Part shown: piece after piece, positions 1-64,000 of the stretch
How the letters are laid out: each line of letters begins with the position of its first letter
How positions within the stretch are numbered: position 1 is the stretch's first letter
Source of the DNA: Candidatus Hydrogenedentota bacterium
GTDB taxonomy: Bacteria; Hydrogenedentota; Hydrogenedentia; Hydrogenedentales; SLHB01
Direction: 5' to 3'
Assembly (NCBI GenBank): GCA_020849535.1
Contig: JADLGB010000235.1
Location: forward strand, 1-64,000
DNA: 64,000 bases
The notes under the pieces: model-generated
The model's database searches: none
Told to the model about the DNA's origin: nothing
What the model saw: only the letters and a program-made list of their open reading frames with translations
Position numbers and translations under genes: made by a program

Positions 1-27
1 TCGAGGATGGCTTCAGTGCGGTCCAAG

Positions 28-240
28 GTAGACGCGGCTTGTAGCCGCGTTTCTTTGTCTGAATATACGAAGCCCGAGAGACGCGGTTACCAACCGCGTC
101 TACTTTGTCGGCATTGGGCGGTGCTGTTTAGCACTGGAAGCTTGCTTTTGCCTTGCGGTGAAGGTCTCCCATGCGCCAGGGTCAACTCCGTAGGCCGCAA
201 GCAAGCTTGCTTCGTCAAAGCGGCGGCAAGCCACCGCACT
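28..240. repeat. Intergenic palindromic repeat block
   Basis: No gene is supported in the first 370 bases. Two hairpins stand close together. At 32-50 an 8-bp stem (ACGCGGCT/AGCCGCGT) has a 3-base loop, and at 80-100 a 9-bp stem (GACGCGGTT/AACCGCGTC) has a 3-base loop. Both are followed by a TTTGTC-like tract. The outer 10-mers at 28-37 and 94-103 are also reverse complements, so the block can fold as two small hairpins or as one long one. Further on, 199-212 is a 14-base palindrome built on AAGCTT, and GCGG/CCGC-rich words recur at about 160-235. This looks like dispersed repeat sequence. A short open frame across 7-246 has no coding character. Confidence 0.7.
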
Positions 241-370
241 CCATAGTGGCGTTCTGCCGTTCACCTTGTGGGAGCCCAATGAGTCAGGACTTGCGCGCAA
301 CTCCTGGGGGATTGTGATATCCTACGATCATAGGATGGCGGCGCGAGCGGGCCGCCGCGGAGGGGGAACC

Positions 371-1582
371 ATGACCGAATCTGAATCGTCCGGGACCGCG
401 GGGCTGGATGCGGTGCAGGCACGGCCGCGTGCCAGTCGCTGGCGCAAGCTGGCTCCTTGGGGCCTTCTGCTCGTGCTTGCCGCGGGTGCCTATTACTGGG
501 CGACGCACGCGGGACGCGGCGCGCCGAACCCCACCCCGAGCTTCAGCGGCGACTCGCGTGAACTCACGCGCACGCAGATCGTGCCCACCCTGGACACGCC
601 TATCGAACCCGGCAAGAACGTGGTCTGGTGCGCGACGTTTCTCGCGGGGTGGAAGCAACTGCAGCAGAATGTCATTAAGGGTCCCGTCCAGGTGTCCGGG
701 GCGGATGAAGTCTGCACGCGGTTGAACGCCGCCGCTGACCCCGCCCAGTACATGCCCCCGGAAGTCTACTACGCCACCGCGGGCACCGAGGACAAGGGCA
801 TCCTGCAAACAATCAAGAAGGACATGGCGGCGAAGTTCCCCCGGCACGAGATTCCTGCCTTCGAGGGGATTGCCCCCGGGTCCTTTGTCTTGTACTCCTA
901 CCTGGAGGCGCGCGTTCCCTTTCCTGTTCCGTATTTCGACAGTCGCAGTCCATTTACGTTTACGGGAAGTGACGGAGTCAAGACACCGGTCCGCTCTTTT
1001 GGCATACGAAAGAAGGACGGCGACCGGTACCTCAAACTACGCGGCCAACCCCAGTTACTTATGGCGGAATGGCCGGGCGAGCAAGCCCGGCGTTCGGACC
1101 AGCCTCCAACTGCCTTCGCGGTGGATTTGTGTAGAGACTCCTATCCGTGCCAGATCGTTGTCTCTTGCATGGAGCGAGAAGACACGCTGTCCAACACCCT
1201 GAGCGTGCTGAAGGCGAAGTGCGATGCGTATTCAGCAGGTCCTTTCCCTGGCAGTTCGTCGTTGGAAGGAAAGGACATTCTTCTGGTCCCTGACATGTTC
1301 TGGCAGCTCGAGCACCACCTCGCCGAATTGGAGGGCCACCGGATCGAAAGTCCACCTATCCAGGGCCAGCGTATAGATGTCGCATTTCAGGAGATTCAGT
1401 TTCGTTTGGACCGAAGCGGCGCCGAACTGTTTTCCGAGGCGTATGCGTTTGTGAGGAGCGCCGGGCTTGGCCATTACATCTGCGATCGCCCCTTCCTCGT
1501 CATCATGAAGCAGCGCGGCCAGGAGACGCCGTTCTTCGTGCTCTGGGTGGACAACGCGGACCTGCTGCAGGCCTGGGATTAG
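371..1582 (+). CDS. Membrane-anchored serpin-like protein
   Basis: The protein has 403 residues. The ATG at 371 is chosen because GGAGGGGG lies just upstream; an open frame extends further 5' but has no ribosome site. A short cytoplasmic N-terminus is followed by one membrane helix at about residues 29-45, so the rest should be outside the cytoplasm. The remainder aligns by eye with the serpin fold: a breach/shutter-like stretch around residues 172-215 (VPF...PF, then a TPV segment), a strand-helix segment LLVPDMFWQLEHHLAELEG at 304-322, a hinge-like region DRSG at 347-350, and a C-terminal signature CDRPFLVIM at 371-379 close to the serpin RPFLF/V motif. The hinge lacks the usual alanine run, which argues against classical inhibition, but an Arg-Ser pair at 362-363 sits about where P1-P1' would be. 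The family call is inference from pattern only. Otherwise it is a hypothetical membrane-anchored protein. Confidence 0.55.
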   Translation: MTESESSGTAGLDAVQARPRASRWRKLAPWGLLLVLAAGAYYWATHAGRGAPNPTPSFSGDSRELTRTQIVPTLDTPIEPGKNVVWCATFLAGWKQLQQNVIKGPVQVSGADEVCTRLNAAADPAQYMPPEVYYATAGTEDKGILQTIKKDMAAKFPRHEIPAFEGIAPGSFVLYSYLEARVPFPVPYFDSRSPFTFTGSDGVKTPVRSFGIRKKDGDRYLKLRGQPQLLMAEWPGEQARRSDQPPTAFAVDLCRDSYPCQIVVSCMEREDTLSNTLSVLKAKCDAYSAGPFPGSSSLEGKDILLVPDMFWQLEHHLAELEGHRIESPPIQGQRIDVAFQEIQFRLDRSGAELFSEAYAFVRSAGLGHYICDRPFLVIMKQRGQETPFFVLWVDNADLLQAWD

Positions 1583-1705
1583 TCATCGACACACTGCTGC
1601 CGGAGCCACCCCCGCCGCGTCTGCTCAAATCCGTGTCAGCGTGCGTACTCGGCAGACGACTTCTTCTTCCGAAGGGCACATGCCCTGTGGGGCACGTCCC
1701 CGACA

Positions 1706-1735
1706 TTCAATCCGGCCCCGGTTTCTTGCTATACT
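1706..1735 (+). promoter_or_regulatory. Possible promoter of the aldolase operon
   Basis: A TATACT hexamer at 1730-1735 makes a good -10 box about 47 bases before the start at 1782. An 18-base spacer separates it from a weak -35 candidate, TTCAAT (1706-1711). Upstream at about 1674-1700 lies GGGCACATGCCC followed by GGGGCACGTCCCC, a small imperfect palindrome that could be an operator or just a repeat. The call rests mainly on the -10 box. Confidence 0.33.
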
Positions 1736-1781
1736 CCTTCCTGTCTGTGTTCTTTCACCTACTAGGAAATGGGCTTAAGCC

Positions 1782-2549
1782 ATGTCAAACAGTGTTTTGC
1801 AGCAATTGATCGAGATGTCGCGCTACCTTGGCGACCCGGCCAATGGATACGCCATCCTGGGCGAGGGCAATTCTTCGGTCCGGATCGACGAGGATTCGTT
1901 TTACGTGAAGGCGTCCGGGACGACGATGGCCAACATCGACGAGTCGGGCTTTGTCGCCGTGTCGATCTCGAAGGTGACCGCCATCATTGACGACCCGAAG
2001 GCGGGCGACGAGGATGTGACCCGGGTCTTCCAGGAGGCCCTCCTGGACCCGAACGAGAAGCGGCGCCCCTCAGTGGAGGCCATGTTGCATGCCATCCTCC
2101 TGCGCGTGCCGGAATACCAATTCATCGGCCATACGCACCCCATCTACACGAACGCCATTCTCTGCTCGAAAGTTGCCGAAGAGGCCGTCTCGGGCCGGCT
2201 CTTCCCCGACCAGGTCGTGTCGATGAAGCATAAGTCAGTCTGGATCCCTTACGTCGATCCGGGTCTGGTCCTTGCGCGGGAAGTGAAGACGCGTTTCGAG
2301 CGTTTTGTCGAGGAGGAAGGCGTGTTGCCGTCCGCCATCCTCATGCAGAACCACGGCCTCATCACCATGGGGGCGTCCCCGAAGGCCGTGACCAGTTGCA
2401 CAGACATGAGCGAGAAGGCGTCCCGTGTTCTGGTCAACGCCTATGCCATGGGCGGCCCTCGCTTCATGTCGCCCCAGGACGTGGACCGGATCTTCACCCG
2501 GCCCGACGAACATTACCGCTTGAATAGCATCGCGGGACGCAAGTCCTGA
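1782..2549 (+). CDS. Class II aldolase/adducin family protein
   Basis: The 255-residue protein is a likely zinc-dependent retro-aldol enzyme acting on a sugar phosphate (L-fuculose-1-P or L-rhamnulose-1-P type), in the cytoplasm. The family landmarks are all present: GEGNSS at 27-32, KASGT at 43-47, Glu99 at the position of the catalytic acid, the metal ligands H117-T-H119, and NHGLITMG at 190-197 giving the third histidine (H191). It is the first gene of a three-gene unit with a SorE-like dehydrogenase 35 bases downstream and an SrlD-like dehydrogenase after that. This points to catabolism of a ketose or polyol phosphate. The exact substrate cannot be read from sequence. The ribosome site is weak (AGGA about 15 bases upstream). 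Confidence 0.85.
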   Translation: MSNSVLQQLIEMSRYLGDPANGYAILGEGNSSVRIDEDSFYVKASGTTMANIDESGFVAVSISKVTAIIDDPKAGDEDVTRVFQEALLDPNEKRRPSVEAMLHAILLRVPEYQFIGHTHPIYTNAILCSKVAEEAVSGRLFPDQVVSMKHKSVWIPYVDPGLVLAREVKTRFERFVEEEGVLPSAILMQNHGLITMGASPKAVTSCTDMSEKASRVLVNAYAMGGPRFMSPQDVDRIFTRPDEHYRLNSIAGRKS

Positions 2550-2584
2550 CCCGGCCCGCGCACGCAACCATAAAGGAGAACATC

Positions 2585-4201
2585 GTGTCTACTCTGGACC
2601 ACTATCGCAAGGCGGACGCTCCGCTGCCTGCTTCGTACGACGCCTGGGAAATATATGGCGCTGGACTCGAAAACGTGGGCAAGGACGGCAAACCCGTCAC
2701 CCGCGAGCTGCGCCCTCCCAAGGACAACGAGATCCTGCTGCGGGTCGATGCGCTCGGCCTCTGCCAGTCGGACATCAAGATCATCAACCAAGGCAGCAAG
2801 CACGCGCGCCTGCGCGGGCGCGACCTGTCCAAGGAGCCGACCGTGCTCGGGCATGAATGCGCGGCAACGGTGGTGCAGATTGGCGCCCAGTGGAAAGACA
2901 AGTTCAAGGTCGGCGAGCGCTACATCGTGCAGGCGGACATCTACTACAAGGGACTGGGCTTCGCATTCGGCTACCTCATCCCCGGCGGGCTGGGCCAGTA
3001 CTGCTACCTCGATGAGCGCGCCCTGGATGGCGACGAGGGGTGCTACCTCCTGCCCGTCCGGCCCGAGACCGGTTACAGCCAAGCCGCCTTGTCGGAGCCG
3101 TGGGCCTGCGTCGAGATGTCGTACAACCTGAAGGAACGCATGAGCCCGCTCGAAGGTGGCACCCTGCTGATCGTGGCGGACTCCGGCACCGAGAAGTGCG
3201 GCGAGCGTTTCCCGCACGCGGTGATCGTGCCGCGGTCGCTGGCAGGCCTCGACGAGAAGGCCGAGTGGGACGACATCATTATCCCGAACCCGTCTCCGGA
3301 ACTGGTGAACACGTTGGCGCCCCGCATCAAGGCGAATGGCGTGATGTACCTGCCGGGAGCCCCCTCGGCGGATGGCACGGCTTCGCTCGACATCGGCCGC
3401 GTCCACTACCAGGGTGTCCGTTATTACGGCGGGGGTGGCGACCTGGCGTCAATCCAGGAAACGAACAGCCGGTACGACCTCCTGCCGGGTGGCAGCGCGC
3501 TCTTCCTTGGTGCGGGCGGCCCCATGGGCCAGATGCACGTGCAGCGCGCCATCGAAATCCAGCACGGGCCCGGACTCGTCGCCGTGACCGACCTTGACCG
3601 TGGCCGGCTCGACCACATCGAGCGGCGCTTTGGCGACCTCGCGAAACAGCGCGGTGTGAAGCTGGTGACCTTGGCCCCAAGCCAGTTCGCCTCACAGGAA
3701 GCCATGGACGCGCATATCCACTCGCTCGCGCCGGGTGGCTATAGCGATGTGATCGTGATGGCGCCCGTGGCGCGTCTGGTCCCGGCCGCGATGGAGTACG
3801 CCGCCGACAAGGCGCTCCTGAACATCTTCTCGGGCGTGGGCCTTGGCAGTTGCGCGGACATCGCCATCAAACACCTGTGCCGCGGGATCAAGATGATTGG
3901 GTCCAGCGGGTCGCGCATCAGCGATTTGCGCAAGGTCCTTTCCATGGTCGAATCCGGCGAGCTGAACACGAATCTCAGCGTCGCGGCCATCGGCGGTCTC
4001 AATTGCGCGCGGGAAGGCTTGGAGGGCGTGAACGTCGCGCGGTACCCGGGCAAAACGGTGATCTATCCGCAGATTCCGGACCTGCCTCTGATGAGCGTAG
4101 AGGAAGTCGAGGAGAAGGTACCCGAACTCAAGGGCAAACTCGGGCCCCAGGCCGCCTGGACCAAGGAAGCCGAAGAAGCCCTCTTGGAGAAGTACGTCTA
4201 A
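2585..4201 (+). CDS. Zinc-type sugar/polyol dehydrogenase, SorE-like
   Basis: The 538-residue protein belongs to the medium-chain dehydrogenase superfamily and most resembles L-sorbose-1-phosphate reductases, with a characteristic GHE...W.DKFKVG stretch. The GTG start at 2585 follows AAAGGAGA. Catalytic zinc ligands are Cys60, the H90-E91 pair and probably Glu171. The glycine-rich NAD(P) motif GAGGPMG is at 309-315. The family is usually about 400 residues. The extra length lies at about 192-300, a segment that reads like a degenerate second copy of the C-terminal half of the nucleotide-binding domain: its ending HYQGVRYYGG (274-283) parallels HLCRGIKMIGS (430-440). The gene overlaps the next by one base. 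Its role is likely NAD(P)-dependent reduction or oxidation of a sugar phosphate in the same pathway as its neighbours. Confidence 0.82.
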   Translation: MSTLDHYRKADAPLPASYDAWEIYGAGLENVGKDGKPVTRELRPPKDNEILLRVDALGLCQSDIKIINQGSKHARLRGRDLSKEPTVLGHECAATVVQIGAQWKDKFKVGERYIVQADIYYKGLGFAFGYLIPGGLGQYCYLDERALDGDEGCYLLPVRPETGYSQAALSEPWACVEMSYNLKERMSPLEGGTLLIVADSGTEKCGERFPHAVIVPRSLAGLDEKAEWDDIIIPNPSPELVNTLAPRIKANGVMYLPGAPSADGTASLDIGRVHYQGVRYYGGGGDLASIQETNSRYDLLPGGSALFLGAGGPMGQMHVQRAIEIQHGPGLVAVTDLDRGRLDHIERRFGDLAKQRGVKLVTLAPSQFASQEAMDAHIHSLAPGGYSDVIVMAPVARLVPAAMEYAADKALLNIFSGVGLGSCADIAIKHLCRGIKMIGSSGSRISDLRKVLSMVESGELNTNLSVAAIGGLNCAREGLEGVNVARYPGKTVIYPQIPDLPLMSVEEVEEKVPELKGKLGPQAAWTKEAEEALLEKYV

Positions 4202-4989
4202 TGGGCAGACTCGAGAACAAGCGCGCCGTCGTTACGGGCGCGGCACAAGGTCTTGGCGCGGCCATCGTGGAGCGGCTCGCGCGCGAAGGCTGCGACCTGG
4301 TTGCGTGGGACATCAATCTGGATAGCGTGGCCGCCACGGCGGCTCAGGCGGCCAAGGATACGGGCCGCAATGTCAGCGCTGCCGCCGTCGATGTCTGCGA
4401 CGCGGGAGCCATCAAACGCGCCATGGACGACGCGGCGGCAAACCTCGGCGGGGTCGACATCCTGGTGTCCAACGCGGGCATTCTGATTTCGGGCGACTCC
4501 ATTGAGTTTGACGCCGGCAAGTGGCGCAAGGTCATCGATGTGAACCTGACCGGCTATTTCCTCACGGCCCGCGAGGCGGCCCGGGTCATGGTACCCAGCG
4601 GTGGCGGGTCCATCATCCAAATCAACTCCAAATCCGGCAAGAAAGGCAGCTTCCGCAATAGCGCCTATGCCGCCTCAAAGTTCGGGGGCATCGGAGTCAC
4701 CCAAAGCCTTGCCCTCGAATTCGCCGAACGCAACATCCGGGTCAACTCGATATGTCCCGGAAACCTCCTGGATTCGCCGCTATGGGTGAACAGCCTCTTC
4801 AAGCAGTATGCCGCCAATCAGGGCATTAGCGAAGCGGAAGTTCGCCAGAAGTATGTGGATCAGGTGCCCATGAAGCGCGGGTGTACCTACGAAGACGTGA
4901 CCAATGTGGTGGTGTTTCTGGCCTCGTCTGATTCTTCATACATGACGGGACAGGCCATCAACGTGACTGGCGGCCAGGAGATGCGTTAG
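4201..4989 (+). CDS. SDR oxidoreductase, sorbitol-6-phosphate 2-dehydrogenase-like
   Basis: The 262-residue short-chain dehydrogenase starts at ATG 4201, sharing one base with the upstream stop (TAATG), which implies translational coupling. The frame is open further upstream inside the previous gene, but that part is not coding. The cofactor motif TGAAQGLG is at 12-19, NAG at 91-93, Ser143 in INSKSG, and the catalytic Tyr156-x3-Lys160. The segments INSKSGKKGS, SAYAASKFGG, VPMKRGC and the C-terminal TGQAINVTGGQ match the SrlD (sorbitol-6-phosphate to fructose-6-phosphate) family closely. With the upstream aldolase and SorE-like enzyme it forms a polyol/ketose phosphate module. An intrinsic terminator 45 bases after the stop ends the operon. 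Confidence 0.88.
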   Translation: MGRLENKRAVVTGAAQGLGAAIVERLAREGCDLVAWDINLDSVAATAAQAAKDTGRNVSAAAVDVCDAGAIKRAMDDAAANLGGVDILVSNAGILISGDSIEFDAGKWRKVIDVNLTGYFLTAREAARVMVPSGGGSIIQINSKSGKKGSFRNSAYAASKFGGIGVTQSLALEFAERNIRVNSICPGNLLDSPLWVNSLFKQYAANQGISEAEVRQKYVDQVPMKRGCTYEDVTNVVVFLASSDSSYMTGQAINVTGGQEMR

Positions 4990-5033
4990 CGCATCGCATA
5001 AGTGGCTCAAAGCAGATAATTTACGGATTCATG

Positions 5034-5064
5034 CGGAACTTGCGGATGCAAGTTTCGCTTTTTT
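5034..5064 (+). terminator. Rho-independent terminator
   Basis: A 10-bp stem (5034-5043 with 5048-5057, one G-U wobble) closes a GGAT loop and is followed, after one base, by six T residues at 5059-5064. It lies between the SrlD-like gene (stop at 4989) and the next gene (start at 5122), so it ends the aldolase-dehydrogenase operon. A TAATAT hexamer right after it (5069-5074) may be the -10 box of the next gene, but no good -35 partner is visible. Confidence 0.88.
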
Positions 5065-5121
5065 GTGGTAATATCCGTGTTGGGACCGGCTTGCAGTGAC
5101 AACACGGAGGTCACGAAGCCG

Positions 5122-6276
5122 ATGAACGCTGTGCCAACATCAGTGCGTCCTTATGCTGCCGCACCCTTTTTCATTCAGTTCCGCCCAGTCGACGGAAAGG
5201 GGCGTGATATCTGGACCGTCAAACTCGACGCCGATATCCTGACCCTGCTCATGCCGGGCGACAAGGCCGTGCTGCATCTCCACCGCGACGAAACGGCGCG
5301 CTACCTCAAGTTCTCTTATGACCTTGTGCGTGGGCGGATTCTGACCTTCCACGTCATCGAAGGATTGAAGAGCTACTCGTTCCCCTGCACCAAGGTCCAG
5401 ATGCAGAAGCTCGTCTCCTGGATGCCTCACAAAGAGCATTCGGAGATTGAGAATGAGGTCCGCGTTTCCGGTGTCGGCGTGGTGCTCTTCGGGATTCTGC
5501 ACGTGCTCCTGTCCGAGAATGTATGGGTCGGTTGGGGTCTCGCGCTGCTGGCCCTTGGGATTTCGGGTGTGTGCGCACCCAAGCGCGGCATGTACGGCTC
5601 CAATGGCGCCTTGATGCTGGTGGCGGGACTTGGCGACCTCATCGCATCCTCATTCATGAGGGTCCCGCGCGACGGCGGGTTTTTCGATCCGGCACTGATA
5701 CCGGTCGCGGTAGGAATCCTCTTGATCGTCTGGGGAATTCACCAATTGTCCATGCTGGGACCCAACCAGATGCTGCGTGCCGCGCGGGCCATTCGCGATA
5801 AGCAGGCTGCGCTATTCCCCGTCGAGTCACGCGTGGTCCGCCGCATCGCCCTATTCGACTTCATCGCGGGCGTTGTGTTCGGCGCCTATGCGGTGGCCCT
5901 GCTGGCTGCCGGAGGCCACTTCAACCTGCAGGTCCTGATGACTCCCCACGAATGGACGCCTGACCTCGCCGCATTTGGCGCCTTGTCGATTGTGTGCGTG
6001 GCTTCGGCTGTGACACTGGTTTTGCGTCGCCGTCCCGCGTATTTCGAGGCGAAAGTCACGGCGCAGATGCTTCTTGGGGTCATCGTGGTCAGCTTGTGGG
6101 GCCTTGCCGTGAGTGCTGTCACGGGACGCGCAGTTGCCGCGTTTGGCGACGCGTTCTCGCTCGACAATGTGGCGTATGCGCCCGTTGCATGGGTGCTGCT
6201 GATCCTCTGGGTGTCGGTCTTCAACCGCTGGTACAGCCACGCCGTGGATCGTGAACTCGAGGACCAGCGCAGCTAA
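5122..6276 (+). CDS. Polytopic membrane protein of unknown function
   Basis: The 384-residue product starts at ATG 5122 behind GGAGGT (5106-5111); an earlier in-frame start has no ribosome site. About the first 110 residues are soluble and contain no motif I recognise. They are followed by about seven or eight hydrophobic helices covering most of the remaining sequence, with short basic loops (for example around the RRRP stretch in the C-terminal third). This fits an inner-membrane protein with an N-terminal cytoplasmic domain. It stands alone between a terminator and a strong hairpin, so the neighbourhood gives no hint of its role. The real-gene call is firm; no function is assigned. Confidence 0.7.
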   Translation: MNAVPTSVRPYAAAPFFIQFRPVDGKGRDIWTVKLDADILTLLMPGDKAVLHLHRDETARYLKFSYDLVRGRILTFHVIEGLKSYSFPCTKVQMQKLVSWMPHKEHSEIENEVRVSGVGVVLFGILHVLLSENVWVGWGLALLALGISGVCAPKRGMYGSNGALMLVAGLGDLIASSFMRVPRDGGFFDPALIPVAVGILLIVWGIHQLSMLGPNQMLRAARAIRDKQAALFPVESRVVRRIALFDFIAGVVFGAYAVALLAAGGHFNLQVLMTPHEWTPDLAAFGALSIVCVASAVTLVLRRRPAYFEAKVTAQMLLGVIVVSLWGLAVSAVTGRAVAAFGDAFSLDNVAYAPVAWVLLILWVSVFNRWYSHAVDRELEDQRS

Positions 6277-6311
6277 AAGCACCTACCACGTTTCACATTA
6301 CTCGCAACGGC

Positions 6312-6358
6312 ATCGGACGGATCGGACGGATCAGTCCGATCCGTCCGATCCGTCCGAT
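6312..6358. repeat. Perfect 21-bp hairpin of TCGGACGGA units
   Basis: The 21-base left arm (6312-6332) is the exact reverse complement of the right arm (6338-6358), with a 5-base loop AGTCC. Each arm is itself two tandem copies of the 9-mer TCGGACGGA. It lies 36 bases after the stop of the membrane protein and is followed by TTCTCC, so it could stall or end transcription, but there is no proper T-tract. A relative of the same unit occurs at about 61907-61940. Confidence 0.85.
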
Positions 6359-6475
6359 TTCTCCCCTCCCCATCCTCGGTTTGAACTGGCGGGGCGCGTT
6401 TGTTAGGGTTCTGCGCTACGCGCTCTGCAAGGCGCTTCAAATGTCCCGGTCACATCGCAAGGAGTGCATCACATC

Positions 6476-7198
6476 ATGGGCAGTGGGATGATCCGCCGTT
6501 TTTCAATTCTGGCCTCAGCGTGCCTGGTATTTGCAGCCGCCTCGCATGCCGGCAGCATCGCGGGAACCATCACGTATTCCGGTGAAGTCCCGAAACTTCC
6601 GCCCGTCGACTTGTCGGGCGACCCGGCATGCGCGGCGTTGCACGGGGACAATCCGCCGGCCAATGAGGTGCTGGTTTTGGGTGAAGGCAATACGATGGGC
6701 AACGTGCTGGTGCGCGTCACGAAAGGATACGCCGTCAAAGAGTATCCCGCACCCGCGCAACCGGTCACGCTCACCCAGAAGGGATGCCAGTACTCGCCCC
6801 GCGTATTTGTGCTACATCCCGCGCAGACCCTGAAGATTCAGAATCCCGATGGGATCATGCACAACGTCCACGGCATGCCCGCGGTCAACACGCCATTCAA
6901 CCGGGCCATGCCGAAGACCCTGACGGAGATCGAGGTGCAACTGCCCAAGGTAGAGGATCCCTTCGAGATCAAATGCGACTTGCATCGCTGGATGCACGCC
7001 TATTGCGCGGTGCTCGACCATCCCTTCTACTGCGTTACCACGAAGGATGGGGTTTTCGAGATAGGGGGCCTCGAACCGGGCGAGTATGAAATCGAAGCGT
7101 GGCACGAGAAGCTCGGCAAGCAGGCCGCCACCGTTACCGTGGGTGCCGACGCGCCCGCCAAGCAGGACTTTCAGTTCACACGGCCCGCGAAGAAGTAG
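6476..7198 (+). CDS. Exported cupredoxin-like copper protein
   Basis: The 240-residue product starts at ATG 6476 behind AAGGAG (6459-6464); ATG 6488 is the alternative. An N-terminal signal peptide (RRFSILASACLVFAAASHAG) directs export. The middle of the protein reads as a plastocyanin-like fold: HNVHGMP supplies a candidate copper histidine, and the later C-x2-H-x2-M set (CDLHRWM) gives the classical type 1 copper Cys, His and Met. The C-terminal 50 residues (GVFEIGGLEPGEYEIEAW) look like a carboxypeptidase-regulatory-like beta-sandwich. It lies directly upstream of the oxidase subunit I gene and may carry electrons to the CuA site of that oxidase in the periplasm. The copper-ligand reading is seen in sequence; the electron-donor role is inferred from position. 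Confidence 0.75.
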   Translation: MGSGMIRRFSILASACLVFAAASHAGSIAGTITYSGEVPKLPPVDLSGDPACAALHGDNPPANEVLVLGEGNTMGNVLVRVTKGYAVKEYPAPAQPVTLTQKGCQYSPRVFVLHPAQTLKIQNPDGIMHNVHGMPAVNTPFNRAMPKTLTEIEVQLPKVEDPFEIKCDLHRWMHAYCAVLDHPFYCVTTKDGVFEIGGLEPGEYEIEAWHEKLGKQAATVTVGADAPAKQDFQFTRPAKK

Positions 7199-7264
7199 CC
7201 GGAGATCGTTCCGGCTGCGCGGTTCTTTACCCCCTGCAGTTTCGCAGTCGCGTCCAAGGCAGTC

Positions 7265-9013
7265 ATGACAGAAGGAATTAGACATAGCGCGCGGCGGGAG
7301 CCCGGCTGGCTACGGCGCGCGGTTTCCTGCGATCACAAGGTCATCGGCATCCAGTACGCCCTGACCGCGCTCCTCATGCTGTTTGTCGCCTTCTGCATGG
7401 TCTTGATGATGCGCTGGCAACTGGCCTACCCGGAGTCTCCCTTCCCGTTTCTGAGCAATTTCTTCGGAGAAGACGATACGCGCATGCCGAAGGGCGTCAT
7501 GCTCCCCAACTTCTACAACCAGTTGGGCGCCATGCACGGCACCTACATGGTCTTTCTCGCCGTTGTGCCACTGCTGGTGGGCGGATTCGGCACGTACCTC
7601 GTGCCGCTCATGCTGGGCGCGCCGAATCTGGCCTTTCCGCGCTTGAGCCGCGTGGGGTACCTCTGCTACCTCGCGGGCATCGTCATCATCTCCTTCAGCT
7701 TTATCACGCCGGCCGGGCCATCGAACTCCGGGTGGACGGGCTATCCTCCGCTTTCGGTCATTGAAACCGGCGGGCAGACGTACTGGCTTGTGGGCATCGC
7801 CTTTGTCTATCTCTCTTCGCTTTTCCTGGCCATCAATCTCATCACGAGCATCGTGCAGCTCCGTGCGCCAGGACTCTCCCTATTGCGTCTGCCATTCTTC
7901 GTATGGTCCCAGTTGGTGACTTCGTATCTGCTCCTGCTCGCGTTCCCTCCGCTGGCCGCGGCCGCTGTGTTGCAGTTGATGGACCGCCTCGAGGGCACCA
8001 GCTTCTTTCTGCCCAGTGGGCTGGTTGTCACTGGGAAACCACTGGACGCAAGCGGCGGCGGGAGCGCGTTGCTGTGGCAGCACCTCTTCTGGTTTCTCGC
8101 GCATCCCGAAGTCTACGTGCTGATCCTTCCGGCATTCGGCATCATCGCGGAGGTCATCGCGAACAACACACGCAAGCCGCTCTGGGGCTACAAGGGCATG
8201 GTGGTCTCGGCCGTGTTCATGGGCTTCATGTCGATGCTCGTATGGGCGCATCACATGTTTCTCACGGGCATGGGCACGGTCATCAGCACGTTTTTTCAGG
8301 CCACCACGCTGATCATTTCGATTCCGTCGATCATCATGGCCACATCACTGCTGGTATCGCTCTGGGGCGGATCGATCCGCTTCACCGTGCCGATGCTGTT
8401 CGCGCTTGCCTTCCTGCCGATGTTCGGCATCGGTGGTTTGACGGGCCTGCCTCTGGCTCTCTCCGCGACGAATATCGTGCTTCACGACACCTACTACGTG
8501 ATCGGGCATTTTCATTACGTGGTGGCGCCCGGTACGCTCTTCGCCATCTTCGCGGGCGTCTACTATTGGTTTCCCAAGGTAACCGGGCGCAAGCTCAATG
8601 ACACCTTGGGGCACCTCCATTTCTGGCCATCGTTGCTGTTCATGAATGCCATCTTTATACCCATGTTGTTGCAGGGGCTGGCGGGAGTCTCTCGCCGCCT
8701 GTACGACGGCGGCGCCACGTACGGCTTCGGCCAGGAAGTCTTCTTTCTGAACAAGGCGGCCACGCACTCGGCCTTCGCGCTCGCTATCGCTCAGTTGCCC
8801 TTCGTTATCAACTTCGTGTACAGCCTGCGCTGGGGCAAGAAATCGGCAGACAATCCCTGGGACGCCACCAGTCTCGAGTGGAATACGCCGTCGCCACCGC
8901 GTTTCGGCGGTAACTTCGACAAGCCTCCGCGCGCACACCGCGGCCCCAATGAATACAGCGTGCCCGGAAAGGCGAAAGACTTCTCACCACAGTGGGAGCC
9001 TGAAGAAGCATGA
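7265..9013 (+). CDS. ctaD: Cytochrome c oxidase subunit I, channel-residue variant
   Basis: The 582-residue subunit I of a heme-copper oxygen reductase has 12 or more membrane helices. The redox site is complete: H91 (low-spin heme), H280 with Y284 in AHPEVY (CuB histidine and cross-linked tyrosine), H329-H330 (CuB), H415 (heme a3) and H417 (low-spin heme), plus H407-D408 at the Mg site. Glu282 of HPEVY is kept. Two hallmark proton-channel residues are not. The D-channel aspartate (D132 in Rhodobacter sphaeroides, GAPD) is Asn121 in GAPN, with SR replacing the NN pair after FPRM. The K-channel lysine (K362, PTGIK) is Met358 in PSIIM. The gene is 66 bases after the cupredoxin gene and overlaps subunit III by 4 bases. 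It is clearly an oxidase subunit I; whether and how it pumps protons is open. Confidence 0.93.
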   Translation: MTEGIRHSARREPGWLRRAVSCDHKVIGIQYALTALLMLFVAFCMVLMMRWQLAYPESPFPFLSNFFGEDDTRMPKGVMLPNFYNQLGAMHGTYMVFLAVVPLLVGGFGTYLVPLMLGAPNLAFPRLSRVGYLCYLAGIVIISFSFITPAGPSNSGWTGYPPLSVIETGGQTYWLVGIAFVYLSSLFLAINLITSIVQLRAPGLSLLRLPFFVWSQLVTSYLLLLAFPPLAAAAVLQLMDRLEGTSFFLPSGLVVTGKPLDASGGGSALLWQHLFWFLAHPEVYVLILPAFGIIAEVIANNTRKPLWGYKGMVVSAVFMGFMSMLVWAHHMFLTGMGTVISTFFQATTLIISIPSIIMATSLLVSLWGGSIRFTVPMLFALAFLPMFGIGGLTGLPLALSATNIVLHDTYYVIGHFHYVVAPGTLFAIFAGVYYWFPKVTGRKLNDTLGHLHFWPSLLFMNAIFIPMLLQGLAGVSRRLYDGGATYGFGQEVFFLNKAATHSAFALAIAQLPFVINFVYSLRWGKKSADNPWDATSLEWNTPSPPRFGGNFDKPPRAHRGPNEYSVPGKAKDFSPQWEPEEA

Positions 9014-9594
9014 GCGCGATTCCCCACACGGCCACCCCGCGCCGCGACACCGGCCTCTACAACGCCAAGGTGGGCACCTGGCTCTTTCTCGCCGCGGAAG
9101 CGATGTTCTTCGGAGCCCTGGTGTCCAGCTATGTGTTTCTACGCTCCGCTTCGGCGGAGTGGCCGGCCGCACGGGATGTGTTGCCCGTGGGATATGCGGT
9201 GGCGAATGGCATCGTCCTCATCCTGCTGGCGACCGCTTCCGTGAAGGCACGGCGTGCGGCCCGTGCAGGCAAAGGCCCGAAGTGGCTGTGGATATGCGTT
9301 GTGCTCGCGGTGTGTTCGGTCACCCTGGTCGCCTTGGAACACCGCATCGTAGGCGCGACGGGGGCGAGAGCATCCACCAGCACCTTCTACGGCATGTACT
9401 ACCTTCTGAGCGGGATCGTCCGCATCCACGTTGGCGGCGGCGCTGTAGTGACCGCCTGGATCGCGGGTCCTTGCAGGCAGTTTGCGGACATCAAACCCAT
9501 TCGCTATGCGAATTGGGTCGAATGCCTCGGGTACTACTGGCTGTTTGTTTTCGCGACGTCGTTGGCGACGTTCGTATTGGTATACGTGGTATGA
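9010..9594 (+). CDS. ctaE: Cytochrome c oxidase subunit III
   Basis: The 194-residue membrane protein begins in an ATGA overlap with the end of subunit I. It has about five hydrophobic helices. Subunit III features are visible but degenerate: GTWLFLAAEAMFFGALV near residues 22-38 with the conserved Glu and FF, a stretch FYGMYYLLSGIVRIHVGGG where the family usually has a TGxHGxHV motif, and a C-terminal YYWLFVFATSLATFVLVYVV helix. It is shorter than the usual 200-270 residues. It is an integral inner-membrane partner of subunit I. Identity rests on the helix pattern plus its position between subunits I and II. Confidence 0.82.
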   Translation: MSAIPHTATPRRDTGLYNAKVGTWLFLAAEAMFFGALVSSYVFLRSASAEWPAARDVLPVGYAVANGIVLILLATASVKARRAARAGKGPKWLWICVVLAVCSVTLVALEHRIVGATGARASTSTFYGMYYLLSGIVRIHVGGGAVVTAWIAGPCRQFADIKPIRYANWVECLGYYWLFVFATSLATFVLVYVV

Positions 9595-9645
9595 CTCAAG
9601 GACCTAACCTCACTCAGCGTGTTTATGCTCCGAACTACGGAAGAC

Positions 9646-9797
9646 GACAGGCGAGGGCGCCTGTCCCACACGCGCCTGCACGACCATCGTCATGGACCCG
9701 TTCTCTTGCAGCACTTGGCCGGTCCAAGGAAATCTGCTGTCAGCTCACCTTCCATGTGGTGATAGACGTGTGGCACAGGCGCCCTCGCCTGTGTCTT
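9646..9797. repeat. REPIN-like inverted-repeat element, copy 1
   Basis: Two inverted arms of about 28 bases bound a 152-base unit. The left arm starts with ACAGGCGAGGGCGCCTGT followed by a CCACACG word; the right arm is its near-exact reverse complement, ending near 9797. Each arm also contains an internal palindrome centred on GGCGCC. The unit fills most of the gap between the subunit III gene and the small CxxC gene. A second copy with the same arm spacing lies at 13318-13470, while the interior sequences differ. The arrangement is that of a paired REP sequence (REPIN) or a very small non-autonomous element. Confidence 0.85.
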
Positions 9798-9833
9798 AAT
9801 TGGCTTAGAACCACTTCTTTGACATCTCCGAGA

Positions 9834-10076
9834 GTGGTGGCCTGTATTGCACTCGCCTTAAGCCTTGCGCTCGTGCCCCGTGCCCATGCCTGTGCGACGT
9901 GCTTCGGGGAAGCCAGTTCGGCTCAGACCCATGGCATGAACATGGCCATCGCTACTCTCCTCGCTGTGACCGGGCTCGTCGTGGGTGCGATGGCCGTGGT
10001 AACGGTGCCGGTGTTGCTGCGCATGCGCGCTTCCGGCGAAGTCGAAACTGAGTCGGATGCGGGAGAAAAGGCATGA
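9834..10076 (+). CDS. Small exported CxxC protein of the oxidase cluster
   Basis: The 80-residue product has a GTG start at 9834 (9837 is equally possible) with no strong ribosome site; an upstream TTG at 9819 is another option. It begins with a signal-like hydrophobic stretch ending in RAHA, then CATCFGEASS with a CxxC pair, and a second hydrophobic helix (MAIATLLAVTGLVVGAMAVV) before a short acidic tail. The stop overlaps the subunit II start as ATGA, which strongly supports it as a real gene. The frame is open far upstream through the repeat element, but that part is not coding. A role in assembly or thiol/copper handling of the oxidase is plausible from position; I do not recognise a named family. 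Confidence 0.65.
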   Translation: MVACIALALSLALVPRAHACATCFGEASSAQTHGMNMAIATLLAVTGLVVGAMAVVTVPVLLRMRASGEVETESDAGEKA

Positions 10077-10879
10077 GCCAGTGGTGGGGACTTCCCGTGC
10101 TGGCGTCGGAACATGGCGCCCACGTTGACCGTTTGCTCATTCTCACTCACCTCTTCATCGCAGTCCTCTTTGCTGGATGGTTTGCCTACGGGGTGTACGT
10201 GCTGATGCGCTTCCGCAAGTCACGCCAGCCCCGCGCCGATCACCACGGCGCCCGAAGCCGCGCGACATACTACATCGAGGCCGTCGTGATCGGCGTGGAA
10301 GTCCTCCTGCTTGTCGCGCTGTCGGTGCCTTTCTGGTCGCGGTATGTGGTCGCGGTCCCGGACGAGGGTGAAGCGTTGCAGGTCCGCCTCGTGGCGCAAC
10401 AGTATGCCTGGAATTTTCACTACGGCGGCGCGGACGGTGTCTTCGGCCGAACGGCGGCGGAGTTCATCGATGACGAATTGAATCCGGTCGGACTTGACCG
10501 CGACGACCCCTTCGGCAAAGACGACATCGTATTGCGCAATCAGCTCTATCTGCCCGTCAACCGGCCCGCGGTGATTTGGCTGAGTTCGCAGGATGTCATT
10601 CACAGCCTCAACATCCCTGAATTGCGCGTGAAACAGGACGTTATCCCCGGTGTACAGACGCATGTATCCTTCGTGCCCACGATGACGACCGAGCAATACC
10701 GGACCATCAAGGGCAGCGCGGACCGCACCTTCGAGATCGCCTGCGCGCAACTCTGCGGCCTCGGCCACTACAAGATGCGGGGATTTCTACACGTGCTCTC
10801 GCCGGAAGCTTTTGCGAAATGGATCGAGGAAAACGCCCCCGACCCCAACGCTGTTGAGACTGATTCCTTCTTTTCCTGA
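10073..10879 (+). CDS. ctaC: Cytochrome c oxidase subunit II, CuA type
   Basis: The 268-residue product has two N-terminal membrane helices (about 20-45 and 66-92) and a periplasmic cupredoxin domain with the binuclear CuA site. Ligands are H177 in DVIHSLNIPEL, then C224, C228, H232 and M235 in the C-x3-C-x3-H-x2-M pattern. QQYAWNFHY at 109-117 is the aromatic electron-entry region. The residue between the two cysteines that is normally Glu (a Mg ligand through its side chain) is Gln226. No heme c motif is present, so electrons come from a separate carrier. The start overlaps the small CxxC gene by 4 bases. A 31-bp inverted repeat begins right after the stop codon. Confidence 0.93.
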   Translation: MSQWWGLPVLASEHGAHVDRLLILTHLFIAVLFAGWFAYGVYVLMRFRKSRQPRADHHGARSRATYYIEAVVIGVEVLLLVALSVPFWSRYVVAVPDEGEALQVRLVAQQYAWNFHYGGADGVFGRTAAEFIDDELNPVGLDRDDPFGKDDIVLRNQLYLPVNRPAVIWLSSQDVIHSLNIPELRVKQDVIPGVQTHVSFVPTMTTEQYRTIKGSADRTFEIACAQLCGLGHYKMRGFLHVLSPEAFAKWIEENAPDPNAVETDSFFS

Positions 10880-11020
10880 TTTGACCACGGGGGCACGGGG
10901 AACACGGGGGAAGAGATGACACACATTTCTATATTGCGAAATTGCTTTGCGCCTCCGCGTCTTGGCGAGAGAAATTCCTCCCTCCTCATCCCCCGTGTTC
11001 CCCGTGCCCCCGTGGTCAAA
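10880..11020. repeat. 31-bp perfect inverted repeat behind ctaC
   Basis: Bases 10880-10910 and 10990-11020 are exact reverse complements (31 bp) made of CACGGGGGCACGGGGAACAC-type sequence, with 79 bases between them. The left arm begins one base after the subunit II stop. The inner segment carries a GCGAAATTGC...CTTGGCGAGAG stretch with no coding sign. The RNA could form a very stable hairpin that ends or protects the oxidase transcript. The same architecture also fits a dispersed inverted-repeat element. No gene is seen in the remaining bases up to 11140. Confidence 0.88.
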
Positions 11021-11140
11021 TCTCTTCTCCTCAGCCGGGGTAAGCCCAACGCGGCGGATTCTTTGCGTGTTTTGGCCGTAGTGTGACATACTCACCGGAA
11101 TTTTGGGGAGCTTTGGGCCGGGCAAGCGGAGGATGTGGAA

Positions 11141-12484
11141 GTGAAGCGACTCGAGAAGTGGATCAACGATGGAACCGTCGACACGGTCATCGTCGCGGGT
11201 ATCGATCTACAGGGCCGGCTCTATGGGAAACGCTGCGCGGCGATCCCGTTTATCCGCGACCTTGCGCAAGGTGTGCACACCTGCGACTGCAATTTCGGCT
11301 GGGACATCGAGCGCATGCTCATTCCAGGGCTGGATTTCACGGGATGGCACACGGGGTACGGCGACATGACAGCCGTCCCGGATTGGACGACCCTGCGCAG
11401 GTATGCGTGGTTCGACAAGACCGCCCTCGTCATCTGCGACACCTACGACCACCACGGCAAGTTGGTCAACGTCGCGCCCCGCTCCATCCTGCGCAAGCAG
11501 GTGGAGAAGGCCAAAGCCATGGACTTCGACGTCAAGGCCGCGCCGGAGATCGAATTCTTCCTCTTTCGCGAAACGCTCGAAGGCTCCCGCGCGAAGGACT
11601 ACCGCGACCTCGAGCCCATGTCGCGCTACATCGGGGACTATTCCATCTTCCGCACATCAATGGACGAATGGATCATTGGGCCCATCCGGCGCGCCCTCGC
11701 CGAGTCGGGCATCGAGATCGAATGCAACAAGGCCGAGTGGGGGCATGGCCAGTTCGAGATCAACCTCGTATACAACGATGTGCTGGAGATCGCCGACCGG
11801 CACGTCATCTTCAAAAACTGTATCCGCGAAATGGCCGCCCTTAACGGCATCCAAGCGACCTTCATGGCGAAATGGGATTCTAAGCATTCCGGCAATGGCT
11901 CGCACATTCACATGAGCCTGTGGAAGGGTGACCAGCCGGCCTTCCCCGATGAGAAGGGCGAACACCACATGTCGACGGCCATGCGGCATTTCATGGGCGG
12001 CATGATGGCCTTGTGCAAAGACCTCCAACTCTTCTACATGCCCACGGTCAACTCCTACAAGCGAATCGAAGACCTCTCCTTCGCGCCCAGCAACGTTACC
12101 TGGGGCGGCGACAACCGGACCACCGGGTTCCGCGTGGCAGGCCACGGAAAGTCGATGCGCATCGAGAACCGCATTCCCGGTTCGGATGCCAATGCGCACC
12201 TGATCTATGCGGCCATGATCGCCTCCGGCCTGTATGGCATCGAAAACGAGTTGGAGCCCATCGGCCCCTTCATCGAGGCCAACGCGTATGAACTGGAGAA
12301 ACCGCCCTCTCTGCATCGCAACCTCACGCAGGCGACCGATGCATTCGAGTCCAGCAAGGCGGCCCGCACGCTCTTCGGCGACGACGTGGTCAATCACTAC
12401 ACGGGTGTCGCCCGCTGGGAAGAGAAGGAATTCGAGAAGTATGTCACCGACTGGGAACGCCGGCGGTATTTTGAATTAGTCTAG
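11141..12484 (+). CDS. Glutamine synthetase family protein
   Basis: The 447-residue protein starts at GTG 11141, eight bases after GGAGG; the GTG at 11135 is too close to it. It is an ATP-dependent glutamate/amine ligase of the GlnA superfamily, cytoplasmic and expected to be a dodecamer. Visible landmarks are the metal-binding APEIEFFLF segment, GHGQFEI with the second metal cluster, NGSHIHMSL, the substrate loop SYKRIEDLSFAPSNVTWGGD, and RIENRIPGSDANAHL. No tyrosine adenylylation motif of the GlnA type is evident. With an SDR gene 57 bases downstream, it may be a gamma-glutamyl-amine ligase (PuuA/GlnT-like) and not the main glutamine synthetase. That choice is inference. Confidence 0.85.
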   Translation: MKRLEKWINDGTVDTVIVAGIDLQGRLYGKRCAAIPFIRDLAQGVHTCDCNFGWDIERMLIPGLDFTGWHTGYGDMTAVPDWTTLRRYAWFDKTALVICDTYDHHGKLVNVAPRSILRKQVEKAKAMDFDVKAAPEIEFFLFRETLEGSRAKDYRDLEPMSRYIGDYSIFRTSMDEWIIGPIRRALAESGIEIECNKAEWGHGQFEINLVYNDVLEIADRHVIFKNCIREMAALNGIQATFMAKWDSKHSGNGSHIHMSLWKGDQPAFPDEKGEHHMSTAMRHFMGGMMALCKDLQLFYMPTVNSYKRIEDLSFAPSNVTWGGDNRTTGFRVAGHGKSMRIENRIPGSDANAHLIYAAMIASGLYGIENELEPIGPFIEANAYELEKPPSLHRNLTQATDAFESSKAARTLFGDDVVNHYTGVARWEEKEFEKYVTDWERRRYFELV

Positions 12485-12541
12485 GAAGCGGAAAGCCGGG
12501 ACTCCTCGTGAGACCCGGAAAGTAGTAGGAGACTTGAAGCC

Positions 12542-13300
12542 ATGAGATTGAAAGACAAAGTAGCCATCATCACCGGCGCGGGCCTGGGCATGGGCCGCGA
12601 AGCGTCGGTGGTCTTCGCGCAGGAAGGCGCGAAGGTCATCGTGTTTGACCTGAACGCAGACGCGGGCAAGGAAACGGTCCGTCTTGTCGAGGCCGCGGGC
12701 GGCAAGGCCCTGTTCGTTCAGGGCGATGTCAGCAAGGAAGCTGACGTCCAAAAAGCTATCGCGGAAGGCGTGAAGGCCTTCGGCGCCTTGCACATTCTCT
12801 ATGCGAACGCGGGCGTACTATGGAAAGATCGCGACAAGTCGGTGATCGAAACGACGGAAGAGAACTGGGACCTCGTGCAGGCTATCAACCTCAAAGGTCC
12901 GTTCTTCCTGACCAAACACGGCATCCCCGAGCTACGCAAGGCGGGCGGCGGTAGCATCATTCTCGTGGGGTCCATCTCGGCGCTCGCGGGTTTCACGCTC
13001 GCCCAGGATTCCTACACCTGCGCGAAGGGCGCACTGATTTCGCTGTGCAAGTCGCTGGCGATCCAGTTTGCACCCGAGCAGATCCGCTGCAACATCATTC
13101 ATCCCGGGTTCATTGACACGCCGCTTCAGGCGCCGTACTTGAATGATGACAAGCGGAAGGCTATCTCCGCCGAGATCCCCATCCGCCGGCTCGGCACCGC
13201 GCGCGATATCGCCAATGCGGCGCTGTTCCTCGCGTCCGACGAATCGAGCTGGATGACCGGCGCGGAGATGGTCGTCGACGGGGGCTTCCTCGCGATGTAG
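12542..13300 (+). CDS. SDR family NAD(P)-dependent oxidoreductase
   Basis: The 252-residue classical short-chain dehydrogenase has the cofactor motif TGAGLGMG at 11-18, Asp36 at the end of strand beta-2 (suggesting NAD preference), NAG at 89-91, Ser144 in VGSISALAG, and catalytic Tyr158-x3-Lys162. The C-terminus has the usual FLASDESSWMTGAEMVVDGG. It follows the glutamine synthetase-family gene by 57 bases in the same direction, with AGGAG (12527-12531) upstream, and is probably co-transcribed. The substrate is unknown; it resembles 3-oxoacyl-ACP reductase/glucose 1-dehydrogenase-type SDRs. Confidence 0.85.
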   Translation: MRLKDKVAIITGAGLGMGREASVVFAQEGAKVIVFDLNADAGKETVRLVEAAGGKALFVQGDVSKEADVQKAIAEGVKAFGALHILYANAGVLWKDRDKSVIETTEENWDLVQAINLKGPFFLTKHGIPELRKAGGGSIILVGSISALAGFTLAQDSYTCAKGALISLCKSLAIQFAPEQIRCNIIHPGFIDTPLQAPYLNDDKRKAISAEIPIRRLGTARDIANAALFLASDESSWMTGAEMVVDGGFLAM

Positions 13301-13317
13301 CAACACATTGAATGAAA

Positions 13318-13470
13318 ACACAGGCGAGGGCGCCTGTGCCACACGCGCTTGCTCATAGGTGGGCCAATTCTCATTTCGTGTAGCCGCGGTGTTTCCCGAG
13401 ACATCAAGAGAGCGAAATGGCCGTTTCATTGGAGAAGGACGTGTGGGACAGGCGCCCTCGCCTGTCTCTT
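13318..13470. repeat. REPIN-like inverted-repeat element, copy 2
   Basis: The 153-base unit has the same arms as the element at 9646-9797: ACAGGCGAGGGCGCCTGT plus CCACACG on the left and its reverse complement on the right, again with an internal GGCGCC palindrome in each arm. The central 90 bases are unrelated to copy 1. It sits between two convergent genes, starting 18 bases after the SDR stop. Confidence 0.85.
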
Positions 13471-13513
13471 TGTCCTCTCTTCTCCACACTTCAGCCGATG
13501 GTGACTTGCTTGC

Positions 13514-14890
13514 TTACTGCCCGGGCGCGCCCAGGGCTTCCGCCATGGCGGCGCGCATGCGATCTTCGGCTCCGGGTGCGACCCAACACCAGTCGTGCGC
13601 GTCATTGAATCCTTCCGCCGAGGTTTGCGCGGTGGGGATATACCCGGGTGCACACTCACCGAATCCCGCGGTCACGACAAAGCTGTCGGGACGCAGTTGC
13701 TGCGCCATGAGCTGGTACCCCACGAAACTCTCCGCGGGCATCACCAGAAACTGCGCCTTGCCGAAATCCACGGCGGGCACATCGATCGGCTGATTCAGCC
13801 GCATCCGGAAACTCAGCCCCATTGCCGCGAGAATGCGAGTGAAGGTTTTCGCATTGGTGTCCGCCAGGATTGCTTTCATTTCCTCTTCCGAGTATCCCGC
13901 GGTGCTCTTCGGCTCGAGGGTCATCTTCGCGACGCGCACGGTCACATCGCCTATCTCATGCTTTTCCGTGGCATTCCATGCGGCGACCATCGCCTGGTAG
14001 ATGCGATCCGCGAGCACGGGGCGGTTTTGAATCGCGCCATCGTTGTACTTGCCAGCCGTGGTATCTCCACTGCATCCCGTGAAGTAGAACTGATGGATCG
14101 CGGGGTCGTCTTCCTGCCGTTTGCGGCGCGCCATGCCTACAAAGTCGGCGGACACGCCGCCCTTCCCGTAGTAGCTCATCGGATGCACGGAGTAAAAGTT
14201 GAGCGCCGCGAGTGCCTGGTCGCCATTCCAGAAACTGAGCGTTTTGAGCATGGGATCGTGTTCGCCGATGGGCGCGTCGCGAATCGCCGCGTCCGCCGTG
14301 GCGCTATTGCGAGGAAACGAAACGGTGCCGTCCGCGGCGACTACGCGCCGGTTCGAGGCGACACCTTCCACCGCGGCCTCGCCAATACCGTAATGCGTTA
14401 CCGGAACCGCCCTGCCGAGGGAATCCTTCAACGCGCGCGCCACACGCGCGATGCAGTCCTTCACATACGGTACCTTGCAGAGAGCCTCCGGCAGGCCGTG
14501 CTCGTCGAGGAGGCGCTGCGCCGTGAAATCCGCAACCGGCGTGTCGTGCTGATGCACGCTCGTGAGCAAGACCCTCTCGCGCGTGGTGCCGGCGGCCTCC
14601 GCGAGTGCGTCGCGGAAGGCGTCATAGGCGTCGTTGCGAATCTCGCACCAGTCCATCGCCACCATGACGATGGGGTCGCCCGCGCCCAACAGCACGAGAC
14701 CATTGGCGTACAAGGGATCCACAACGGATTTCGCGGGCGCGATCCCGCCGCCCATGAGGGCGTGGCCCATGGGAGCGGTAACCTCGGCCGAGAATGTTGA
14801 CATCTCAAGCGCGTCCACCACGGGAACGCCACCGGACGCGGCCACGGCCGCGAGGATCGCGCATACTCGCGAAACGATATTCTTGCTCAT
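13514..14890 (-). CDS. Secreted neutral/alkaline ceramidase-like protein
   Basis: The 458-residue product starts at ATG 14890 behind GGAGGG; upstream codons that stay open lack a ribosome site. An N-terminal signal peptide (about residues 1-28) is followed by the family's N-terminal signature: a P-x-GHALMGGG-like start, DPLYANGLVL, a VMVAMDW strand, then RVLLTSVHQHDTPV with the zinc-type histidines. Later motifs are NFYSVHPMSYYG with further metal histidines and FYFTGCSGDTTAGKYN, the region that holds the active serine in neutral ceramidases. Proteins of this type are common in Planctomycetota-like genomes, where the true substrate is unknown. Outside-cytoplasm hydrolysis of an amide is the likely role. 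It is transcribed divergently from the hydrolase at 15389. Confidence 0.8.
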   Translation of the reverse strand: MSKNIVSRVCAILAAVAASGGVPVVDALEMSTFSAEVTAPMGHALMGGGIAPAKSVVDPLYANGLVLLGAGDPIVMVAMDWCEIRNDAYDAFRDALAEAAGTTRERVLLTSVHQHDTPVADFTAQRLLDEHGLPEALCKVPYVKDCIARVARALKDSLGRAVPVTHYGIGEAAVEGVASNRRVVAADGTVSFPRNSATADAAIRDAPIGEHDPMLKTLSFWNGDQALAALNFYSVHPMSYYGKGGVSADFVGMARRKRQEDDPAIHQFYFTGCSGDTTAGKYNDGAIQNRPVLADRIYQAMVAAWNATEKHEIGDVTVRVAKMTLEPKSTAGYSEEEMKAILADTNAKTFTRILAAMGLSFRMRLNQPIDVPAVDFGKAQFLVMPAESFVGYQLMAQQLRPDSFVVTAGFGECAPGYIPTAQTSAEGFNDAHDWCWVAPGAEDRMRAAMAEALGAPGQ

Positions 14891-15388
14891 ACATCCCTCC
14901 TGAACGTGAAATGACCCATTCGATGACGTGGCGAAGAACACTATCCCCAGACATATGCATGAGGCGAGATCCGAGAGTCCTCGCCAATCCACTCTTATCC
15001 CCGTCCACCGGAAGCGCGGGCCGGCGTCGATGAGCTTCTGATCTTCCCGCCGCGCGCATCGCACCGTATCGTACCACACCCGGCGTGGAGTCCGCCCAGG
15101 GCAATCATCCCTGGCATTGGGCTATGCTCGGGAAAGCCGAATGAAACAGGGTGTTTTGGGTAGGACGGGAGTAGTTTCCGCCTTTTGAGGGGGGCGAGGA
15201 CAGCTTTCGGCTTGTACAGGAGCCGGCAGGGATGCCAACACTCCTGGAAGCGCATCGCGTACTCGCTCCTCCCCGATTGGTTCTCATTGAATCAATGGGG
15301 GGGATAAGAGGGCGGGAACAAATCCCGCCCTACGCAGGCGCGCTCATAGGGTATAGTGTGTCCACTGGCAATCCGGAGGGTTTGTCTC
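14891..15388. other. Divergent intergenic region with hairpin repeat
   Basis: About 500 bases separate the divergent ceramidase-like and alpha/beta-hydrolase genes. No coding sequence is supported. At 15310-15330 an 8-bp perfect stem GGGCGGGA/TCCCGCCC closes an ACAAA loop, a typical dispersed hairpin word. Around 15100-15120 CCCAGGGCAATCATCCCTGG forms a second short stem. Promoters for both genes should lie here, but none can be named with confidence. Confidence 0.6.
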
Positions 15389-17284
15389 ATGGGTACTTTC
15401 GTGTTCTGCTTAACCTTGGCGTTCGCGCAGTCAGCGTCTGAAACGACCAGTCCATCCACTCCGTTGTCGCAACCCGTGCTGAAAGCGGACACGACCTTGG
15501 ACGAGGTGAAAGCCTTCGTACTGCGACGCGTGCCCGCCTTGGAACTCCCCGTGTCAGCCAAGGACTGGCAGCGCAAGCAGGGCAAGTTGCGCAAGCGCAT
15601 GCTCAGCGAGATTGTGTACCGCGGCGTCCCCGAGGAATGGTATGCGGGGGATGTACGCGTCGAATGGGCCGACACGCTGGACACTGGCAACGGATACCGC
15701 ATCCGCAAGCTGCGGTACGAAGCGCTGCCGGGGCTCTGGATCCCCGCCCTGCTCTACGAGCCCGCCGAGATTGGGCCGCGCGTGCCCGCGATTTTGAACG
15801 TAAATGGACACGTGGGCCCGCCGGGGAAATCCATCGAGTACGAACAGATCCGCTGCATCAACCTGGCGAAGCGCGGGGTGCTGGCGCTCCATCCCGAATG
15901 GCTCAAGTTTGGCGAACTGGAAAGCGACGAGTGGCGCCACAACGACTCGGCATACCTAGACCTTTGCGGCATCAGCGGCTTGTCCGTCTTCTATCTCGCC
16001 ATGAAGCGCGGGCTGGACGTCCTCGCCGATCATCCGAGCGCAGACCCGGAGCGCTTGGGCATGACCGGACTCTCGGGTGGGGGGTGGCAGACCATCCTGC
16101 TGAGCGCTCTCGACACGCGCATATCGCTGTGCGCACCGAACGCGGGTTACATCGGCATGGGCGTCCGCGTGCACAACCCAAACGATATCGGCGATCTCGA
16201 GCAGATTCCGCCGGCGATGTTAAAGGTCGCCGACTATACGCACCTCACCGCGATGCTCGCACCGCGTCCGGCTTTGCTTATCTACAACGAGAAAGACGAC
16301 TGCTGTTTCGAATCCGCGCGCTCCTGGCCAAGCGTGTTTGATCCGATCGTTCCCTTCTACCGGCTCTACAATGCGGAAGGGGCGTTCCAAAGTCACAACA
16401 ACCAGGATCCGGGAACCCACAACTACGATCTTGACAACCGTCTGGCATTTTACCGCTTCGTGAGTTCGCAATGGGGCCTTGGCTGGACCGATGAAGAATT
16501 GCCGGTTGAAGGCGAGATTCGCACCAAGGAAGAATTGACGGTTGGGATACCCAGGTCAAACGAAACATTCATTACCCTCGCGAAGAACGCCATGGCAAGC
16601 CTGCCCTTGCAAACAACTGATTCGGTCGAGATGCGCCGCCAACTGCTCGCCGATCTCACGGGATGGCGTGCCGTGAAGGCCATAGCAGGTGAGAGCATCT
16701 CCGTAGCTCATCCATCCATAACGGTTCATTCCACCTTTCTCAAGACCGAAGACTGGTCAATTCCCTTGCTAATCCTCGAAAATGCTGCTGTGAATTCGAA
16801 AGGAACATGGCTAATGCTCGCGGACGAAGGCAAGCCCTCGTTGGAGGTGGATGCGACCGCCCGGATCGCCGAGGGCTGGCGTGTCCTCCTGATGGATCCC
16901 TTGTTTGTCGGCGAGTGCACGGTTGCGCCCAATAAACCGGCGCAATTCGCAATGCTCATCAACACCACGGGAGCCACGCTTCTCGGCGAACAAGCCAGTC
17001 AGATCACGTCGACGCTAACCTGGACCCGCGAACAATTCGGCGCGACGCCGGTTCATCTGCGGGCGCGAGGGCGCGTTTGCGGTCTCGCATCTCTCGTGGC
17101 CGGTGCTCTCGCGCCAGACACGTTGGACGAGCTGCACGTGGAAGAAGGTCTGTCCTCGTTGAAAGACCTGCTGGCGCAGGGGATTCACTACGACGACGCG
17201 CCATCTCTTTTCTGCTTTGGATTGCTTGGACACTTTGACATTGGTGATCTGGAATCACTCTGCCCCGCGTTCAAGGAGAAATGA
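15389..17284 (+). CDS. Exported alpha/beta hydrolase (acetyl-xylan-esterase-like)
   Basis: The 631-residue product starts at ATG 15389, eight bases after GGAGGG. An N-terminal signal peptide (MGTFVFCLTLAFAQS) indicates export. The hydrolase core has LNVNGHVGPPGKS as the oxyanion region, the nucleophile elbow GLSGGG with Ser229, an Asp candidate in IYNEKDDCCF and the His candidate in GTHNYDL, so the triad is complete. Similar large esterase-like proteins (acetyl xylan esterase or dienelactone hydrolase superfamily) act on acylated polysaccharides. The C-terminal third (after about residue 400) is a separate, less conserved part that looks like a second, inactive hydrolase-type domain. The specific substrate is unknown. 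Confidence 0.75.
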   Translation: MGTFVFCLTLAFAQSASETTSPSTPLSQPVLKADTTLDEVKAFVLRRVPALELPVSAKDWQRKQGKLRKRMLSEIVYRGVPEEWYAGDVRVEWADTLDTGNGYRIRKLRYEALPGLWIPALLYEPAEIGPRVPAILNVNGHVGPPGKSIEYEQIRCINLAKRGVLALHPEWLKFGELESDEWRHNDSAYLDLCGISGLSVFYLAMKRGLDVLADHPSADPERLGMTGLSGGGWQTILLSALDTRISLCAPNAGYIGMGVRVHNPNDIGDLEQIPPAMLKVADYTHLTAMLAPRPALLIYNEKDDCCFESARSWPSVFDPIVPFYRLYNAEGAFQSHNNQDPGTHNYDLDNRLAFYRFVSSQWGLGWTDEELPVEGEIRTKEELTVGIPRSNETFITLAKNAMASLPLQTTDSVEMRRQLLADLTGWRAVKAIAGESISVAHPSITVHSTFLKTEDWSIPLLILENAAVNSKGTWLMLADEGKPSLEVDATARIAEGWRVLLMDPLFVGECTVAPNKPAQFAMLINTTGATLLGEQASQITSTLTWTREQFGATPVHLRARGRVCGLASLVAGALAPDTLDELHVEEGLSSLKDLLAQGIHYDDAPSLFCFGLLGHFDIGDLESLCPAFKEK

Positions 17285-17389
17285 GACTGGAGCTGGTGAC
17301 GCGGGCCGTTGCGGTTGTGTCTTTGCGCATGCCCGGTAATCCCTGCATACTGGGCGCGAATGCTTGTCTGATTGCGAAGGAGAATACTC

Positions 17390-18787
17390 ATGTCCAAAAC
17401 GATTCGCGCACATCGAAGTCTTGCCCTTGTCACGCTGTTCGTGGGATCGCTTGCTTCAGCGCAGCAACCGGGGTCCGCTGATGTATCCGACCCGGCTGCC
17501 GTCGCCGAGGTGGAAGCGGGAACGCGGAACGTCGCGAACGCCGCGTGGTGGGGATTCGATGCTGAGGACTCGACCGACGCGTTGCAGGCGGCCATCAATT
17601 CCAAGGCGAAGACCGTGGTCGTGCCGTACGTGGGCGCTCCGTGGATCGTCCGGCCCATCACCCTGCGCAGCAATCTCGAACTTGTCTTCGAACCGGGCGT
17701 ATTGATCCTCGCCAAGAAGGGCGAGTTCAAGGGGGGTGGCGACTCGCTGTTTCGCGCGGTGGAAATGAACGACATCACCATCCGCGGTTACGGCGCTACC
17801 TTGCGCATGCGCAAGAAGGACTATCAGAGTCCAGAATACGAGCGCGCCGAGTGGCGCATGGGCATCAGCTTCTCGGGGTGCAAGCGTGTTCTGGTTGAGG
17901 GCGTGCGCGTCGAAAGCACGGGTGGCGACGGGTTGTACGTGGGTTCGGGTGGCGCTACCCGTTGGTGCGAGGACGTGACCATTCGCAACTGCGTCAGTCA
18001 TGACAACCACCGCCAGGGCCTGAGCGTGATCAGTGCGGTCAACCTCCTGGTGGAGAACTGTGTGTTTTCGGGCACCAGCGGCACCCCGCCGGAGGCGGGC
18101 ATCGACCTCGAGTGCGACAGCGCCGATGAACGTTTTGTCAACTGTGTGATTCGTAATTGCGTCTTCGAGAACAACAGCGGCCATGCGATGCTCGTCTACT
18201 TGAAGCCCATGACCAGCGAAAGCGAGCCGGTCTCCATTCGTTTCGAGAATTGCCATGCGCGCATGGGCTCGCCCGGCATGACACTCGACGATTTTACGGA
18301 CATGGACCAGAAGGGCTGGGCGGGCATGAGCATCGGGGCCATCGGCGACAATGGCCCGAAGGGAACCATCGAGTTCATCAACTGCACCACGGAGAACACG
18401 GGCAAAGAGGGAGTGAAGATCTACGACAAATCCGCGAAGAGCGCCGTAGTCCGCTTCATCAATTGCAGTTGGAAACAGCCCTGGGTTTCGTCCTTCCGCG
18501 AGTACGGCGGGTTGCGCGTGCCCGTCTACGTGCACTTGCGGCGGCCCGCCATCACGCAGGATATGGGCGGAATCGAGTTTGTGGATTGCCACGTCTACGA
18601 CACGGCGCCGCGGCCGGCCATTGCCTTCTACGACGACCAGACCGACACATCCGTCCGCGACATCTCCGGTTCGATAACGGTGCACGGACCCGAGGGCAAC
18701 GGGGTGAAACTGGGGCCCGGCGCGTCAAACATCACCTTGCAGGTCCAGACCATTCCGGCGCCGGCGCCGGCAGCCTCACCGGAGTAA
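17390..18787 (+). CDS. Secreted right-handed beta-helix protein
   Basis: The 465-residue product starts at ATG 17390 behind GAAGGAGA. The signal peptide ends near ASAQQ. The N-terminal part resembles the start of pectate-lyase-like superfamily proteins (ALQAAINSKAKTVVVPYVG), followed by many short repeats of the form V.I.NCVS..N..GLSV, typical coils of a parallel beta-helix. Cysteines recur within the coils (NCV, NCVF, NCTT, NCSW). It is probably a polysaccharide lyase or hydrolase, or a binding protein, outside the cytoplasm. No catalytic motif can be named. Its stop is 6 bases from that of the convergent sensor gene. Confidence 0.7.
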   Translation: MSKTIRAHRSLALVTLFVGSLASAQQPGSADVSDPAAVAEVEAGTRNVANAAWWGFDAEDSTDALQAAINSKAKTVVVPYVGAPWIVRPITLRSNLELVFEPGVLILAKKGEFKGGGDSLFRAVEMNDITIRGYGATLRMRKKDYQSPEYERAEWRMGISFSGCKRVLVEGVRVESTGGDGLYVGSGGATRWCEDVTIRNCVSHDNHRQGLSVISAVNLLVENCVFSGTSGTPPEAGIDLECDSADERFVNCVIRNCVFENNSGHAMLVYLKPMTSESEPVSIRFENCHARMGSPGMTLDDFTDMDQKGWAGMSIGAIGDNGPKGTIEFINCTTENTGKEGVKIYDKSAKSAVVRFINCSWKQPWVSSFREYGGLRVPVYVHLRRPAITQDMGGIEFVDCHVYDTAPRPAIAFYDDQTDTSVRDISGSITVHGPEGNGVKLGPGASNITLQVQTIPAPAPAASPE

Positions 18788-18793
18788 CGCCGA

Positions 18794-21685
18794 TCACGCG
18801 TCGCGCATGAGATCTTCGACGCCATACAGCTTCTTGGCGCATTCCGGGCAGATTCCGTGCGAGAACTCCGCGTCGGAATGTTCTTTGATGAACGTCTCGA
18901 TCTGGCCCCAGTATCCGCTGTCGTCGCGGATTCGCTTGCACGATGAGCAGATAGGGATGAGCCCGCTCAGCGTCTTGATCCGCGCCAGCGCGCTCTGCAA
19001 ATCCCGGATAAGCTGTTCGCGCAGCGCCTCAGACCGTTTTCGTTCGGTAACATCGTGTGAAATCGCCACCAGCCGGATCTGGTGCGTGCCGGGGACTTCG
19101 ATCACTTCGCCGCGCTGGTACACGTGCCGCACTTCGCCATGAGGGCGCAGGATTCGATGATCGATTTCGAGCGGCGCCCACTGCGAAATCGCACTCTGAA
19201 CGGCCGCCTGAAATAGCGCACGGTCCTCGGGATGCACCGCCTCACGGTACTGCTCCATGGTGATGCCTTTGGGCACGGGGGCGATTCCGAGTAAGCGGAA
19301 ACTCTCCGGGCTGCACAGGATCGTGTTGCTGGCCACGTCCCATTCCCAACTGCCTACGTGCGCGATTCGCTGTGCCTCTGCAAGGCTCTTTTCGCTTCTG
19401 CGGAGGTTTGCCTCGGAATACACCAGGCGCAGGTGCTTGGAATAGACGAATACGAGCGACAGCAGCGCCATCGCTGCCAAAGCGCCGAGCGGGACTACAA
19501 ATCCGGGGCGGCCCCAGAACGGCGGCTCGACGATAATTGGAATCAACGACGCCGTGGCGTCCACATTGCGATCCTCGTCCATCGCGCGCACTTCAAAGAG
19601 GTAGTTCCCGGCGGCCAAGCCCGATACGACGGCCGTCGTGTCGTGCGAGAAATCGCTCCACCCAGCGGAGCCAGCGGGCAGACCCACGGGACGTACCCGC
19701 CAGGAATACGTGAGATCCTGCGGGAGGGTGCGGTGCCACGAGTCAACTCCGGAATAGGAGAATACACCCGTGCCCCGCGCGGCAATCGTGTCCGTTGCCG
19801 CCATGATGGTGGTTTCGGGTCCTTCCGGCTCGGGGAAGAACCGGCAGCACCCTTGCGATGACGTAGCCAGCCACAGAGAGCCATCCGGCAGCGCTGCCAG
19901 ACAGGTTGGAGAAGCGTTCGGCAGCCCATGCCGGTGCCCGAAGTTCACCCATTTGCCATTTCGGAACGATGCGACGCCCTTGCGGCGGAACGCGACCCAG
20001 ATCGTGCCGTCGGGGGCCTGGATGATGTCGGAGACGTGATCGCTGAGCAGTCCATCCTTCCGTGTGATTTGCGTGACATCGTGGCCGCTGTACACCAGGA
20101 TGCCGGTTCCATAAGTTCCTACCCAGAGGGAACCGTCTTTCATGCGGCACACGGATGCGTAGTGGCCATCCCGGAATGCGGGGTCCACTTGGCGCAATGC
20201 CTGGATCCGCCCGTTCTCCCAGTACTCGATTCCCTTCGCATAACACACGTAGACGGAACCATCCGCGGCCACATCCACATCGTACGCCCAGGAGGGTTCA
20301 GTCTCGGGGTGGGTAGCCAGCGGGACCCACCGGCCATCCCTCAGCTCGTACGCTCCGCGGCTGCCCAGTAGCCACAGCCTATCCTCGAAGCCCCACGCTA
20401 GCCGCCATGGATTCAAATCCTCCGTCACGGCCACCGCTTCCTCGACCGTCAATGAGTCGATTGCGATGCGGAGGGCGTGTTCCTCGCACAATGCCCATAT
20501 GCGACCTTCGCGGGGATTCGTAATATACAGCGGGGTGAAGCGGGCATCATCAATCCGGGCGACGGCCTTCCAGGCCCTGCCGTCGAATGCGACGATGTTC
20601 CCCTTGACATCCACACTGTAAGGAACAGCGCCGGCAAAGAGAACCCCGTCGCGCAATGCGACCCCGGACTCTGAGGCTACGAAGGGATTCCAGAGGGGGC
20701 GCGAACCGCGTATGACGCCTTCGAGCGTACCCACCCAGGGGGCGCCGGTCTTTCCAAACAGCAGGCAGGTGATTTCAGGAGCCCCAACTTCGGCTCCCAT
20801 GGAAAGGCTCGACCATCCGGAAGGCCGGCCAACGACGATTCCGTTCCGCGTTCCGACGAACAGTTCGCCGTGGGGGGACTCTGCCACCGCGCCCGGCACG
20901 TCTCCCGCCTCAGGCACAGCCGTCCAATCGCGGCCGTCGAAGCGATACAGCACCTTTCCGCCAGAACCCCACACGGTCCCCGAGGAATCCTCGAACAGGC
21001 GGAACACCCCTTCGGTTATCCCCTCATCAGGCCCGTAGTGTTGCCAAGCGCCGTCCGCATAATGCCGAACCGCGCCATTGTGAAGTGCAATCCACAGTGA
21101 CTTGTCGACAGCTTCCAGGATGTCGCGGACCCCGTTCCCTTCCATGAGTTCGGGCTGATTGGCAAAGGCCCATGTGGGTTCACCGGTGGCGCTCTGCGCG
21201 TTTGCTTCAGAGGAAAGTGGATTCGACCCCCGGTACAGTATCCCTCCGTTCGACATGCCGAAGCAGATCGTTCCGCTGGACAAGAGGGTTATGCACCGCA
21301 CGGAGTTCTGCGGTATCTCCGGAGTGTTCTCGGCGGTGAAGGTCGTCAGGCTATCGTTGCCGATGCGGGTGATTCCGTCGGCCGTGCCGATCCAGAGATT
21401 TCCCTCGGCGTCGGGAGCAATGCACCGGACCCAATCGCTGGGCAGTCCGTCCGCCTTGGTGAAGGTGCGGGTTTCAGCCCCACGCACTCTGCACACGCCT
21501 CCGCCCCACACGCCCACCCAGAGCGTGCCGTCACTGGCTTCGTAGAGATCTGAAATGCGGTCGTCGCTGATGGAAGGCGGCGCGTGATAGGGCCGAAAGG
21601 TGTAGGCATCGCCGCCAGAGGCGCACAAACAAACCGAAAGGTGAAGTACAAGGAGCAGGCATCCCAGCCGCATCGCATGTGGCAT
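18794..21685 (-). CDS. Beta-propeller/Y_Y_Y/PAS sensor with C-terminal Cys module
   Basis: The protein has 963 residues if ATG 21685 is the start; ATG 21673 is an alternative with better spacing to AGGA. An export signal is followed by two-component-regulator propeller repeats (ASDGTLWVGVWGGGV, DAEGNLWIGTADG, DGSLWVGTYGTG and others) over about residues 35-600, then a Y_Y_Y-type beta-sandwich (NYLFEVRAMDEDRN), a membrane helix at 728-750 and a PAS domain at about 770-880 (GSWEWDV, HPEDR, DVTERKR). A short coiled coil leads to a C-terminal module with C913-x2-C916 and C946-x2-C949 (ICSSCK and CPEC). No histidine kinase, GGDEF, EAL or helix-turn-helix domain is present, so the output route is unclear. 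It probably senses an extracellular carbohydrate. Confidence 0.82.
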   Translation of the reverse strand: MPHAMRLGCLLLVLHLSVCLCASGGDAYTFRPYHAPPSISDDRISDLYEASDGTLWVGVWGGGVCRVRGAETRTFTKADGLPSDWVRCIAPDAEGNLWIGTADGITRIGNDSLTTFTAENTPEIPQNSVRCITLLSSGTICFGMSNGGILYRGSNPLSSEANAQSATGEPTWAFANQPELMEGNGVRDILEAVDKSLWIALHNGAVRHYADGAWQHYGPDEGITEGVFRLFEDSSGTVWGSGGKVLYRFDGRDWTAVPEAGDVPGAVAESPHGELFVGTRNGIVVGRPSGWSSLSMGAEVGAPEITCLLFGKTGAPWVGTLEGVIRGSRPLWNPFVASESGVALRDGVLFAGAVPYSVDVKGNIVAFDGRAWKAVARIDDARFTPLYITNPREGRIWALCEEHALRIAIDSLTVEEAVAVTEDLNPWRLAWGFEDRLWLLGSRGAYELRDGRWVPLATHPETEPSWAYDVDVAADGSVYVCYAKGIEYWENGRIQALRQVDPAFRDGHYASVCRMKDGSLWVGTYGTGILVYSGHDVTQITRKDGLLSDHVSDIIQAPDGTIWVAFRRKGVASFRNGKWVNFGHRHGLPNASPTCLAALPDGSLWLATSSQGCCRFFPEPEGPETTIMAATDTIAARGTGVFSYSGVDSWHRTLPQDLTYSWRVRPVGLPAGSAGWSDFSHDTTAVVSGLAAGNYLFEVRAMDEDRNVDATASLIPIIVEPPFWGRPGFVVPLGALAAMALLSLVFVYSKHLRLVYSEANLRRSEKSLAEAQRIAHVGSWEWDVASNTILCSPESFRLLGIAPVPKGITMEQYREAVHPEDRALFQAAVQSAISQWAPLEIDHRILRPHGEVRHVYQRGEVIEVPGTHQIRLVAISHDVTERKRSEALREQLIRDLQSALARIKTLSGLIPICSSCKRIRDDSGYWGQIETFIKEHSDAEFSHGICPECAKKLYGVEDLMRDA

Positions 21686-21878
21686 CCTGATGTAGTTCCC
21701 CTGCCAGGACGTGGCGCGTCCACGTGTTGAGCGTACTGCTTGAAGAACCGCCCTGCTTCATATCCCGTCTAATTCTAGGCTTTGCCTTCTTGAACGTCAA
21801 ACCAGTACGATGGGCGTAAGATCCCGTATCCGCCGGGGCGGATACAGCCCACTACAAATCGGGAGCTGCCCACACATC

Positions 21879-24068
21879 ATGACGAAGACCCTCCTTATGC
21901 GCGCGTTCTTCGCGGTAGTCTTGGCGACCTTCGCCGGCGCCGCATCCGCCGAATTGCCGGGCGTGGGCGAAGACGCCGGCAAGATCGTTATCTACCGGGA
22001 CACGTGGGGCGTCCCGCACATTTACGCGCTCACCGTGGAGGGTGGATTCTACGCCATGGGCTGGGCGCAGGCGGAGGACCGGCCGGTCGAGTTGTTGAAG
22101 AACTTGCTGCGTGGTCTCGGCGAGTTGGCCAGTGTGGAAGGACCCGGCGGCGCCGATTCCGATCAGATCGCCCTGACGTGGAACCTCTATGAGAAATCTA
22201 AAGGCGCTGCGGACCAGTTAAATCCCGAGACACGGGCTCAGACTCAGGCATACGCGCGCGGAGTCAACGCCTACTACAAGGCCCACCCCGAAGATGTGCC
22301 GGAGTGGTGGGGGAACCGGCAGGCCGATGAATTCATGGTCATGGCGTTTGGGCGCCTCTTCCTGGAGAATTGGTCTTACGACGATGGCTTCGACGATCTC
22401 AAGCGGGGCGGCATTGAACGCGGCTTCGACCGAATTTCCCGAGGCTCAAACCAGTGGGCCGTGAGTCCGAAGCGTAGTGCCACGGGCGCGGCAATCCTGT
22501 ATGTGGACCCGCACCTGGGATGGTTCGGCTCGTCGCGGTTCTGGGAATACCGCATCCACGCGGGAGAATGGGTGGGCAGCGGATTCACCCTCGCGGGGCA
22601 GCCGTTCATTGGATTGGGCCACAACGAAAACGTGGCTTGGGCCATGACCACGGGCGGACCCGACACGGCCGATGTGTACGAACTCACCCTGAACGAGACC
22701 AATCCGATGCAGTATCTGTATGACGGGGCGTGGCGCGACATCACGAAGCGTGAGGTCACGCTTGCGGTGAAAGGCGAGAATCCGCGCGTTCTGACACTGC
22801 TCGATTGCCACTACGGGCCCGTGGTTGCCATACGCAATGGCAAAGGCTATGCAATTAAGTCCGCCTACGCGGACGCCGTTAAGGCCAGCGAAGCGTGGTT
22901 TGGCCTGTGTACGGCGAAGGATTATCACGGCGCGGAAGCCGCGATGGCCACGCTTCAGTTCTTCCCCCAGAATGTCATGGTGGCGGATACATCCGGCAAC
23001 ATCTATTACCAGCGCACTGGGCGCGTGCCCGAGCGCGCTCCGCAGTTTGATTGGACACGCCCCGTGAATGGCTCGACGTCCGCGACCGAGTGGGATGGCT
23101 TCCATCCTTCTTCCGATCATCTGCAGGTCTTGAACCCGCCCCAGGGCTTCATGCAGAACTGCAACATCCCCCCGGACGCCATGATGCCGGACAGTCCCTT
23201 TTCGCTGGAGAAGACCATTCCGTACCTGTGGGCGGACCTGAGCCACAACCCCCAGCGTTCAGGATGGGGCAATCAGCGGGGTGCGCGGGCTGTCCAACTC
23301 CTCGCCTCGGATGAGTCGGTCACCGTCGAGGAAGCCCTGGCCTATGCCGTGGATATCCACCCTTTTGGCTGCGAAAGGTGGATCGATGTGCTCCGCATGG
23401 CCGATGAGAAACACGGTGGTAGTCTCCGGGCAAATCCGGATTACGCGGCAGGGATCGACGACCTCTTGCAGTGGGACCAGCAGCTCTCGGCCGATTCCAC
23501 CGGCGCGTTGAAATACTACTACTGGCGCAAGCAGATGATAGACGACCACGGTGCGGAAGTGATGGACGAAGCCTCGCGCCGTGTCGACAACTACCTGGAA
23601 CCTGTGGGAAGAACGACTCCGCCCCTGAACTTCACCAGCGACGAACTGGCCGCCGCGGCAACGTCTTTGGCCAATGCCATGAAGCAGCTTAAGTCTGATT
23701 TTGGCTCGCTGGACAAGACCTATGGCGACGTGTTCCGGGTCGGCCGGGACGATGCCTCCTGGCCGGTCGAAGGCGGAGGCGACAAGAACAAGGGTATGAC
23801 CACGCTCCGCAATGTGGGGTTCGAGCGTGAAAGAACCGACCACACCCGCTGGGGGAACAGCGGCCAAACATCGACCCAGCTTATCGTGCTGAGCAAACCC
23901 GTCCAGAGTTGGACCTTCGCGCCGGTGGGGCAAAGCGACCGGCCAGATTCACCCCACTACCGGGACCAGGCGGAGAAGGCATTCAGCCCGCGCCAGCTCA
24001 AAGACACGTGGTGGACGCCTGAGGAATTGACAGAGCACGTCGAATCGAGGGAAGTGCTCACGCCATGA
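21879..24068 (+). CDS. Penicillin acylase family protein (Ntn hydrolase)
   Basis: The 729-residue precursor starts at ATG 21879 with a signal peptide ending near ASA-ELPG. The small-subunit part includes RDTWGVPHIYA and GYGQAEDR-like YAMGWAQAEDRP. Auto-cleavage is expected before Ser190 in RGSNQWAVS, which becomes the N-terminal nucleophile of the large subunit. The large subunit has YVDPHLGW, GHNENVAWAMTTGGPDTADVY and an NPPQGFMQNCN segment, as in aculeacin/penicillin G acylases and acyl-homoserine-lactone acylases. The mature enzyme should hydrolyse an amide bond in the periplasm. The substrate (N-acyl lactone, lipopeptide or cell-wall amide) cannot be read. deoC follows 247 bases downstream. 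Confidence 0.88.
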   Translation: MTKTLLMRAFFAVVLATFAGAASAELPGVGEDAGKIVIYRDTWGVPHIYALTVEGGFYAMGWAQAEDRPVELLKNLLRGLGELASVEGPGGADSDQIALTWNLYEKSKGAADQLNPETRAQTQAYARGVNAYYKAHPEDVPEWWGNRQADEFMVMAFGRLFLENWSYDDGFDDLKRGGIERGFDRISRGSNQWAVSPKRSATGAAILYVDPHLGWFGSSRFWEYRIHAGEWVGSGFTLAGQPFIGLGHNENVAWAMTTGGPDTADVYELTLNETNPMQYLYDGAWRDITKREVTLAVKGENPRVLTLLDCHYGPVVAIRNGKGYAIKSAYADAVKASEAWFGLCTAKDYHGAEAAMATLQFFPQNVMVADTSGNIYYQRTGRVPERAPQFDWTRPVNGSTSATEWDGFHPSSDHLQVLNPPQGFMQNCNIPPDAMMPDSPFSLEKTIPYLWADLSHNPQRSGWGNQRGARAVQLLASDESVTVEEALAYAVDIHPFGCERWIDVLRMADEKHGGSLRANPDYAAGIDDLLQWDQQLSADSTGALKYYYWRKQMIDDHGAEVMDEASRRVDNYLEPVGRTTPPLNFTSDELAAAATSLANAMKQLKSDFGSLDKTYGDVFRVGRDDASWPVEGGGDKNKGMTTLRNVGFERERTDHTRWGNSGQTSTQLIVLSKPVQSWTFAPVGQSDRPDSPHYRDQAEKAFSPRQLKDTWWTPEELTEHVESREVLTP

Positions 24069-24315
24069 CGGTGTGGCCTGGCGGCCGGGATGCGGCATGC
24101 CGCAGTGCTGTCTGAGGAAGACGGTGGGGGAGCGTCGTGGACCGCACGTCCAAGAAACGGGCTCTGGCGCATCCCGTTCGGTCCGATTTGGAAATAGGGG
24201 CCCCAATGGGCCAAACTATGGCCGGGTTGTGTGCGGCGGGGGTGATGGACCATCCGGCCACCCGGTTGAAGTGGATTCCCGGCAAGTTCGCAAGCGCGAT
24301 TGGGAGAGCATACCG

Positions 24316-24984
24316 TTGACGCGAATACAACTGGCGCAGATGATCGACCACACCCAGGTTCGGGCTGCCGCGACGCAGAACGACATCACCGAGTTGTGCG
24401 AGGTGGCCTTCCAATGCGGCTTTGCCGGCGTGTCGGTCAATCCGGTCTGGACGGCATTCTGCGCGAAGAAGCTCGCGGGCACCGGGATCGGGGTCAATCC
24501 AACCATCGGTTTCCCCTTGGGGGCGAACACCGCGCGTATCAAGGTAGAGGAAGCGATCGAGGCCGTGAAGAACGGCGCCACCGAAGTCGACATGGTCATG
24601 AACATCGGCGCGCTGAAATCCGGCTTCCCAAGTTTTGTCGAGCGGGAGATCGCCGCCGTCGTGAAGGCCGTCGGCCAAGTCGCGGTCAAAGTGATTTTGG
24701 AAACCAGCTATCTGACCACCGAAGAGAAAATCGCCGCGTGTGAGATTTCACGCCGGGCGGGCGCGGCCTTCGTCAAGACATCGACGGGCTTCGGACGAGC
24801 GGGCGCCACGACAGAAGATGTCGCTCTGATGCGTCAGGTGCTTGGTAGCTCCATGGGTATCAAGGCCGCGGGAGGCATTCGGTCGTATGCGGATGCCATG
24901 GCCATGATCACGGCCGGGGCCACGCGAATCGGCACGAGCACGGGCGTGTCAATCCTCAAGGAGATGCCTCCCGAGCCGCGCTGA
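24316..24984 (+). CDS. deoC: Deoxyribose-phosphate aldolase
   Basis: The 222-residue class I aldolase cleaves 2-deoxy-D-ribose 5-phosphate to glyceraldehyde 3-phosphate and acetaldehyde. The start is TTG 24316, nine bases after GGGAG (24302-24306). This start places LAQMIDHT at the N-terminus exactly where the family has L...IDHT. Landmarks are Asp92 in EVDMVMNIG, the Schiff-base Lys154 in FVKTSTGFG and the second catalytic Lys183 in IKAAGGIRS. The frame stays open upstream to 24073, but that part has no family similarity and no ribosome site. The 247 bases before the start hold nothing else recognisable. It is convergent with the HD-GYP gene, 9 bases away. Confidence 0.93.
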   Translation: MTRIQLAQMIDHTQVRAAATQNDITELCEVAFQCGFAGVSVNPVWTAFCAKKLAGTGIGVNPTIGFPLGANTARIKVEEAIEAVKNGATEVDMVMNIGALKSGFPSFVEREIAAVVKAVGQVAVKVILETSYLTTEEKIAACEISRRAGAAFVKTSTGFGRAGATTEDVALMRQVLGSSMGIKAAGGIRSYADAMAMITAGATRIGTSTGVSILKEMPPEPR

Positions 24985-24993
24985 AACCCGCCT

Positions 24994-25965
24994 CTATTTC
25001 GCCGGGTTGCCCATCATCTCGATGAACGTGCGCAAAAGTTCCTGATCCAATTGCCTGCTCATTTCGCTCTTCATCAGACTCAACGCGTGGAACGATGCCA
25101 TCGCATCCCGGTAGGTGCGCCGGGTGGTTAGCGCGTCAAAAACGTCGGCAATCGTGCTGATCCGCACCAGAGGCTCGATCGTCTTGCCCCGCAACCCGTC
25201 CGGGTAACCGGTCCCGTTCACCTTCTCGTGATGGTGCCGCACAATGTCGAGCGATGCGCCGTGCAGCATCCCATGCTCCGTCAGGAGCTGATAACCGTAG
25301 ACCGGGTGCTTGCGCATAATCTCCCACTGTTCCTCGGTCAGTCCCTTCTTACATTTGGTCACGCTCGGATCGATCAGGCTCTTGCCGACGTCATGGAGAA
25401 GGGCGCCTTCGCCGAGCAGCCGCAACGTATCGAAATCCGTGATACCGGACCGCTGGGCCAGCGCCAGGCTGAAGACGCAGACATTCACGCAGTGCGTGTA
25501 TGTGTAATAGTCGTACGAGACGAGCTGGAGCAGGTAGGAAAGCGCCGCCCGCTCCTGCATCATGAACCGGACCGTTCCCGCCACCACGTTCTGGCCGCAC
25601 TGTACCAGCTCCTTCGACCGCGGCTGCTCGAGGATGTCCGCCATCAGCCCTTGGGCGGAGTCGTACAGAACCTCGCATTTCGCATCCACGGGCAGGCGCC
25701 TGTCCGACAGGATTGCTTCGATGTGCTTCCCAACGTACCGGCGGTACTCAAACGTCTGGGCCGCGGGGATGTAGATGTGGTGATGGCGTTGATCGACGAG
25801 CATGCCCAGGACCGCGGGCGTAACCGGGAGACTCCTCTCGCGGAACAAGATGGGGGGACGGTCTCTGCGGGTCTGGATGTGGATGTCGAATTCGGTGATG
25901 GAATCCACCCGAATGCTCGCGAGGGGCACTTCGCGAAATCCTCGTATAGGGTTTGCGACAGACAT
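24994..25965 (-). CDS. HD-GYP domain protein (c-di-GMP phosphodiesterase-like)
   Basis: The 323-residue product has an N-terminal region of about 120 residues of unknown fold, then an HD-GYP domain: LLHDVGK with the HD pair, KHPVYGY, HHHEKVNGTGYPDG containing the GYP motif, and ISTIADVFDALTTRRTYR. All metal-binding and GYP landmarks are kept, so cyclic di-GMP hydrolysis in the cytoplasm is likely. No receiver or membrane segment is seen. It is a close paralogue of the next gene upstream on the same strand (26075-27073), sharing the same N-terminal domain and the ending EMMGNPAK/SMMGNPGG, which indicates tandem duplication. The 109-base gap to the paralogue could hold a promoter. Confidence 0.88.
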   Translation of the reverse strand: MSVANPIRGFREVPLASIRVDSITEFDIHIQTRRDRPPILFRERSLPVTPAVLGMLVDQRHHHIYIPAAQTFEYRRYVGKHIEAILSDRRLPVDAKCEVLYDSAQGLMADILEQPRSKELVQCGQNVVAGTVRFMMQERAALSYLLQLVSYDYYTYTHCVNVCVFSLALAQRSGITDFDTLRLLGEGALLHDVGKSLIDPSVTKCKKGLTEEQWEIMRKHPVYGYQLLTEHGMLHGASLDIVRHHHEKVNGTGYPDGLRGKTIEPLVRISTIADVFDALTTRRTYRDAMASFHALSLMKSEMSRQLDQELLRTFIEMMGNPAK

Positions 25966-26074
25966 GGCCTACCACCATCTCCCTACGCCGAAGCTTCCAC
26001 CCATCACCAGAATATCGCAGGGGCCTCTGCGCGTCAATACCACGGTGCGCGGGTGTCGCTGGGCAGGATTCCGG

Positions 26075-27073
26075 TTAGCCCCCTGGGTTGCCCATCATGG
26101 AGACGAAGGCCCGGAAGTAGTCGTCGTCCAGGTCTTTCAAGATCTCGTCTCGCATGATGCGCAACGCGTCGAAGGTCGGCAGGGCGCTCTTGTAAGAGCG
26201 CCGCGTTGTCAGTGCGTCGAAGATGTCGGCGATGGTGGAAATGCGCACCAAGGGGGCGATCTGCTTCCCCTTGAGATTGTCGGGGTAGCCGCCGCCCCGG
26301 ATTTTCTCGTGGTGGTGCCGGACCACGTCGAGCGCCATGCCGGTGAGCGTGCCGTGCTCCGAAAGGATTTCATACCCGTGCACCGGGTGCATCTTCATGG
26401 ACTTCCACTGCTCGTCCGAAAGCTTCCCCGTGCAGTTGGTGATGGACGGGTCGATCATGCTCTTGCCGATGTCGTGGAGCAACACGCCTTCTCCGAATTC
26501 CCGCAGCAACTGGGGATCCGTGAATCCCACGCGCTGGGCCAGCGTCACGCTGAACACGAAGACATTTACGCTGTGGGTATAAGTGTAGTAATCGTAGGAA
26601 ACAAGCTTCAGCAAGTGCGCAAATGCGGCCTGTTCACCCGCCAAAAACTTCGTGGTCGCAGCCACGAGATCCCGGCTGCGCTCGATCAATTCTCTCGAAC
26701 GGGGTTCATCCAGAACCTGGGAGACCAGTCCTTGCGCGCAACTGTACAGCACCTGCGAACGTTTCGCGACGGGAACGCCCTCATCCGACAGCACAGAGTC
26801 TAGATTCTTCTCGACATACCGCAAGTACTCCGAATCCTGACTCGTGGCAAGAAAGACGTATTCATGATGCTGGTCCGTCAGAGTACTCAGCACGGAGGCG
26901 GTCACCGGCAGGTTTCTTTCCCGGTACAGAACCGGCGGCTGTTCTTCAAGCGTCTGGAGATACAGATCGAAGGGGGGAACCGTGTCTTGCCGCAGGCTCG
27001 CAATGGGAATCCTTCGGAATGGCATACTGCCACCCCATGCCAACGTACTGCCTTGCCGCATGACACTGTCCAT
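26075..27073 (-). CDS. HD-GYP domain protein, tandem paralogue
   Basis: The protein has 332 residues from ATG 27073; alignment with the paralogue suggests the true start may be ATG 27025 (MPFRRIPIASLR). It has the same architecture as the downstream gene: an N-terminal domain with LYRERNLPVTASVLSTL, then HD-GYP with LLHDIGK, MHPVHGY, HHHEKIRGGGYPD and ISTIADIFDALTTRRSYK. The catalytic HD and GYP are intact. It lies 101 bases downstream of murG on the same strand, so the two genes may belong to or follow the dcw transcript. A role in cyclic di-GMP turnover is expected from the family; coupling to division is only suggested by position. Confidence 0.87.
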   Translation of the reverse strand: MDSVMRQGSTLAWGGSMPFRRIPIASLRQDTVPPFDLYLQTLEEQPPVLYRERNLPVTASVLSTLTDQHHEYVFLATSQDSEYLRYVEKNLDSVLSDEGVPVAKRSQVLYSCAQGLVSQVLDEPRSRELIERSRDLVAATTKFLAGEQAAFAHLLKLVSYDYYTYTHSVNVFVFSVTLAQRVGFTDPQLLREFGEGVLLHDIGKSMIDPSITNCTGKLSDEQWKSMKMHPVHGYEILSEHGTLTGMALDVVRHHHEKIRGGGYPDNLKGKQIAPLVRISTIADIFDALTTRRSYKSALPTFDALRIMRDEILKDLDDDYFRAFVSMMGNPGG

Positions 27074-27153
27074 GTCGCCTCGATGGAGTATACCCCTGAC
27101 TCCGGGACTCTACCAAGGAGCGTGGTCCGGTTCAACGCGCACCGGTTAGATCG

Positions 27154-27171
27154 GCTTTGCAGCCGCAAAGC
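27154..27171 (-). terminator. Hairpin after murG, possible weak terminator
   Basis: A perfect 7-bp stem GCTTTGC/GCAAAGC closes a 4-base loop just 4 bases beyond the murG stop, next to a GGCCTAGGCC palindrome that contains the stop codon. There is no T-tract on the minus strand, so read-through into the HD-GYP genes is possible. Confidence 0.35.
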
Positions 27172-27174
27172 GGC

Positions 27175-28281
27175 CTAGGCCGTCTCCCCTTGCTCAAACA
27201 CGATGGCCAGAATCTCCTCAGCCACGTTCTCCGCCGCGGCGGGTTTGGCGAGGGATGCCGATGCCGCGGCCATGGATTCCAGACGCTGCCGGTCTCCAAG
27301 CAGCGAGCGGAGAGTAAGCGTCATATTATCCCCCGTACATTCCTCGTCAGTCAGGACCACAGCCGCTCCTGCCTCTTCAAAGGCCTTCGCGTTGTGGTCC
27401 TGATGGCGATCCGTGGCATGCGGATAGGGAATCAGGACGGACGGCTTGTGCAACACGGCAATCTCCGCCGTGCTGGACGCGCCCGCGCGTCCCACGATGA
27501 GGTCAGCAGCGGCGCACGCTCCGGCCATGTCGTCTATGAAGGGGAACACCTTCACGGTCGCCGCGGCCGAACTCGCGGCATCATGCGCGGCGGCCGCGCC
27601 CGGCAATCCCGTCATCCAAATGAACTGCGCCTCATCCGCCCGCAATTCCTTGACCACCCGCGCCATGGCCGCGTTGATGCTGTGCGCGCCTTGACTGCCT
27701 CCACTGACCAGCACGACAGGAATGGATGGGTCCAGCCCGAATGCCTCGCGGGCTTCGGTCTGGCTGCGCGGGCTCGCAAACGCCGCGCGAACCGGATTGC
27801 CCACGACTCGAGACCGGTCTTTTGGGTATTCGCCATGGGTTTCGGGAAAGCTGAGGAACACGCGCGTGGCCTTCTGCGCGAGAATTCGATTCGTGACACC
27901 GAGAAGCCGGTTCTGCTCGTGCAGCACCGTGGGGATACCCATTCGCTGGGCCACCCACATGACGGGAAGTGACACGTAGCCCCCCACGCCCAATACGATC
28001 TGGGGCTTGAATTTCCGAATATAGAGCCAGGACTTGACCGCGGCCCACAGCAATTTGAGGGCCACCAACACGCGCCGCGGGGTTCGCCGGCGTGGCCACC
28101 CTTCCACCGCGAGCCCTCTGAAAGGAATCGCCAGGGACGCCGCCACGCGTGACTCGATGGCCCCGTTCCGGCCCACCCACAACACGGCCAGGTGGGAATC
28201 GCGCCGCTGCAATTCTTCAAGGATGGCCGTGGCCGGGGACGTGTGCCCGCCCGTACCGCCTCCCGTCACTAGGATTCGCAT
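27175..28281 (-). CDS. murG: MurG, lipid II-forming N-acetylglucosaminyltransferase
   Basis: The 368-residue GT28 enzyme transfers GlcNAc from UDP-GlcNAc to lipid I on the inner face of the membrane, giving lipid II. The N-terminal GGGTGGHTSPA glycine loop is the diagnostic motif, followed by GVGGYVSLPVMW and LHEQNRLLGVTNR. In the C-terminal half are VSGGSQGAHSIN, the uridine-binding region and GRAGASSTAEIAVLHKPSVLIPYPHATDRHQ, where the donor is held. Length and motifs are normal. It is the last gene of the dcw run, 44 bases after ftsW; murC, murB, ddl, ftsQ, ftsA and ftsZ do not follow. Confidence 0.96.
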   Translation of the reverse strand: MRILVTGGGTGGHTSPATAILEELQRRDSHLAVLWVGRNGAIESRVAASLAIPFRGLAVEGWPRRRTPRRVLVALKLLWAAVKSWLYIRKFKPQIVLGVGGYVSLPVMWVAQRMGIPTVLHEQNRLLGVTNRILAQKATRVFLSFPETHGEYPKDRSRVVGNPVRAAFASPRSQTEAREAFGLDPSIPVVLVSGGSQGAHSINAAMARVVKELRADEAQFIWMTGLPGAAAAHDAASSAAATVKVFPFIDDMAGACAAADLIVGRAGASSTAEIAVLHKPSVLIPYPHATDRHQDHNAKAFEEAGAAVVLTDEECTGDNMTLTLRSLLGDRQRLESMAAASASLAKPAAAENVAEEILAIVFEQGETA

Positions 28282-28325
28282 ACTACCTTTTCCAACGCTC
28301 CGCCTTGCCGCAAGGACGGCTCGCG

Positions 28326-29459
28326 CTATTTCGCAACCGCCAACGGCGGCGCTTCCTCCAATTCAACTGCCTGCGCGCCGATGTTGAGCAGTATGCCCAC
28401 GAGGGTGAGGTTCACGATCAGCGCGCTGCCTCCGGCGCTGATAAAGGGCAACGCCAAGCCCTTCGTGGGAAGCAGGCCAGTGGTGACCGCCATGTTAAAG
28501 CAAGCCTGGATACCTATCAGCGCGACGATCCCGGAGGCCAGGATCGCGCCAAACAGATCGCGCGCGCACACCGCTATCCGGACCGCCACGATAAGGAACA
28601 GCAGGAACAGCGCGACGAGGCTCAGGCTGCCCAGCAGTCCCATTTCTTCGGCCCACACGGCGAAGATGAAGTCCGAATGCGCATCCGGCAGGTAACGCAA
28701 CTTCTGCTCGCCCGCACCCAGGCCTTGCCCCCAAAACCCGCCGCGGGCGAATCCGGCCAGCGACTCGATCAACTGCAGGCCCTTGTCGGACCGGTATTTC
28801 CATGGATCGAGCCACGCATCAATGCGCTCGGAACGGTATCCGCTGCCTTCAATGAGCTTGTACACGACTACGGCGGCGGGCAGACACGTGGGGAGCACGT
28901 GCGCGAATCGTCCACCCGCCATCACGATCATGAGCATGGCCACCGCCATCATGACGACCGGAGTGCCCAAGTCTCTCTCCAGAAGCACCAGCCCAGCCAC
29001 GAGGCCTGTCAGGAGAAGGGGCGGCACGAATCCCCGCCAGAACCGGTGAATGTACTGTTGGTTTTCCGACAGTTTGGCCGCAAGGAAGATGACGAGTGTC
29101 ATCTTTGCCAATTCCGACGGCTGGAACGTGAAACCGAGAATCTCGATCCAGCGTTGGCCGCCTCGCCGCTCGTCTCCCAGAAACAGAACGGCAACAAGAA
29201 CCGCGAGCGTCACGAGGAACAGTGGCCACAAAAGCGCCCGGTTCCGCAGATGATGATAGTCAAACCGCGCCATGACGATAAGGCACGTCATGCCGATGCC
29301 GATGTAGATGAGCTGCTTCCACAACAGCGGAATGCCTGCGGGGTGTCCCACGGAGTCCGTGCTGTAGTTGCGCACCGCGCTTGCACTGTACACCATGAGC
29401 AAGCCAATCAAAACCAGGCCCAGCACGATATTGAATGCGAAGATCGTCTCCCGCTTCAC
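28326..29459 (-). CDS. ftsW: FtsW, SEDS-family peptidoglycan glycosyltransferase
   Basis: The 377-residue polytopic protein of about ten helices polymerises lipid II at the septum together with the transpeptidase FtsI. The GTG start at 29459 overlaps the murD stop as GTGA, showing translational coupling. SEDS landmarks are YSASAVRN near residue 25, GGQRWIEILGFTFQPSELAK (the W-x-x-L...QPSE region), the catalytic-loop segment YLPDAHSDFIFAVWAEEMGLLG, and the C-terminal LPTKGLALPFISAGGSAL. All are intact. Confidence 0.95.
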   Translation of the reverse strand: MKRETIFAFNIVLGLVLIGLLMVYSASAVRNYSTDSVGHPAGIPLLWKQLIYIGIGMTCLIVMARFDYHHLRNRALLWPLFLVTLAVLVAVLFLGDERRGGQRWIEILGFTFQPSELAKMTLVIFLAAKLSENQQYIHRFWRGFVPPLLLTGLVAGLVLLERDLGTPVVMMAVAMLMIVMAGGRFAHVLPTCLPAAVVVYKLIEGSGYRSERIDAWLDPWKYRSDKGLQLIESLAGFARGGFWGQGLGAGEQKLRYLPDAHSDFIFAVWAEEMGLLGSLSLVALFLLFLIVAVRIAVCARDLFGAILASGIVALIGIQACFNMAVTTGLLPTKGLALPFISAGGSALIVNLTLVGILLNIGAQAVELEEAPPLAVAK

Positions 29460-30808
29460 CGAGAATCCCCTCCTTCAAGGCTTCGGACGCATTCCTTGAA
29501 CACTCGCCCCCGGTGCTCGAATCCGGTGAACATGTCGAAGCTGGCGCATGCGGGTGAAAGCAGCACGATGTCGCCGGGTTCGGCTACGGCCGACGCCCTG
29601 CGCACGGCATACGGGAGGTCGCCCGCGCGTTCCGTGCGGACGCGGTCTGCAAACGCCTCTTCGAGCAATGGCGCGTCTTCTCCAATCGTGATCATGCGCT
29701 TCACCCGTCGCGTGACGAGGTCAAGCAGGACACGATAGTCGGCCCCTTTGCCGCGCCCGCCCGCAATGAGGATTACAGGGATATCGAAACTCTCCAGGGC
29801 GACCCGAAGGCTCTCGATGTTTGTCGATTTCGAGTCGTTGTAGTAGTCCACCCCGTTGACGCTGGCCACAAACTCGATGCGATGTTCGACGCCCCGAAAT
29901 CGCCGGAGTCCCTCCAGTGTGCCCTCCCAATCGAACGCGCCCGCACGCATCATCGCGAGTGCCGCGAGGACGTTTGCGAGGTTGTGGCGTCCCTTCAGCA
30001 GAATGTCCGAGGACGCGGCAACCTGATCGTCACCCTCGAAGATCCCGTCGCCGTCGGACCAAAGTCCTTGAGTCACTCGTCGCGTCAGGCTGAACCGCCT
30101 GCAGGAAGCCTTCGTCAACGCGGCCATGGTTTCCACCAAGGGGTCATCGGCGTTCAGCACCGCGCAATCGCTTTCCTGCTGCATCGCGAGCAGGCGCGCC
30201 TTCGCCTCCGCGTAGCCCACCATGCTGTCGTGACGCGCGAGATGATCGGGCGTGACGTTGAGGACGGCCGCCACCCACGGACGAAACGTCTGGTTCAGTT
30301 CCGCCTGGTAACTGCTCACTTCGAGCACGATGAACTCCGGCGCTGGTTCCACCAGGACCGCCGCGGAGAACGGCATTTCATTGTTGCCCGCGAGCAAGAC
30401 CTCGTGCCCGCACGAGGCCACCAACGCGCGAAGCAGCTCCGTAGTGGTCGTCTTGCCGTTCGTGCCCGTTACCGCAAGCACTTTGGACCGATTGAAGCGG
30501 CTTGCCAATTCCATCTCGCAGAGGATGCGGGCGCCGTCTCGCGTTGCTTCCGCGATGGGTCCAATCCGGGGATCGACACCTGGACTCGGGATGACATACT
30601 CCGCGCCGGAGAAGGCACGATCGGTGTGCCCTCCGCACTCGTACGATACGCCAAGCGACTCCAGGGTCTCCGCCGCCTTCAGGACGTCCTCACGGGGCGC
30701 TTTATCGGTGACGAACGGCTCGGCGTGCTCCCGAAGAAGCAGGCGCACCGCCGCGAGGGTGGTTTTTCCCATGCCGACCAGGGTGACCTTTCGGTTGCGC
30801 AAATCCAT
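29456..30808 (-). CDS. murD: MurD, UDP-MurNAc-L-Ala:D-Glu ligase
   Basis: The 450-residue cytoplasmic Mur ligase adds D-glutamate to UDP-MurNAc-L-alanine using ATP. The N-terminal Rossmann-like domain begins VTLVGMGKTTLAAV. The ATP P-loop is VTGTNGKTTTTELL, followed by the metal and carbamylated-lysine region (NVTPDHLARHDSM) and the C-terminal domain with NDSKSTNIES and LIAGGRGKGADY. The start lies 3 bases after the mraY stop with GAGG overlapping the end of mraY, so the two are coupled. Length is normal for the family. Confidence 0.95.
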   Translation of the reverse strand: MDLRNRKVTLVGMGKTTLAAVRLLLREHAEPFVTDKAPREDVLKAAETLESLGVSYECGGHTDRAFSGAEYVIPSPGVDPRIGPIAEATRDGARILCEMELASRFNRSKVLAVTGTNGKTTTTELLRALVASCGHEVLLAGNNEMPFSAAVLVEPAPEFIVLEVSSYQAELNQTFRPWVAAVLNVTPDHLARHDSMVGYAEAKARLLAMQQESDCAVLNADDPLVETMAALTKASCRRFSLTRRVTQGLWSDGDGIFEGDDQVAASSDILLKGRHNLANVLAALAMMRAGAFDWEGTLEGLRRFRGVEHRIEFVASVNGVDYYNDSKSTNIESLRVALESFDIPVILIAGGRGKGADYRVLLDLVTRRVKRMITIGEDAPLLEEAFADRVRTERAGDLPYAVRRASAVAEPGDIVLLSPACASFDMFTGFEHRGRVFKECVRSLEGGDSR

Positions 30809-30811
30809 CCG

Positions 30812-32296
30812 TCACCTCAACTTCAATGTCGCCAGACTCATCAGCGCGAAAATGATGGCAATGATCCAGAAGCGGACTGTGACCTTGCTCTCCGACCAGC
30901 CCAATAGCTCGAAATGGTGATGCAAGGGCGCCATCTTGAACACACGCTTTCCGCGCAATTTGAAGGACAGCACCTGCAGGATGACGCTGCCCGCCTCGAG
31001 TACGAACAGCCCGCCGACCACGATCAGCAGGAGTTCTTGCTTGGTGAGGATGGCCATTGTACCCAGTGCCCCACCCAGCGCCAGCGAGCCCGTGTCGCCC
31101 ATGAACACTTCCGCCGGGTGCGAATTGAACCACAAGAAACCAAGGCCCGCTCCCAGCAGGGCCGCGCCGAACACCGTCAACTCGCTCGCTTCGGGAACGT
31201 GGATGAGATACAGATAGGAAGACCAATCCGCCCGGCTCACCACGTAGGCGATACCCGTATACGCCAGCAGCGAGATGATGGATGCGCCAATGGCTAGCCC
31301 GTCGAGGCCGTCGGTCAGGTTCACCGCATTGGAGGAGCTGACGATAATGGTGAGCACGAAGAGGACATACAACGCGCCCAATGGGATCAGTGCCATCTTC
31401 AGACCCGGAATCTCGATCTTCGTGTGCATATTGGGCGGCGTCTGCTCGATGACGTCTGGGAATGCGGCTTCGAGAAGAAGGCGGTTGAGGCGCAAGACCT
31501 CGCGCTCCGTCAACTTTGCCGTTCCGTATCGCAGCAGCATATTGCCCTCTTCCGTCAGCGGCACGCCTTCCCACAACGTCGTGTCGTACAGGTCCTGGCG
31601 CCGGAGCACCGTTTCCATCCCCTGAAGGACTTCGCTCTTCTGTTCGGCATCCCAAGCGGATCCGTTTGCGGTCTCGGCTACGAGGTTTCGCGTGGACTCC
31701 GGTAGGAAACTGACGACGCGTCCGGCGGGCGTTGGCGCTTCGCTGGACGGCGCTTGGCGCAACATGGCGGCAAAAGCCGGCCAGTCCAGAATGTCGTGGG
31801 AGGCAAGGTAAGTGGCGCTCACGGCGATGGGGTTGTACAAGAGGTAAGAGCCCATGAACAGGCCCACGAGGATCTGTCCCGCGAACTTCGCTTTCGCGCT
31901 CAATCCCTGGTTGTGCTTGCGGCGTAACTTCGTGTAGTCGTCGAGAAAGCCCACGGCGCTCAAGAGCACCATCGCGCCGATGGCCACCAGCAGCAGCCGG
32001 TTCGTGAAACGTCCCCACAACGCGAGCGACGACAAGGCGGCCAGGATAATCAAGGCCCCGCCCATCGTCGGTGTGCCGGCCTTGCTCTTGTGGAGCGCGT
32101 GCAGGTCGGCCACGTGTTCCTTGCGAATGTACTGGCCGATCTTCAAGGAGCGCAGCAGCCGGATCACCGTGGGGCCGATGATCAAGGAGATGAGAAACGC
32201 GGTCACGGCCGCGCCGCCGGCGCGCACCGTGTGGTACGTCAGCACGTTGAGAAACGAAATGTCGGACCGCAAGAGCAGCCCAAAATAGTAAAGCAT
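30812..32296 (-). CDS. mraY: MraY, phospho-MurNAc-pentapeptide translocase, with large insertion
   Basis: The 494-residue integral membrane enzyme makes lipid I from UDP-MurNAc-pentapeptide and undecaprenyl phosphate. The core is complete: KAGTPTMGG at 72-80, the first aspartate pair FLDDYTK at 117-123, NAVNLTDGLDGLA at 323-335, and PLHHHFELLGWSE near the C-terminus. Family members are usually 320-370 residues. The excess is one block at about residues 165-290 between the fourth and fifth helices, where Escherichia coli has only a short periplasmic loop. The block is hydrophilic and helix-rich (for example KLTEREVLRLNRLLLEA at 261-277), so it should form a periplasmic domain. Catalytic residues face the cytoplasm and are not disturbed. 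AAAGGA precedes the ATG. Confidence 0.94.
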   Translation of the reverse strand: MLYYFGLLLRSDISFLNVLTYHTVRAGGAAVTAFLISLIIGPTVIRLLRSLKIGQYIRKEHVADLHALHKSKAGTPTMGGALIILAALSSLALWGRFTNRLLLVAIGAMVLLSAVGFLDDYTKLRRKHNQGLSAKAKFAGQILVGLFMGSYLLYNPIAVSATYLASHDILDWPAFAAMLRQAPSSEAPTPAGRVVSFLPESTRNLVAETANGSAWDAEQKSEVLQGMETVLRRQDLYDTTLWEGVPLTEEGNMLLRYGTAKLTEREVLRLNRLLLEAAFPDVIEQTPPNMHTKIEIPGLKMALIPLGALYVLFVLTIIVSSSNAVNLTDGLDGLAIGASIISLLAYTGIAYVVSRADWSSYLYLIHVPEASELTVFGAALLGAGLGFLWFNSHPAEVFMGDTGSLALGGALGTMAILTKQELLLIVVGGLFVLEAGSVILQVLSFKLRGKRVFKMAPLHHHFELLGWSESKVTVRFWIIAIIFALMSLATLKLR

Positions 32297-32305
32297 GAAG
32301 ATCCT

Positions 32306-33652
32306 TTAGTGGTGCATCGATGCCAACGCCTCAATCACGCGCTCCATGCGCATGCCGCGAGAACCCTTGACCAGCAGTACGTCGCCCGGACCGCTGATGC
32401 CGTGGATGGCCGCCGCCATGGATTGGGGGTCTTGGATGACTTCCGCGTGGGGCACGCCACTCCGGCGGGCCGCCTCGATCATAACAGACGCATGGTCACC
32501 CCGCGCAAACACGGCGTCCAGGCCGAGCCGCCCCGCTAGTTCACCCACCTCCTGGTGCAACCGCGCGGCATCGGGTCCCAGTTCCAGCATGTCGCCGAGC
32601 GCCGCGAACTTCCGGCCCGATGCCGGGCGCTCCGCCAATCCTTCGAGCGACGCGGCCATGCTGACGGGGCTTGCGTTGTAAGTGTCGTCGATTGCTTCGA
32701 TGACGCCCACGGTACGGATCTTGAACCGCACACGGTTGGCCGCCGCCTCGCGCAGTGGACCCTCGAAATCGGTGATGCCATGCCGCAATCCCACGGCGAT
32801 GGCAAGCAGAACATTCGTCGCATGTGCGCGGCACGCCAACGGCAGGTGAAGCTCACCGGCGGGATGGACGTTCAGAGTCATCTCGCCGTTTGCGTCAAAC
32901 GCGCAGGATTCCAGCACGACATCGCCGGCACTCCCGTACCGCACTTTCTCGCCCGGGAATCGTTCTGAGGCCCACGTGCACCAGGGATCATCGATGTTCA
33001 CGTAGAACACGCCGTCCGGTGGCAGCGCTTCCGCTATCTCGGCCTTCGTCGCGGCGACGTTTTCGATGCTGCCGAATCCAGCGAGGTGCGAAGGCGCGAC
33101 CAGGGTGATGGCCGATTCGGCAGGTTTGGCGAGTTCACAGAGTTCGCGAATATTGCCGAGCCTCGCGGCGCCCATCTCGATGACGGCGGCTTCCGTGCCA
33201 TCGTCAATCTGCAGGAGCGACAACGGGCAGCCGATCTCGTTGTTCAAGTTTCCCTGGGTCTTGATGGTCTTCATGCGTGAGCCCAGCACGGCCGCTACGA
33301 AGTCCTTGGAGGTCGTCTTCCCACAGGAGCCGGTAATCGCCAGGACCAGCGGCCGGTATTGTCTGCGGTGGTGCGCGGCGAAGCGTTGCAGGGCCTGCAA
33401 CACATCCGGCACGACGCAGCATGGTCCGCCATCCCGCGCGCGCGTGGTAACCGCTGCGGCAGCCCCTTTTGCGAAGGCCTCGCCAACAAACTGGCTCCCG
33501 TCGAACTTTTCGCCGGAGAGTGCAAAGAACACCTGGCCTGGAACCAGCGTCCGGCTGTCCGTGGAGACCGATTGGAAGGCGCACGACGCCGTGCCGGAGT
33601 GCGGGACCCCAAGAATGTGCCCCAAGTCTTCCAGTGTGTAAGTCCAGGGCAT
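32306..33652 (-). CDS. murF: MurF, UDP-MurNAc-tripeptide:D-Ala-D-Ala ligase
   Basis: The 448-residue Mur ligase attaches D-Ala-D-Ala to UDP-MurNAc-tripeptide. The N-terminal domain contains FFALSGEKFDGSQFV, followed by the ATP loop AITGSCGKTTSKDF, EIGCPLSLLQ, VIEMGAARLGNI and the C-terminal domain with DDTYNASPVSM and LGDMLELG. All are family landmarks. It begins 5 bases after the murE stop, with GAGGAG lying inside the end of murE, and ends 9 bases before mraY. Cytoplasmic and part of the dcw operon. Confidence 0.95.
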   Translation of the reverse strand: MPWTYTLEDLGHILGVPHSGTASCAFQSVSTDSRTLVPGQVFFALSGEKFDGSQFVGEAFAKGAAAAVTTRARDGGPCCVVPDVLQALQRFAAHHRRQYRPLVLAITGSCGKTTSKDFVAAVLGSRMKTIKTQGNLNNEIGCPLSLLQIDDGTEAAVIEMGAARLGNIRELCELAKPAESAITLVAPSHLAGFGSIENVAATKAEIAEALPPDGVFYVNIDDPWCTWASERFPGEKVRYGSAGDVVLESCAFDANGEMTLNVHPAGELHLPLACRAHATNVLLAIAVGLRHGITDFEGPLREAAANRVRFKIRTVGVIEAIDDTYNASPVSMAASLEGLAERPASGRKFAALGDMLELGPDAARLHQEVGELAGRLGLDAVFARGDHASVMIEAARRSGVPHAEVIQDPQSMAAAIHGISGPGDVLLVKGSRGMRMERVIEALASMHH

Positions 33653-33657
33653 ACGCG

Positions 33658-35121
33658 TCAGGTCTCCTCGAGAATCTGCTGGGCGACCTCGCGGTCATCG
33701 TAGTGGATACGGGTGGTGCCTAGGATTTGGTAGTCTTCGTGTCCTTTGCCGGCGATCAGCACGAGATCGCCCGGTTTTGCCATGCGAATGGCGGCACGGA
33801 TCGCCTCGGTGCGATCGGTGATCAATTGGTAGTCATCGTATTTGCGCTGGCCTGCGTGTTGCAGGCCCACCTCGATGTCGAGAATGATGCGGTCCGGGTC
33901 TTCGGTCCTCGGATTGTCCGAAGTGACGAACGCATAGTCCGCCAGCTCGGCGGCCACGGCGCCCATCTTCGGCCGCTTGCCCTTGTCGCGATCGCCGCCG
34001 CATCCGAACACCACGATGACCTTTCCCCGGCAGATGCCCCGTGCGGCTTTTAACACGTTGCGAAGTCCGTCGTCGGTGTGGGCGTAATCGATGACCACTT
34101 GGAAGCCGCGGTCATTCTCGACATGTTCGAAGCGGCCCCGGACGCGTTCGAGGCTCGCGAGTCCCTCCGCGATCCGTGGCACCGGGATTCCCAGGCCGCC
34201 GCACACCGCGATGGCGCACAGCGCGTTGCTTACGTTGTGATGCCCCAGAAGCCGCATCGTGCACGCGGCATCGCCCCACGGTGTTCGCGCCGTGAAGTTC
34301 GTCTTCCGTCCATCCATGAACACGCTTTCCGCGCGGCAGTCGCCACCCGCACCGTAGGTGTGGCAGGGGACGCGCGACGCCTCCACGAACGCCGCGGCGC
34401 TGGGATCTTCCCGGTTCACCACAGTGAAGCAGCCCTCGCCTTCGATGCGTTCAAACAAGCGCAGCTTAGCCCGGCGATAGCTGTCCATATCCTTGTGATA
34501 ATCCAGGTGGTCCTGGGTCAGGTTCGCGAACGCGCCCACTGTGAAATGGATCCCAGCCACACGTTCTTGTTCAAGGGAATGGGAACTGACCTCCATCACC
34601 ACGTGCGACTCTCCCGCCTCGCGGGCGCGCTGGAACATGGCGGCAAGGTCTTCGCCGAAGGGCGTCGTGTGCGGAGCGGGAATGTGTTTCCCCGCAATCT
34701 CGTACCCGAGCGTGCCGAAACATGCCGCGCCCCGCCCGTCGAATTGCAGGATGCGCTGGATCATGAGGACCGTGCTCGACTTGCCGTTCGTGCCCGTGAT
34801 GCCGATCACGGTGAGATGGTGGGAAGGGTCTCCGGCCAACGCGTGGGCCAACACGCCCAGGGCGCGCCTCGGGTGCTCCACCGGAACGTAGGGAACGCCG
34901 TTCCACTCCGTGAGGCCCGCTTTGTTGCCCAGCACGGCGACTGCACCGGCTTCCACGGCCTTGTCGGCGAACTCGTGGCCATCATGATGATCGCCCGGCG
35001 TTGCGACAAAGACCATCCCCGGCTTCACACGGCGGGAGTCCTCGGTCACGCCGAGGACTTGCGCGGTGCCCGCTTCGCACGGCGCGCTAGGTAGCAGTTT
35101 CAGCAGGTCCTGCAGGGTCAT
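33658..35121 (-). CDS. murE: MurE, UDP-MurNAc-L-Ala-D-Glu:meso-DAP ligase
   Basis: The 487-residue Mur ligase adds the third stem amino acid. ITGTNGKSSTVLMI is the ATP loop, NLTQDHLDYHKDM the metal region, and VIDYAHTDDGLRN and VVFGCGGDRDKGKRP are in the C-terminal half. The specificity motif reads SDNPRTEDP: the DNPR form is the one associated with meso-diaminopimelate (lysine enzymes differ here). This indicates Gram-negative-type peptidoglycan. Its first 35 bases overlap the end of ftsI in another frame, so translation is coupled. Confidence 0.95.
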   Translation of the reverse strand: MTLQDLLKLLPSAPCEAGTAQVLGVTEDSRRVKPGMVFVATPGDHHDGHEFADKAVEAGAVAVLGNKAGLTEWNGVPYVPVEHPRRALGVLAHALAGDPSHHLTVIGITGTNGKSSTVLMIQRILQFDGRGAACFGTLGYEIAGKHIPAPHTTPFGEDLAAMFQRAREAGESHVVMEVSSHSLEQERVAGIHFTVGAFANLTQDHLDYHKDMDSYRRAKLRLFERIEGEGCFTVVNREDPSAAAFVEASRVPCHTYGAGGDCRAESVFMDGRKTNFTARTPWGDAACTMRLLGHHNVSNALCAIAVCGGLGIPVPRIAEGLASLERVRGRFEHVENDRGFQVVIDYAHTDDGLRNVLKAARGICRGKVIVVFGCGGDRDKGKRPKMGAVAAELADYAFVTSDNPRTEDPDRIILDIEVGLQHAGQRKYDDYQLITDRTEAIRAAIRMAKPGDLVLIAGKGHEDYQILGTTRIHYDDREVAQQILEET

Positions 35122-37252
35122 GTTGGGTCTCTGTCCGCCGGTTGTTGGAAAACACGAGGCGGCATTCGGTCACCTCGTTCAGGAGGGTTCCGGGCGGGGG
35201 CTCTTGCGCCACCACCCAGCCGCTGCCCTGAACGTCCCACGCGACCCCGAGGGCGATCAAGGCTTCGCGGGCTTCGCGCTTCGTCATGCCTTGAAAACTG
35301 GGCAGACGCGGCGCCGCGCTAGGTAGATCCGCAAGCGTGGGGAGAAGTTCCGCGCCGGAATCCAGGAGCGACAGCAAGCTCGGTACAACGTATTCTTGCG
35401 TGTGCGGCCCCGAGTCCCCTTCGCGCGCGACCAGCATGTCCGCGTCTTCTTCTTCGAGTCCGGGTTCCTCGACGCCTTCCATCGGTTCTTCGGGGCACTC
35501 GAGGCGGATGAGGGCTTCGCGAACCACCTCCTTGAACACCGGACCGCACACATAGCCGCCCCAGTAGGGCTTGCTCTGCGGATTGTGAACCACAATCACC
35601 GCCACCACGCGTGGATCGGAGATCGGCGCGAATCCCGCCAGCACCGCGGTATGTTGATCTTCGTAGTAGCCCCGGCCGTCGGCGCGCGCCACCTGGGCGG
35701 TGCCGGTCTTGCCTCCCGCGCGATACTCGGGGATGGCCGCGCGCGTTCCCGTGCCGTGCGCAATGACTTCGTAGCAGAGTTCGCGCATCACCGCCGCCGT
35801 CTGCTCTGAAAGCACCCGCGGTGCATCCTTCGGGACAAAGCGGTAGGTCTCCTGTCCATGGCGATTCTTGGCGTATTCCACCAGGTGGGGTTCCACCAGG
35901 AAACCGCCGTTTGCGATGACGGCAAATGCTCGCGCCAGTTGGGGCATGGTGACCGCGACTTCCTGCCCCATGGGCAGCGAGATCACGCTCAGTTTGGACC
36001 AATGCTTCGCGGCACGATAGATGCCCGGGCTCTCCATCAGGAAGTCCCGGCTCGTCTTCTGTCCGAATCCAAAGCGCTGGATCCATTCATCCAGCAGCGC
36101 ATTCCCGCCGAGCTTGATAATCTTGTCGGCCACCTTGATGATGCAGATATTGCTCGACTCCGCGAAGGCCTCGCGGAAGGGCACGGTCTGCATCTTGTGC
36201 ACGTCGGATATCAACCTGCGGCCGAAGGCGCTCCAGCGGCCGCCTTCGCAGTTGATGAGTGTGTCCGGCGTGATGAGGCCGTGTTCCAGGGCCGCGGAAG
36301 CCGTCACGATCTTGAACGCCGATCCGGGTTCGAACACGTCGATCACCGCGCGGTTCTTACGCTGCTCGGGGGTGTACTCCCAATACACGTTCGGGTCGAA
36401 CGCGGGCATGCACGCCAAGGCCAGAATGGCCCCCGTCTTGGGGTCCATCAACATGCCGGTTGCGCGCGCGGCCTGGCACCGTTCCATGACCGCCAGCAGT
36501 TCCCGTTCGAGCGCGTGTTGGATGGGCTTGTCGATCGTAAGAAACACATCGTCCCCGCCCGCCGGCGGTACGTATTCAAGCGTGAGCGAAGACAGGAGGT
36601 TGCGTCGCGCGTCCACACGGGATTTGTGCCACCCCTGGATGTTGCGCATAAAGGGGTCATAGAGGCCTTCAATGCCTTCCGTGCCCTCATGTTCGCGGTT
36701 GACGTACCCCAGGACGTGAGCGGCCAGCCCTTCCTCGGGGTAATAGCGGACCGGTTCGCGCTTGATGCGCAGGCCGCCGCCCACAAAGGCATTGAGATCG
36801 CCCAACGCCGCGAACTCGGACTCGGTGAGATAGCGCTTGATCGGCACATCGACCAGCTTCTCGCCCTCGGGTGTCCGGCGCGTGAGACGCTCCAGCACCT
36901 GATCTTCGCCGAGGTTGAGGCGGACGCTGAGCCGTTGCGCCGCATCGTACGGGTCTTCAATGTACTGCGGATTCGCCCAGATGGAAGGCGCCTGGCGATC
37001 CCGTGCGAGGATGCGCCCCCCGCGGTCGTAGATACGCCCCCGCGGAATCGTCAGGGGCACTTCCCCCACATGGGCTTCATCGTTCTTGAGGAACTTCTCG
37101 TCGGGCCAGATCTGCAACTTGGTGATGTGAATCGCCAGGATGAAGAAGACTGCGAGAAAGCCCCAGAAGACAAAGCGTATCCGGACACGGTGGCCAAGAG
37201 AGGGAGGGAGATCGGTATCCGCGGGCAATGGTTGAGATTGGGTGTACAGCAT
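35087..37252 (-). CDS. ftsI: FtsI/PBP2-type septal transpeptidase with PASTA domain
   Basis: The 721-residue class B penicillin-binding protein has a single N-terminal membrane helix (about residues 28-50) and a periplasmic body. The dimerisation domain includes GRIYDRGGRILARD. The transpeptidase motifs are PGSAFK (SxxK, nucleophilic Ser), SSN in ESSNICIIK (SxN) and KTGTAQ (KTG). After the catalytic domain comes an acidic linker (EEPGLEEEDAD) and one C-terminal PASTA repeat with MTKREAREALIALGV and VVAQEPPPGTLL. PASTA tails on FtsI homologues are typical of Gram-positive SpoVD/PBP2x but are also known in some diderm phyla. It cross-links septal peptidoglycan together with FtsW. 12 bases separate it from ftsL. 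Confidence 0.94.
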   Translation of the reverse strand: MLYTQSQPLPADTDLPPSLGHRVRIRFVFWGFLAVFFILAIHITKLQIWPDEKFLKNDEAHVGEVPLTIPRGRIYDRGGRILARDRQAPSIWANPQYIEDPYDAAQRLSVRLNLGEDQVLERLTRRTPEGEKLVDVPIKRYLTESEFAALGDLNAFVGGGLRIKREPVRYYPEEGLAAHVLGYVNREHEGTEGIEGLYDPFMRNIQGWHKSRVDARRNLLSSLTLEYVPPAGGDDVFLTIDKPIQHALERELLAVMERCQAARATGMLMDPKTGAILALACMPAFDPNVYWEYTPEQRKNRAVIDVFEPGSAFKIVTASAALEHGLITPDTLINCEGGRWSAFGRRLISDVHKMQTVPFREAFAESSNICIIKVADKIIKLGGNALLDEWIQRFGFGQKTSRDFLMESPGIYRAAKHWSKLSVISLPMGQEVAVTMPQLARAFAVIANGGFLVEPHLVEYAKNRHGQETYRFVPKDAPRVLSEQTAAVMRELCYEVIAHGTGTRAAIPEYRAGGKTGTAQVARADGRGYYEDQHTAVLAGFAPISDPRVVAVIVVHNPQSKPYWGGYVCGPVFKEVVREALIRLECPEEPMEGVEEPGLEEEDADMLVAREGDSGPHTQEYVVPSLLSLLDSGAELLPTLADLPSAAPRLPSFQGMTKREAREALIALGVAWDVQGSGWVVAQEPPPGTLLNEVTECRLVFSNNRRTETQHDPAGPAETAT

Positions 37253-37264
37253 GGCGCGGCCGCC

Positions 37265-37669
37265 TTATCGTCCGCCCGGCTCGGTGGCCACGGACGGCGC
37301 CGCATTCTGCGCGACGGGCAACTGCGCCATTTCGTACGGCACGATGAAAGACTGCAACGGTTCTTCGATCTCCAGGCGGACGATTTCGATCTGGCTGGGT
37401 TCCGGTTGTACCAGGCCCAGGTCCGGCGCCTGCGCCGCGATACGTTCGAGCGTCATCAACTCGTCCGCCTGTTCTTCCAAGGCTTCGATCCGTGAGCCTG
37501 TTTCCTTGATTTGGCGGCTCAATTCGGCGGCTTCATAGTCCCGCCGGAAGATCTGGAGTTGGAGCCATGTCTCGGCGAAAAACGCGCTGAACGGGATGGC
37601 CAGCACCGGCAGCCATTTGAGGGTGCCGATGAGTATGCCGCGTGCGGACCGCGCATAGGGGCTTCGCAT
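37265..37669 (-). CDS. ftsL: FtsL-like division protein
   Basis: The 134-residue product starts at ATG 37669, sharing a base with the rsmH stop (TGATG), seven bases after a GGGGGAGG site. It has one membrane helix (about residues 15-32: TLKWLPVLAIPFSAFFAETW) followed by a heptad-like coiled coil (ELSRQIKETGSRIEALEEQ) and then LERIAAQAPDLGLVQPEPSQIE, which resembles the FtsL end (...A..LGM..P...Q). FtsL is poorly conserved; the call relies on topology plus its position between rsmH and ftsI. It is a bitopic divisome protein expected to pair with an FtsB-like partner not present here. Confidence 0.85.
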   Translation of the reverse strand: MRSPYARSARGILIGTLKWLPVLAIPFSAFFAETWLQLQIFRRDYEAAELSRQIKETGSRIEALEEQADELMTLERIAAQAPDLGLVQPEPSQIEIVRLEIEEPLQSFIVPYEMAQLPVAQNAAPSVATEPGGR

Positions 37670-38613
37670 CACGCAGCCTCCCCCGCCTCGAGGCGTTCGG
37701 CCACGCGCAACTTAGCGCTGTGCGACCGCGGATTCGCCCGGATCTCTTCCTGCTCGGGCAATACCGGTTTGCGTGTGAGCACCCGAATGAGCGGTTCCTG
37801 GACGGTCTTGGTGCGCCCGTCTGCGTGAAACTCCCGCCTTGGACGCGCCGCGGTGTTGAATGCATTCTTCACTATCCGGTCTTCGCCGGAATGAAACGAA
37901 ATCACCGCCAGGCGCCCACCTGCCGAAAGACAGTCAATTGCCTGGGAGAGCCCCTCCTCCAGGGAGCCCAGCTCGTCGTTCACCGCTATGCGAATGGCTT
38001 GAAACACGGTACGTACTTCCTCGGGGATCCCGCGCACAAACGATAATGATTCCTGAACCGCCCGGACCAGATCGCGCGTCGTGCGTAGCGCGCCTTCCCG
38101 GGCCTGCCTCGAAAGCACCCGCGCCACCCGGCCCGCCGGGCCAACATCTCCGTATGAACGGAGAACCCGCGTCAACTCATCCGGGTCCACGCGCTTCAAA
38201 TACTCCAATGCCGTTTGCCCTTCCGTGGGATTCATGCGCATGTCGAGAGGACCGTCATCCTGGAGCGAGAACCCACGGGCGGGGTCGTCAATCTGCATAC
38301 TGGATACACCGGCGTCCAGTAGAATTCCATCGGCGGCATTCACGCCGCTCTCCCGCAAAACTTGTCGCAAGCGGTCGTAGTTCGCGTGTACCACGCGAAC
38401 CCCCGCGAAACGCGCCAACCGTTCTCCCGCTAGCCGCACTGCCAACGGATCCCGATCCAACGCGATCAGGCGTCCGCCCTCCAGCCGCCCGGCGATCAAC
38501 TCCGCATGGCCGCCGCCTCCCGCCGTACAGTCGACGTACACTCCGTTCGGCCGGATCCGCAGCCACTCGAGGACAGGTCCAGCCAGGACCGGTGTGTGCG
38601 GCCGTTGGTTCAT
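37669..38613 (-). CDS. rsmH: RsmH (MraW), 16S rRNA m4C1402 methyltransferase
   Basis: The 314-residue S-adenosylmethionine-dependent methyltransferase modifies C1402 of 16S rRNA. ATG 38613 starts the recognisable protein (HTPVL near the N-terminus); an open frame continues upstream into the STAS gene but is not coding. Landmarks are VYVDCTAGGGGHAELI (SAM motif I), LIALDRDPLAV, GILLDAGVSSMQIDDPARGFS, PLDMRMNP, the FQAIRIAVNDELGSLE segment and AVISFHSGEDRIVKN. It follows the STAS gene by 26 bases. Confidence 0.95.
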   Translation of the reverse strand: MNQRPHTPVLAGPVLEWLRIRPNGVYVDCTAGGGGHAELIAGRLEGGRLIALDRDPLAVRLAGERLARFAGVRVVHANYDRLRQVLRESGVNAADGILLDAGVSSMQIDDPARGFSLQDDGPLDMRMNPTEGQTALEYLKRVDPDELTRVLRSYGDVGPAGRVARVLSRQAREGALRTTRDLVRAVQESLSFVRGIPEEVRTVFQAIRIAVNDELGSLEEGLSQAIDCLSAGGRLAVISFHSGEDRIVKNAFNTAARPRREFHADGRTKTVQEPLIRVLTRKPVLPEQEEIRANPRSHSAKLRVAERLEAGEAA

Positions 38614-38639
38614 CCCGCCACCCCTCGGGCCGCCGGCGG

Positions 38640-38984
38640 CTACGCGGCCTCCTGGAACGTGCCGGCGGCCTTCTGCTCGCTGTCGTACGTGTCGAACAGG
38701 GAGCTGACACCCACCATGCGGAACAGACGCTGCGTGTACAAATTGATGCCTACCAGTTTGATGTCGCCGTTCAGCGCCCGCACCTTCCGGAGCCGTTCCA
38801 CGAGCACGCCCACGCCCATGTAGCTGATGAAGCGAATGGCGCTCAGATTCATTACCACCTTGAAACGGTTCTCGCTGATGCACTCGTACAAGGCCGTGCG
38901 CAACGCATCCACCCCGTTCTCATCAATGTCGCCTTGAAGTCTGAGCACGGTCACCGCACCCATGTCCGTCCGCTCAACGTTCAT
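38640..38984 (-). CDS. STAS-domain anti-sigma-factor-antagonist-like protein
   Basis: The 114-residue single STAS domain starts at ATG 38984, overlapping the mraZ stop by 11 bases. The fold is clear: a strand TVLRLQGDIDENGVDALR (an LxGxxD pattern), VVMNLSAIRFISYMGVGVL as the central strand-loop-helix, and INLYTQRLFRMVGVSSLF at the C-terminal end (normally ...V..lF.l.gl...f). In SpoIIAA-type antagonists the loop reads DSSG with a phospho-acceptor Ser. Here it is SYMG, with Tyr at the acceptor position and Ser in place of Asp, so classical serine phosphorylation by an anti-sigma kinase is doubtful. Its location between mraZ and rsmH is unusual. No anti-sigma kinase or phosphatase gene lies nearby. 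Confidence 0.88.
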   Translation of the reverse strand: MNVERTDMGAVTVLRLQGDIDENGVDALRTALYECISENRFKVVMNLSAIRFISYMGVGVLVERLRKVRALNGDIKLVGINLYTQRLFRMVGVSSLFDTYDSEQKAAGTFQEAA

Positions 38985-39462
38985 CCTGTTGCCCGCCTTT
39001 CTCCGTTGTGGCGGCGTGCGGTTCCCCCATCGAGAACAACGGCGCCGCCATATCTTCATAACCAGCATCGTTGGATTCCTGGAACGCGCGCCACGCGTCC
39101 TTGTCCCAGAGTTCCAGATGATCGTCCACCCCGAGAAGTACCGCTTCTTTGTCGATCCCCGCGTACTCGCGCAGGTGCGGCGGCACCGCCATCCGGCCCT
39201 GCGCGTCCGGCCGCACCTCCGCCACGCTGCTGAAGAACAGGCGCCGGAACGCCAGGGTCTTGGCATCCATGGCGGAATGCCGCCCAGCCTGCTGCCGTAT
39301 CTTGTTCCACTCGTCGCGATGGAAAAGGAAGATGGAGTGCCCGTATCCGCGGGCCATGTACCAGATGAGGTGCCCCTCGTACTCCATGGTCTCACGGATA
39401 CGCCGCGGGACGGTGATTCGTCCCTTGTCGTCCAACTTGGTGATGGCTTCTCCGTAGTACAC
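38974..39462 (-). CDS. mraZ: MraZ, transcriptional regulator of the dcw cluster
   Basis: The 162-residue protein starts at GTG 39462, six bases after GGAAGGAG; this gives VYYGEAITKLDDKGR, matching the usual MraZ N-terminus. Two SpoVT/AbrB-like halves are visible: KLDDKGRITVPRRIR near residues 9-23 and RPDAQGRMAVPPHLRE in the second half, each with the D-x-x-G-R core. MraZ forms a ring that binds repeats upstream of its own gene and represses the dcw promoter. It is the first gene of the minus-strand cluster, just downstream of the promoter at 39517-39545, and candidate boxes are present. Confidence 0.94.
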   Translation of the reverse strand: MYYGEAITKLDDKGRITVPRRIRETMEYEGHLIWYMARGYGHSIFLFHRDEWNKIRQQAGRHSAMDAKTLAFRRLFFSSVAEVRPDAQGRMAVPPHLREYAGIDKEAVLLGVDDHLELWDKDAWRAFQESNDAGYEDMAAPLFSMGEPHAATTEKGGQQDER

Positions 39463-39489
39463 GAAGAACTCCTTCCGCGATCCATGGAG

Positions 39490-39535
39490 CCCCAAAATCT
39501 CCCACTACACATCCCCATCCTACCACCAAGCCCCA
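39490..39535 (-). promoter_or_regulatory. Candidate MraZ-binding boxes
   Basis: On the minus strand TGGGG occurs at 39535-39531, 39517-39513 and 39494-39490, TGGGA at 39504-39500 and TGGTA at 39525-39521. Two pairs (39535/39525 and 39504/39494) have the 10-base period expected of TGGGN-N5-TGGGN MraZ operators. The boxes lie across the -35/-10 spacer and the start of the transcript, ideal for autorepression. Confidence 0.6.
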
Positions 39536-39545
39536 CTTGTGTCAA
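39517..39545 (-). promoter_or_regulatory. Promoter of the dcw operon (sigma70-like)
   Basis: On the minus strand a perfect TTGACA -35 box (39545-39540) is followed by a 17-base spacer and a TAGGAT -10 box (39522-39517). The transcript would begin near 39510, leaving an untranslated leader of about 48 bases before the mraZ GTG. It is the best promoter match in the window, and eleven same-strand genes follow with overlaps or short gaps. Confidence 0.82.
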
Positions 39546-39809
39546 GGGAAAATTCGCCGTTTCTCCTTTGAATGCAACGAGTTACAACTCATGGCGGATT
39601 CACGTTTTCCACCACAAGATATTGTAGAAACGGGTTTATTTCGTGAAACCTGCCACAAGATGTAGAAAATGTAAAACTAGAAAAACAGGAAAGATTGGCA
39701 AAGATGTCGAGGGATTATGCGGCGATATCTTCGAACTAAAGGGACAAAAGGGAACACGGTGGGGGCCTGTGGGGCCGGAGAGTCAGTCTGCCGCTGGGTT
39801 CAGAAGTGC
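39546..39809. other. AT-richer intergenic region upstream of mraZ
   Basis: Two operons point away from this gap or end at it: mraZ begins to the left and the fusion lipoprotein gene ends to the right. No coding sequence is seen. A short direct repeat starts with CCACAAGAT at about 39611 and 39652, each copy followed by TGTAGAAA-type bases, and GTTTATTTCGTGAAAC (39634-39649) is an imperfect palindrome. The stretch is clearly more AT-rich than its surroundings, which fits an upstream promoter element or regulator site. Confidence 0.45.
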
Positions 39810-42800
39810 CTACAGATAGCCCAGTGAACGTATCACGCTATTCCTTTCGTCACTCTCTTGGCTATCTGGGCGCCGATTCGGCCGGGAAGGCGGCGTGTTG
39901 GCTCGGTCCCAGCCCGTCCTTCCTTTCTGGGTCTCTGGCAGTTCAAGCATGCCGCGAGGCGAAAGGTCCCGGCCCGCCAAACCTGCATAGTCAGGGGAGT
40001 ACCGATGGACTTTGAAGACGGCGTTCAAGTAGTGGCCGCGCTCATCGACGCCCGGTTGTTCCCCCTGAGCCAGGGTGCCACCTCGGACGACGGGATTGAC
40101 GTACTTCCAAACAGTCGCCCCCTGTGGAGTGACTTCAAAGAACACTCCCAGAACGCCAGCACAAATCAGCGTGTTGCCGTTGGCCAGGCGTTGTACGCCG
40201 GAGATCTCCGAAGAAAAGAAATCGGTCTTGCGTGCGGTCTCGAAATGCCACGCGGGTTTGACCGGGCCGAACGTCCCCGTCTCAGGCATTGCATAACCGC
40301 CCGACGCATCACGTGGCGGAACAATCTCTTCGACCGAAGAGTATCCGCGATCGAGCCCGTTGTTGAAGATGAGAATGTTGCCTGCCCCTGGATATCCGAC
40401 CGGTATCCAGTGCGCATCGTGTTGCTGGAAGAGCATACGGTCCGCGGCGGTGCCTCGCTGATACGCGGCAGGATTTCCCCAGCGATACAGCAAATCACCT
40501 CCGTGCCCGTATCGTCCACCGGTGCTGCCTTTCGCTTCCTGTGTCGTGGTCGAGTGGTCGATGGTCCAAATCTCGCTGCAGCCTCGCACGCTCAACACTA
40601 TCTGGTCGAGTTCCGGACTGTAGGCGATGGAATTCATGTGATTCCAGAATGCGGGCGTCGGCCGGCCGTTGCAGTCCACATCGACGCGTTCGGGATGCTC
40701 GCGCACGTTGCCGAAATTCGCTTTCGCCGGATCATTCGCCTGGATCAGGTGATCCCACACGTGCCATTCCCATACCACCGTTCCGCCCTTGGGACGAGTG
40801 GGTTGGATTTCAAGAACGTAGTCCGGGAACAGTTCCTGATCACGCATCATTTCGGGGCTGAATCCGGCCGCCAGGCACTCCTCCCGCGTCTTCCGCTCAA
40901 CTGCAAGTGCCAGGATATTGCCGTTGGGCAATACCGCGACATCGTGATGCAACATGTGTTGCTCGTTGGCATAGTCGAACTCCCAAACAAGATTGTCGTC
41001 CCAGTCGTATTCCTCCAGGCGCCCGCCTTCTCCGCCTCTCGTGAATCCCTGCGCATGCGTAAAGCAGCAGCGCAACAGATTGCCGTTCTCCAGCAGGTAG
41101 ACCGTTTGACCGGGTTCATAGGCGCTCGCCGTCCATTCATGAACCACCTGCCCTGCATTGTTCATCAAATAGGTCATCGTGCGATGCTTTGGTGCAAACA
41201 GCGTATACCCCGGCGCCGCTTCCGGCGTCTCCTTCACCAGACCCAGCCTGCCTTCCGAAAGCACTTCAATGTTCAGTACCTGCTTCTCTTTCGCCGGTTC
41301 GGTGGGAGCCGGGCCGCGCCCTTCACGAGGCGGTTCCCTGCGCTCTTCCCTTCCTTGGGGCCTGGGTTCACGGCCGGGCCGCTGCTGCCCGCCGATCAAT
41401 TCTTCGCGTGACAGTACGCCGTCGCCGTTCAAGTCCCATCGGGGGAATGCCATGCGCTCGCCGGCGAGGTATTCATCCAGAGAGACAGCGCCGTTTCCGT
41501 CCGTGTCGGTACGGCTGAACTTCTGATCCCCGTGCCGGGGAGAATTGTCCGGACGAGCCTCGTTCGCCTCCATCTCGGCCGGCGAGATGCTGCCGTCACC
41601 GTTGGTATCAATACGGCCGAATTTCTTCTCCTCGTGGAAGAGAAACTCATCCATGGTCACGGTGCCGTCGCCGTTGGAATCAGTTCCCTGGAACTTGTCG
41701 AGCTGGGGTCCGCGATCTCGCGGGGGCGCTGGGCGCTGAGAACCCCTTCCGCTATCGGGAGCGGGTTGCGGTGGACGTGGCCTTTCAGGACGCTGGTCAG
41801 GGCGTTCGGCGCGCGGGCGTTCCTGTCCGGCCGTTTCGCGTTGTGCCGTGGACCTCGCCACTCGAAACCCCACATGATACCAACTGTGATTGGGGTCGTC
41901 CGGCCCACGGTAGTAGGCGGGGTCCCGGTTCGACACGCGGCCATGACCCCACTCGCCGTTGTACCAGTTGCCGCCACGAAGGACGTGGTATGGATTGCCG
42001 TCCGGGAGAGGTTGGCCGGTGTCAGGGCCGGCTGGGTTTCTCAGAGGACTCACGGCATAGTAGTCGCGCTGATACCAATCGTTGACCCACTCCCACACGT
42101 TTCCGGACACATCATACAATCCATACCCATTTGCGCCGTCGCTTGTCTGGTACTCCAACTGCGGACCGGGCCAGTCAAAGTCTCCCTTTTTGTGCAATTG
42201 CCCGTTGTAGAAACCAACAGGCGTCGTCCACGGATAGGGTCCTGTCTCGTACGGATCTCCCGAGCCAGGCCAGTTCACCCGCGCCGTGTCCGGCTCGTCG
42301 CCCCAGGGGAAGATCCGGTAGGAGTCCGTCTGACCACCGCGGGCCGCGTACTCCCACTCGGCTTCGCTGGGCAACCGGTAGCCTGGTGCCGCGTAGTCGC
42401 ATGCCGACATGTCCGGCTGATAACAAAGTCTCAGATCTTCCGCCGTACTGAGCCAGTTGCAGTACTCCACGGCGCCTTGCCAGCGCACGCAGACGACGGG
42501 ATGTTCGGCGCGCCCATCTGCCAGCACGAAGTGCTGCCCATCCCAGTGAATGCTGCTCGCGGGGTCGCTGGCGTTTGTGTCACAAAGCAGCATCGTCCCA
42601 TCCTGCGTGTAGACAAGACCATCGCGAACCATGATTGATTTGGCGTCGATGGCTGCATTCAGAAACCGGCAGTACTCCGCATTGGTGACTTCCATTCTTG
42701 AAATGTAGAAACTGTCAAGCTGTACAAGGTGGATCGGAATCTCATCGCTTGGGTGTTCGACTCCTCCGAGGTCATGGTGATCGCCCATCTCGAAACGCCC

Positions 42801-42986
42801 CGCCGGAATCAAGGCCCATTGGCCGCTGTCCATTGCCGGTTGGCTGTTTGCGGGTAATTCCTTTGCCTCCGCGAAGCTCCCCCGCGAAGGTTCTTCAGGA
42901 GGGCGGTCCTTGGGTGCGCACCCGGCCAGGGTCGGGCAAACAAGTGCAAGCCGGAGGAGGGAATGAAGCAACTTCGTAGAGCACAT
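39810..42986 (-). CDS. Lipoprotein fusion: SUMF1-like, EF-hand and arylsulfotransferase-like domains
   Basis: The 1058-residue product starts at ATG 42986, nine bases after GAGG. A lipobox LAGC places the acylated cysteine at residue 23. Residues about 52-380 form a sulfatase-modifying-factor-like domain (IPAGRFEMG, EVTNAEYCRFLN, RLPSEAEWEYAARGG, GNVWEW, VLRGGNW, GFRVAR). The cysteine pair needed by true formylglycine-generating enzymes after the RGG motif is absent, so it is probably not an active FGE. A Pro/Arg linker leads to four EF-hand calcium loops (D436SNGDG, D460TNGDG, D494TDGNG, D518LNGDG). From about 570 the rest resembles an arylsulfotransferase-type propeller (HHDVAVLPNGNILALA, WEWHVWDHL, HMNSIAYSPELDQIVLSVR, ANGNTLIC). 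It sits outside the inner membrane, next to a phosphoesterase and a sulfatase gene. Confidence 0.82.
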   Translation of the reverse strand: MCSTKLLHSLLRLALVCPTLAGCAPKDRPPEEPSRGSFAEAKELPANSQPAMDSGQWALIPAGRFEMGDHHDLGGVEHPSDEIPIHLVQLDSFYISRMEVTNAEYCRFLNAAIDAKSIMVRDGLVYTQDGTMLLCDTNASDPASSIHWDGQHFVLADGRAEHPVVCVRWQGAVEYCNWLSTAEDLRLCYQPDMSACDYAAPGYRLPSEAEWEYAARGGQTDSYRIFPWGDEPDTARVNWPGSGDPYETGPYPWTTPVGFYNGQLHKKGDFDWPGPQLEYQTSDGANGYGLYDVSGNVWEWVNDWYQRDYYAVSPLRNPAGPDTGQPLPDGNPYHVLRGGNWYNGEWGHGRVSNRDPAYYRGPDDPNHSWYHVGFRVARSTAQRETAGQERPRAERPDQRPERPRPPQPAPDSGRGSQRPAPPRDRGPQLDKFQGTDSNGDGTVTMDEFLFHEEKKFGRIDTNGDGSISPAEMEANEARPDNSPRHGDQKFSRTDTDGNGAVSLDEYLAGERMAFPRWDLNGDGVLSREELIGGQQRPGREPRPQGREERREPPREGRGPAPTEPAKEKQVLNIEVLSEGRLGLVKETPEAAPGYTLFAPKHRTMTYLMNNAGQVVHEWTASAYEPGQTVYLLENGNLLRCCFTHAQGFTRGGEGGRLEEYDWDDNLVWEFDYANEQHMLHHDVAVLPNGNILALAVERKTREECLAAGFSPEMMRDQELFPDYVLEIQPTRPKGGTVVWEWHVWDHLIQANDPAKANFGNVREHPERVDVDCNGRPTPAFWNHMNSIAYSPELDQIVLSVRGCSEIWTIDHSTTTQEAKGSTGGRYGHGGDLLYRWGNPAAYQRGTAADRMLFQQHDAHWIPVGYPGAGNILIFNNGLDRGYSSVEEIVPPRDASGGYAMPETGTFGPVKPAWHFETARKTDFFSSEISGVQRLANGNTLICAGVLGVFFEVTPQGATVWKYVNPVVRGGTLAQGEQPGVDERGHYLNAVFKVHRYSPDYAGLAGRDLSPRGMLELPETQKGRTGWDRANTPPSRPNRRPDSQESDERNSVIRSLGYL

Positions 42987-43050
42987 TGGGCAATACCTCA
43001 CTTCATAGGGACTGGAACCTGAGAAGACCTATCCCCCGATGCATTCTTGG

Positions 43051-44541
43051 TCAGTGCGGTTTACGCGCACGCACTTCGTATTCATAAACTGCCTCAGGCG
43101 GCTTGACCGCGGAGTTTCCTCCTGGCGTTTCCGCGAGATGAACATATGTGACTCTTGCGGTATCGGCGTCGATCGCGACGCGCAGATATCCCGGACTGGA
43201 CAGGAAGTCTCCGCTGATGTACCCGTACTTATTAGCGAACGAGGTGAGGTCGCGTCCCCCCGGATGTGACGGCTGTGGCACAAGCTGGTAGGTGATTCCG
43301 TCCAGTTCTTGACGCGCGAAGAAGTGATCGTGGCCATGAAATACCACGGCAACTCCATGGCGCTTCAGCAGGTCGTGAATGGGCTCCTCCCAACCGGGAC
43401 GCCTTGCAGCAAACTGGGACTCCCCGTTTCGATCAAGCCCGCCCCATTCGAAGAGCCTGGCCGCCTCCGCACCGCCGCGCATGACATCATCGACGCCACC
43501 GACAAGATTATGGATGAAGATGAAGATGAACGCGGCGTCGCTCCGCTCCAGCGTCTCCCGCAACCACAGATACTGCTCCTTGCCGAGGCTCTTGTTCCAA
43601 GGGTCTTTGCTTCGCCCGTTCTGTTCCTGCGAAAACCAGTACGGGTCTAACACAATGAACTGGGCGTCACCCCATCGCCACGCGTAGTAATCCTGAAGGT
43701 GCCCCAGCGGCTCAATCACGTTCACATTGCCTGCGTAGAAAGCTCCCGGGATGGGGTTTGGGAAAAGACGGGTGCGCATGCCGTGCGACCAGCCGGACAT
43801 GCTGTCCGTTCCTCCATCGAAGCGGCGTGCCGATTCGCCGTCATGGTTTCCAAGCACCAGAAACATGGGGGCGGAGTGGCAGAGCAAGCCCAGGTAGTAG
43901 CGCTGGGCAAAATACTGGGCCCGCGCCTCCCTGAAGGCGTTTCCGCGTTTGTCGGTCATGAAGGTGTCCCCCAAGTCGATCACGAAGTCGGGGGCGTCGC
44001 TCAGCATGGACCGGAGTGCGCGTTCGTAGATGGCGCCCCCATTGGCCGTGTCCAGGTGGGAATCCGCCTGAATCGTGAATACAAAGGGTGTGCCGGGAGC
44101 CCGCTGCGTATGGAATGAGTGGATTTCGTCCGCTGCGAAGTCCTGCGCCTCCGGCCGCTTCCACAGGAGCCGGTAGGAGTAGCGCGTACCCGGCTTCAGT
44201 CCGGTTAGTTCGAATGTTTGCGGCACTTGCGGCGTGAATTGCTTTGGTTCCGTGCGAGAGTTCAAAGAAGCATCTGTCAGGCCGCATTCGACGTATCCCT
44301 CCATGGGCGCGTAGGCGACAATGCTGGCGGTCACGCTTTTGTCCGTGGGACGGCACAGGATGATGTCAAAAGCGTGTTCAGGGACACCGGTGTAGAATAC
44401 GGAAGGCGGCGGCGCGTTGCTCCCGGTGGTGGCAGCGGTAGCCTGCTTCTTTGCCTTCCTGCCAGCATCCTGGGCGTCAACATTCAGGACTGACACAAGG
44501 CCCACTAGCACCAGCAAAACTCGCGATGTTCCCCTCAGCAT
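43051..44541 (-). CDS. Exported metallophosphoesterase, purple-acid-phosphatase-like
   Basis: The 496-residue product starts at ATG 44541, eight bases after GAGGAGGT; the GTG at 44559 is part of the ribosome site. A signal peptide is followed by a fibronectin-like N-terminal domain (FELTGLKPGTRYSYRLLW) and a calcineurin-type phosphoesterase core: QADSHLD, DLGDTF, VLGNHDG, HNLVGG and FHGHDHFF, which supply the two-metal ligands. Exported phosphatase or phosphodiesterase activity is likely, with an unknown substrate. It lies 30 bases downstream of the sulfatase gene and 64 bases upstream of the fusion lipoprotein gene on the same strand, suggesting a common transcript. Confidence 0.82.
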   Translation of the reverse strand: MLRGTSRVLLVLVGLVSVLNVDAQDAGRKAKKQATAATTGSNAPPPSVFYTGVPEHAFDIILCRPTDKSVTASIVAYAPMEGYVECGLTDASLNSRTEPKQFTPQVPQTFELTGLKPGTRYSYRLLWKRPEAQDFAADEIHSFHTQRAPGTPFVFTIQADSHLDTANGGAIYERALRSMLSDAPDFVIDLGDTFMTDKRGNAFREARAQYFAQRYYLGLLCHSAPMFLVLGNHDGESARRFDGGTDSMSGWSHGMRTRLFPNPIPGAFYAGNVNVIEPLGHLQDYYAWRWGDAQFIVLDPYWFSQEQNGRSKDPWNKSLGKEQYLWLRETLERSDAAFIFIFIHNLVGGVDDVMRGGAEAARLFEWGGLDRNGESQFAARRPGWEEPIHDLLKRHGVAVVFHGHDHFFARQELDGITYQLVPQPSHPGGRDLTSFANKYGYISGDFLSSPGYLRVAIDADTARVTYVHLAETPGGNSAVKPPEAVYEYEVRARKPH

Positions 44542-44571
44542 CAAGGTCCACCTCCTCACTTTTCAGCTCGC

Positions 44572-46071
44572 TCAAAGGGACTTCTGATTCTCACGCCGTC
44601 GGGTTCCCTGCCGCCGGTCTCCGCCTTTTCCCTCGCCCGGTTTCGCATCGGGCGCGCGCTTTGACGCTTTGCCGCCGGACCCTTTCGGCTTCGCGCCAGC
44701 CCCTTTCAGCTTGGTGCTGTGGGAGTCTGATGCGATTTCATGTGCGATCGCCGCGAGCTTCGTTAACGTCTCAGGTTGCTCCGCCGCGCAATCGTGCTCT
44801 TCCGACGGGTCTTGCCCGATCCGGAACAGGTGTTTCTCGCCTTCCTCAGGCAGTTCGACATACTTCCATTCACCGTCCAGTACAGCGAGATCCTTGCCCT
44901 GCCCGATGACGATACGATCCGGCAGACTAGGGGCAATGGCGCGAATCGCCTCCCAACGGTCACGTCCGTCGAAGGGCAGCTTGTTCCCAGTAGGCACGCC
45001 CGTCACCCCGGCTAACGTCGGAAAGACATCCATAACTGAAAGGAACGTCTCGTTCCTGGCACCGGAGGAGATGACACCAGGCCAATGTATCCAGGCGGGT
45101 ACGCGGATTCCCCCGTCCCATACAGTCCCCTTCTCGCCCCGCAGTGGCCTGTTGCTGCCTGCGCCCGCACTCGACTGAGAGCCGTTGTCACCGAAGAAGA
45201 CCGTCAGCGTATTGTTGGCGATTCCTTGCTTGTCCAGGGCTTCGAAAAGACGGCCGATGGCTGCGTCCATGGCACTGACCACGGCGCTGTGAGTACGGGC
45301 TTTCCGGTCACCCACTCCGGCGTATTGGGCAAGCCACGATCCCGGCGCGGAATGGGGTCCGTGCGCGGCGTTGAACGGCAGGTAGAGCAGGAAAGGACGC
45401 GCCGGGTCGCGCTTCTCTATAAGGCCTATGGCTTCCTGAGTCAGAAGATCCGTGGAGTAGCCCTCTTCCTGGACCGTCACGCCGTTGCGTTGCCAATCCA
45501 CCTGGTTAAGTTCCCGGTTCACGTGCTGAAAGTAGTCGATGGCGCCTCCGAGATGTCCGTAGAAGTGGTCGAACCCTCGGTTCATGGGCAAGTAGGCGGG
45601 GTCTGTAAATCCACCCAGGTGCCACTTCCCGCACATCCACGTTTGGTAGCCCGCCGCCCGGAAGGTCTCCGGCAGCAAGTGCTCATCCAGAGAAAGCCCG
45701 GCGTCTGCCGGCTTGAAAGTGCCCGTGATCCCGTGCCTCAGCGGGTTGCGGCCTGTGAGCAGTCCAGCCCGGGTTGGGCTGCACACGGGAAATACATAGA
45801 ACCGTTCCAACGCGGCGCCTTCCCCCGCGAGCCGGTCTATGTTGGGAGTGCGAATCGTGCTGCCGTGATACCCCACGTCCCCCCAGCCATAGTCGTCGGC
45901 GACTAGGATGACGATATTCGGCCTGGACGCTTTCGAAGCCGATACGGCGGGTGTTGGACCGGGGGAACTCTCCGCGTGTATGGGAAGAGTTCCGGCAAAA
46001 GCTCCCAGAGAGGCCAGAACGGATACTCGGGCGGCTTCCGTGATGAACGCTCGACGTGAAAGTTGATCCAT
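44572..46071 (-). CDS. Tat-exported type I sulfatase
   Basis: The 499-residue arylsulfatase-family enzyme starts at ATG 46071, nine bases after GGAGG. The N-terminus carries a twin-arginine signal (SRRAFI, then a hydrophobic stretch). The core begins RPNIVILVADDYGWGDVGYHG with metal aspartates D59-D60. The active-site signature is C97-S-P-T-R followed by AGLLTGRNPLRHG, so Cys97 must be converted to formylglycine. GDNGSQS gives the second metal pair. The last 45 or so residues form a Lys/Arg/Gly-rich tail (KGAGAKPKGSGGKASKRAP...), which is uncommon and could bind polyanions. It probably removes sulfate esters from a polysaccharide. The maturation enzyme is not in the window, since the neighbouring SUMF1-like domain lacks its cysteines. 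Confidence 0.9.
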   Translation of the reverse strand: MDQLSRRAFITEAARVSVLASLGAFAGTLPIHAESSPGPTPAVSASKASRPNIVILVADDYGWGDVGYHGSTIRTPNIDRLAGEGAALERFYVFPVCSPTRAGLLTGRNPLRHGITGTFKPADAGLSLDEHLLPETFRAAGYQTWMCGKWHLGGFTDPAYLPMNRGFDHFYGHLGGAIDYFQHVNRELNQVDWQRNGVTVQEEGYSTDLLTQEAIGLIEKRDPARPFLLYLPFNAAHGPHSAPGSWLAQYAGVGDRKARTHSAVVSAMDAAIGRLFEALDKQGIANNTLTVFFGDNGSQSSAGAGSNRPLRGEKGTVWDGGIRVPAWIHWPGVISSGARNETFLSVMDVFPTLAGVTGVPTGNKLPFDGRDRWEAIRAIAPSLPDRIVIGQGKDLAVLDGEWKYVELPEEGEKHLFRIGQDPSEEHDCAAEQPETLTKLAAIAHEIASDSHSTKLKGAGAKPKGSGGKASKRAPDAKPGEGKGGDRRQGTRRRENQKSL

Positions 46072-46171
46072 GGCGTGATACCTCCGCCGCAGTAAACACC
46101 GTGCCGGGGAGGCAGTTCCCCAAAACGGGCAACATGAACAGAATGTAATCTTCTTGGAGTTTTGAGAGTGC

Positions 46172-47215
46172 TCAGTCCAGCAGGGGATTGGTCTCTTTGA
46201 GGAACACTCCAACGACAAGGTCATTGATAGGCGGAGGTTTGCGATGTGCCACGTCGTAGGAGGTGATGCAAAACCAACCGGCGGTGCCCCACATCGTGAT
46301 ACAGCGCAAGTTCGCTATCACCAATAGTCTATCCTGGTCGCCATCGTACGCCCCGATGATTTCCGGGACGTAACCCTCCGAGAACACGCAGGAATTGCTC
46401 TCTTTGAATTCCTCGCACAAGTGCAAGGTGTCGCGAGCGATTGCCTCTCTACTGCTGATGTCGACTTCCCGGTTGTCCCTGAGGTACCCGAGATAAGACC
46501 TCAGTCCTGGAGTGGGTTCCGTTCCGATTGGAACTTCCTGGTTCGGGTCCATCACGAGGTTCCCCTGAAGTCCGCGCATCGACCGGTAGACTTCCTCCGT
46601 GACGGCCACGTTTGTCCCGTAGACAAGCACGTCCCCGTTGAGATAGACCATCGGCACCAGTCCGTTGACGATGACGACCTCCGGCAAGTGCGAAAGGTAT
46701 TGCGCTGCCGAGTCGCCTGGCGAAGGGGGGCCGCCGAAGGGATGGTAGTGGCCCATCGCGATGATCTCATATCCCTGCAACCAGAGTTCGACCTCGTCCC
46801 CAAGGAACGGCAGCTCTTTCCGGTCCAGCCACGCGCTGAGAAACGCGGGCAACACGCGGGGCACCAATCCGTTCCAGGTGCGTATGGGCTTCTGGCATAG
46901 CGCTCCATCGGGTTCGCGAACGATTGCGAAGAGTTTTCCCGTGTAGTCGTCCAGGGCGTCTTCAACAAGCTCCCGCCGGTATCGCTTGACTTGATCCGGC
47001 GACAGTAGAAACGCCTCCATGTCGAAGGATGAGTAGGCGAAAGCCTTCGGCGTTAACGGCGAGGTGTACATGTCCGCGAGGTACCCGTACACGGCCACGG
47101 GATGCGTAGGCGAGAAGAGCATGGGCAATGCCATCAGTGTGCAGAAGGCCGCCAGCAAACGCCATTGGCCCACCGCCCATCCGCATTGGATCGCATCTTG
47201 CTCACGTCGCTTCAT
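46172..47215 (-). CDS. Membrane-anchored protein with JAMM-like motif, unknown function
   Basis: The 347-residue product starts at ATG 47215, nine bases after GAGG. A hydrophobic helix at about 18-34 anchors or exports it. The middle holds GHYHPFGGPPSPGD at 155-168: two histidines (H156, H158), then Ser165 and Asp168, an arrangement close to the JAMM/MPN+ metalloprotease motif (H-x-H-x7-S-x2-D), here with six residues between the second His and the Ser. The following EVVIVNGLVPMVYLNGDVLVYG is compatible with that fold. The rest is unfamiliar and cysteine-containing. A metal-dependent isopeptidase or amidase role is only a hypothesis. It is the first gene on this strand after a divergent gap and may head the sulfatase unit (100 bases to the sulfatase start). 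Confidence 0.55.
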   Translation of the reverse strand: MKRREQDAIQCGWAVGQWRLLAAFCTLMALPMLFSPTHPVAVYGYLADMYTSPLTPKAFAYSSFDMEAFLLSPDQVKRYRRELVEDALDDYTGKLFAIVREPDGALCQKPIRTWNGLVPRVLPAFLSAWLDRKELPFLGDEVELWLQGYEIIAMGHYHPFGGPPSPGDSAAQYLSHLPEVVIVNGLVPMVYLNGDVLVYGTNVAVTEEVYRSMRGLQGNLVMDPNQEVPIGTEPTPGLRSYLGYLRDNREVDISSREAIARDTLHLCEEFKESNSCVFSEGYVPEIIGAYDGDQDRLLVIANLRCITMWGTAGWFCITSYDVAHRKPPPINDLVVGVFLKETNPLLD

Positions 47216-47479
47216 GTCGCAATGCCTCACTTCGCAGGAATGGTACGATCCAAACCCTGACGGCCGAATGAAGCGCAGATGAAGAAATCGTAATGGGGCA
47301 GGGTTTTGCGAGAAACGTGAAATCTATCACGCGTGGGCTCGTACGTATCGATCCGCTGTACGAGAGAAATGCGATTACTCAGGAGAGGACCCGTGTGCTT
47401 TATCGATGGTCCAGTGGTATAAAATCTCGGGGGGGCCTGTCTTGCCGGAGTTGAGAGCAGACGAATGAAGGGACGAGAC

Positions 47480-49030
47480 ATGAAACATGTGTTGACGGTA
47501 TCCGCCATCCTGTGTGGGGTCTGTTGCATTTCATTGCCGTGCACCGCCGCCGAAAATGGAAGTCCACAGTCGTTCATTGCGAGTTGGAACGTCTCCAGCA
47601 AGCAGTTCATCGATGCGCCGGAGTTTCGTCTGCTGCCCCTTCCCGGAACGGCCGAGTACCACGCCGTCATCAGCCAGGACGGACAGGAGTGGACGGTGCA
47701 ATCCGCCTCGCCGATTCTCAAACTGGAGTCAATTTGGGGCCAAGTTGCAGGTGGGAAATTCTCGGTGACCTTCCGTTGGACCGATGCGCAGGGGGGATTG
47801 CTCAAAGAGGAAACCAGCGAAAAGGTGAAGGCGCCGGACTTTGCGGGCTTCAATGAACCCGCGATGGATTGGAGTGCCGCGGCGGACCGGAACATTGCGT
47901 ATCTGATCCATGAATCCGACCAGAACACGACCGCGCCGTACCGCGAGCCGGGGGTGCCGGTCTGGATTTGGGCCGCCACGCCCACGCACGTGGCGAGTTA
48001 CCCGTGCATCACCATCAATAACATGATTTGGGCGTTTCTGGCGCATGTGAAGAACGGTGGGCCTCAAAGCGAGGAAGCCCTGCGGCTTGCCCGCGTCAGC
48101 GCGGACTGGGCGCTCGAACATCGCCAACCCAACGACGGCGCGCTGCCCCTCTTTCCCTATTCGACGATTACGAAAGGCAGTTTCGGCGGCCATGTCGAGG
48201 GTGAGTCTGTCAATTTGTTACGGGCGTCATGGTTTGCCATCAGCTTTGTCGACCTCTACGCGATGACGAAACACGAACCCTACCTGGAGTATGCGCACCA
48301 CATCGCGGATACCACAGTCAAATTCCAGAATGCGGACGGCAGCTTCCCATACCGCGTCGATCCGAAGACCGGCGCGGTGACCGAGCAGTACAACTGCAGC
48401 GTCATGGAATTCGTGGAACTGGTGGAGAAGCTCGAACCCTATGGGTTCGATGCACGCCGCGCCATGGCCGCGCAGCGGACCCTCGAATGGGTCAGGGCCT
48501 ACGTGCTCGCAACCAACAACTGGAAAGCCGCCTACGAAGATGTCGGCGAGACGCGGTTCTACACGAACCTCTCGCAGATGCCCGCGCAGCAATTGATCCG
48601 GTACCTATGCCGGCACAAGGACTAAAACCCCGCCTATTTGCCCGAGGCAGTCCAATTGAACCGTTGGGTTGAGGATCAGTTCGTCACGTTTGGACCCGAC
48701 AACGCGGCCTCGCCCGTGCGGGTGAAGGGTCCGCTGGTGTTCGAGCAGTTCATCTGCTGGTGGCCGATGGATGGCCATACCGCCAACTGGATCCTGTCGT
48801 TGATCGAATTACACAGGGCCACCGGCGAAAGTGTCTATCTCGACAAAGCCAAGGCCGCGGCAAACGCTATCTGCGCCGAGCAGTTTGAGGATGGCCAATT
48901 CTCCACCTGGGGCCGCGACTTCGAAACCGGCGAATCCCGCGCCAATGCAGAGAATTGGTACAACGCGGGCGCCTTCTCCGACTGGGCATTGTATACTCTC
49001 GTGCAGTATACGAAGGGTTTGAAGGAGTAA
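47480..49030 (+). pseudogene. Exported (alpha/alpha)6-type protein interrupted by in-frame TAA
   Basis: ATG 47480 behind AAGGGAC starts a secreted protein (signal peptide ending near CTAA) of 381 residues that stops at TAA 48623-48625. The same frame continues at once as NPAYLPEAVQLNRWVEDQF and runs 135 more codons to a stop at 49030. The second part has no ribosome site and only a TTG as first start, and its content (helix-rich with WWPMDGHTANWILSLIELH, NAENWYNAGAFSDWALY) continues the alpha-helical toroid of the first part. This reads as one gene with a nonsense change, for example GAA to TAA. The intact protein of about 516 residues would be a helical-barrel glycan-active enzyme or isomerase. 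A sequencing or assembly error cannot be excluded. Confidence 0.72.
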
Positions 49031-49071
49031 GGGGCAGCCCTCGCTATTGCCCGGGGCCCTCAATTAGGCCA

Positions 49072-50760
49072 TCACAAACCAATCAACGAAATCTCGCCCC
49101 AGTAGGCGGCTTCGCAGAACCATCCCGTGGGCTGGTTCAGGATTTCGGCCTTGACGGTCTTGCCCGCGTAGGGGGCGAGGTCCACGTCCACGGTGAGCCA
49201 TCCGTCTTGGACGGTTTCCGCGCTGACCGGCGTGTTCACGACCTCGGCGCCGTCGATCTTCACGATGAGTTGCCAGTCACCGCCATCGTGATGGCTGACC
49301 GTGAGGCGCAGCTTGCCTTGGGTGTTAACGGGAATAGCGCCCTCACGCCAGATGATGCATGGCGTAGCACCGTCATCCGGATGCGTGACCAGCACGCGCT
49401 GGCGTCCGCGGTACTCCGCGCGGATGCCGGGATCCATTTCAAGGCCGCAGTCTTCAATCTGCCAGCCGGGGGCGAAGTCCGCGATGGCCTGGTTCATATC
49501 CGGGCGTCCATCAGATAGCGGCTTTGACCGGATGTTCTCCTCCATTTCCGCATCTGTATAGCGGCTGTTCGCGATGGGACCCGGGTTCCAGCTTTGTTCA
49601 AGAGCAGATGGTTTTGTCATTTCGCGCTTGATAAAGAAGACCTCCTTGCCGCTGCCGTCCTTCTCGATCTTACCGCCGCCGCGCATCACCGCATCGCGTG
49701 CCAGTGTCTCGCATACGTGCACGAGACTTGCGAAGGTGTAGTCGGTGTGCGTGTACTTGATGTCCTGCTTGAGTTCCGATGTGAACTTCTCGGGAACGCT
49801 CGCCAATCCCAGCGAGGTGAACAGAATTCCCGCCGCGCTGGAAGGATTGCAGTCGGAGTCCTGGCCACAGCGCGTAGCGATCTCGATGGTTTTGTCCGGG
49901 TCGCGCTGGCCGTAGAGCAAGCCCATGGCGATGTACGCGCCATTGATCTTGGCGTCGATGTTGAACGTCTTCTTGCCGTCTCCACACGAAGCCTTGCGGT
50001 ATTCGGGGTTCTCGTTGTACTTCGCCTCGATGAGGGCCCAGGTGGCCTCCCAGTCATTGGGATTGTTCTTCCACCACGCGAGGACGTCGTTGATGCACTC
50101 CGCGTACTGGCTGCCGGAGGGGATACTTTCGAGCCCTTTGCGGACGATGGCTTCAGGGTCGGTCTCGAAGAAGGCCGCCGCGTACATGGCGCCCACAAAC
50201 TGGCCGCCATACAGACCGTCGCCATAGTTCATGAGGCGTCCGAAAGTCTCGCCGAGCGCAATCGGCACATTAGGCATGCCCGGCGCAATGAGACCGGAGT
50301 AGTCCGCCTCGATCTGATAGTCGATATCATCGGCATGATGATTGAACTGGGGGTGGCCCGAATCGGGCGGCGCAATGCCCTCGCGCAGATTCCTGCGGCC
50401 CGCGGTGTTCGCGTGCCACAGCGGATACGCGCTCGTGGCGAAGCCGTAGCCTGCTTCCTTGTGAGTCACGTCCCACCCGTAGTCTTCGAGGGATTTCAGA
50501 AAGGTCATCTCGACGTACAAATCGTCCTGCCAGAACTGATTGATGTACTCGGGCCTCCACTCCGGGAAGTCGCCCGCGGGCACGATCCGGCCATTAAACT
50601 GGAACTCCGTCGGGGCGCCCCAGCCCACGCCCGCCATTTGCCCGATCCAGCCGGCAGTCATGCGGCTCACGTATTCGCTGACGGGCATCCGCAGGTAATC
50701 GTCCTGCGCGAAGGCGGCGCAGCACAGGGAACCGGCAAGGAGCAAAGGAATGCGTTTCAT
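49072..50760 (-). CDS. Secreted ADP-ribosylglycohydrolase-fold protein
   Basis: The 562-residue product begins MKRIPLLLAGSLCCAAFAQ, a clear signal peptide, so it acts outside the cytoplasm. The ADP-ribosylglycohydrolase (DraG) fold is seen from SRMTAGWIGQMAGVGWGAP through QDDLYVEM (metal acids in the DDT position) and GRLMNYGDGLYGG to GQDSDCNPSSAAG, the equivalent of the GGDTDT metal motif. The last 130 residues form a beta-sandwich (RLTVSHHDGGDWQL, TVDVDLAPYAGKTV). True ADP-ribose hydrolysis outside the cell would be odd, so a carbohydrate or nucleoside glycoside is a likely substrate. It is convergent with the interrupted gene (41 bases). Confidence 0.82.
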   Translation of the reverse strand: MKRIPLLLAGSLCCAAFAQDDYLRMPVSEYVSRMTAGWIGQMAGVGWGAPTEFQFNGRIVPAGDFPEWRPEYINQFWQDDLYVEMTFLKSLEDYGWDVTHKEAGYGFATSAYPLWHANTAGRRNLREGIAPPDSGHPQFNHHADDIDYQIEADYSGLIAPGMPNVPIALGETFGRLMNYGDGLYGGQFVGAMYAAAFFETDPEAIVRKGLESIPSGSQYAECINDVLAWWKNNPNDWEATWALIEAKYNENPEYRKASCGDGKKTFNIDAKINGAYIAMGLLYGQRDPDKTIEIATRCGQDSDCNPSSAAGILFTSLGLASVPEKFTSELKQDIKYTHTDYTFASLVHVCETLARDAVMRGGGKIEKDGSGKEVFFIKREMTKPSALEQSWNPGPIANSRYTDAEMEENIRSKPLSDGRPDMNQAIADFAPGWQIEDCGLEMDPGIRAEYRGRQRVLVTHPDDGATPCIIWREGAIPVNTQGKLRLTVSHHDGGDWQLIVKIDGAEVVNTPVSAETVQDGWLTVDVDLAPYAGKTVKAEILNQPTGWFCEAAYWGEISLIGL

Positions 50761-50893
50761 GTTTGACCTCGATACATCGTTTGATGGTACTCATGCCAGT
50801 ATCGGCATGAAGAACAAAGTCTAGTCTACTGCGCGCCAACGGTCAAATGCCCAGCAGCCCGCGCGATACCGCACGCCAGTCTGTTTTCCACTC

Positions 50894-51333
50894 AGAGCGT
50901 GTTTCAAAAGGAAGTGACCGTAAAGATCAATGGAGCCTGCGCTAAAGGGCACCCCGAATCCGTTGTTCCTTGCGATCGCCTTCCGTTAAAACCGTTCTGA
51001 GCGCTGAAAGCGCCATGCAACACTAGCCAGGGGCAGAACGAAGTGACGCCCCTGGTACGAGCCACCCACCCCTTCCAAGAGCCCTGGAAATATTGCCAAA
51101 TGGCAAGAAGGTAAGGGCGACGCAATCCATGGTCTTCACGCAGCACCCACCTGACGATTGCGACACCCCTACAGGGTGCAGTTGTGGGTGGCACGCGAAC
51201 CAGGGGTTTCGCTTCGCTCCACCCCTGGCTAGAAATGCGGCACGCCGTCAGCGTGCATGGCCGGATCCCGGTCACTTGGATCATGTCCAGACTCCGGCAA
51301 TGCGTGCGGCCACTTCCTTTTGAAACAAGCTCT
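50894..51333. mobile_element. 440-bp MITE-like element with 27-bp terminal inverted repeats
   Basis: Bases 50894-50920 and 51307-51333 are inverted repeats matching at 25 of 27 positions, with a perfect 17-base core (TGTTTCAAAAGGAAGTG and its complement). Inside, a second pair of inverted arms of about 65 bases (51004-51067 and 51186-51251) is diverged but clearly related. Each arm contains a CCAGGGGC/GCCCCTGG-type hairpin. There is no transposase frame. The right end abuts the stop codon of the Gfo/Idh/MocA gene: the final A of TGA is the first base of the repeat. Related hairpin sequence recurs at 60369-60397. The remaining bases of the gap (50761-50893) hold nothing recognisable. Confidence 0.75.
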
Positions 51334-52583
51334 CACAGGGTAAGACCCGTCGTGTCCACTTCCAGGCGCGTGTTCTCCTGGATGATCTCGTTCCACGTCA
51401 GCTTGGTGTTCCGCCGCCCTGCTTCACGTCCCAGGACGGTAGCCAAGGTCGCATTCACGGATGGCTCGACGGTTGGATTGTCGTACACCCCGTTCACGAT
51501 GCTCTTATGGAAGGTGTCGATATTGCGAATCGCCCCCTGTCTGTAAAGGTCGACCACCTGTCCGCCGGGGAATTGCGCGCGGAGTCCATCCATGCGGACC
51601 TGGCCCGAATAATCGGTCTCCAGATTCCCGTCCTGGCCCAAGGCATGGCAGGCAATGATGTTGTACTTGTCTTTCAGGTGTTCGCCCCGATGATTCAAGA
51701 GCAGCCCGTCCGCGAACTCGTACGTGAGCGAAAAGACATCGCCCGAATCCCCATGCGGGTCGGTTCGAGCGACTCGCGAGCAGCCCATCGCGCTCACCGG
51801 CGTTGCCTGCGCGATCCACAGCGCAATGTCAATCGAGTGGATGCCCGCGTTGACGAGACTACCACCGCCAAGGTTCACGTCGTTGACCCAGATGAGGTGT
51901 TGAAGGCGGCTTTCAATCGTGCCTGTAAGGGGAGGGTCGCTGAAGCTCTCATCGCAATAAACCGAGGACAGCAAGCAGACCTTTCCGATCTCGCCCACGT
52001 GGACGCGGCGCACCCCCTCGATAAAGAGCGGATCGGTGCGCGTCTGGAAATCCACCAGAAAGACCCTCTTCGCTTCAGTGGTCTTACGGGCGGCTTCCTG
52101 TATAGCAAGACACCCCGGCACATCACAGCCTAGCGGCTTCGCGATGTAGATGTGGCATCCGGCTTCGGCCGCGGCAGCGGTATGCTCCGGAAAGCAGTAT
52201 GGCGGCGTTTCCAGGAACACAGCATCCACGCCGCTGGCCAGCATCTTCTGATAGCCCAGCAATCCGCTGAAGCGGCGTTCCGCGGCGACAGAGTACGCCT
52301 CGCCCGCGTGCTCGACCACGTCGGGGAAGTAATCGGCGACCGATGTGATCTGATAGCCGCCATGCTCTTTCACCATCGTCGCGATCATCCGCCCACGCCC
52401 GCCCAGGCCGATGACACCGCACTCGATTCGCGAATTTGCTTCTGCCCCGAGAGCCGTCCGTGGTTTCATGATCGCGAAAGCGGTCGCCGCGGCGGCATGG
52501 CCAAGAAACCTGCGGCGCGGAATTCCCACATGCGTCTTCGTTTTTTTGATGCGTTGATTCGTTTCGGGGCTCTCGCTACTCAT
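51333..52583 (-). CDS. Tat-exported Gfo/Idh/MocA family oxidoreductase
   Basis: The 416-residue product starts at ATG 52583, eight bases after AGGAGG. A twin-arginine signal (RRRFLGHAAAATAFAI) precedes the NAD(P)-binding Rossmann fold (CGVIGLGGRGRMIA), the family motif region AEAGCHIYIAKPLGCD (the EKP-like motif reads AKP) and the C-terminal alpha/beta sheet with GGSLVNAGIHSIDIALW. It probably oxidises, reduces or epimerises a sugar in the periplasm with bound cofactor, as in glucose-fructose oxidoreductase. Its start overlaps the end of the sugar isomerase-like gene by 8 bases, so the two are coupled. The stop lies at the edge of a MITE-like repeat. Confidence 0.88.
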   Translation of the reverse strand: MSSESPETNQRIKKTKTHVGIPRRRFLGHAAAATAFAIMKPRTALGAEANSRIECGVIGLGGRGRMIATMVKEHGGYQITSVADYFPDVVEHAGEAYSVAAERRFSGLLGYQKMLASGVDAVFLETPPYCFPEHTAAAAEAGCHIYIAKPLGCDVPGCLAIQEAARKTTEAKRVFLVDFQTRTDPLFIEGVRRVHVGEIGKVCLLSSVYCDESFSDPPLTGTIESRLQHLIWVNDVNLGGGSLVNAGIHSIDIALWIAQATPVSAMGCSRVARTDPHGDSGDVFSLTYEFADGLLLNHRGEHLKDKYNIIACHALGQDGNLETDYSGQVRMDGLRAQFPGGQVVDLYRQGAIRNIDTFHKSIVNGVYDNPTVEPSVNATLATVLGREAGRRNTKLTWNEIIQENTRLEVDTTGLTL

Positions 52584-53478
52584 TGGACGAACCTCCTTTG
52601 ACAAGGCGCTTCTGGCACGCCTGCCACGCGTCCATCGAGCGCCGCAGATTGGCCGATACGTCGCCACCGATCCCGTAACCTTGCAGGCCGATCGGGCCTG
52701 TGTAGTTCATCTCTTTCAGTAACCCCAGAAGGCCGCAGACATCGAAGGTTCCCTGGTCGAGCGTTTGAATGAGCGTGGACCAGTCGGTCCCGCCCGCATC
52801 GGCCCCGTTCACGGTCACCATGAAGAGATGCGGCTTGGCCAACTCCAGCCGTGCCCGCAAATCCTTGCCGTCGACCTTGAGCCAATGACACAGGTTGAAG
52901 GTCACTCCCACATCGGGGCGATTCACCTTTTGTGCGACGCGGACCGCATCTTCGACGCGCTCGAGCCAATGCCCGGTATGCGGATAGAGTGCCACGCGCA
53001 GCCCGCTCTTGGCGCCCATGTCCGCAACGCGGCGGATGACTGCCACTGCGTCTTCATCACCCTCTGGCGATGAGGGGGCGAACCTTTTACTGGTCACCGG
53101 CAGCCACAGCACGGCGTCGCGCTCCTTCAAGGCCTTGATGGCGATCTCCAGTCCGGCCTCCCATTGGGGCGCATCGGGGTCAATCTTGACTTCGGTGTAG
53201 ACCGCGAAGAAACGCAGCCCGCGTTCATCCAACTCCGCCAACAACTCGGGAATCCCCGCGGTTCCCATCTGGTCGGTGCCCTGGTAGCCGAGTTCTTTGA
53301 GCATATCGGCCTGGGCCGCAAAGGACGCATGAGAGGCGTCGCGTGTGCCCGTGCACATCGCGAAGAACGGGTTTGTTACCCCCGTAGCGTTTGGCTCTTC
53401 CGCGGCGCTTCCCATAGCAAGCCCCAGGTTCACGAGTATCGCGGCAATAACACGGCTCAGACGATCTCCCGATTTCAT
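52576..53478 (-). CDS. Exported sugar phosphate isomerase/epimerase-like TIM barrel
   Basis: The 300-residue product starts at ATG 53478 behind AAGGGGAAG. A signal peptide (to about residue 26) precedes an AP-endonuclease-2-type TIM barrel: ADMLKELGYQGTDQM, RFFAVYTEVKID, LRVALYPHTGHWLERVEDAV, VGVTFNLCHWLKVDGKD and GPIGLQGYGIGG. Acidic and histidine residues at strand ends (Glu, His, Asp) suggest a metal-dependent sugar isomerase or epimerase. The gene pair with the downstream Gfo/Idh/MocA oxidoreductase, overlapping by 8 bases, is a common arrangement for a periplasmic sugar conversion. Confidence 0.8.
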   Translation of the reverse strand: MKSGDRLSRVIAAILVNLGLAMGSAAEEPNATGVTNPFFAMCTGTRDASHASFAAQADMLKELGYQGTDQMGTAGIPELLAELDERGLRFFAVYTEVKIDPDAPQWEAGLEIAIKALKERDAVLWLPVTSKRFAPSSPEGDEDAVAVIRRVADMGAKSGLRVALYPHTGHWLERVEDAVRVAQKVNRPDVGVTFNLCHWLKVDGKDLRARLELAKPHLFMVTVNGADAGGTDWSTLIQTLDQGTFDVCGLLGLLKEMNYTGPIGLQGYGIGGDVSANLRRSMDAWQACQKRLVKGGSSNE

Positions 53479-53616
53479 GCGCTTCCCCTTACTGTTCCCA
53501 ACGCCTTTCGCAATGACTATAGCGCAAGTCCTTTAGGAACGATAGCGGTCAAGCCGATTCCGGTACAAATCGCGATGCGACGTGAAAGCGCGTCCAAATG
53601 CATCACGCCGATCGGC

Positions 53617-54726
53617 TCAATAGGGAGGGGCCAAGCGGCGTAGTCCGTGGGCCAGCACCACCGACAGAAAGCAGAGATTTCGGGGAAGGACACCCGGCGA
53701 GAAGTAATGCGGCGGCGTGAGGGGTTCGCCAGACTCCGCCACTTCTGCGAGCGAACACGCGAGATGTTCGATCCATGTCGTGCTTCGGGGCCACTCCAGG
53801 ATCCCGTTCAGCCAGGCCGCGGGGATTCCCTCCTTTCCCACTCGCGCTCCCAGAATGCCACCAAGAATTGCTCCCGTGGTGTCTGTATCTCCACCTGCTG
53901 CAACAACGGCCTCAATGCCAGCGGCGAAGTTGTCGGGATACCGAAGCCACGTCTGAACGACGCAGGGGACGGTGTGGTACATGTATCCCGTGATTCCCCG
54001 GGTGCACCCGAGCGAGGTGGCGAAGGTTGTGGCGGACTCACCCGCCGCAGCCGATTGAACGGCGCGCTCCATGAGTTTGAGAAAGGGCCCGGCCTGTTCG
54101 TTTGAGAGATGCTCGTGCAGGTCATCCAGGTAGTCAGCTCCAGACACTTCGCCGGCTACAGCGCTGTGGTGTGCGGCCAAAGCGACTGCCAGCGCGCCGT
54201 GGAAAGCCTTAGGATCGGAATGGGTCAATTCGGTCGATCGCCGCACAAAGGTATGGAGGAGTTCTCTTTCGTCTCCAAAACGCACGCCAAGAATAGGACT
54301 GCGCATGGCTGGGCCGTTTCCTGCGGAGAAGACACCACTCCGGCGCGGCGAAATACCAAGCCAAAGACGGAGGGTCGCTCTCAATGTCGCAAGGCCAACA
54401 CCTGCAGGAATACCCGCAAGCCACCAGCGGAGAGACCATGACAACGCCCGTTGAAATGCATCGGAGTCGAGACCTGCCCTTACCAAAGCCTGCACCACGA
54501 AGACGGCATGGTCGGTATCATCCGATACCATTCCCCTTCCAGGAAGAAACCGGTGTCTGAGCGGACCGGGAAAAAGCCTCGCATGACGGCGCGCGGAGAT
54601 CCCTTCAGCAGGCAGACCTAGCGCATCCCCGACAGCTGTTCCCAGAAGGCATCCTATGTATCTGTGGCTGTCCACGACCCGAGTATACCTGCGCCGTGGC
54701 ACGTCTGGAAGTGACCGTAGCCACAT
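53617..54726 (-). CDS. ADP-ribosylglycohydrolase family protein
   Basis: The 369-residue product starts at ATG 54726, ten bases after GGAAGG; an upstream TTG and a downstream GTG are less likely. It is a canonical member of the DraG/ARH family: GCLLGTAVGDALGLPAEG near the N-terminus, SDDTDHAVFVVQAL with the first metal acids, and VAAGGDTDTTGAILGGILGA with the second metal site. No signal peptide is seen, so it is cytoplasmic. It could remove ADP-ribose from a protein or small molecule. It differs in length and location from the secreted relative at 49072-50760, so the two are not recent duplicates. Confidence 0.88.
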   Translation of the reverse strand: MWLRSLPDVPRRRYTRVVDSHRYIGCLLGTAVGDALGLPAEGISARRHARLFPGPLRHRFLPGRGMVSDDTDHAVFVVQALVRAGLDSDAFQRALSWSLRWWLAGIPAGVGLATLRATLRLWLGISPRRSGVFSAGNGPAMRSPILGVRFGDERELLHTFVRRSTELTHSDPKAFHGALAVALAAHHSAVAGEVSGADYLDDLHEHLSNEQAGPFLKLMERAVQSAAAGESATTFATSLGCTRGITGYMYHTVPCVVQTWLRYPDNFAAGIEAVVAAGGDTDTTGAILGGILGARVGKEGIPAAWLNGILEWPRSTTWIEHLACSLAEVAESGEPLTPPHYFSPGVLPRNLCFLSVVLAHGLRRLAPPY

Positions 54727-54865
54727 AGCATCGATGCCTTCCGACAAAACCAAATCTCAAATGCTAATGCGACAACTGGCAACGGAGACTGCGACTGAGG
54801 CAAGCTATCCTTCTGTTTCGGCTATCGGGCAAGTTCGCCCGGTGCGGGTTTTGGGAGTCGATTGC

Positions 54866-56869
54866 ATGAGAGCATCCGCGTTGGCTGTGTTTTCATGGGT
54901 CCTGGGTTTCGTTTGTTTCGCAGCACAGGCCGCCGGGCTCGCGGGGCCGTTGCACGGAATTGCCAGCAGCCCACCTCGCACCTGGACCGCGGGCGAGACC
55001 AACGGCAGCGTGCATTGCATGGGAAACGGCTGCTTGTGCGTGTATGGACAAGGCCCGGACCTCATTCAGATCTTCGGGCCCACGTACAGCACAACGACCA
55101 TTGGGCGCGTGAGCCTCGAACTTCCCGGCGCCACCTGCGAATCGCGCAGGGTGCCCGGCGCGGCCATCTGGGAACACCGCATCTCGGCGGATGGCCGCCT
55201 CATCGCCGTGTTGACCGATTTCGTCGACAGCGAGTTGGCCTGTTTCGTGCGGCAGATTGACTGCGTGGAGCCGGTGGACTTCGTCTTCCATCCCGAGGCC
55301 GGTCTGCGCCGTGCGGACAACGCCGCATTGGTTCGTGATGCAGGTGCCAAGGCAGCCTTTCTTCTCGAAACACCCATCGGCAAGCCGAGTGTTCCATTCG
55401 GCAACTACCCGATCCCGTTTGCGTTCTTCAACCAATTCGCATGTTTCGGAAATGTCGAGGTAGCGCCCGGGCAAGAAGAAGGTTCGATCCGCTTCCGCTT
55501 CGGTCCAGGCAAAGGCACTCTCTACGTGAGCGGTGGCCCGGAGTTGGAGGCCTGTTTGAAAACCATGGAGACGGCCGTCTCTCTGGATTGCACGGCTATA
55601 CTTGCGCGGACTCAGGCGTGGTGGGTGGACTTCACCGCGCAAGGGCGCGACTTCGCCGCCGAATTGCCAGCGGACGTCCCCATGCGGGACCGGCTCGTGC
55701 AGGTCCTGGACGACGTCGCGGTGATGATCAAGGCGCAACAGGCGGCCGAGGGCGGCGTGCTCGCGGGCTATCCGTATCACCTCGGGTACGTGCGCGACCA
55801 GTACGGCACCCACCGCGGCTTGGTCGCGCTCGGACACGAAGAGATGTCGCGCGACATTCTTTCCTTCTATTTCAACGTCTTTGGCGCGTACAACCAGATC
55901 CATAATGCGCAGGCCTTCGGCATGCCGGGGCTGTTTCACGTCCACGAGAACGACGAGGTCGAAATCACCGGATACATCACACTTCAAGCGTTTGACTACC
56001 TGGCGCGCTCCGGTGACACCGAGTTCCTCACGCGCATCTTTCCCATGCTCGAATGGGCGTGGGAGGTCCAGCAACGGCACTTGGTCATGGACATGCTCCC
56101 CTTCAACGGCGATGAAACCTACGTTGCGGGCGGCATCCTTCCGCGTACCGCGCTGAACGATGGCTCGGCCGAGGCCACCATGCTCTTCATTGATGGCGGC
56201 GCGCGCGTCATCGCATTTGCGGCGGAGCACGGCCTGTGGAATGCCGAACGCATTCAGAAAAGCCGCGAGTTGCTCGACCGGGTGCGGGGTTCTTTTCGCG
56301 GCAACTTCTGGCGCGGCGAGCGGCTTATCACAAATAACCCACTGCGCGCCGAACAACCCAACGCGCAGCCACGTGTGCGCCATGGTGTGTGCGAGGCCTG
56401 CGTCACTGTTCAGTGGACGCAGCGCACGGACCAAGGACGCTATGTGTGCACTGACTGCCTCAATCGCGCCCCGTTGCCGAAGGCAGAAACGAAAGTCTAC
56501 ACGCTCCAATCGGTAAGCCTGACTCCACTCTATTTCCACTCGGCACTGCTTACGCCAGAAGAATTGCGGCCCCAGGTTCAAGCCATCGTCGACGCGTATA
56601 ACAGGACCGGCGGCCTGCCTTCGCGGCCGGACAGCGATGTCTCCGTGGGCTACGACTATGGATTGCTGCTCTATGCCCTCACCGAATTGGGGCATCCGAT
56701 GGCGCACGAGCTCTATCTGAAAACACTCCAGCTTGCCGATGACACCGGCGCCTGGGCGGAGTATTATCGAAATCACGTCCCTGCCGGCACGCGTTGCCGT
56801 CCTTGGGAAAGCGCAATCAACGTCGAGGCCCTGTTACACTGGGTCGCGAAGGAATATAGAACGAGATAA
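54866..56869 (+). CDS. Exported (alpha/alpha)6-barrel glycosidase-like protein with Cys4 insertion
   Basis: The 667-residue product starts at ATG 54866, nine bases after GGGAG. A signal peptide (MRASALAVFSWVLGFVCFAAQA) precedes an N-terminal beta-sandwich (to about residue 270) and a helical toroid resembling glucoamylase-type or GH-clan L barrels (YHLGYVRDQYGTHRGL, HVHENDEVEITGYITLQAFDYL, MLEWAWEV). An unusual insertion at 509-531 has C509-x2-C512 and C528-x2-C531, a zinc-ribbon-like knuckle, in the toroid near the C-terminal third. It is divergent from the ADP-ribosylglycohydrolase gene (139-base gap) and lies 16 bases upstream of the GH78 gene, likely in the same operon. Cleavage of a glycan is the probable role; the linkage is unknown. 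Confidence 0.75.
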   Translation: MRASALAVFSWVLGFVCFAAQAAGLAGPLHGIASSPPRTWTAGETNGSVHCMGNGCLCVYGQGPDLIQIFGPTYSTTTIGRVSLELPGATCESRRVPGAAIWEHRISADGRLIAVLTDFVDSELACFVRQIDCVEPVDFVFHPEAGLRRADNAALVRDAGAKAAFLLETPIGKPSVPFGNYPIPFAFFNQFACFGNVEVAPGQEEGSIRFRFGPGKGTLYVSGGPELEACLKTMETAVSLDCTAILARTQAWWVDFTAQGRDFAAELPADVPMRDRLVQVLDDVAVMIKAQQAAEGGVLAGYPYHLGYVRDQYGTHRGLVALGHEEMSRDILSFYFNVFGAYNQIHNAQAFGMPGLFHVHENDEVEITGYITLQAFDYLARSGDTEFLTRIFPMLEWAWEVQQRHLVMDMLPFNGDETYVAGGILPRTALNDGSAEATMLFIDGGARVIAFAAEHGLWNAERIQKSRELLDRVRGSFRGNFWRGERLITNNPLRAEQPNAQPRVRHGVCEACVTVQWTQRTDQGRYVCTDCLNRAPLPKAETKVYTLQSVSLTPLYFHSALLTPEELRPQVQAIVDAYNRTGGLPSRPDSDVSVGYDYGLLLYALTELGHPMAHELYLKTLQLADDTGAWAEYYRNHVPAGTRCRPWESAINVEALLHWVAKEYRTR

Positions 56870-56885
56870 TGGGGGACGGCATGTC

Positions 56886-59800
56886 ATGCAAACGCTTACA
56901 CGACTGGTCTTAACTGTGGCTTTGGCACTGGCCATAAACGGCGCGTTCGAAGCATCTGCCGCAGAGGTTAGCGTCCACGGCTTGACGTGCGAGTACCGCG
57001 TCGATCCCTTCGGCATCGATGCCGTACAGCCCCGGCTTGGCTGGAAACTCCAGTCCGACGCACGCGGCGTTATGCAGACCGCCTATCAAGTCCTTGTCGC
57101 ATCCAGGAAAGAGAAGCTCACCGAGGATGACGCGGACCTGTGGAATCCCGGCACGATCGAATCCGGTGAGTCAGTGCATGTCGTGTACGGAGGCAATCCC
57201 CTCGTTTCGCGTCAAGCCTGTTACTGGAAGGTGCGTGTGTGGACTACCGACGGTGCCGTCTCTCCGTGGAGCGAAACCGCGTTCTGGAGCATGGGCCTGC
57301 TGAAGGCCTCCGACTGGGAAGGGCAGTGGATCGGGCTCGACAGTGGCTTGCAGCCCAACACGCCTGTGCGCGGCAATTGGATCTGGTTCTCCACCGGAAA
57401 GCCCTTGGCCGAAACGCTTCCCGGTGAACGCTTCTTCCGCAAAACCATCACGTTGCCTGACGATGCGAAGATTGCCTCCGCGTTCTGCCGCGCCACCGCC
57501 GACAATGAGTTCAAGCTGTACGTCAATGGAGAGCTGGTCGCGCAGGGCGCGGATGCCCAGTTTCCCGCCGAGGCAAACCTGGCGAAACTCCTGAAACCCG
57601 GAGACAACGTCATAGCGGCGTCCGCGGTGAATCATCACGCCTACGCGAATCCGGCCGGCTTTCTTGCCTACACGGTCATTACCCTTTCTGATGGCAAGAC
57701 GTTGGAGATGTCGACAGACGATTCCTGGAAATCGTCCGGCAGCGAGCAGCCCGGCTGGAGCACAGCGGGTTTCGACGACACCGCGTGGAAATCAGCGCAG
57801 GTGTTTGGCGCAAACGGCATCCAACCGTGGGGCGAGGTGGCGATACAGGCTCCTCGGGATCTGCCCGCGCGGCATCTGAGGCGCGAGTTCGACGCAGGTT
57901 CCGGAATCACTCGTGCGACCGCCTACATCAGCGGCCAGGGAGTATTCGAACTGTATGTGAACGGGCAACGCATTGGCGATCAGGTATTGGCGCCCGCCTG
58001 CAGCGAATTCGACAAACGTGTCTACTACATGACCTTTGATGTAACGAAAGATACTCGCGAAGGCGCCAACGCGCTGGGCGTGCTCCTTGGCAATGGCCGT
58101 TACCTCGCCCTGCGCGGCACGTTTCACCGGCACTACGGGTATCCCAAGCTGCTCATGCAGTTGGAAGTCGAGCACAGCGATGGTTCCGTCCAGCGCATCG
58201 TGAGTGATGCTTCGTGGAAACTGTCCACGGACGGCCCGATTCGCGCGAACAACGAATTTGATGGCGAAGTCTACGACGCGCGCATGGAAATCGCCGGCTG
58301 GAGCGAACCGGGTTTCGACGACGTGGCATGGCAGGCTGTCGAGATGGTCGGCGCGCCCGGCGGCGTGCTCGCCGCGCAGATGCAGGAGCCGATTCGCGTG
58401 ACCGAAGTCCTGAAGCCGAAGTCACTCAAACAGCCCGCGCCGGGCGTGTACATCTACGACATGGGACAGAACATGGTGGGCTGGTGCCGGCTCAAGGTTG
58501 ATGGGCCCGCGGGCACGGCGGTGCAGTTGCGACACGCGGAAACGATCCAGGATGACGGCACGCTTTACATGGCCAACCTGCGCTCCGCCAAGGTGACTGA
58601 CGTCTACACGTTGAAGGGCGGCGGACCGGAAACCTACGAACCGCGTTTCGTGTATCACGGTTTTCGCTACGTCGAACTGACAGGCTATCCCGGCACGCCC
58701 GACTTGAACGCGATCGAAGGTTGTGCCGTTCACGACGACGTGCAGCCCGCGGGGGAATTCGTGACGTCGAATGCGTTGCTCAATCGAATCCACCGGAATC
58801 TCTACTGGGGGACGCGCGGCAACTACCGCAGCATGCCCACGGATTGTCCGCAGCGCGATGAGCGCCAGGGATGGTTGGGCGACCGGTCGGAAGAGTCGCG
58901 CGGCGAAACGTATCTCTTCCAGGTGGCGCCCTTTTATGCAAAGTGGGTGCAGGACATGGACGATGCCCAGAACGAGAGCGGCAGCGTGCCGGACGTGTGC
59001 CCCTCGTACTATCCCCTCTACAACGACGACGTCACGTGGCCCAGCAGCTTTATCATCATCCCGGGCGCGTTGTATGACCAGTACGGCGACCTGCGCGTCA
59101 TCGAGCGCCACTACGACGGCATGAAGCAGTGGATCGACCACATGACACAGTACGTCGAGGACGGCATCATATCGAAAGACTCGTATGGCGATTGGTGCTC
59201 GCCTCCCGAGAGTCCCGAGCTTATCCACTCCAACGACCCCAAGCGCAAGACAAATGCGTCGGTGCTTGCGACCACTTACTTCTACCGCGACGTTGATCTC
59301 ATGGCGCGGTATGCGGAGTTGCTCGAGAAGCCGGACGACGCCGCGCAGTTTCGCGCGCTCGCAGCGACGCTGAAAGAGACCTTTAATAAGCGTTTTCTGA
59401 ATGAAGATGCACACGACTACGACAACGGCTCCCAGACGGCGAGCGTGCTGCCGCTCGCCTTCGGCATGGTGCCGGACGAGCAAGTCACGCCGGTGTTCGA
59501 CACGCTGGTGGACAAGATCCTGGTTGGCACTAAAGGACATGTGGGCACGGGTCTCATCGGCGGGCAGTGGCTGACGCGCGTGCTGTCCGACGGTGGACGC
59601 CCGGATGTGGTCTACACAATCGCCAACCAAACCACGTACCCGAGTTGGGGGTACATGATCGAGAAGGACGCGACGACTTTCTGGGAACTCTGGAATGGCG
59701 ACACCGCCGACCCCAGCATGAACTCGCACAATCACGTGATGCTGGCGGGGGATGTGGTGTTGTGGTTCTACGAGTTTCTCGGCGGAATCCGCCCTGATCC

Positions 59801-60122
59801 GCAGGCGCCGGGTTTCAAGCAGATCGTACTGAAGCCGGTTCCGGTTGCCGGCCTCGATCACGTGCGCGCCACCCATGAATCGCGCTACGGCCTCATCGCC
59901 AGCGATTGGACGCACACCAACGGCCGCTTCCAATGGAAGGTCACCGTGCCGCCAAACACGGCGGCCACCGTCCACATCCCAACCAATGACGCGGCGAGCG
60001 TAATGGAAAGCGGCGCAAACCTGGCCGAGGCGAAGGGCGTGACCGCGATCCACAACGAAGTCGGAGCAGTCACCTGCACCGTGAGTTCGGGGATGTATAC
60101 CTTTGAATCGGCGTTGCCTTAG
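56886..60122 (+). CDS. Secreted GH78 alpha-L-rhamnosidase
   Basis: The 1078-residue product starts at ATG 56886, with GGGGGA upstream; an upstream open frame overlaps the previous gene and is not coding. A signal peptide (to about residue 26) is followed by the N-terminal domains (VHGLTCEYRVDPFGIDAVQPRLGWKL is the usual GH78 opening), a carbohydrate-binding-like sandwich, and the (alpha/alpha)6 catalytic domain. The diagnostic acid motif DCPQRDERQGWLGD begins at residue 653. Near the C-terminus TYPSWGYMIEKDATTFWE and SMNSHNHVMLAGDVVLWFYE complete the active-site region, followed by a C-terminal beta domain. It removes terminal alpha-L-rhamnose from glycans outside the cell. GH78 and the nearby GH106 gene make rhamnose-rich polymers the likely target. 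Confidence 0.93.
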   Translation: MQTLTRLVLTVALALAINGAFEASAAEVSVHGLTCEYRVDPFGIDAVQPRLGWKLQSDARGVMQTAYQVLVASRKEKLTEDDADLWNPGTIESGESVHVVYGGNPLVSRQACYWKVRVWTTDGAVSPWSETAFWSMGLLKASDWEGQWIGLDSGLQPNTPVRGNWIWFSTGKPLAETLPGERFFRKTITLPDDAKIASAFCRATADNEFKLYVNGELVAQGADAQFPAEANLAKLLKPGDNVIAASAVNHHAYANPAGFLAYTVITLSDGKTLEMSTDDSWKSSGSEQPGWSTAGFDDTAWKSAQVFGANGIQPWGEVAIQAPRDLPARHLRREFDAGSGITRATAYISGQGVFELYVNGQRIGDQVLAPACSEFDKRVYYMTFDVTKDTREGANALGVLLGNGRYLALRGTFHRHYGYPKLLMQLEVEHSDGSVQRIVSDASWKLSTDGPIRANNEFDGEVYDARMEIAGWSEPGFDDVAWQAVEMVGAPGGVLAAQMQEPIRVTEVLKPKSLKQPAPGVYIYDMGQNMVGWCRLKVDGPAGTAVQLRHAETIQDDGTLYMANLRSAKVTDVYTLKGGGPETYEPRFVYHGFRYVELTGYPGTPDLNAIEGCAVHDDVQPAGEFVTSNALLNRIHRNLYWGTRGNYRSMPTDCPQRDERQGWLGDRSEESRGETYLFQVAPFYAKWVQDMDDAQNESGSVPDVCPSYYPLYNDDVTWPSSFIIIPGALYDQYGDLRVIERHYDGMKQWIDHMTQYVEDGIISKDSYGDWCSPPESPELIHSNDPKRKTNASVLATTYFYRDVDLMARYAELLEKPDDAAQFRALAATLKETFNKRFLNEDAHDYDNGSQTASVLPLAFGMVPDEQVTPVFDTLVDKILVGTKGHVGTGLIGGQWLTRVLSDGGRPDVVYTIANQTTYPSWGYMIEKDATTFWELWNGDTADPSMNSHNHVMLAGDVVLWFYEFLGGIRPDPQAPGFKQIVLKPVPVAGLDHVRATHESRYGLIASDWTHTNGRFQWKVTVPPNTAATVHIPTNDAASVMESGANLAEAKGVTAIHNEVGAVTCTVSSGMYTFESALP

Positions 60123-60537
60123 CCGCAACCGAACCGAAAGACCGGTTCGCAGATGACGCAGATTCGCGCAGATGAAGTAAGACTGATGCGATTAGGTGGC
60201 ATTGCCTCTTTGAGGTCCGAAGGACCGGCGCCACACTAGCCCCTTGCGGCATACCCGCACCAAACGAGGAAATGTCCGCGAATGAACGCGAATGAACGCC
60301 AATGAAAGGAACCGTATTGAGATTGCGTGGACTCTCTCTTGAGGTCTGAAGGAGCGGCGCCATATCAGCCCAGGGCAGAGCGAAGCGACGCCCTGGGTAG
60401 GCTGCGCCCCTCTTAATCTTGAGCGCTGAAGGTGCGGAACGATGTTGAGTTCCACAAGTGGAGGCGCAGTTCTCATGACGAGGATTCTGCAAGTCGTCGA
60501 TGGAAATTCGCACGGAGGATGAAAAGAAGGGACCTCA
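60123..60537. repeat. Intergenic block of dispersed hairpin repeats
   Basis: No gene is visible in this 415-base gap between convergent genes. A CCCAGGGC/GCCCTGGG hairpin at 60369-60397 matches the hairpin words of the MITE-like element at 51027-51055. A related phrase (TTGAGGTCTGAAGGAGCGG type) occurs twice, near 60211 and 60339, and once more in shortened form near 60419. At about 60271-60305 an 11-base unit GCGAATGAACG is repeated about three times with small changes. These are short dispersed or tandem repeats of unknown function. Confidence 0.7.
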
Positions 60538-61722
60538 TCAGCCCCAACCGCCCATGATCGAGAAATAGCTTCGGTACTGTGCGCACAACCGATTGCCATC
60601 CTTTCCGCGAAGCCCGGGAAAGTCGGCCAGCGTGAGCTTGCTCGAACCGTACTTCAGGAACTCGACGTGCCCGTCCATGTGGAGCACGTTGCTTCCGCCA
60701 GGTACATGGTTGAAGCGCATCACCGGCGAATCGCCGGGGCCTGTCCAGTCGTTGTCCATGGGCGAGGTGAAGGCATCCCACATCACGATGAGATTGCTCT
60801 GTGCCCGCGCGCCGTCGGCGGGATTGTTGATGTCGACGATGAAGAACCGCTCGATGCCTTCTCTCAAATGCAGGTAGCTGTTCGGCAGATCGGACCCGTC
60901 GTCATCCTTCATCCCGTTGACGGGATTCCAGTCCTCGGGCGACATCCGCCAGTCGGACCATTGAAGCATGCCGCCAAGGTTCATGTCTTCCTGGATTGGC
61001 CGCAGATCGTACTCGATGATCTCCCAACTCGTACATCCGAACTGCGCGAAATAGTCATTGCCATACCACGCCATCAACTTCCAATCGGGGAGATTGTTGG
61101 CGGGGTCGGAATACATCCAATCCCAATACCGGCGGCGGGCACCCATGGCATCGACCACCTGGGACCATGACGTCACTCCGTAGCCTGCGTAGCAATACGA
61201 GACCGGCCAGCTCAGATAGGTGTTCAGGCACAGCTCCTTGCCGCGTGGATACGGCGTTCCGAAACTCGAAGGGAGATCGTCATCGCGCGACGCGATATCT
61301 TCGATTTGGGCGGCGAAGTTGCTTCTGACTCCATTGCCTCCCGCATCGGACCAAATCCACCACCCCTCACCGCTGTCCGCACGCGAATCGGAAGGACAAA
61401 TAGCCATGCTGGCGTCTGTCCAGTAGTCAGAATAGAGTTCCTCCCCTGCGAAGGAGGCAAGCGAACGTAACGAACGGTATTCGCCCGACTCGTGCGAATA
61501 CGAACCGGGGACGTAATGGCTGGGCGGGGGGAACATACCATCGTGCTCGTCACCGTACATCCTGAAAACCATCCCGAACTGTCTCAGGTTGTTCACGCAA
61601 CTCGCGCGCCGGGCCGCTTCAAGGGCTCGGGACAGCGACGGCATCAGAAGAGCAACCAGGATCGCGATGATTCCGATGACCACGAGCAATTCGATGAGCG
61701 TGAAGCCACGATGGCGAAGCAC
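60538..61722 (-). CDS. Prepilin-leader protein with H-X9-DG C-terminal motif
   Basis: The 394-residue product starts at GTG 61722, ten bases after AAAGGGG, which gives a six-residue leader ending RHRG; a GTG at 61752 is the alternative. The type IV prepilin cleavage site [21 protein letters not shown] is unmistakable, followed by a long soluble pseudopilin-like part and [20 protein letters not shown], the H-x9-DG motif of the planctomycete-type DUF1559/SBP_bac_10-like family. Such proteins occur in large numbers in Planctomycetota, Lentisphaerota and Hydrogenedentota genomes and are presumed to be cell-surface or secretion-system pseudopilins. A prepilin peptidase gene is not in the window. 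Confidence 0.85.
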
Positions 61723-62048
61723 GGGCTCATTTCCCCTTTCGACGGTGAGCACGCTAACCCTTCGTACAATGAGTATGCCACATAGAATCGATCAGTGGAG
61801 GAGTAATCAGGAGACTCCTGGTGAATGCGCATGGCAAGTGCCGGTTTCAGCCGCTTTTTTTGTGCGGGGAATCTCGGTTCCTCGCGCTCATCCAAGAGTG
61901 GATGCATCGGACGGATTCGACCGATCGGACGGATCGGTCCATTGACGCGGCACGGCGAGTGAAACCTGCGACCCAACCGTGTACACTCGCACCCGGCCAA
62001 ACCAACGCGAAACACACGGGTTCGCGGGACCGGGAGGAAAGAAACGCC
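61723..62048. other. Divergent intergenic region with TCGGACGGA-type hairpin
   Basis: The gap between the prepilin-like gene and the GH106 gene holds no coding sequence. GACCGATC and GATCGGTC at about 61919-61939 form an 8-bp stem, and CGGACGGAT words around 61908-61933 relate it to the 21-bp hairpin at 6312-6358. A run of eight T residues at about 61854-61861 follows a weak stem and is not a convincing terminator. A promoter for the GH106 gene should be here, but I cannot point to one. Confidence 0.5.
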
Positions 62049-64000
62049 ATGAAACGGATTCCACTGCTTGCCTTGATGCTGTCGGCCACAATGGCCGCCG
62101 CCGCGGACCTGGAGAAGGACTTCGCCAACCCGCCGGACGCCACCAAGCCGCGCTGCTACTGGTATTGGATGGATGGCCACATCACCAAGGAAGGCATCAC
62201 CAAGGACCTCGAAGCGATGCGGCAGGTCGGCATCGGCGAGGGGTACATCGGCGTTATCAGCGGCCAGACCAAACTCCCCGCGGACGAGACTGCGGCCGTG
62301 GCGTTGTCAGACGAATGGTGGGGATTCATCGAGCACGCGGTGCGCGAAGGCGGCCGGCTCGGTGTGGACATAGGCTTGTTCAATTCGCCCGGCTGGAGCC
62401 AGTCCGGCGGACCCTGGGTGACGCCGGATAAGGCGATGCGTTACGTCACGCTGCCGGAGACGCGCCTGAAGGGGCCCCAACACTTCGAGGGCAAACTCCC
62501 CGCGCCCGTCGGCGACTTCCAGGATGTGGCCGTGCTCGCGTTTCCGGTTCCCGCCGGAGATGGTGTGCTGGCCAAGGAGACTGCGCGCACATCGCGGTCT
62601 GTGATCTTCGAGATGTCCGCCCCATTCACCGCGCGAAGCGTGCTCGTGCATCCCACGAAGAAGGTGAACGTCGCCGCCGAGCTGCAAGTCTCCGACGACG
62701 GCATGCAGTACCGCACCGTAAAGACCTTCACGATTGACCGGCACAACCTCGAGATCAATGTCGGCCCCGTACCGCTGGCGCCGATCGTCGCGTCGTTCCC
62801 CGCGGTCACGGCGCGTTTCTTCAAGCTTAACTTCTCCGAGGACTGTGAGCTGGGCGAGATTCAACTGTCCCCGGCGATGCGTGTGGAGAGTTTTGCGGAG
62901 AAGTCCATGATTAAGATGTTTCAGGACCCGCAGCCGCCGTTCGACTTCTACACGTGGCCCGCGCAAGTCGAGCCTGACGTGCCGGGCCTCGCGGTCGATC
63001 CGGCGAAAGTACTCGACCTGACTGCATCCATGGCATCCGACGGCACGTTGAAGTGGGACGTGCCGGAAGGCGAGTGGATCGTGCTGCGAAGTGCCATGAC
63101 CCCCACAGGCACGAAGAACAGCCCCTCTCCGCCGGAAGCGACCGGCCTCGAAGTGGACAAGATGAACCGCGACGCGTTGAAGGTTCATTTCGATGCGTAC
63201 GTCGGCAACCTGTTGAATCGCATCCCCGCCGCGGAACGCACCGCGTGGAAGCACGTCGTCGCCGACAGCTACGAGATGGGCCCGCAGAATTGGACCGATG
63301 GCTTCGCGGAAGACTTCGCGAAGCGTTTCGGCTACGACCCGATGCCGTGGCTGCCCGTGCTCACGGGGCGCGTGGTCGGTAGTGCCGAGCAGTCAGACCG
63401 CTTCTTGTGGGATCTGCGCCGCATGGTGTCCGATCGCGTCGCGCTCGACTACGTCGGTGGATTGCGCGATCTCTGCAACCAGCACGGCCTTAAGATGTGG
63501 CTCGAAAACTACGGCCATTGGGGATTCCCGAGCGAGTTTCTGCTGTACGGTGGATACTGCGACGAGATCAGCGGCGAGTTTTGGGTGAACGGCGACTTGG
63601 GCAGCGTGGAGCTACGCGATGCCGCGTCTGCGGCCCACATCTATGGGATGCCGATCGTCTGGGCCGAGGCCTTCACGGGCGGGATCACGTTTGCGAATGC
63701 GCCGCGCGAGTTGAAGGCGCGCGGCGACTGGGCGTTCTGCGAAGGCATCAACCAATTCGTGCTGCACGTGTACATCCACCAGCCCTGGGACGACCGGCGG
63801 CCCGGTATCAACGCGTGGTTTGGCACCGAGTTCAACCGGCACAACACGTGGTTCGCGTACTCCAAGCCCTGGATCGACTACCTGCGCCGCTGCAGCGTGA
63901 TGTTGCAAGCGGGCATGCACGTTGCCGATGTGGCCTATTTCATCGGCGAGGACGCGCCGAAGATGACCGGTATCCGCAAGCCGGAACTGCCGGCGGGCTA
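62049..64000 (+). CDS. Secreted GH106-type alpha-L-rhamnosidase (partial)
   Basis: The gene starts at ATG 62049 behind GGGAGGAAAG and runs off the window, so only 650 residues are visible. The signal peptide is MKRIPLLALMLSATMAAA. The opening after it, PRCYWYWMDGHITKEGITKD then LEAMRQVGIGEGYIGVI, is the hallmark of GH106 proteins (W.W..G.IT.EGI..DL..M...G). Further landmarks are NSPGWSQSGGPWV, HVVADSYEMGPQNWTDGF, MWLENYGHWGFPSEFLLYGG, the SGEFW segment and HVYIHQPW, consistent with the barrel active site of this family, which cleaves alpha-L-rhamnosyl bonds. It is the second rhamnosidase in 5 kb. The C-terminal domains are missing from the window. Confidence 0.85.
   Translation, partial: MKRIPLLALMLSATMAAAADLEKDFANPPDATKPRCYWYWMDGHITKEGITKDLEAMRQVGIGEGYIGVISGQTKLPADETAAVALSDEWWGFIEHAVREGGRLGVDIGLFNSPGWSQSGGPWVTPDKAMRYVTLPETRLKGPQHFEGKLPAPVGDFQDVAVLAFPVPAGDGVLAKETARTSRSVIFEMSAPFTARSVLVHPTKKVNVAAELQVSDDGMQYRTVKTFTIDRHNLEINVGPVPLAPIVASFPAVTARFFKLNFSEDCELGEIQLSPAMRVESFAEKSMIKMFQDPQPPFDFYTWPAQVEPDVPGLAVDPAKVLDLTASMASDGTLKWDVPEGEWIVLRSAMTPTGTKNSPSPPEATGLEVDKMNRDALKVHFDAYVGNLLNRIPAAERTAWKHVVADSYEMGPQNWTDGFAEDFAKRFGYDPMPWLPVLTGRVVGSAEQSDRFLWDLRRMVSDRVALDYVGGLRDLCNQHGLKMWLENYGHWGFPSEFLLYGGYCDEISGEFWVNGDLGSVELRDAASAAHIYGMPIVWAEAFTGGITFANAPRELKARGDWAFCEGINQFVLHVYIHQPWDDRRPGINAWFGTEFNRHNTWFAYSKPWIDYLRRCSVMLQAGMHVADVAYFIGEDAPKMTGIRKPELPAG

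Follow-up and report, generated by a model that had tools for sequence, protein, structure and literature searches.

A family A cytochrome c oxidase without the D-channel aspartate and K-channel lysine, and a candidate lysine substitute in subunit II

An oxidase operon with altered proton channels

The stretch of DNA analyzed here, 64,000 nucleotides of a Candidatus Hydrogenedentota contig (hereafter the window), carries a cytochrome c oxidase operon with the gene order I-III-small-II, in which a small membrane protein is encoded between subunits III and II (Table 1). The subunit I (COX1) frame is open and stop-free, contains no indels, and matches Pfam COX1 at 1.6e-126. Its best solved relative is the Paracoccus oxidase (1ar1_A, 1.1e-111, aligned over 16-547), which is also the best PDB fold match of the AlphaFold2 model (pLDDT 88.1, pTM 0.91; TM 0.85/0.93). 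TIGR02891 (CtaD_CoxA) scores the protein at 556 bits, below the curated cut-off of 670.75. The cupredoxin-like protein encoded upstream shares an HN...CDxH..M pattern among members of the clade described below and is a possible electron donor. The small CATCFG protein is kept between COX3 and COX2 across that clade, including at L016, L092 and L097, and possibly has a role in copper or CuA assembly. Further upstream, window positions 5065-6276 encode a 403-aa protein with several hydrophobic stretches, for which searches of Pfam and NCBIfam returned no match.

Table 1. Features of the oxidase operon in window coordinates (Pd, Paracoccus denitrificans numbering)
Feature	Position	Strand	Remarks and basis
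Cupredoxin-like secreted protein, carboxypeptidase-regulatory-like C-terminus (domain match below cut-off)	6464..7198	+	Upstream of COX1 in many clade members
COX1, A-family (A1, HPEVY motif) cytochrome c oxidase subunit I, 582 aa	7265..9013	+	Without D-channel Asp and K-channel Lys; Pfam COX1, alignment, tree, AlphaFold2 model
D-channel entrance and Asn gate: T110 (Pd N113), N121 (Pd D124, codon 7625-7627), S128-R129 (Pd N131-N132), G131 (Pd S134)	7592..7657	+	Alignment
Helix IV, mid D-channel: Y182 (Pd 190) and L188 (Pd G196), typical of the D-less group; S185 and N191 (Pd S193, N199) kept	7808..7837	+	Alignment
Helix VI HPEVY: CuB ligand H280, Glu282 (Pd E278), cross-link Tyr284, all kept	8102..8116	+	Alignment
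Helix VIII K-channel segment: S352 (Pd 348), S355 (Pd T351), M358 (Pd K354, codon 8336-8338)	8318..8338	+	Alignment
N403 replacing Pd D399, presumed to be the aspartate close to the heme a3 propionate	8471..8473	+	Alignment; residue equivalence assigned here, role from PMC4321873
COX3, subunit III, 194 aa	9010..9594	+	NCBIfam aa3_CtaE_Actin 8.1e-18, below curated cut-off; position conserved in clade
Small membrane protein encoded between COX3 and COX2, with a signal-like segment followed by a CATCFG motif; uncertain start codon	9837..10076	+	Conserved in clade
COX2, subunit II, 268 aa	10073..10879	+	Pfam COX2 3.8e-08; AlphaFold2 pLDDT 90.7
COX2 TM2: E69 (= R. sphaeroides E101(II), K-entry Glu) and E76 (+7, where Pro is usual), candidate lysine substitute	10277..10300	+	Profile-profile alignment, counts, model

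We read residue states from an alignment with Paracoccus (Pd) as the numbering reference. All six heme and CuB histidines (H91, H280, H329, H330, H415 and H417) are present, as in heme-copper oxygen reductases generally, and the HPEVY motif retains both Glu282 and Tyr284, the latter being the counterpart of the redox-active cross-linked Tyr of families A and B, with its own covalent bond predicted. A preliminary description of the gene had reported this intact core together with the loss of both channel hallmarks, and the alignment bears it out: the D-channel aspartate Pd D124 is Asn (N121, within GAPN at 118-121), the Pd N131-N132 pair is Ser-Arg (S128-R129), and the K-channel lysine Pd K354 is Met (M358). 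It had not listed further D-channel changes, namely Pd N113 to T110, S134 to G131 and G196 to L188, and Pd 190, an Ile (I190) in the protein's own clade, is Y182. Measured against the type A residue definition of Pereira (D-channel Pd D124, N113, N131, S134, S193, N199, Y35 and E278; K-channel K354, T351, S291 and Y280; PMC3084760), the protein has replaced the Asp, both gate Asn and S134 while keeping Y35, S193, N199 and E278, and it reads Met, Ser (S355), Ala (A295) and Tyr at the four K-channel positions.

This combination is unlikely to be chance, as D124, N113, N131 and K354 are each invariant in the lysine-bearing COX1 proteins we compared (56/56). The double loss is neither an error nor unique to the window. 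The same residue state was seen in about a dozen other genomes, dN/dS of COX1 against a same-genus copy is approximately 0.06 (overall range 0.06 to 0.18, with dS near saturation), and the model is confident, which together dispose of the misread frame that the preliminary description had named as a possible refutation. The source assembly is metagenome-like (7.83 Mb in 336 contigs), and an assembly or alignment artefact could be suspected on that account; independent assemblies showing the same state, the open frame without indels and the confident fold make the chance of one close to nil.

Lysine loss across phyla and a glutamate pair in subunit II

We built a COX1 tree of 85 rows, all A-type, leaving out the channel columns; similarity to the query decided which rows entered, so the phyla in the tree are not a census and its K-bearing set is a near outgroup. 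Sixty-three rows, from Acidobacteriota, Verrucomicrobiota, Planctomycetota, Omnitrophota, Fidelibacterota, Myxococcota, Bacteroidota and Hydrogenedentota, form a K-less clade with support 100/99, and nearly all of its members have an intact D-channel. The lysine slot holds Ile, Val, Leu or Met in this clade, and Leu in the same-genus copy (L097). As any aliphatic residue is accepted there, the match of the window's Met to the laboratory mutation K362M is incidental. Other K-channel positions have changed with it: Pd 348 is Ser in 63/63 clade rows versus 1/56 elsewhere, Leu usually replaces Trp358, and Ala or Gly usually replaces Pd S291. A later sample of 19-20 newly read high-identity loci (L130-L149, from genomes related to an Acidobacteriota member; L127-L129, fetched for other reasons, were left out) likewise showed Ile or Leu for the lysine with D124, N113 and N131 intact. 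Parsimony requires two changes for the lysine and three for the acid at D124, and the tree places lysine loss at the base of the clade, before loss of the D-entrance.

Several polar residues in COX1 are candidate newcomers: Pd 239 Glu, Q224, Q245, N297 and Q341. The first of these positions (window A231) is Glu in 42/49 D-intact K-less sequences, within PPLEAA of helix V, and Ala in the D-less group described below. Two other kinds of lysine-lacking relative came to light. Plasmid-borne COX1 genes of Dinoroseobacter and Catenovulum (L119, L123) represent a distinct K-less type: Gln replaces the K-channel Lys, the gate residues are altered, and the D-channel N199 position holds Glu. A COX1 relative at L070:7932-9689 has Val for the lysine and Gln at two CuB ligands (Pd H276 and H325); given these replacements and its position as sister to a canonical Methylomirabilis oxidase, it is probably a CuB-less or inactive copy.

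In R. sphaeroides, the canonical entry to the K-channel is subunit II Glu101. The preliminary description had considered subunit I only; subunit II of the K-less clade has a clade-specific TM2 glutamate that may stand in for the lysine. The window's COX2 has the CuA ligands H177, C224, C228, H232 and M235, invariant in the alignment and as found in cytochrome c rather than quinol oxidases, and its Mg-site Glu is replaced by Gln, a change shared by lysine-bearing oxidases such as L050 and L080. In the K-less clade, the TM2 pattern of subunit II is E-x6-E. In a profile-profile alignment E69 falls on E101(II) and E76 on a conserved Pro seven residues further, a register consistent with the spacing to the CuA-domain motif where the loop has its most frequent length. 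Two other registers, one from phmmer pairwise alignment (E101(II) column on Arg) and one from plain MAFFT (TM2 shifted by three), were overruled by these two measures.

At the +7 position, K-less subunit II sequences (n=41) have Glu in 38, Asp in one, Lys in one (L101) and Ser in one (L049, where the E-x6-E pair is present but one residue off, apparently misaligned), versus Pro in 34, Thr in 11, Leu in two and Val in one of the lysine-bearing sequences, with acidic residues in 0/48. Of the D-less members read, all but L101 retain the acid; in this intermediate it is as if the lysine had returned in the other subunit. E69 and E76 both lie inside the predicted TM2 helix (63-93 of the COX2 model) and nearly on the same face, seven residues at 1.5 Å giving a rise of 10.5 Å. 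By our own estimate from positions in PMC9687966, E101 of R. sphaeroides lies roughly 9-10 Å below K362. Based on the +7 counts and on this match in height, we propose E76 as a candidate replacement for the missing lysine, with a single evolutionary origin. Because the Glu arose once, at the clade base, its link to lysine loss comes without independent replicates, and because subunit II residues line only the bottom of the K-channel in R. sphaeroides (polyhedron list in PMC10341450), E76 may not reach the K-channel site.

Loss of the D-channel entrance in a nested group

The window's COX1 belongs to a D-less group of 14 rows (support 98/88) nested inside the K-less clade. The group is drawn from Hydrogenedentota except for L045 (Thermoanaerobaculia, Acidobacteriota), which sits on a long branch and whose place is uncertain. 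A Candidatus Hydrogenedentota COX1 that is 71% identical to the window's (L004) is the same protein as that of G053, a genome of the same order. At D124 the group has Asn in eight rows, Gly in four, Arg in one and Asp in one, although the residue of the partial copy L097 falls at a truncated end and is unreliable. The single Asp is that of L101, which has lost both gate Asn, and L094 has Asn and Thr at the D-channel Asp and gate. Among rows with the column read, S134 is Gly in 12 and Ala in one. Tyr occupies Pd 190 in 11/14 and Leu occupies Pd 196 in 10/14, and Pd 399 is Asn in 11/14 versus Asp in 49/49 D-intact K-less relatives. Glu278 is kept in 14/14, and N199 and S193 in most.

Gene content changed as well. 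A subunit IV-like gene is present in 33/33 K-less loci with an intact D-channel and genes for subunits III and II, and in 0/10 D-less loci spanning COX1 to COX2. In the D-intact loci L041 and L044, neither a subunit III nor a subunit IV gene was seen in the stretch, but both stretches, being short or differently arranged, carry little information. L045 is without subunit III, and in another D-less relative COX1 and COX3 are fused in one frame (L087:838-3240, minus strand). Elsewhere in the K-less clade, Gly (L125) and Glu (L124) at Pd D124 are separate cases, and these loci have neither a subunit IV nor a subunit III gene. A single origin of D-entry loss, with all D-lacking rows minus L101 as one clade, was disfavored (AU p 0.026), a result that is suggestive only, as the group was named after the tree had been seen. 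One genome (G020) holds a D-less oxidase (L085), a D-intact K-less one (L113) and a canonical one.

The nesting indicates that D-entrance loss is a later change, acquired as a package with the other D-channel changes and loss of the subunit IV gene. Placing the protein in a tree and aligning both channels across its clade, as the preliminary description had proposed, thus yields two losses, with the 63-row clade for the lysine and the nested 14-row clade for the D-entrance. Its claim that such an enzyme must take up protons by another path or work differently holds in part: a conserved, apparently functional oxygen reductase without either hallmark residue must differ from the textbook A-family enzyme in proton entry, but the K and D losses are separate and of different age and not one oddity. 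Together our results suggest that loss of the D-channel is the more recent event and that the ancient K-channel loss was probably accompanied by replacement of the lysine with an acidic residue in the partner subunit.

Function of the enzyme and comparison with known systems

We argue that the window encodes a working oxygen reductase, based on the kept metal sites, a low dN/dS that points to purifying selection, the retained operon and the confident canonical fold. It also looks accessory. A second COX1 was found in at least eight Hydrogenedentota genomes with the D-less type in the same search, and the window genome itself holds an A2-type COX1 with all channel residues (L001, contig C271). 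Proteins named from sequence and weak family matches as qNOR-like (contig C44) and CydA-like (contig C101) are also encoded there; the latter (L126, C101:24841-25392) has a C-terminal CxxCH heme c motif and a weak Cyt_bd_oxida_I match (54.9 bits).

The explanation we favor, with a probability of roughly 0.45, is an accessory A1 aa3-type oxidase that has kept O2 reduction, rebuilt its K-route, and lost or weakened pumping. The comparison shows that the ancestor of the many-phyla clade lost the K-channel Lys and that subunit II gained its near-invariant TM2 Glu seven residues above the K-entry Glu; protons may then pass from E69 to E76 of subunit II, on to the helix-VIII serines S355/S352 and so to Tyr284, a relay replacing the lysine. 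Within this clade the Hydrogenedentota group subsequently lost the D-channel Asp, the Asn gate and the subunit IV gene, and in most of its members the channel acquired a Tyr and a Leu while Asn replaced the presumed propionate Asp. Substrate protons would enter mainly by the rebuilt K-route, perhaps with some by the altered D-route, and D-channel-driven pumping would be lost or strongly reduced, so that charge separation would account for most of the energy conserved. The canonical oxidase next to which this enzyme would be accessory is the A2-type one of its own genome, whose channels are intact. A broader statement is more tentative: that a family A lineage swapped its K-channel Lys for a subunit II Glu and then dropped its D-entrance, leaving O2 reduction on a single rebuilt route in a stepwise two- to one-channel series apart from families B and C.

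Lost or reduced pumping, with substrate protons on the rebuilt K-route, is the most likely state, judging from the effects of substitutions in other oxidases, of which those at the propionate aspartate give a mixed picture. Pd D399 is presumably the aspartate near the heme a3 propionate, and the D407 change in R. sphaeroides reportedly has little effect. Mutation of that propionate aspartate, however, decouples pumping (PMC4321873). In D132N enzymes turnover is slow and is inhibited by the electrical gradient (PMC4321873). The gate substitutions N98S/T/D (bovine numbering; Pd N131, window S128) leave O2 reduction in place but eliminate pumping (PMC12901375). The preliminary description had invoked D132N and K362M as severe blocks, which are not simply transferable to a natural enzyme that is also changed at the Asn gate. 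Besides the reservations on E76 given above, other points count against our favored explanation. The retention of Glu282 weighs most: like S185 and N191 it persists in almost every D-less member, whereas B- and C-family oxidases, whose D-path does not operate, carry Ile or Ala in place of the helix-VI Glu (PMC12901375, Table 2), which argues that Glu282 still receives protons. The loss in the D-less group of the Pd 239 Glu found in its D-intact K-less relatives is also left unexplained.

The retained Glu282, S185 and N191 instead suit a D-channel that works without its Asp, with small hydroxyl residues and a new Tyr replacing the gate (N113 and N131 become Thr and Ser, and Tyr stands at Pd 190 in most of the group), so that protons reach Glu282 and pumping may persist. 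The R. sphaeroides D132N/N139T double mutant, reportedly described by Johansson et al. in 2013, is said to regain fast proton uptake with impaired pumping, and L094 has exactly this Asn and Thr pair. We nonetheless regard a rebuilt D-route as doubtful, since the change of Gly196 to Leu should narrow the channel, the same group has lost its subunit IV gene, and laboratory gate mutants keep turnover and lose pumping (PMC12901375). Convergence on the B-family design, with all protons, pumped ones included, taking the rebuilt K-route at about 0.5 H+/e-, is unlikely in our estimate. B-family oxidases do pass all protons through one K-like path (PMC6934443) and, without an active D-path, pump 0.5 H+/e- (PMC12901375), and T. 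thermophilus ba3 shares with the window's enzyme Ser at the T359 position without Lys at K362 and Gln for the subunit II Mg-site Glu (PMC12901375). That Gln is not exclusive, however, as it also occurs in the lysine-bearing L050 and L080; Glu282 is retained where the B-family has Ile; and most D-less members have Asn for the propionate Asp, whose mutation decouples pumping (PMC4321873).

It is also conceivable that the protein no longer serves as a respiratory oxidase and is a decaying copy or a scavenging, NO-handling or sensory relative with little turnover. Several channel positions vary inside the D-less group, one relative has an in-frame TGA (L100), and the window's genome also encodes a canonical A2 oxidase. 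Such decay or reassignment is nevertheless very improbable given the kept metal ligands, cross-link Tyr and CuA ligands, dN/dS of about 0.06-0.18, an operon retained with COX3 and COX2 in about a dozen genomes, and residue changes that are coherent and clade-wide and not random.

Models of how cytochrome c oxidase pumps protons are almost all built on the D- and K-channels and have been tested mostly with site-directed mutants. This enzyme is a natural test of proton supply without the signature residues of either known channel. Its clade provides a graded series, from K-less D-intact oxidases in many phyla through intermediates (L101, L094) to members without both, some of which sit beside a K-less D-intact paralogue in one genome. 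Whether a subunit II carboxylate can stand in for the K-channel Lys, and whether D-entrance loss abolishes pumping while O2 reduction survives selection, thereby become testable, and a family A label alone is insufficient for predicting pumping.

Natural K-channel loss within family A has been noted before, with seven losses under one evolutionary scenario, mainly in archaeal sequences (Degli Esposti et al. 2021, PMC8239418); the passage on these K-lacking oxidases does not mention a subunit II substitute or a combined loss of D and K. Our literature search, which covered openly available main texts, returned no description of either in the present clade. The preliminary description had also suggested comparison with CoxN-type oxidases, which did not help. 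The rhizobial CoxMNOP (CoxN) enzymes have an A1-type COX1 and belong to a group sharing about 40-44% identity with the query, but three such loci (L114-L116) have both K354 and D124 intact and fall in another clade, outside the K-less one, and we rejected this identity.

Compared with the B-family (Thermus ba3), the window's enzyme similarly has no K-path Lys and may have no active D-path, with the same Ser and Mg-site Gln (PMC12901375). It differs in belonging to family A (A1): its best matches are A-family chains, it groups with A1 oxidases in a tree of A-type rows, and it keeps Glu282 in place of a hydrophobic residue, B- and C-family matches being far weaker (ba3 chains at E about 1e-6). 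With the A1 aa3 oxidases of Paracoccus denitrificans (1ar1) and Rhodobacter sphaeroides (2gsm) it shares the fold, heme and CuB ligands, HPEVY Glu, cross-link Tyr and subunit II CuA site; unlike them it has no D-channel Asp, Asn gate, K-channel Lys or subunit IV gene, carries an extra Glu in subunit II TM2, and is encoded in the order I-III-small-II. With the K-less A1 oxidases it shares the aliphatic residue for Lys, Ser at Pd 348 and 351, the TM2 Glu pair and the neighboring cupredoxin and CATCFG proteins, whereas nearly all other members of that clade retain D124, N113, N131, S134 and the subunit IV gene.
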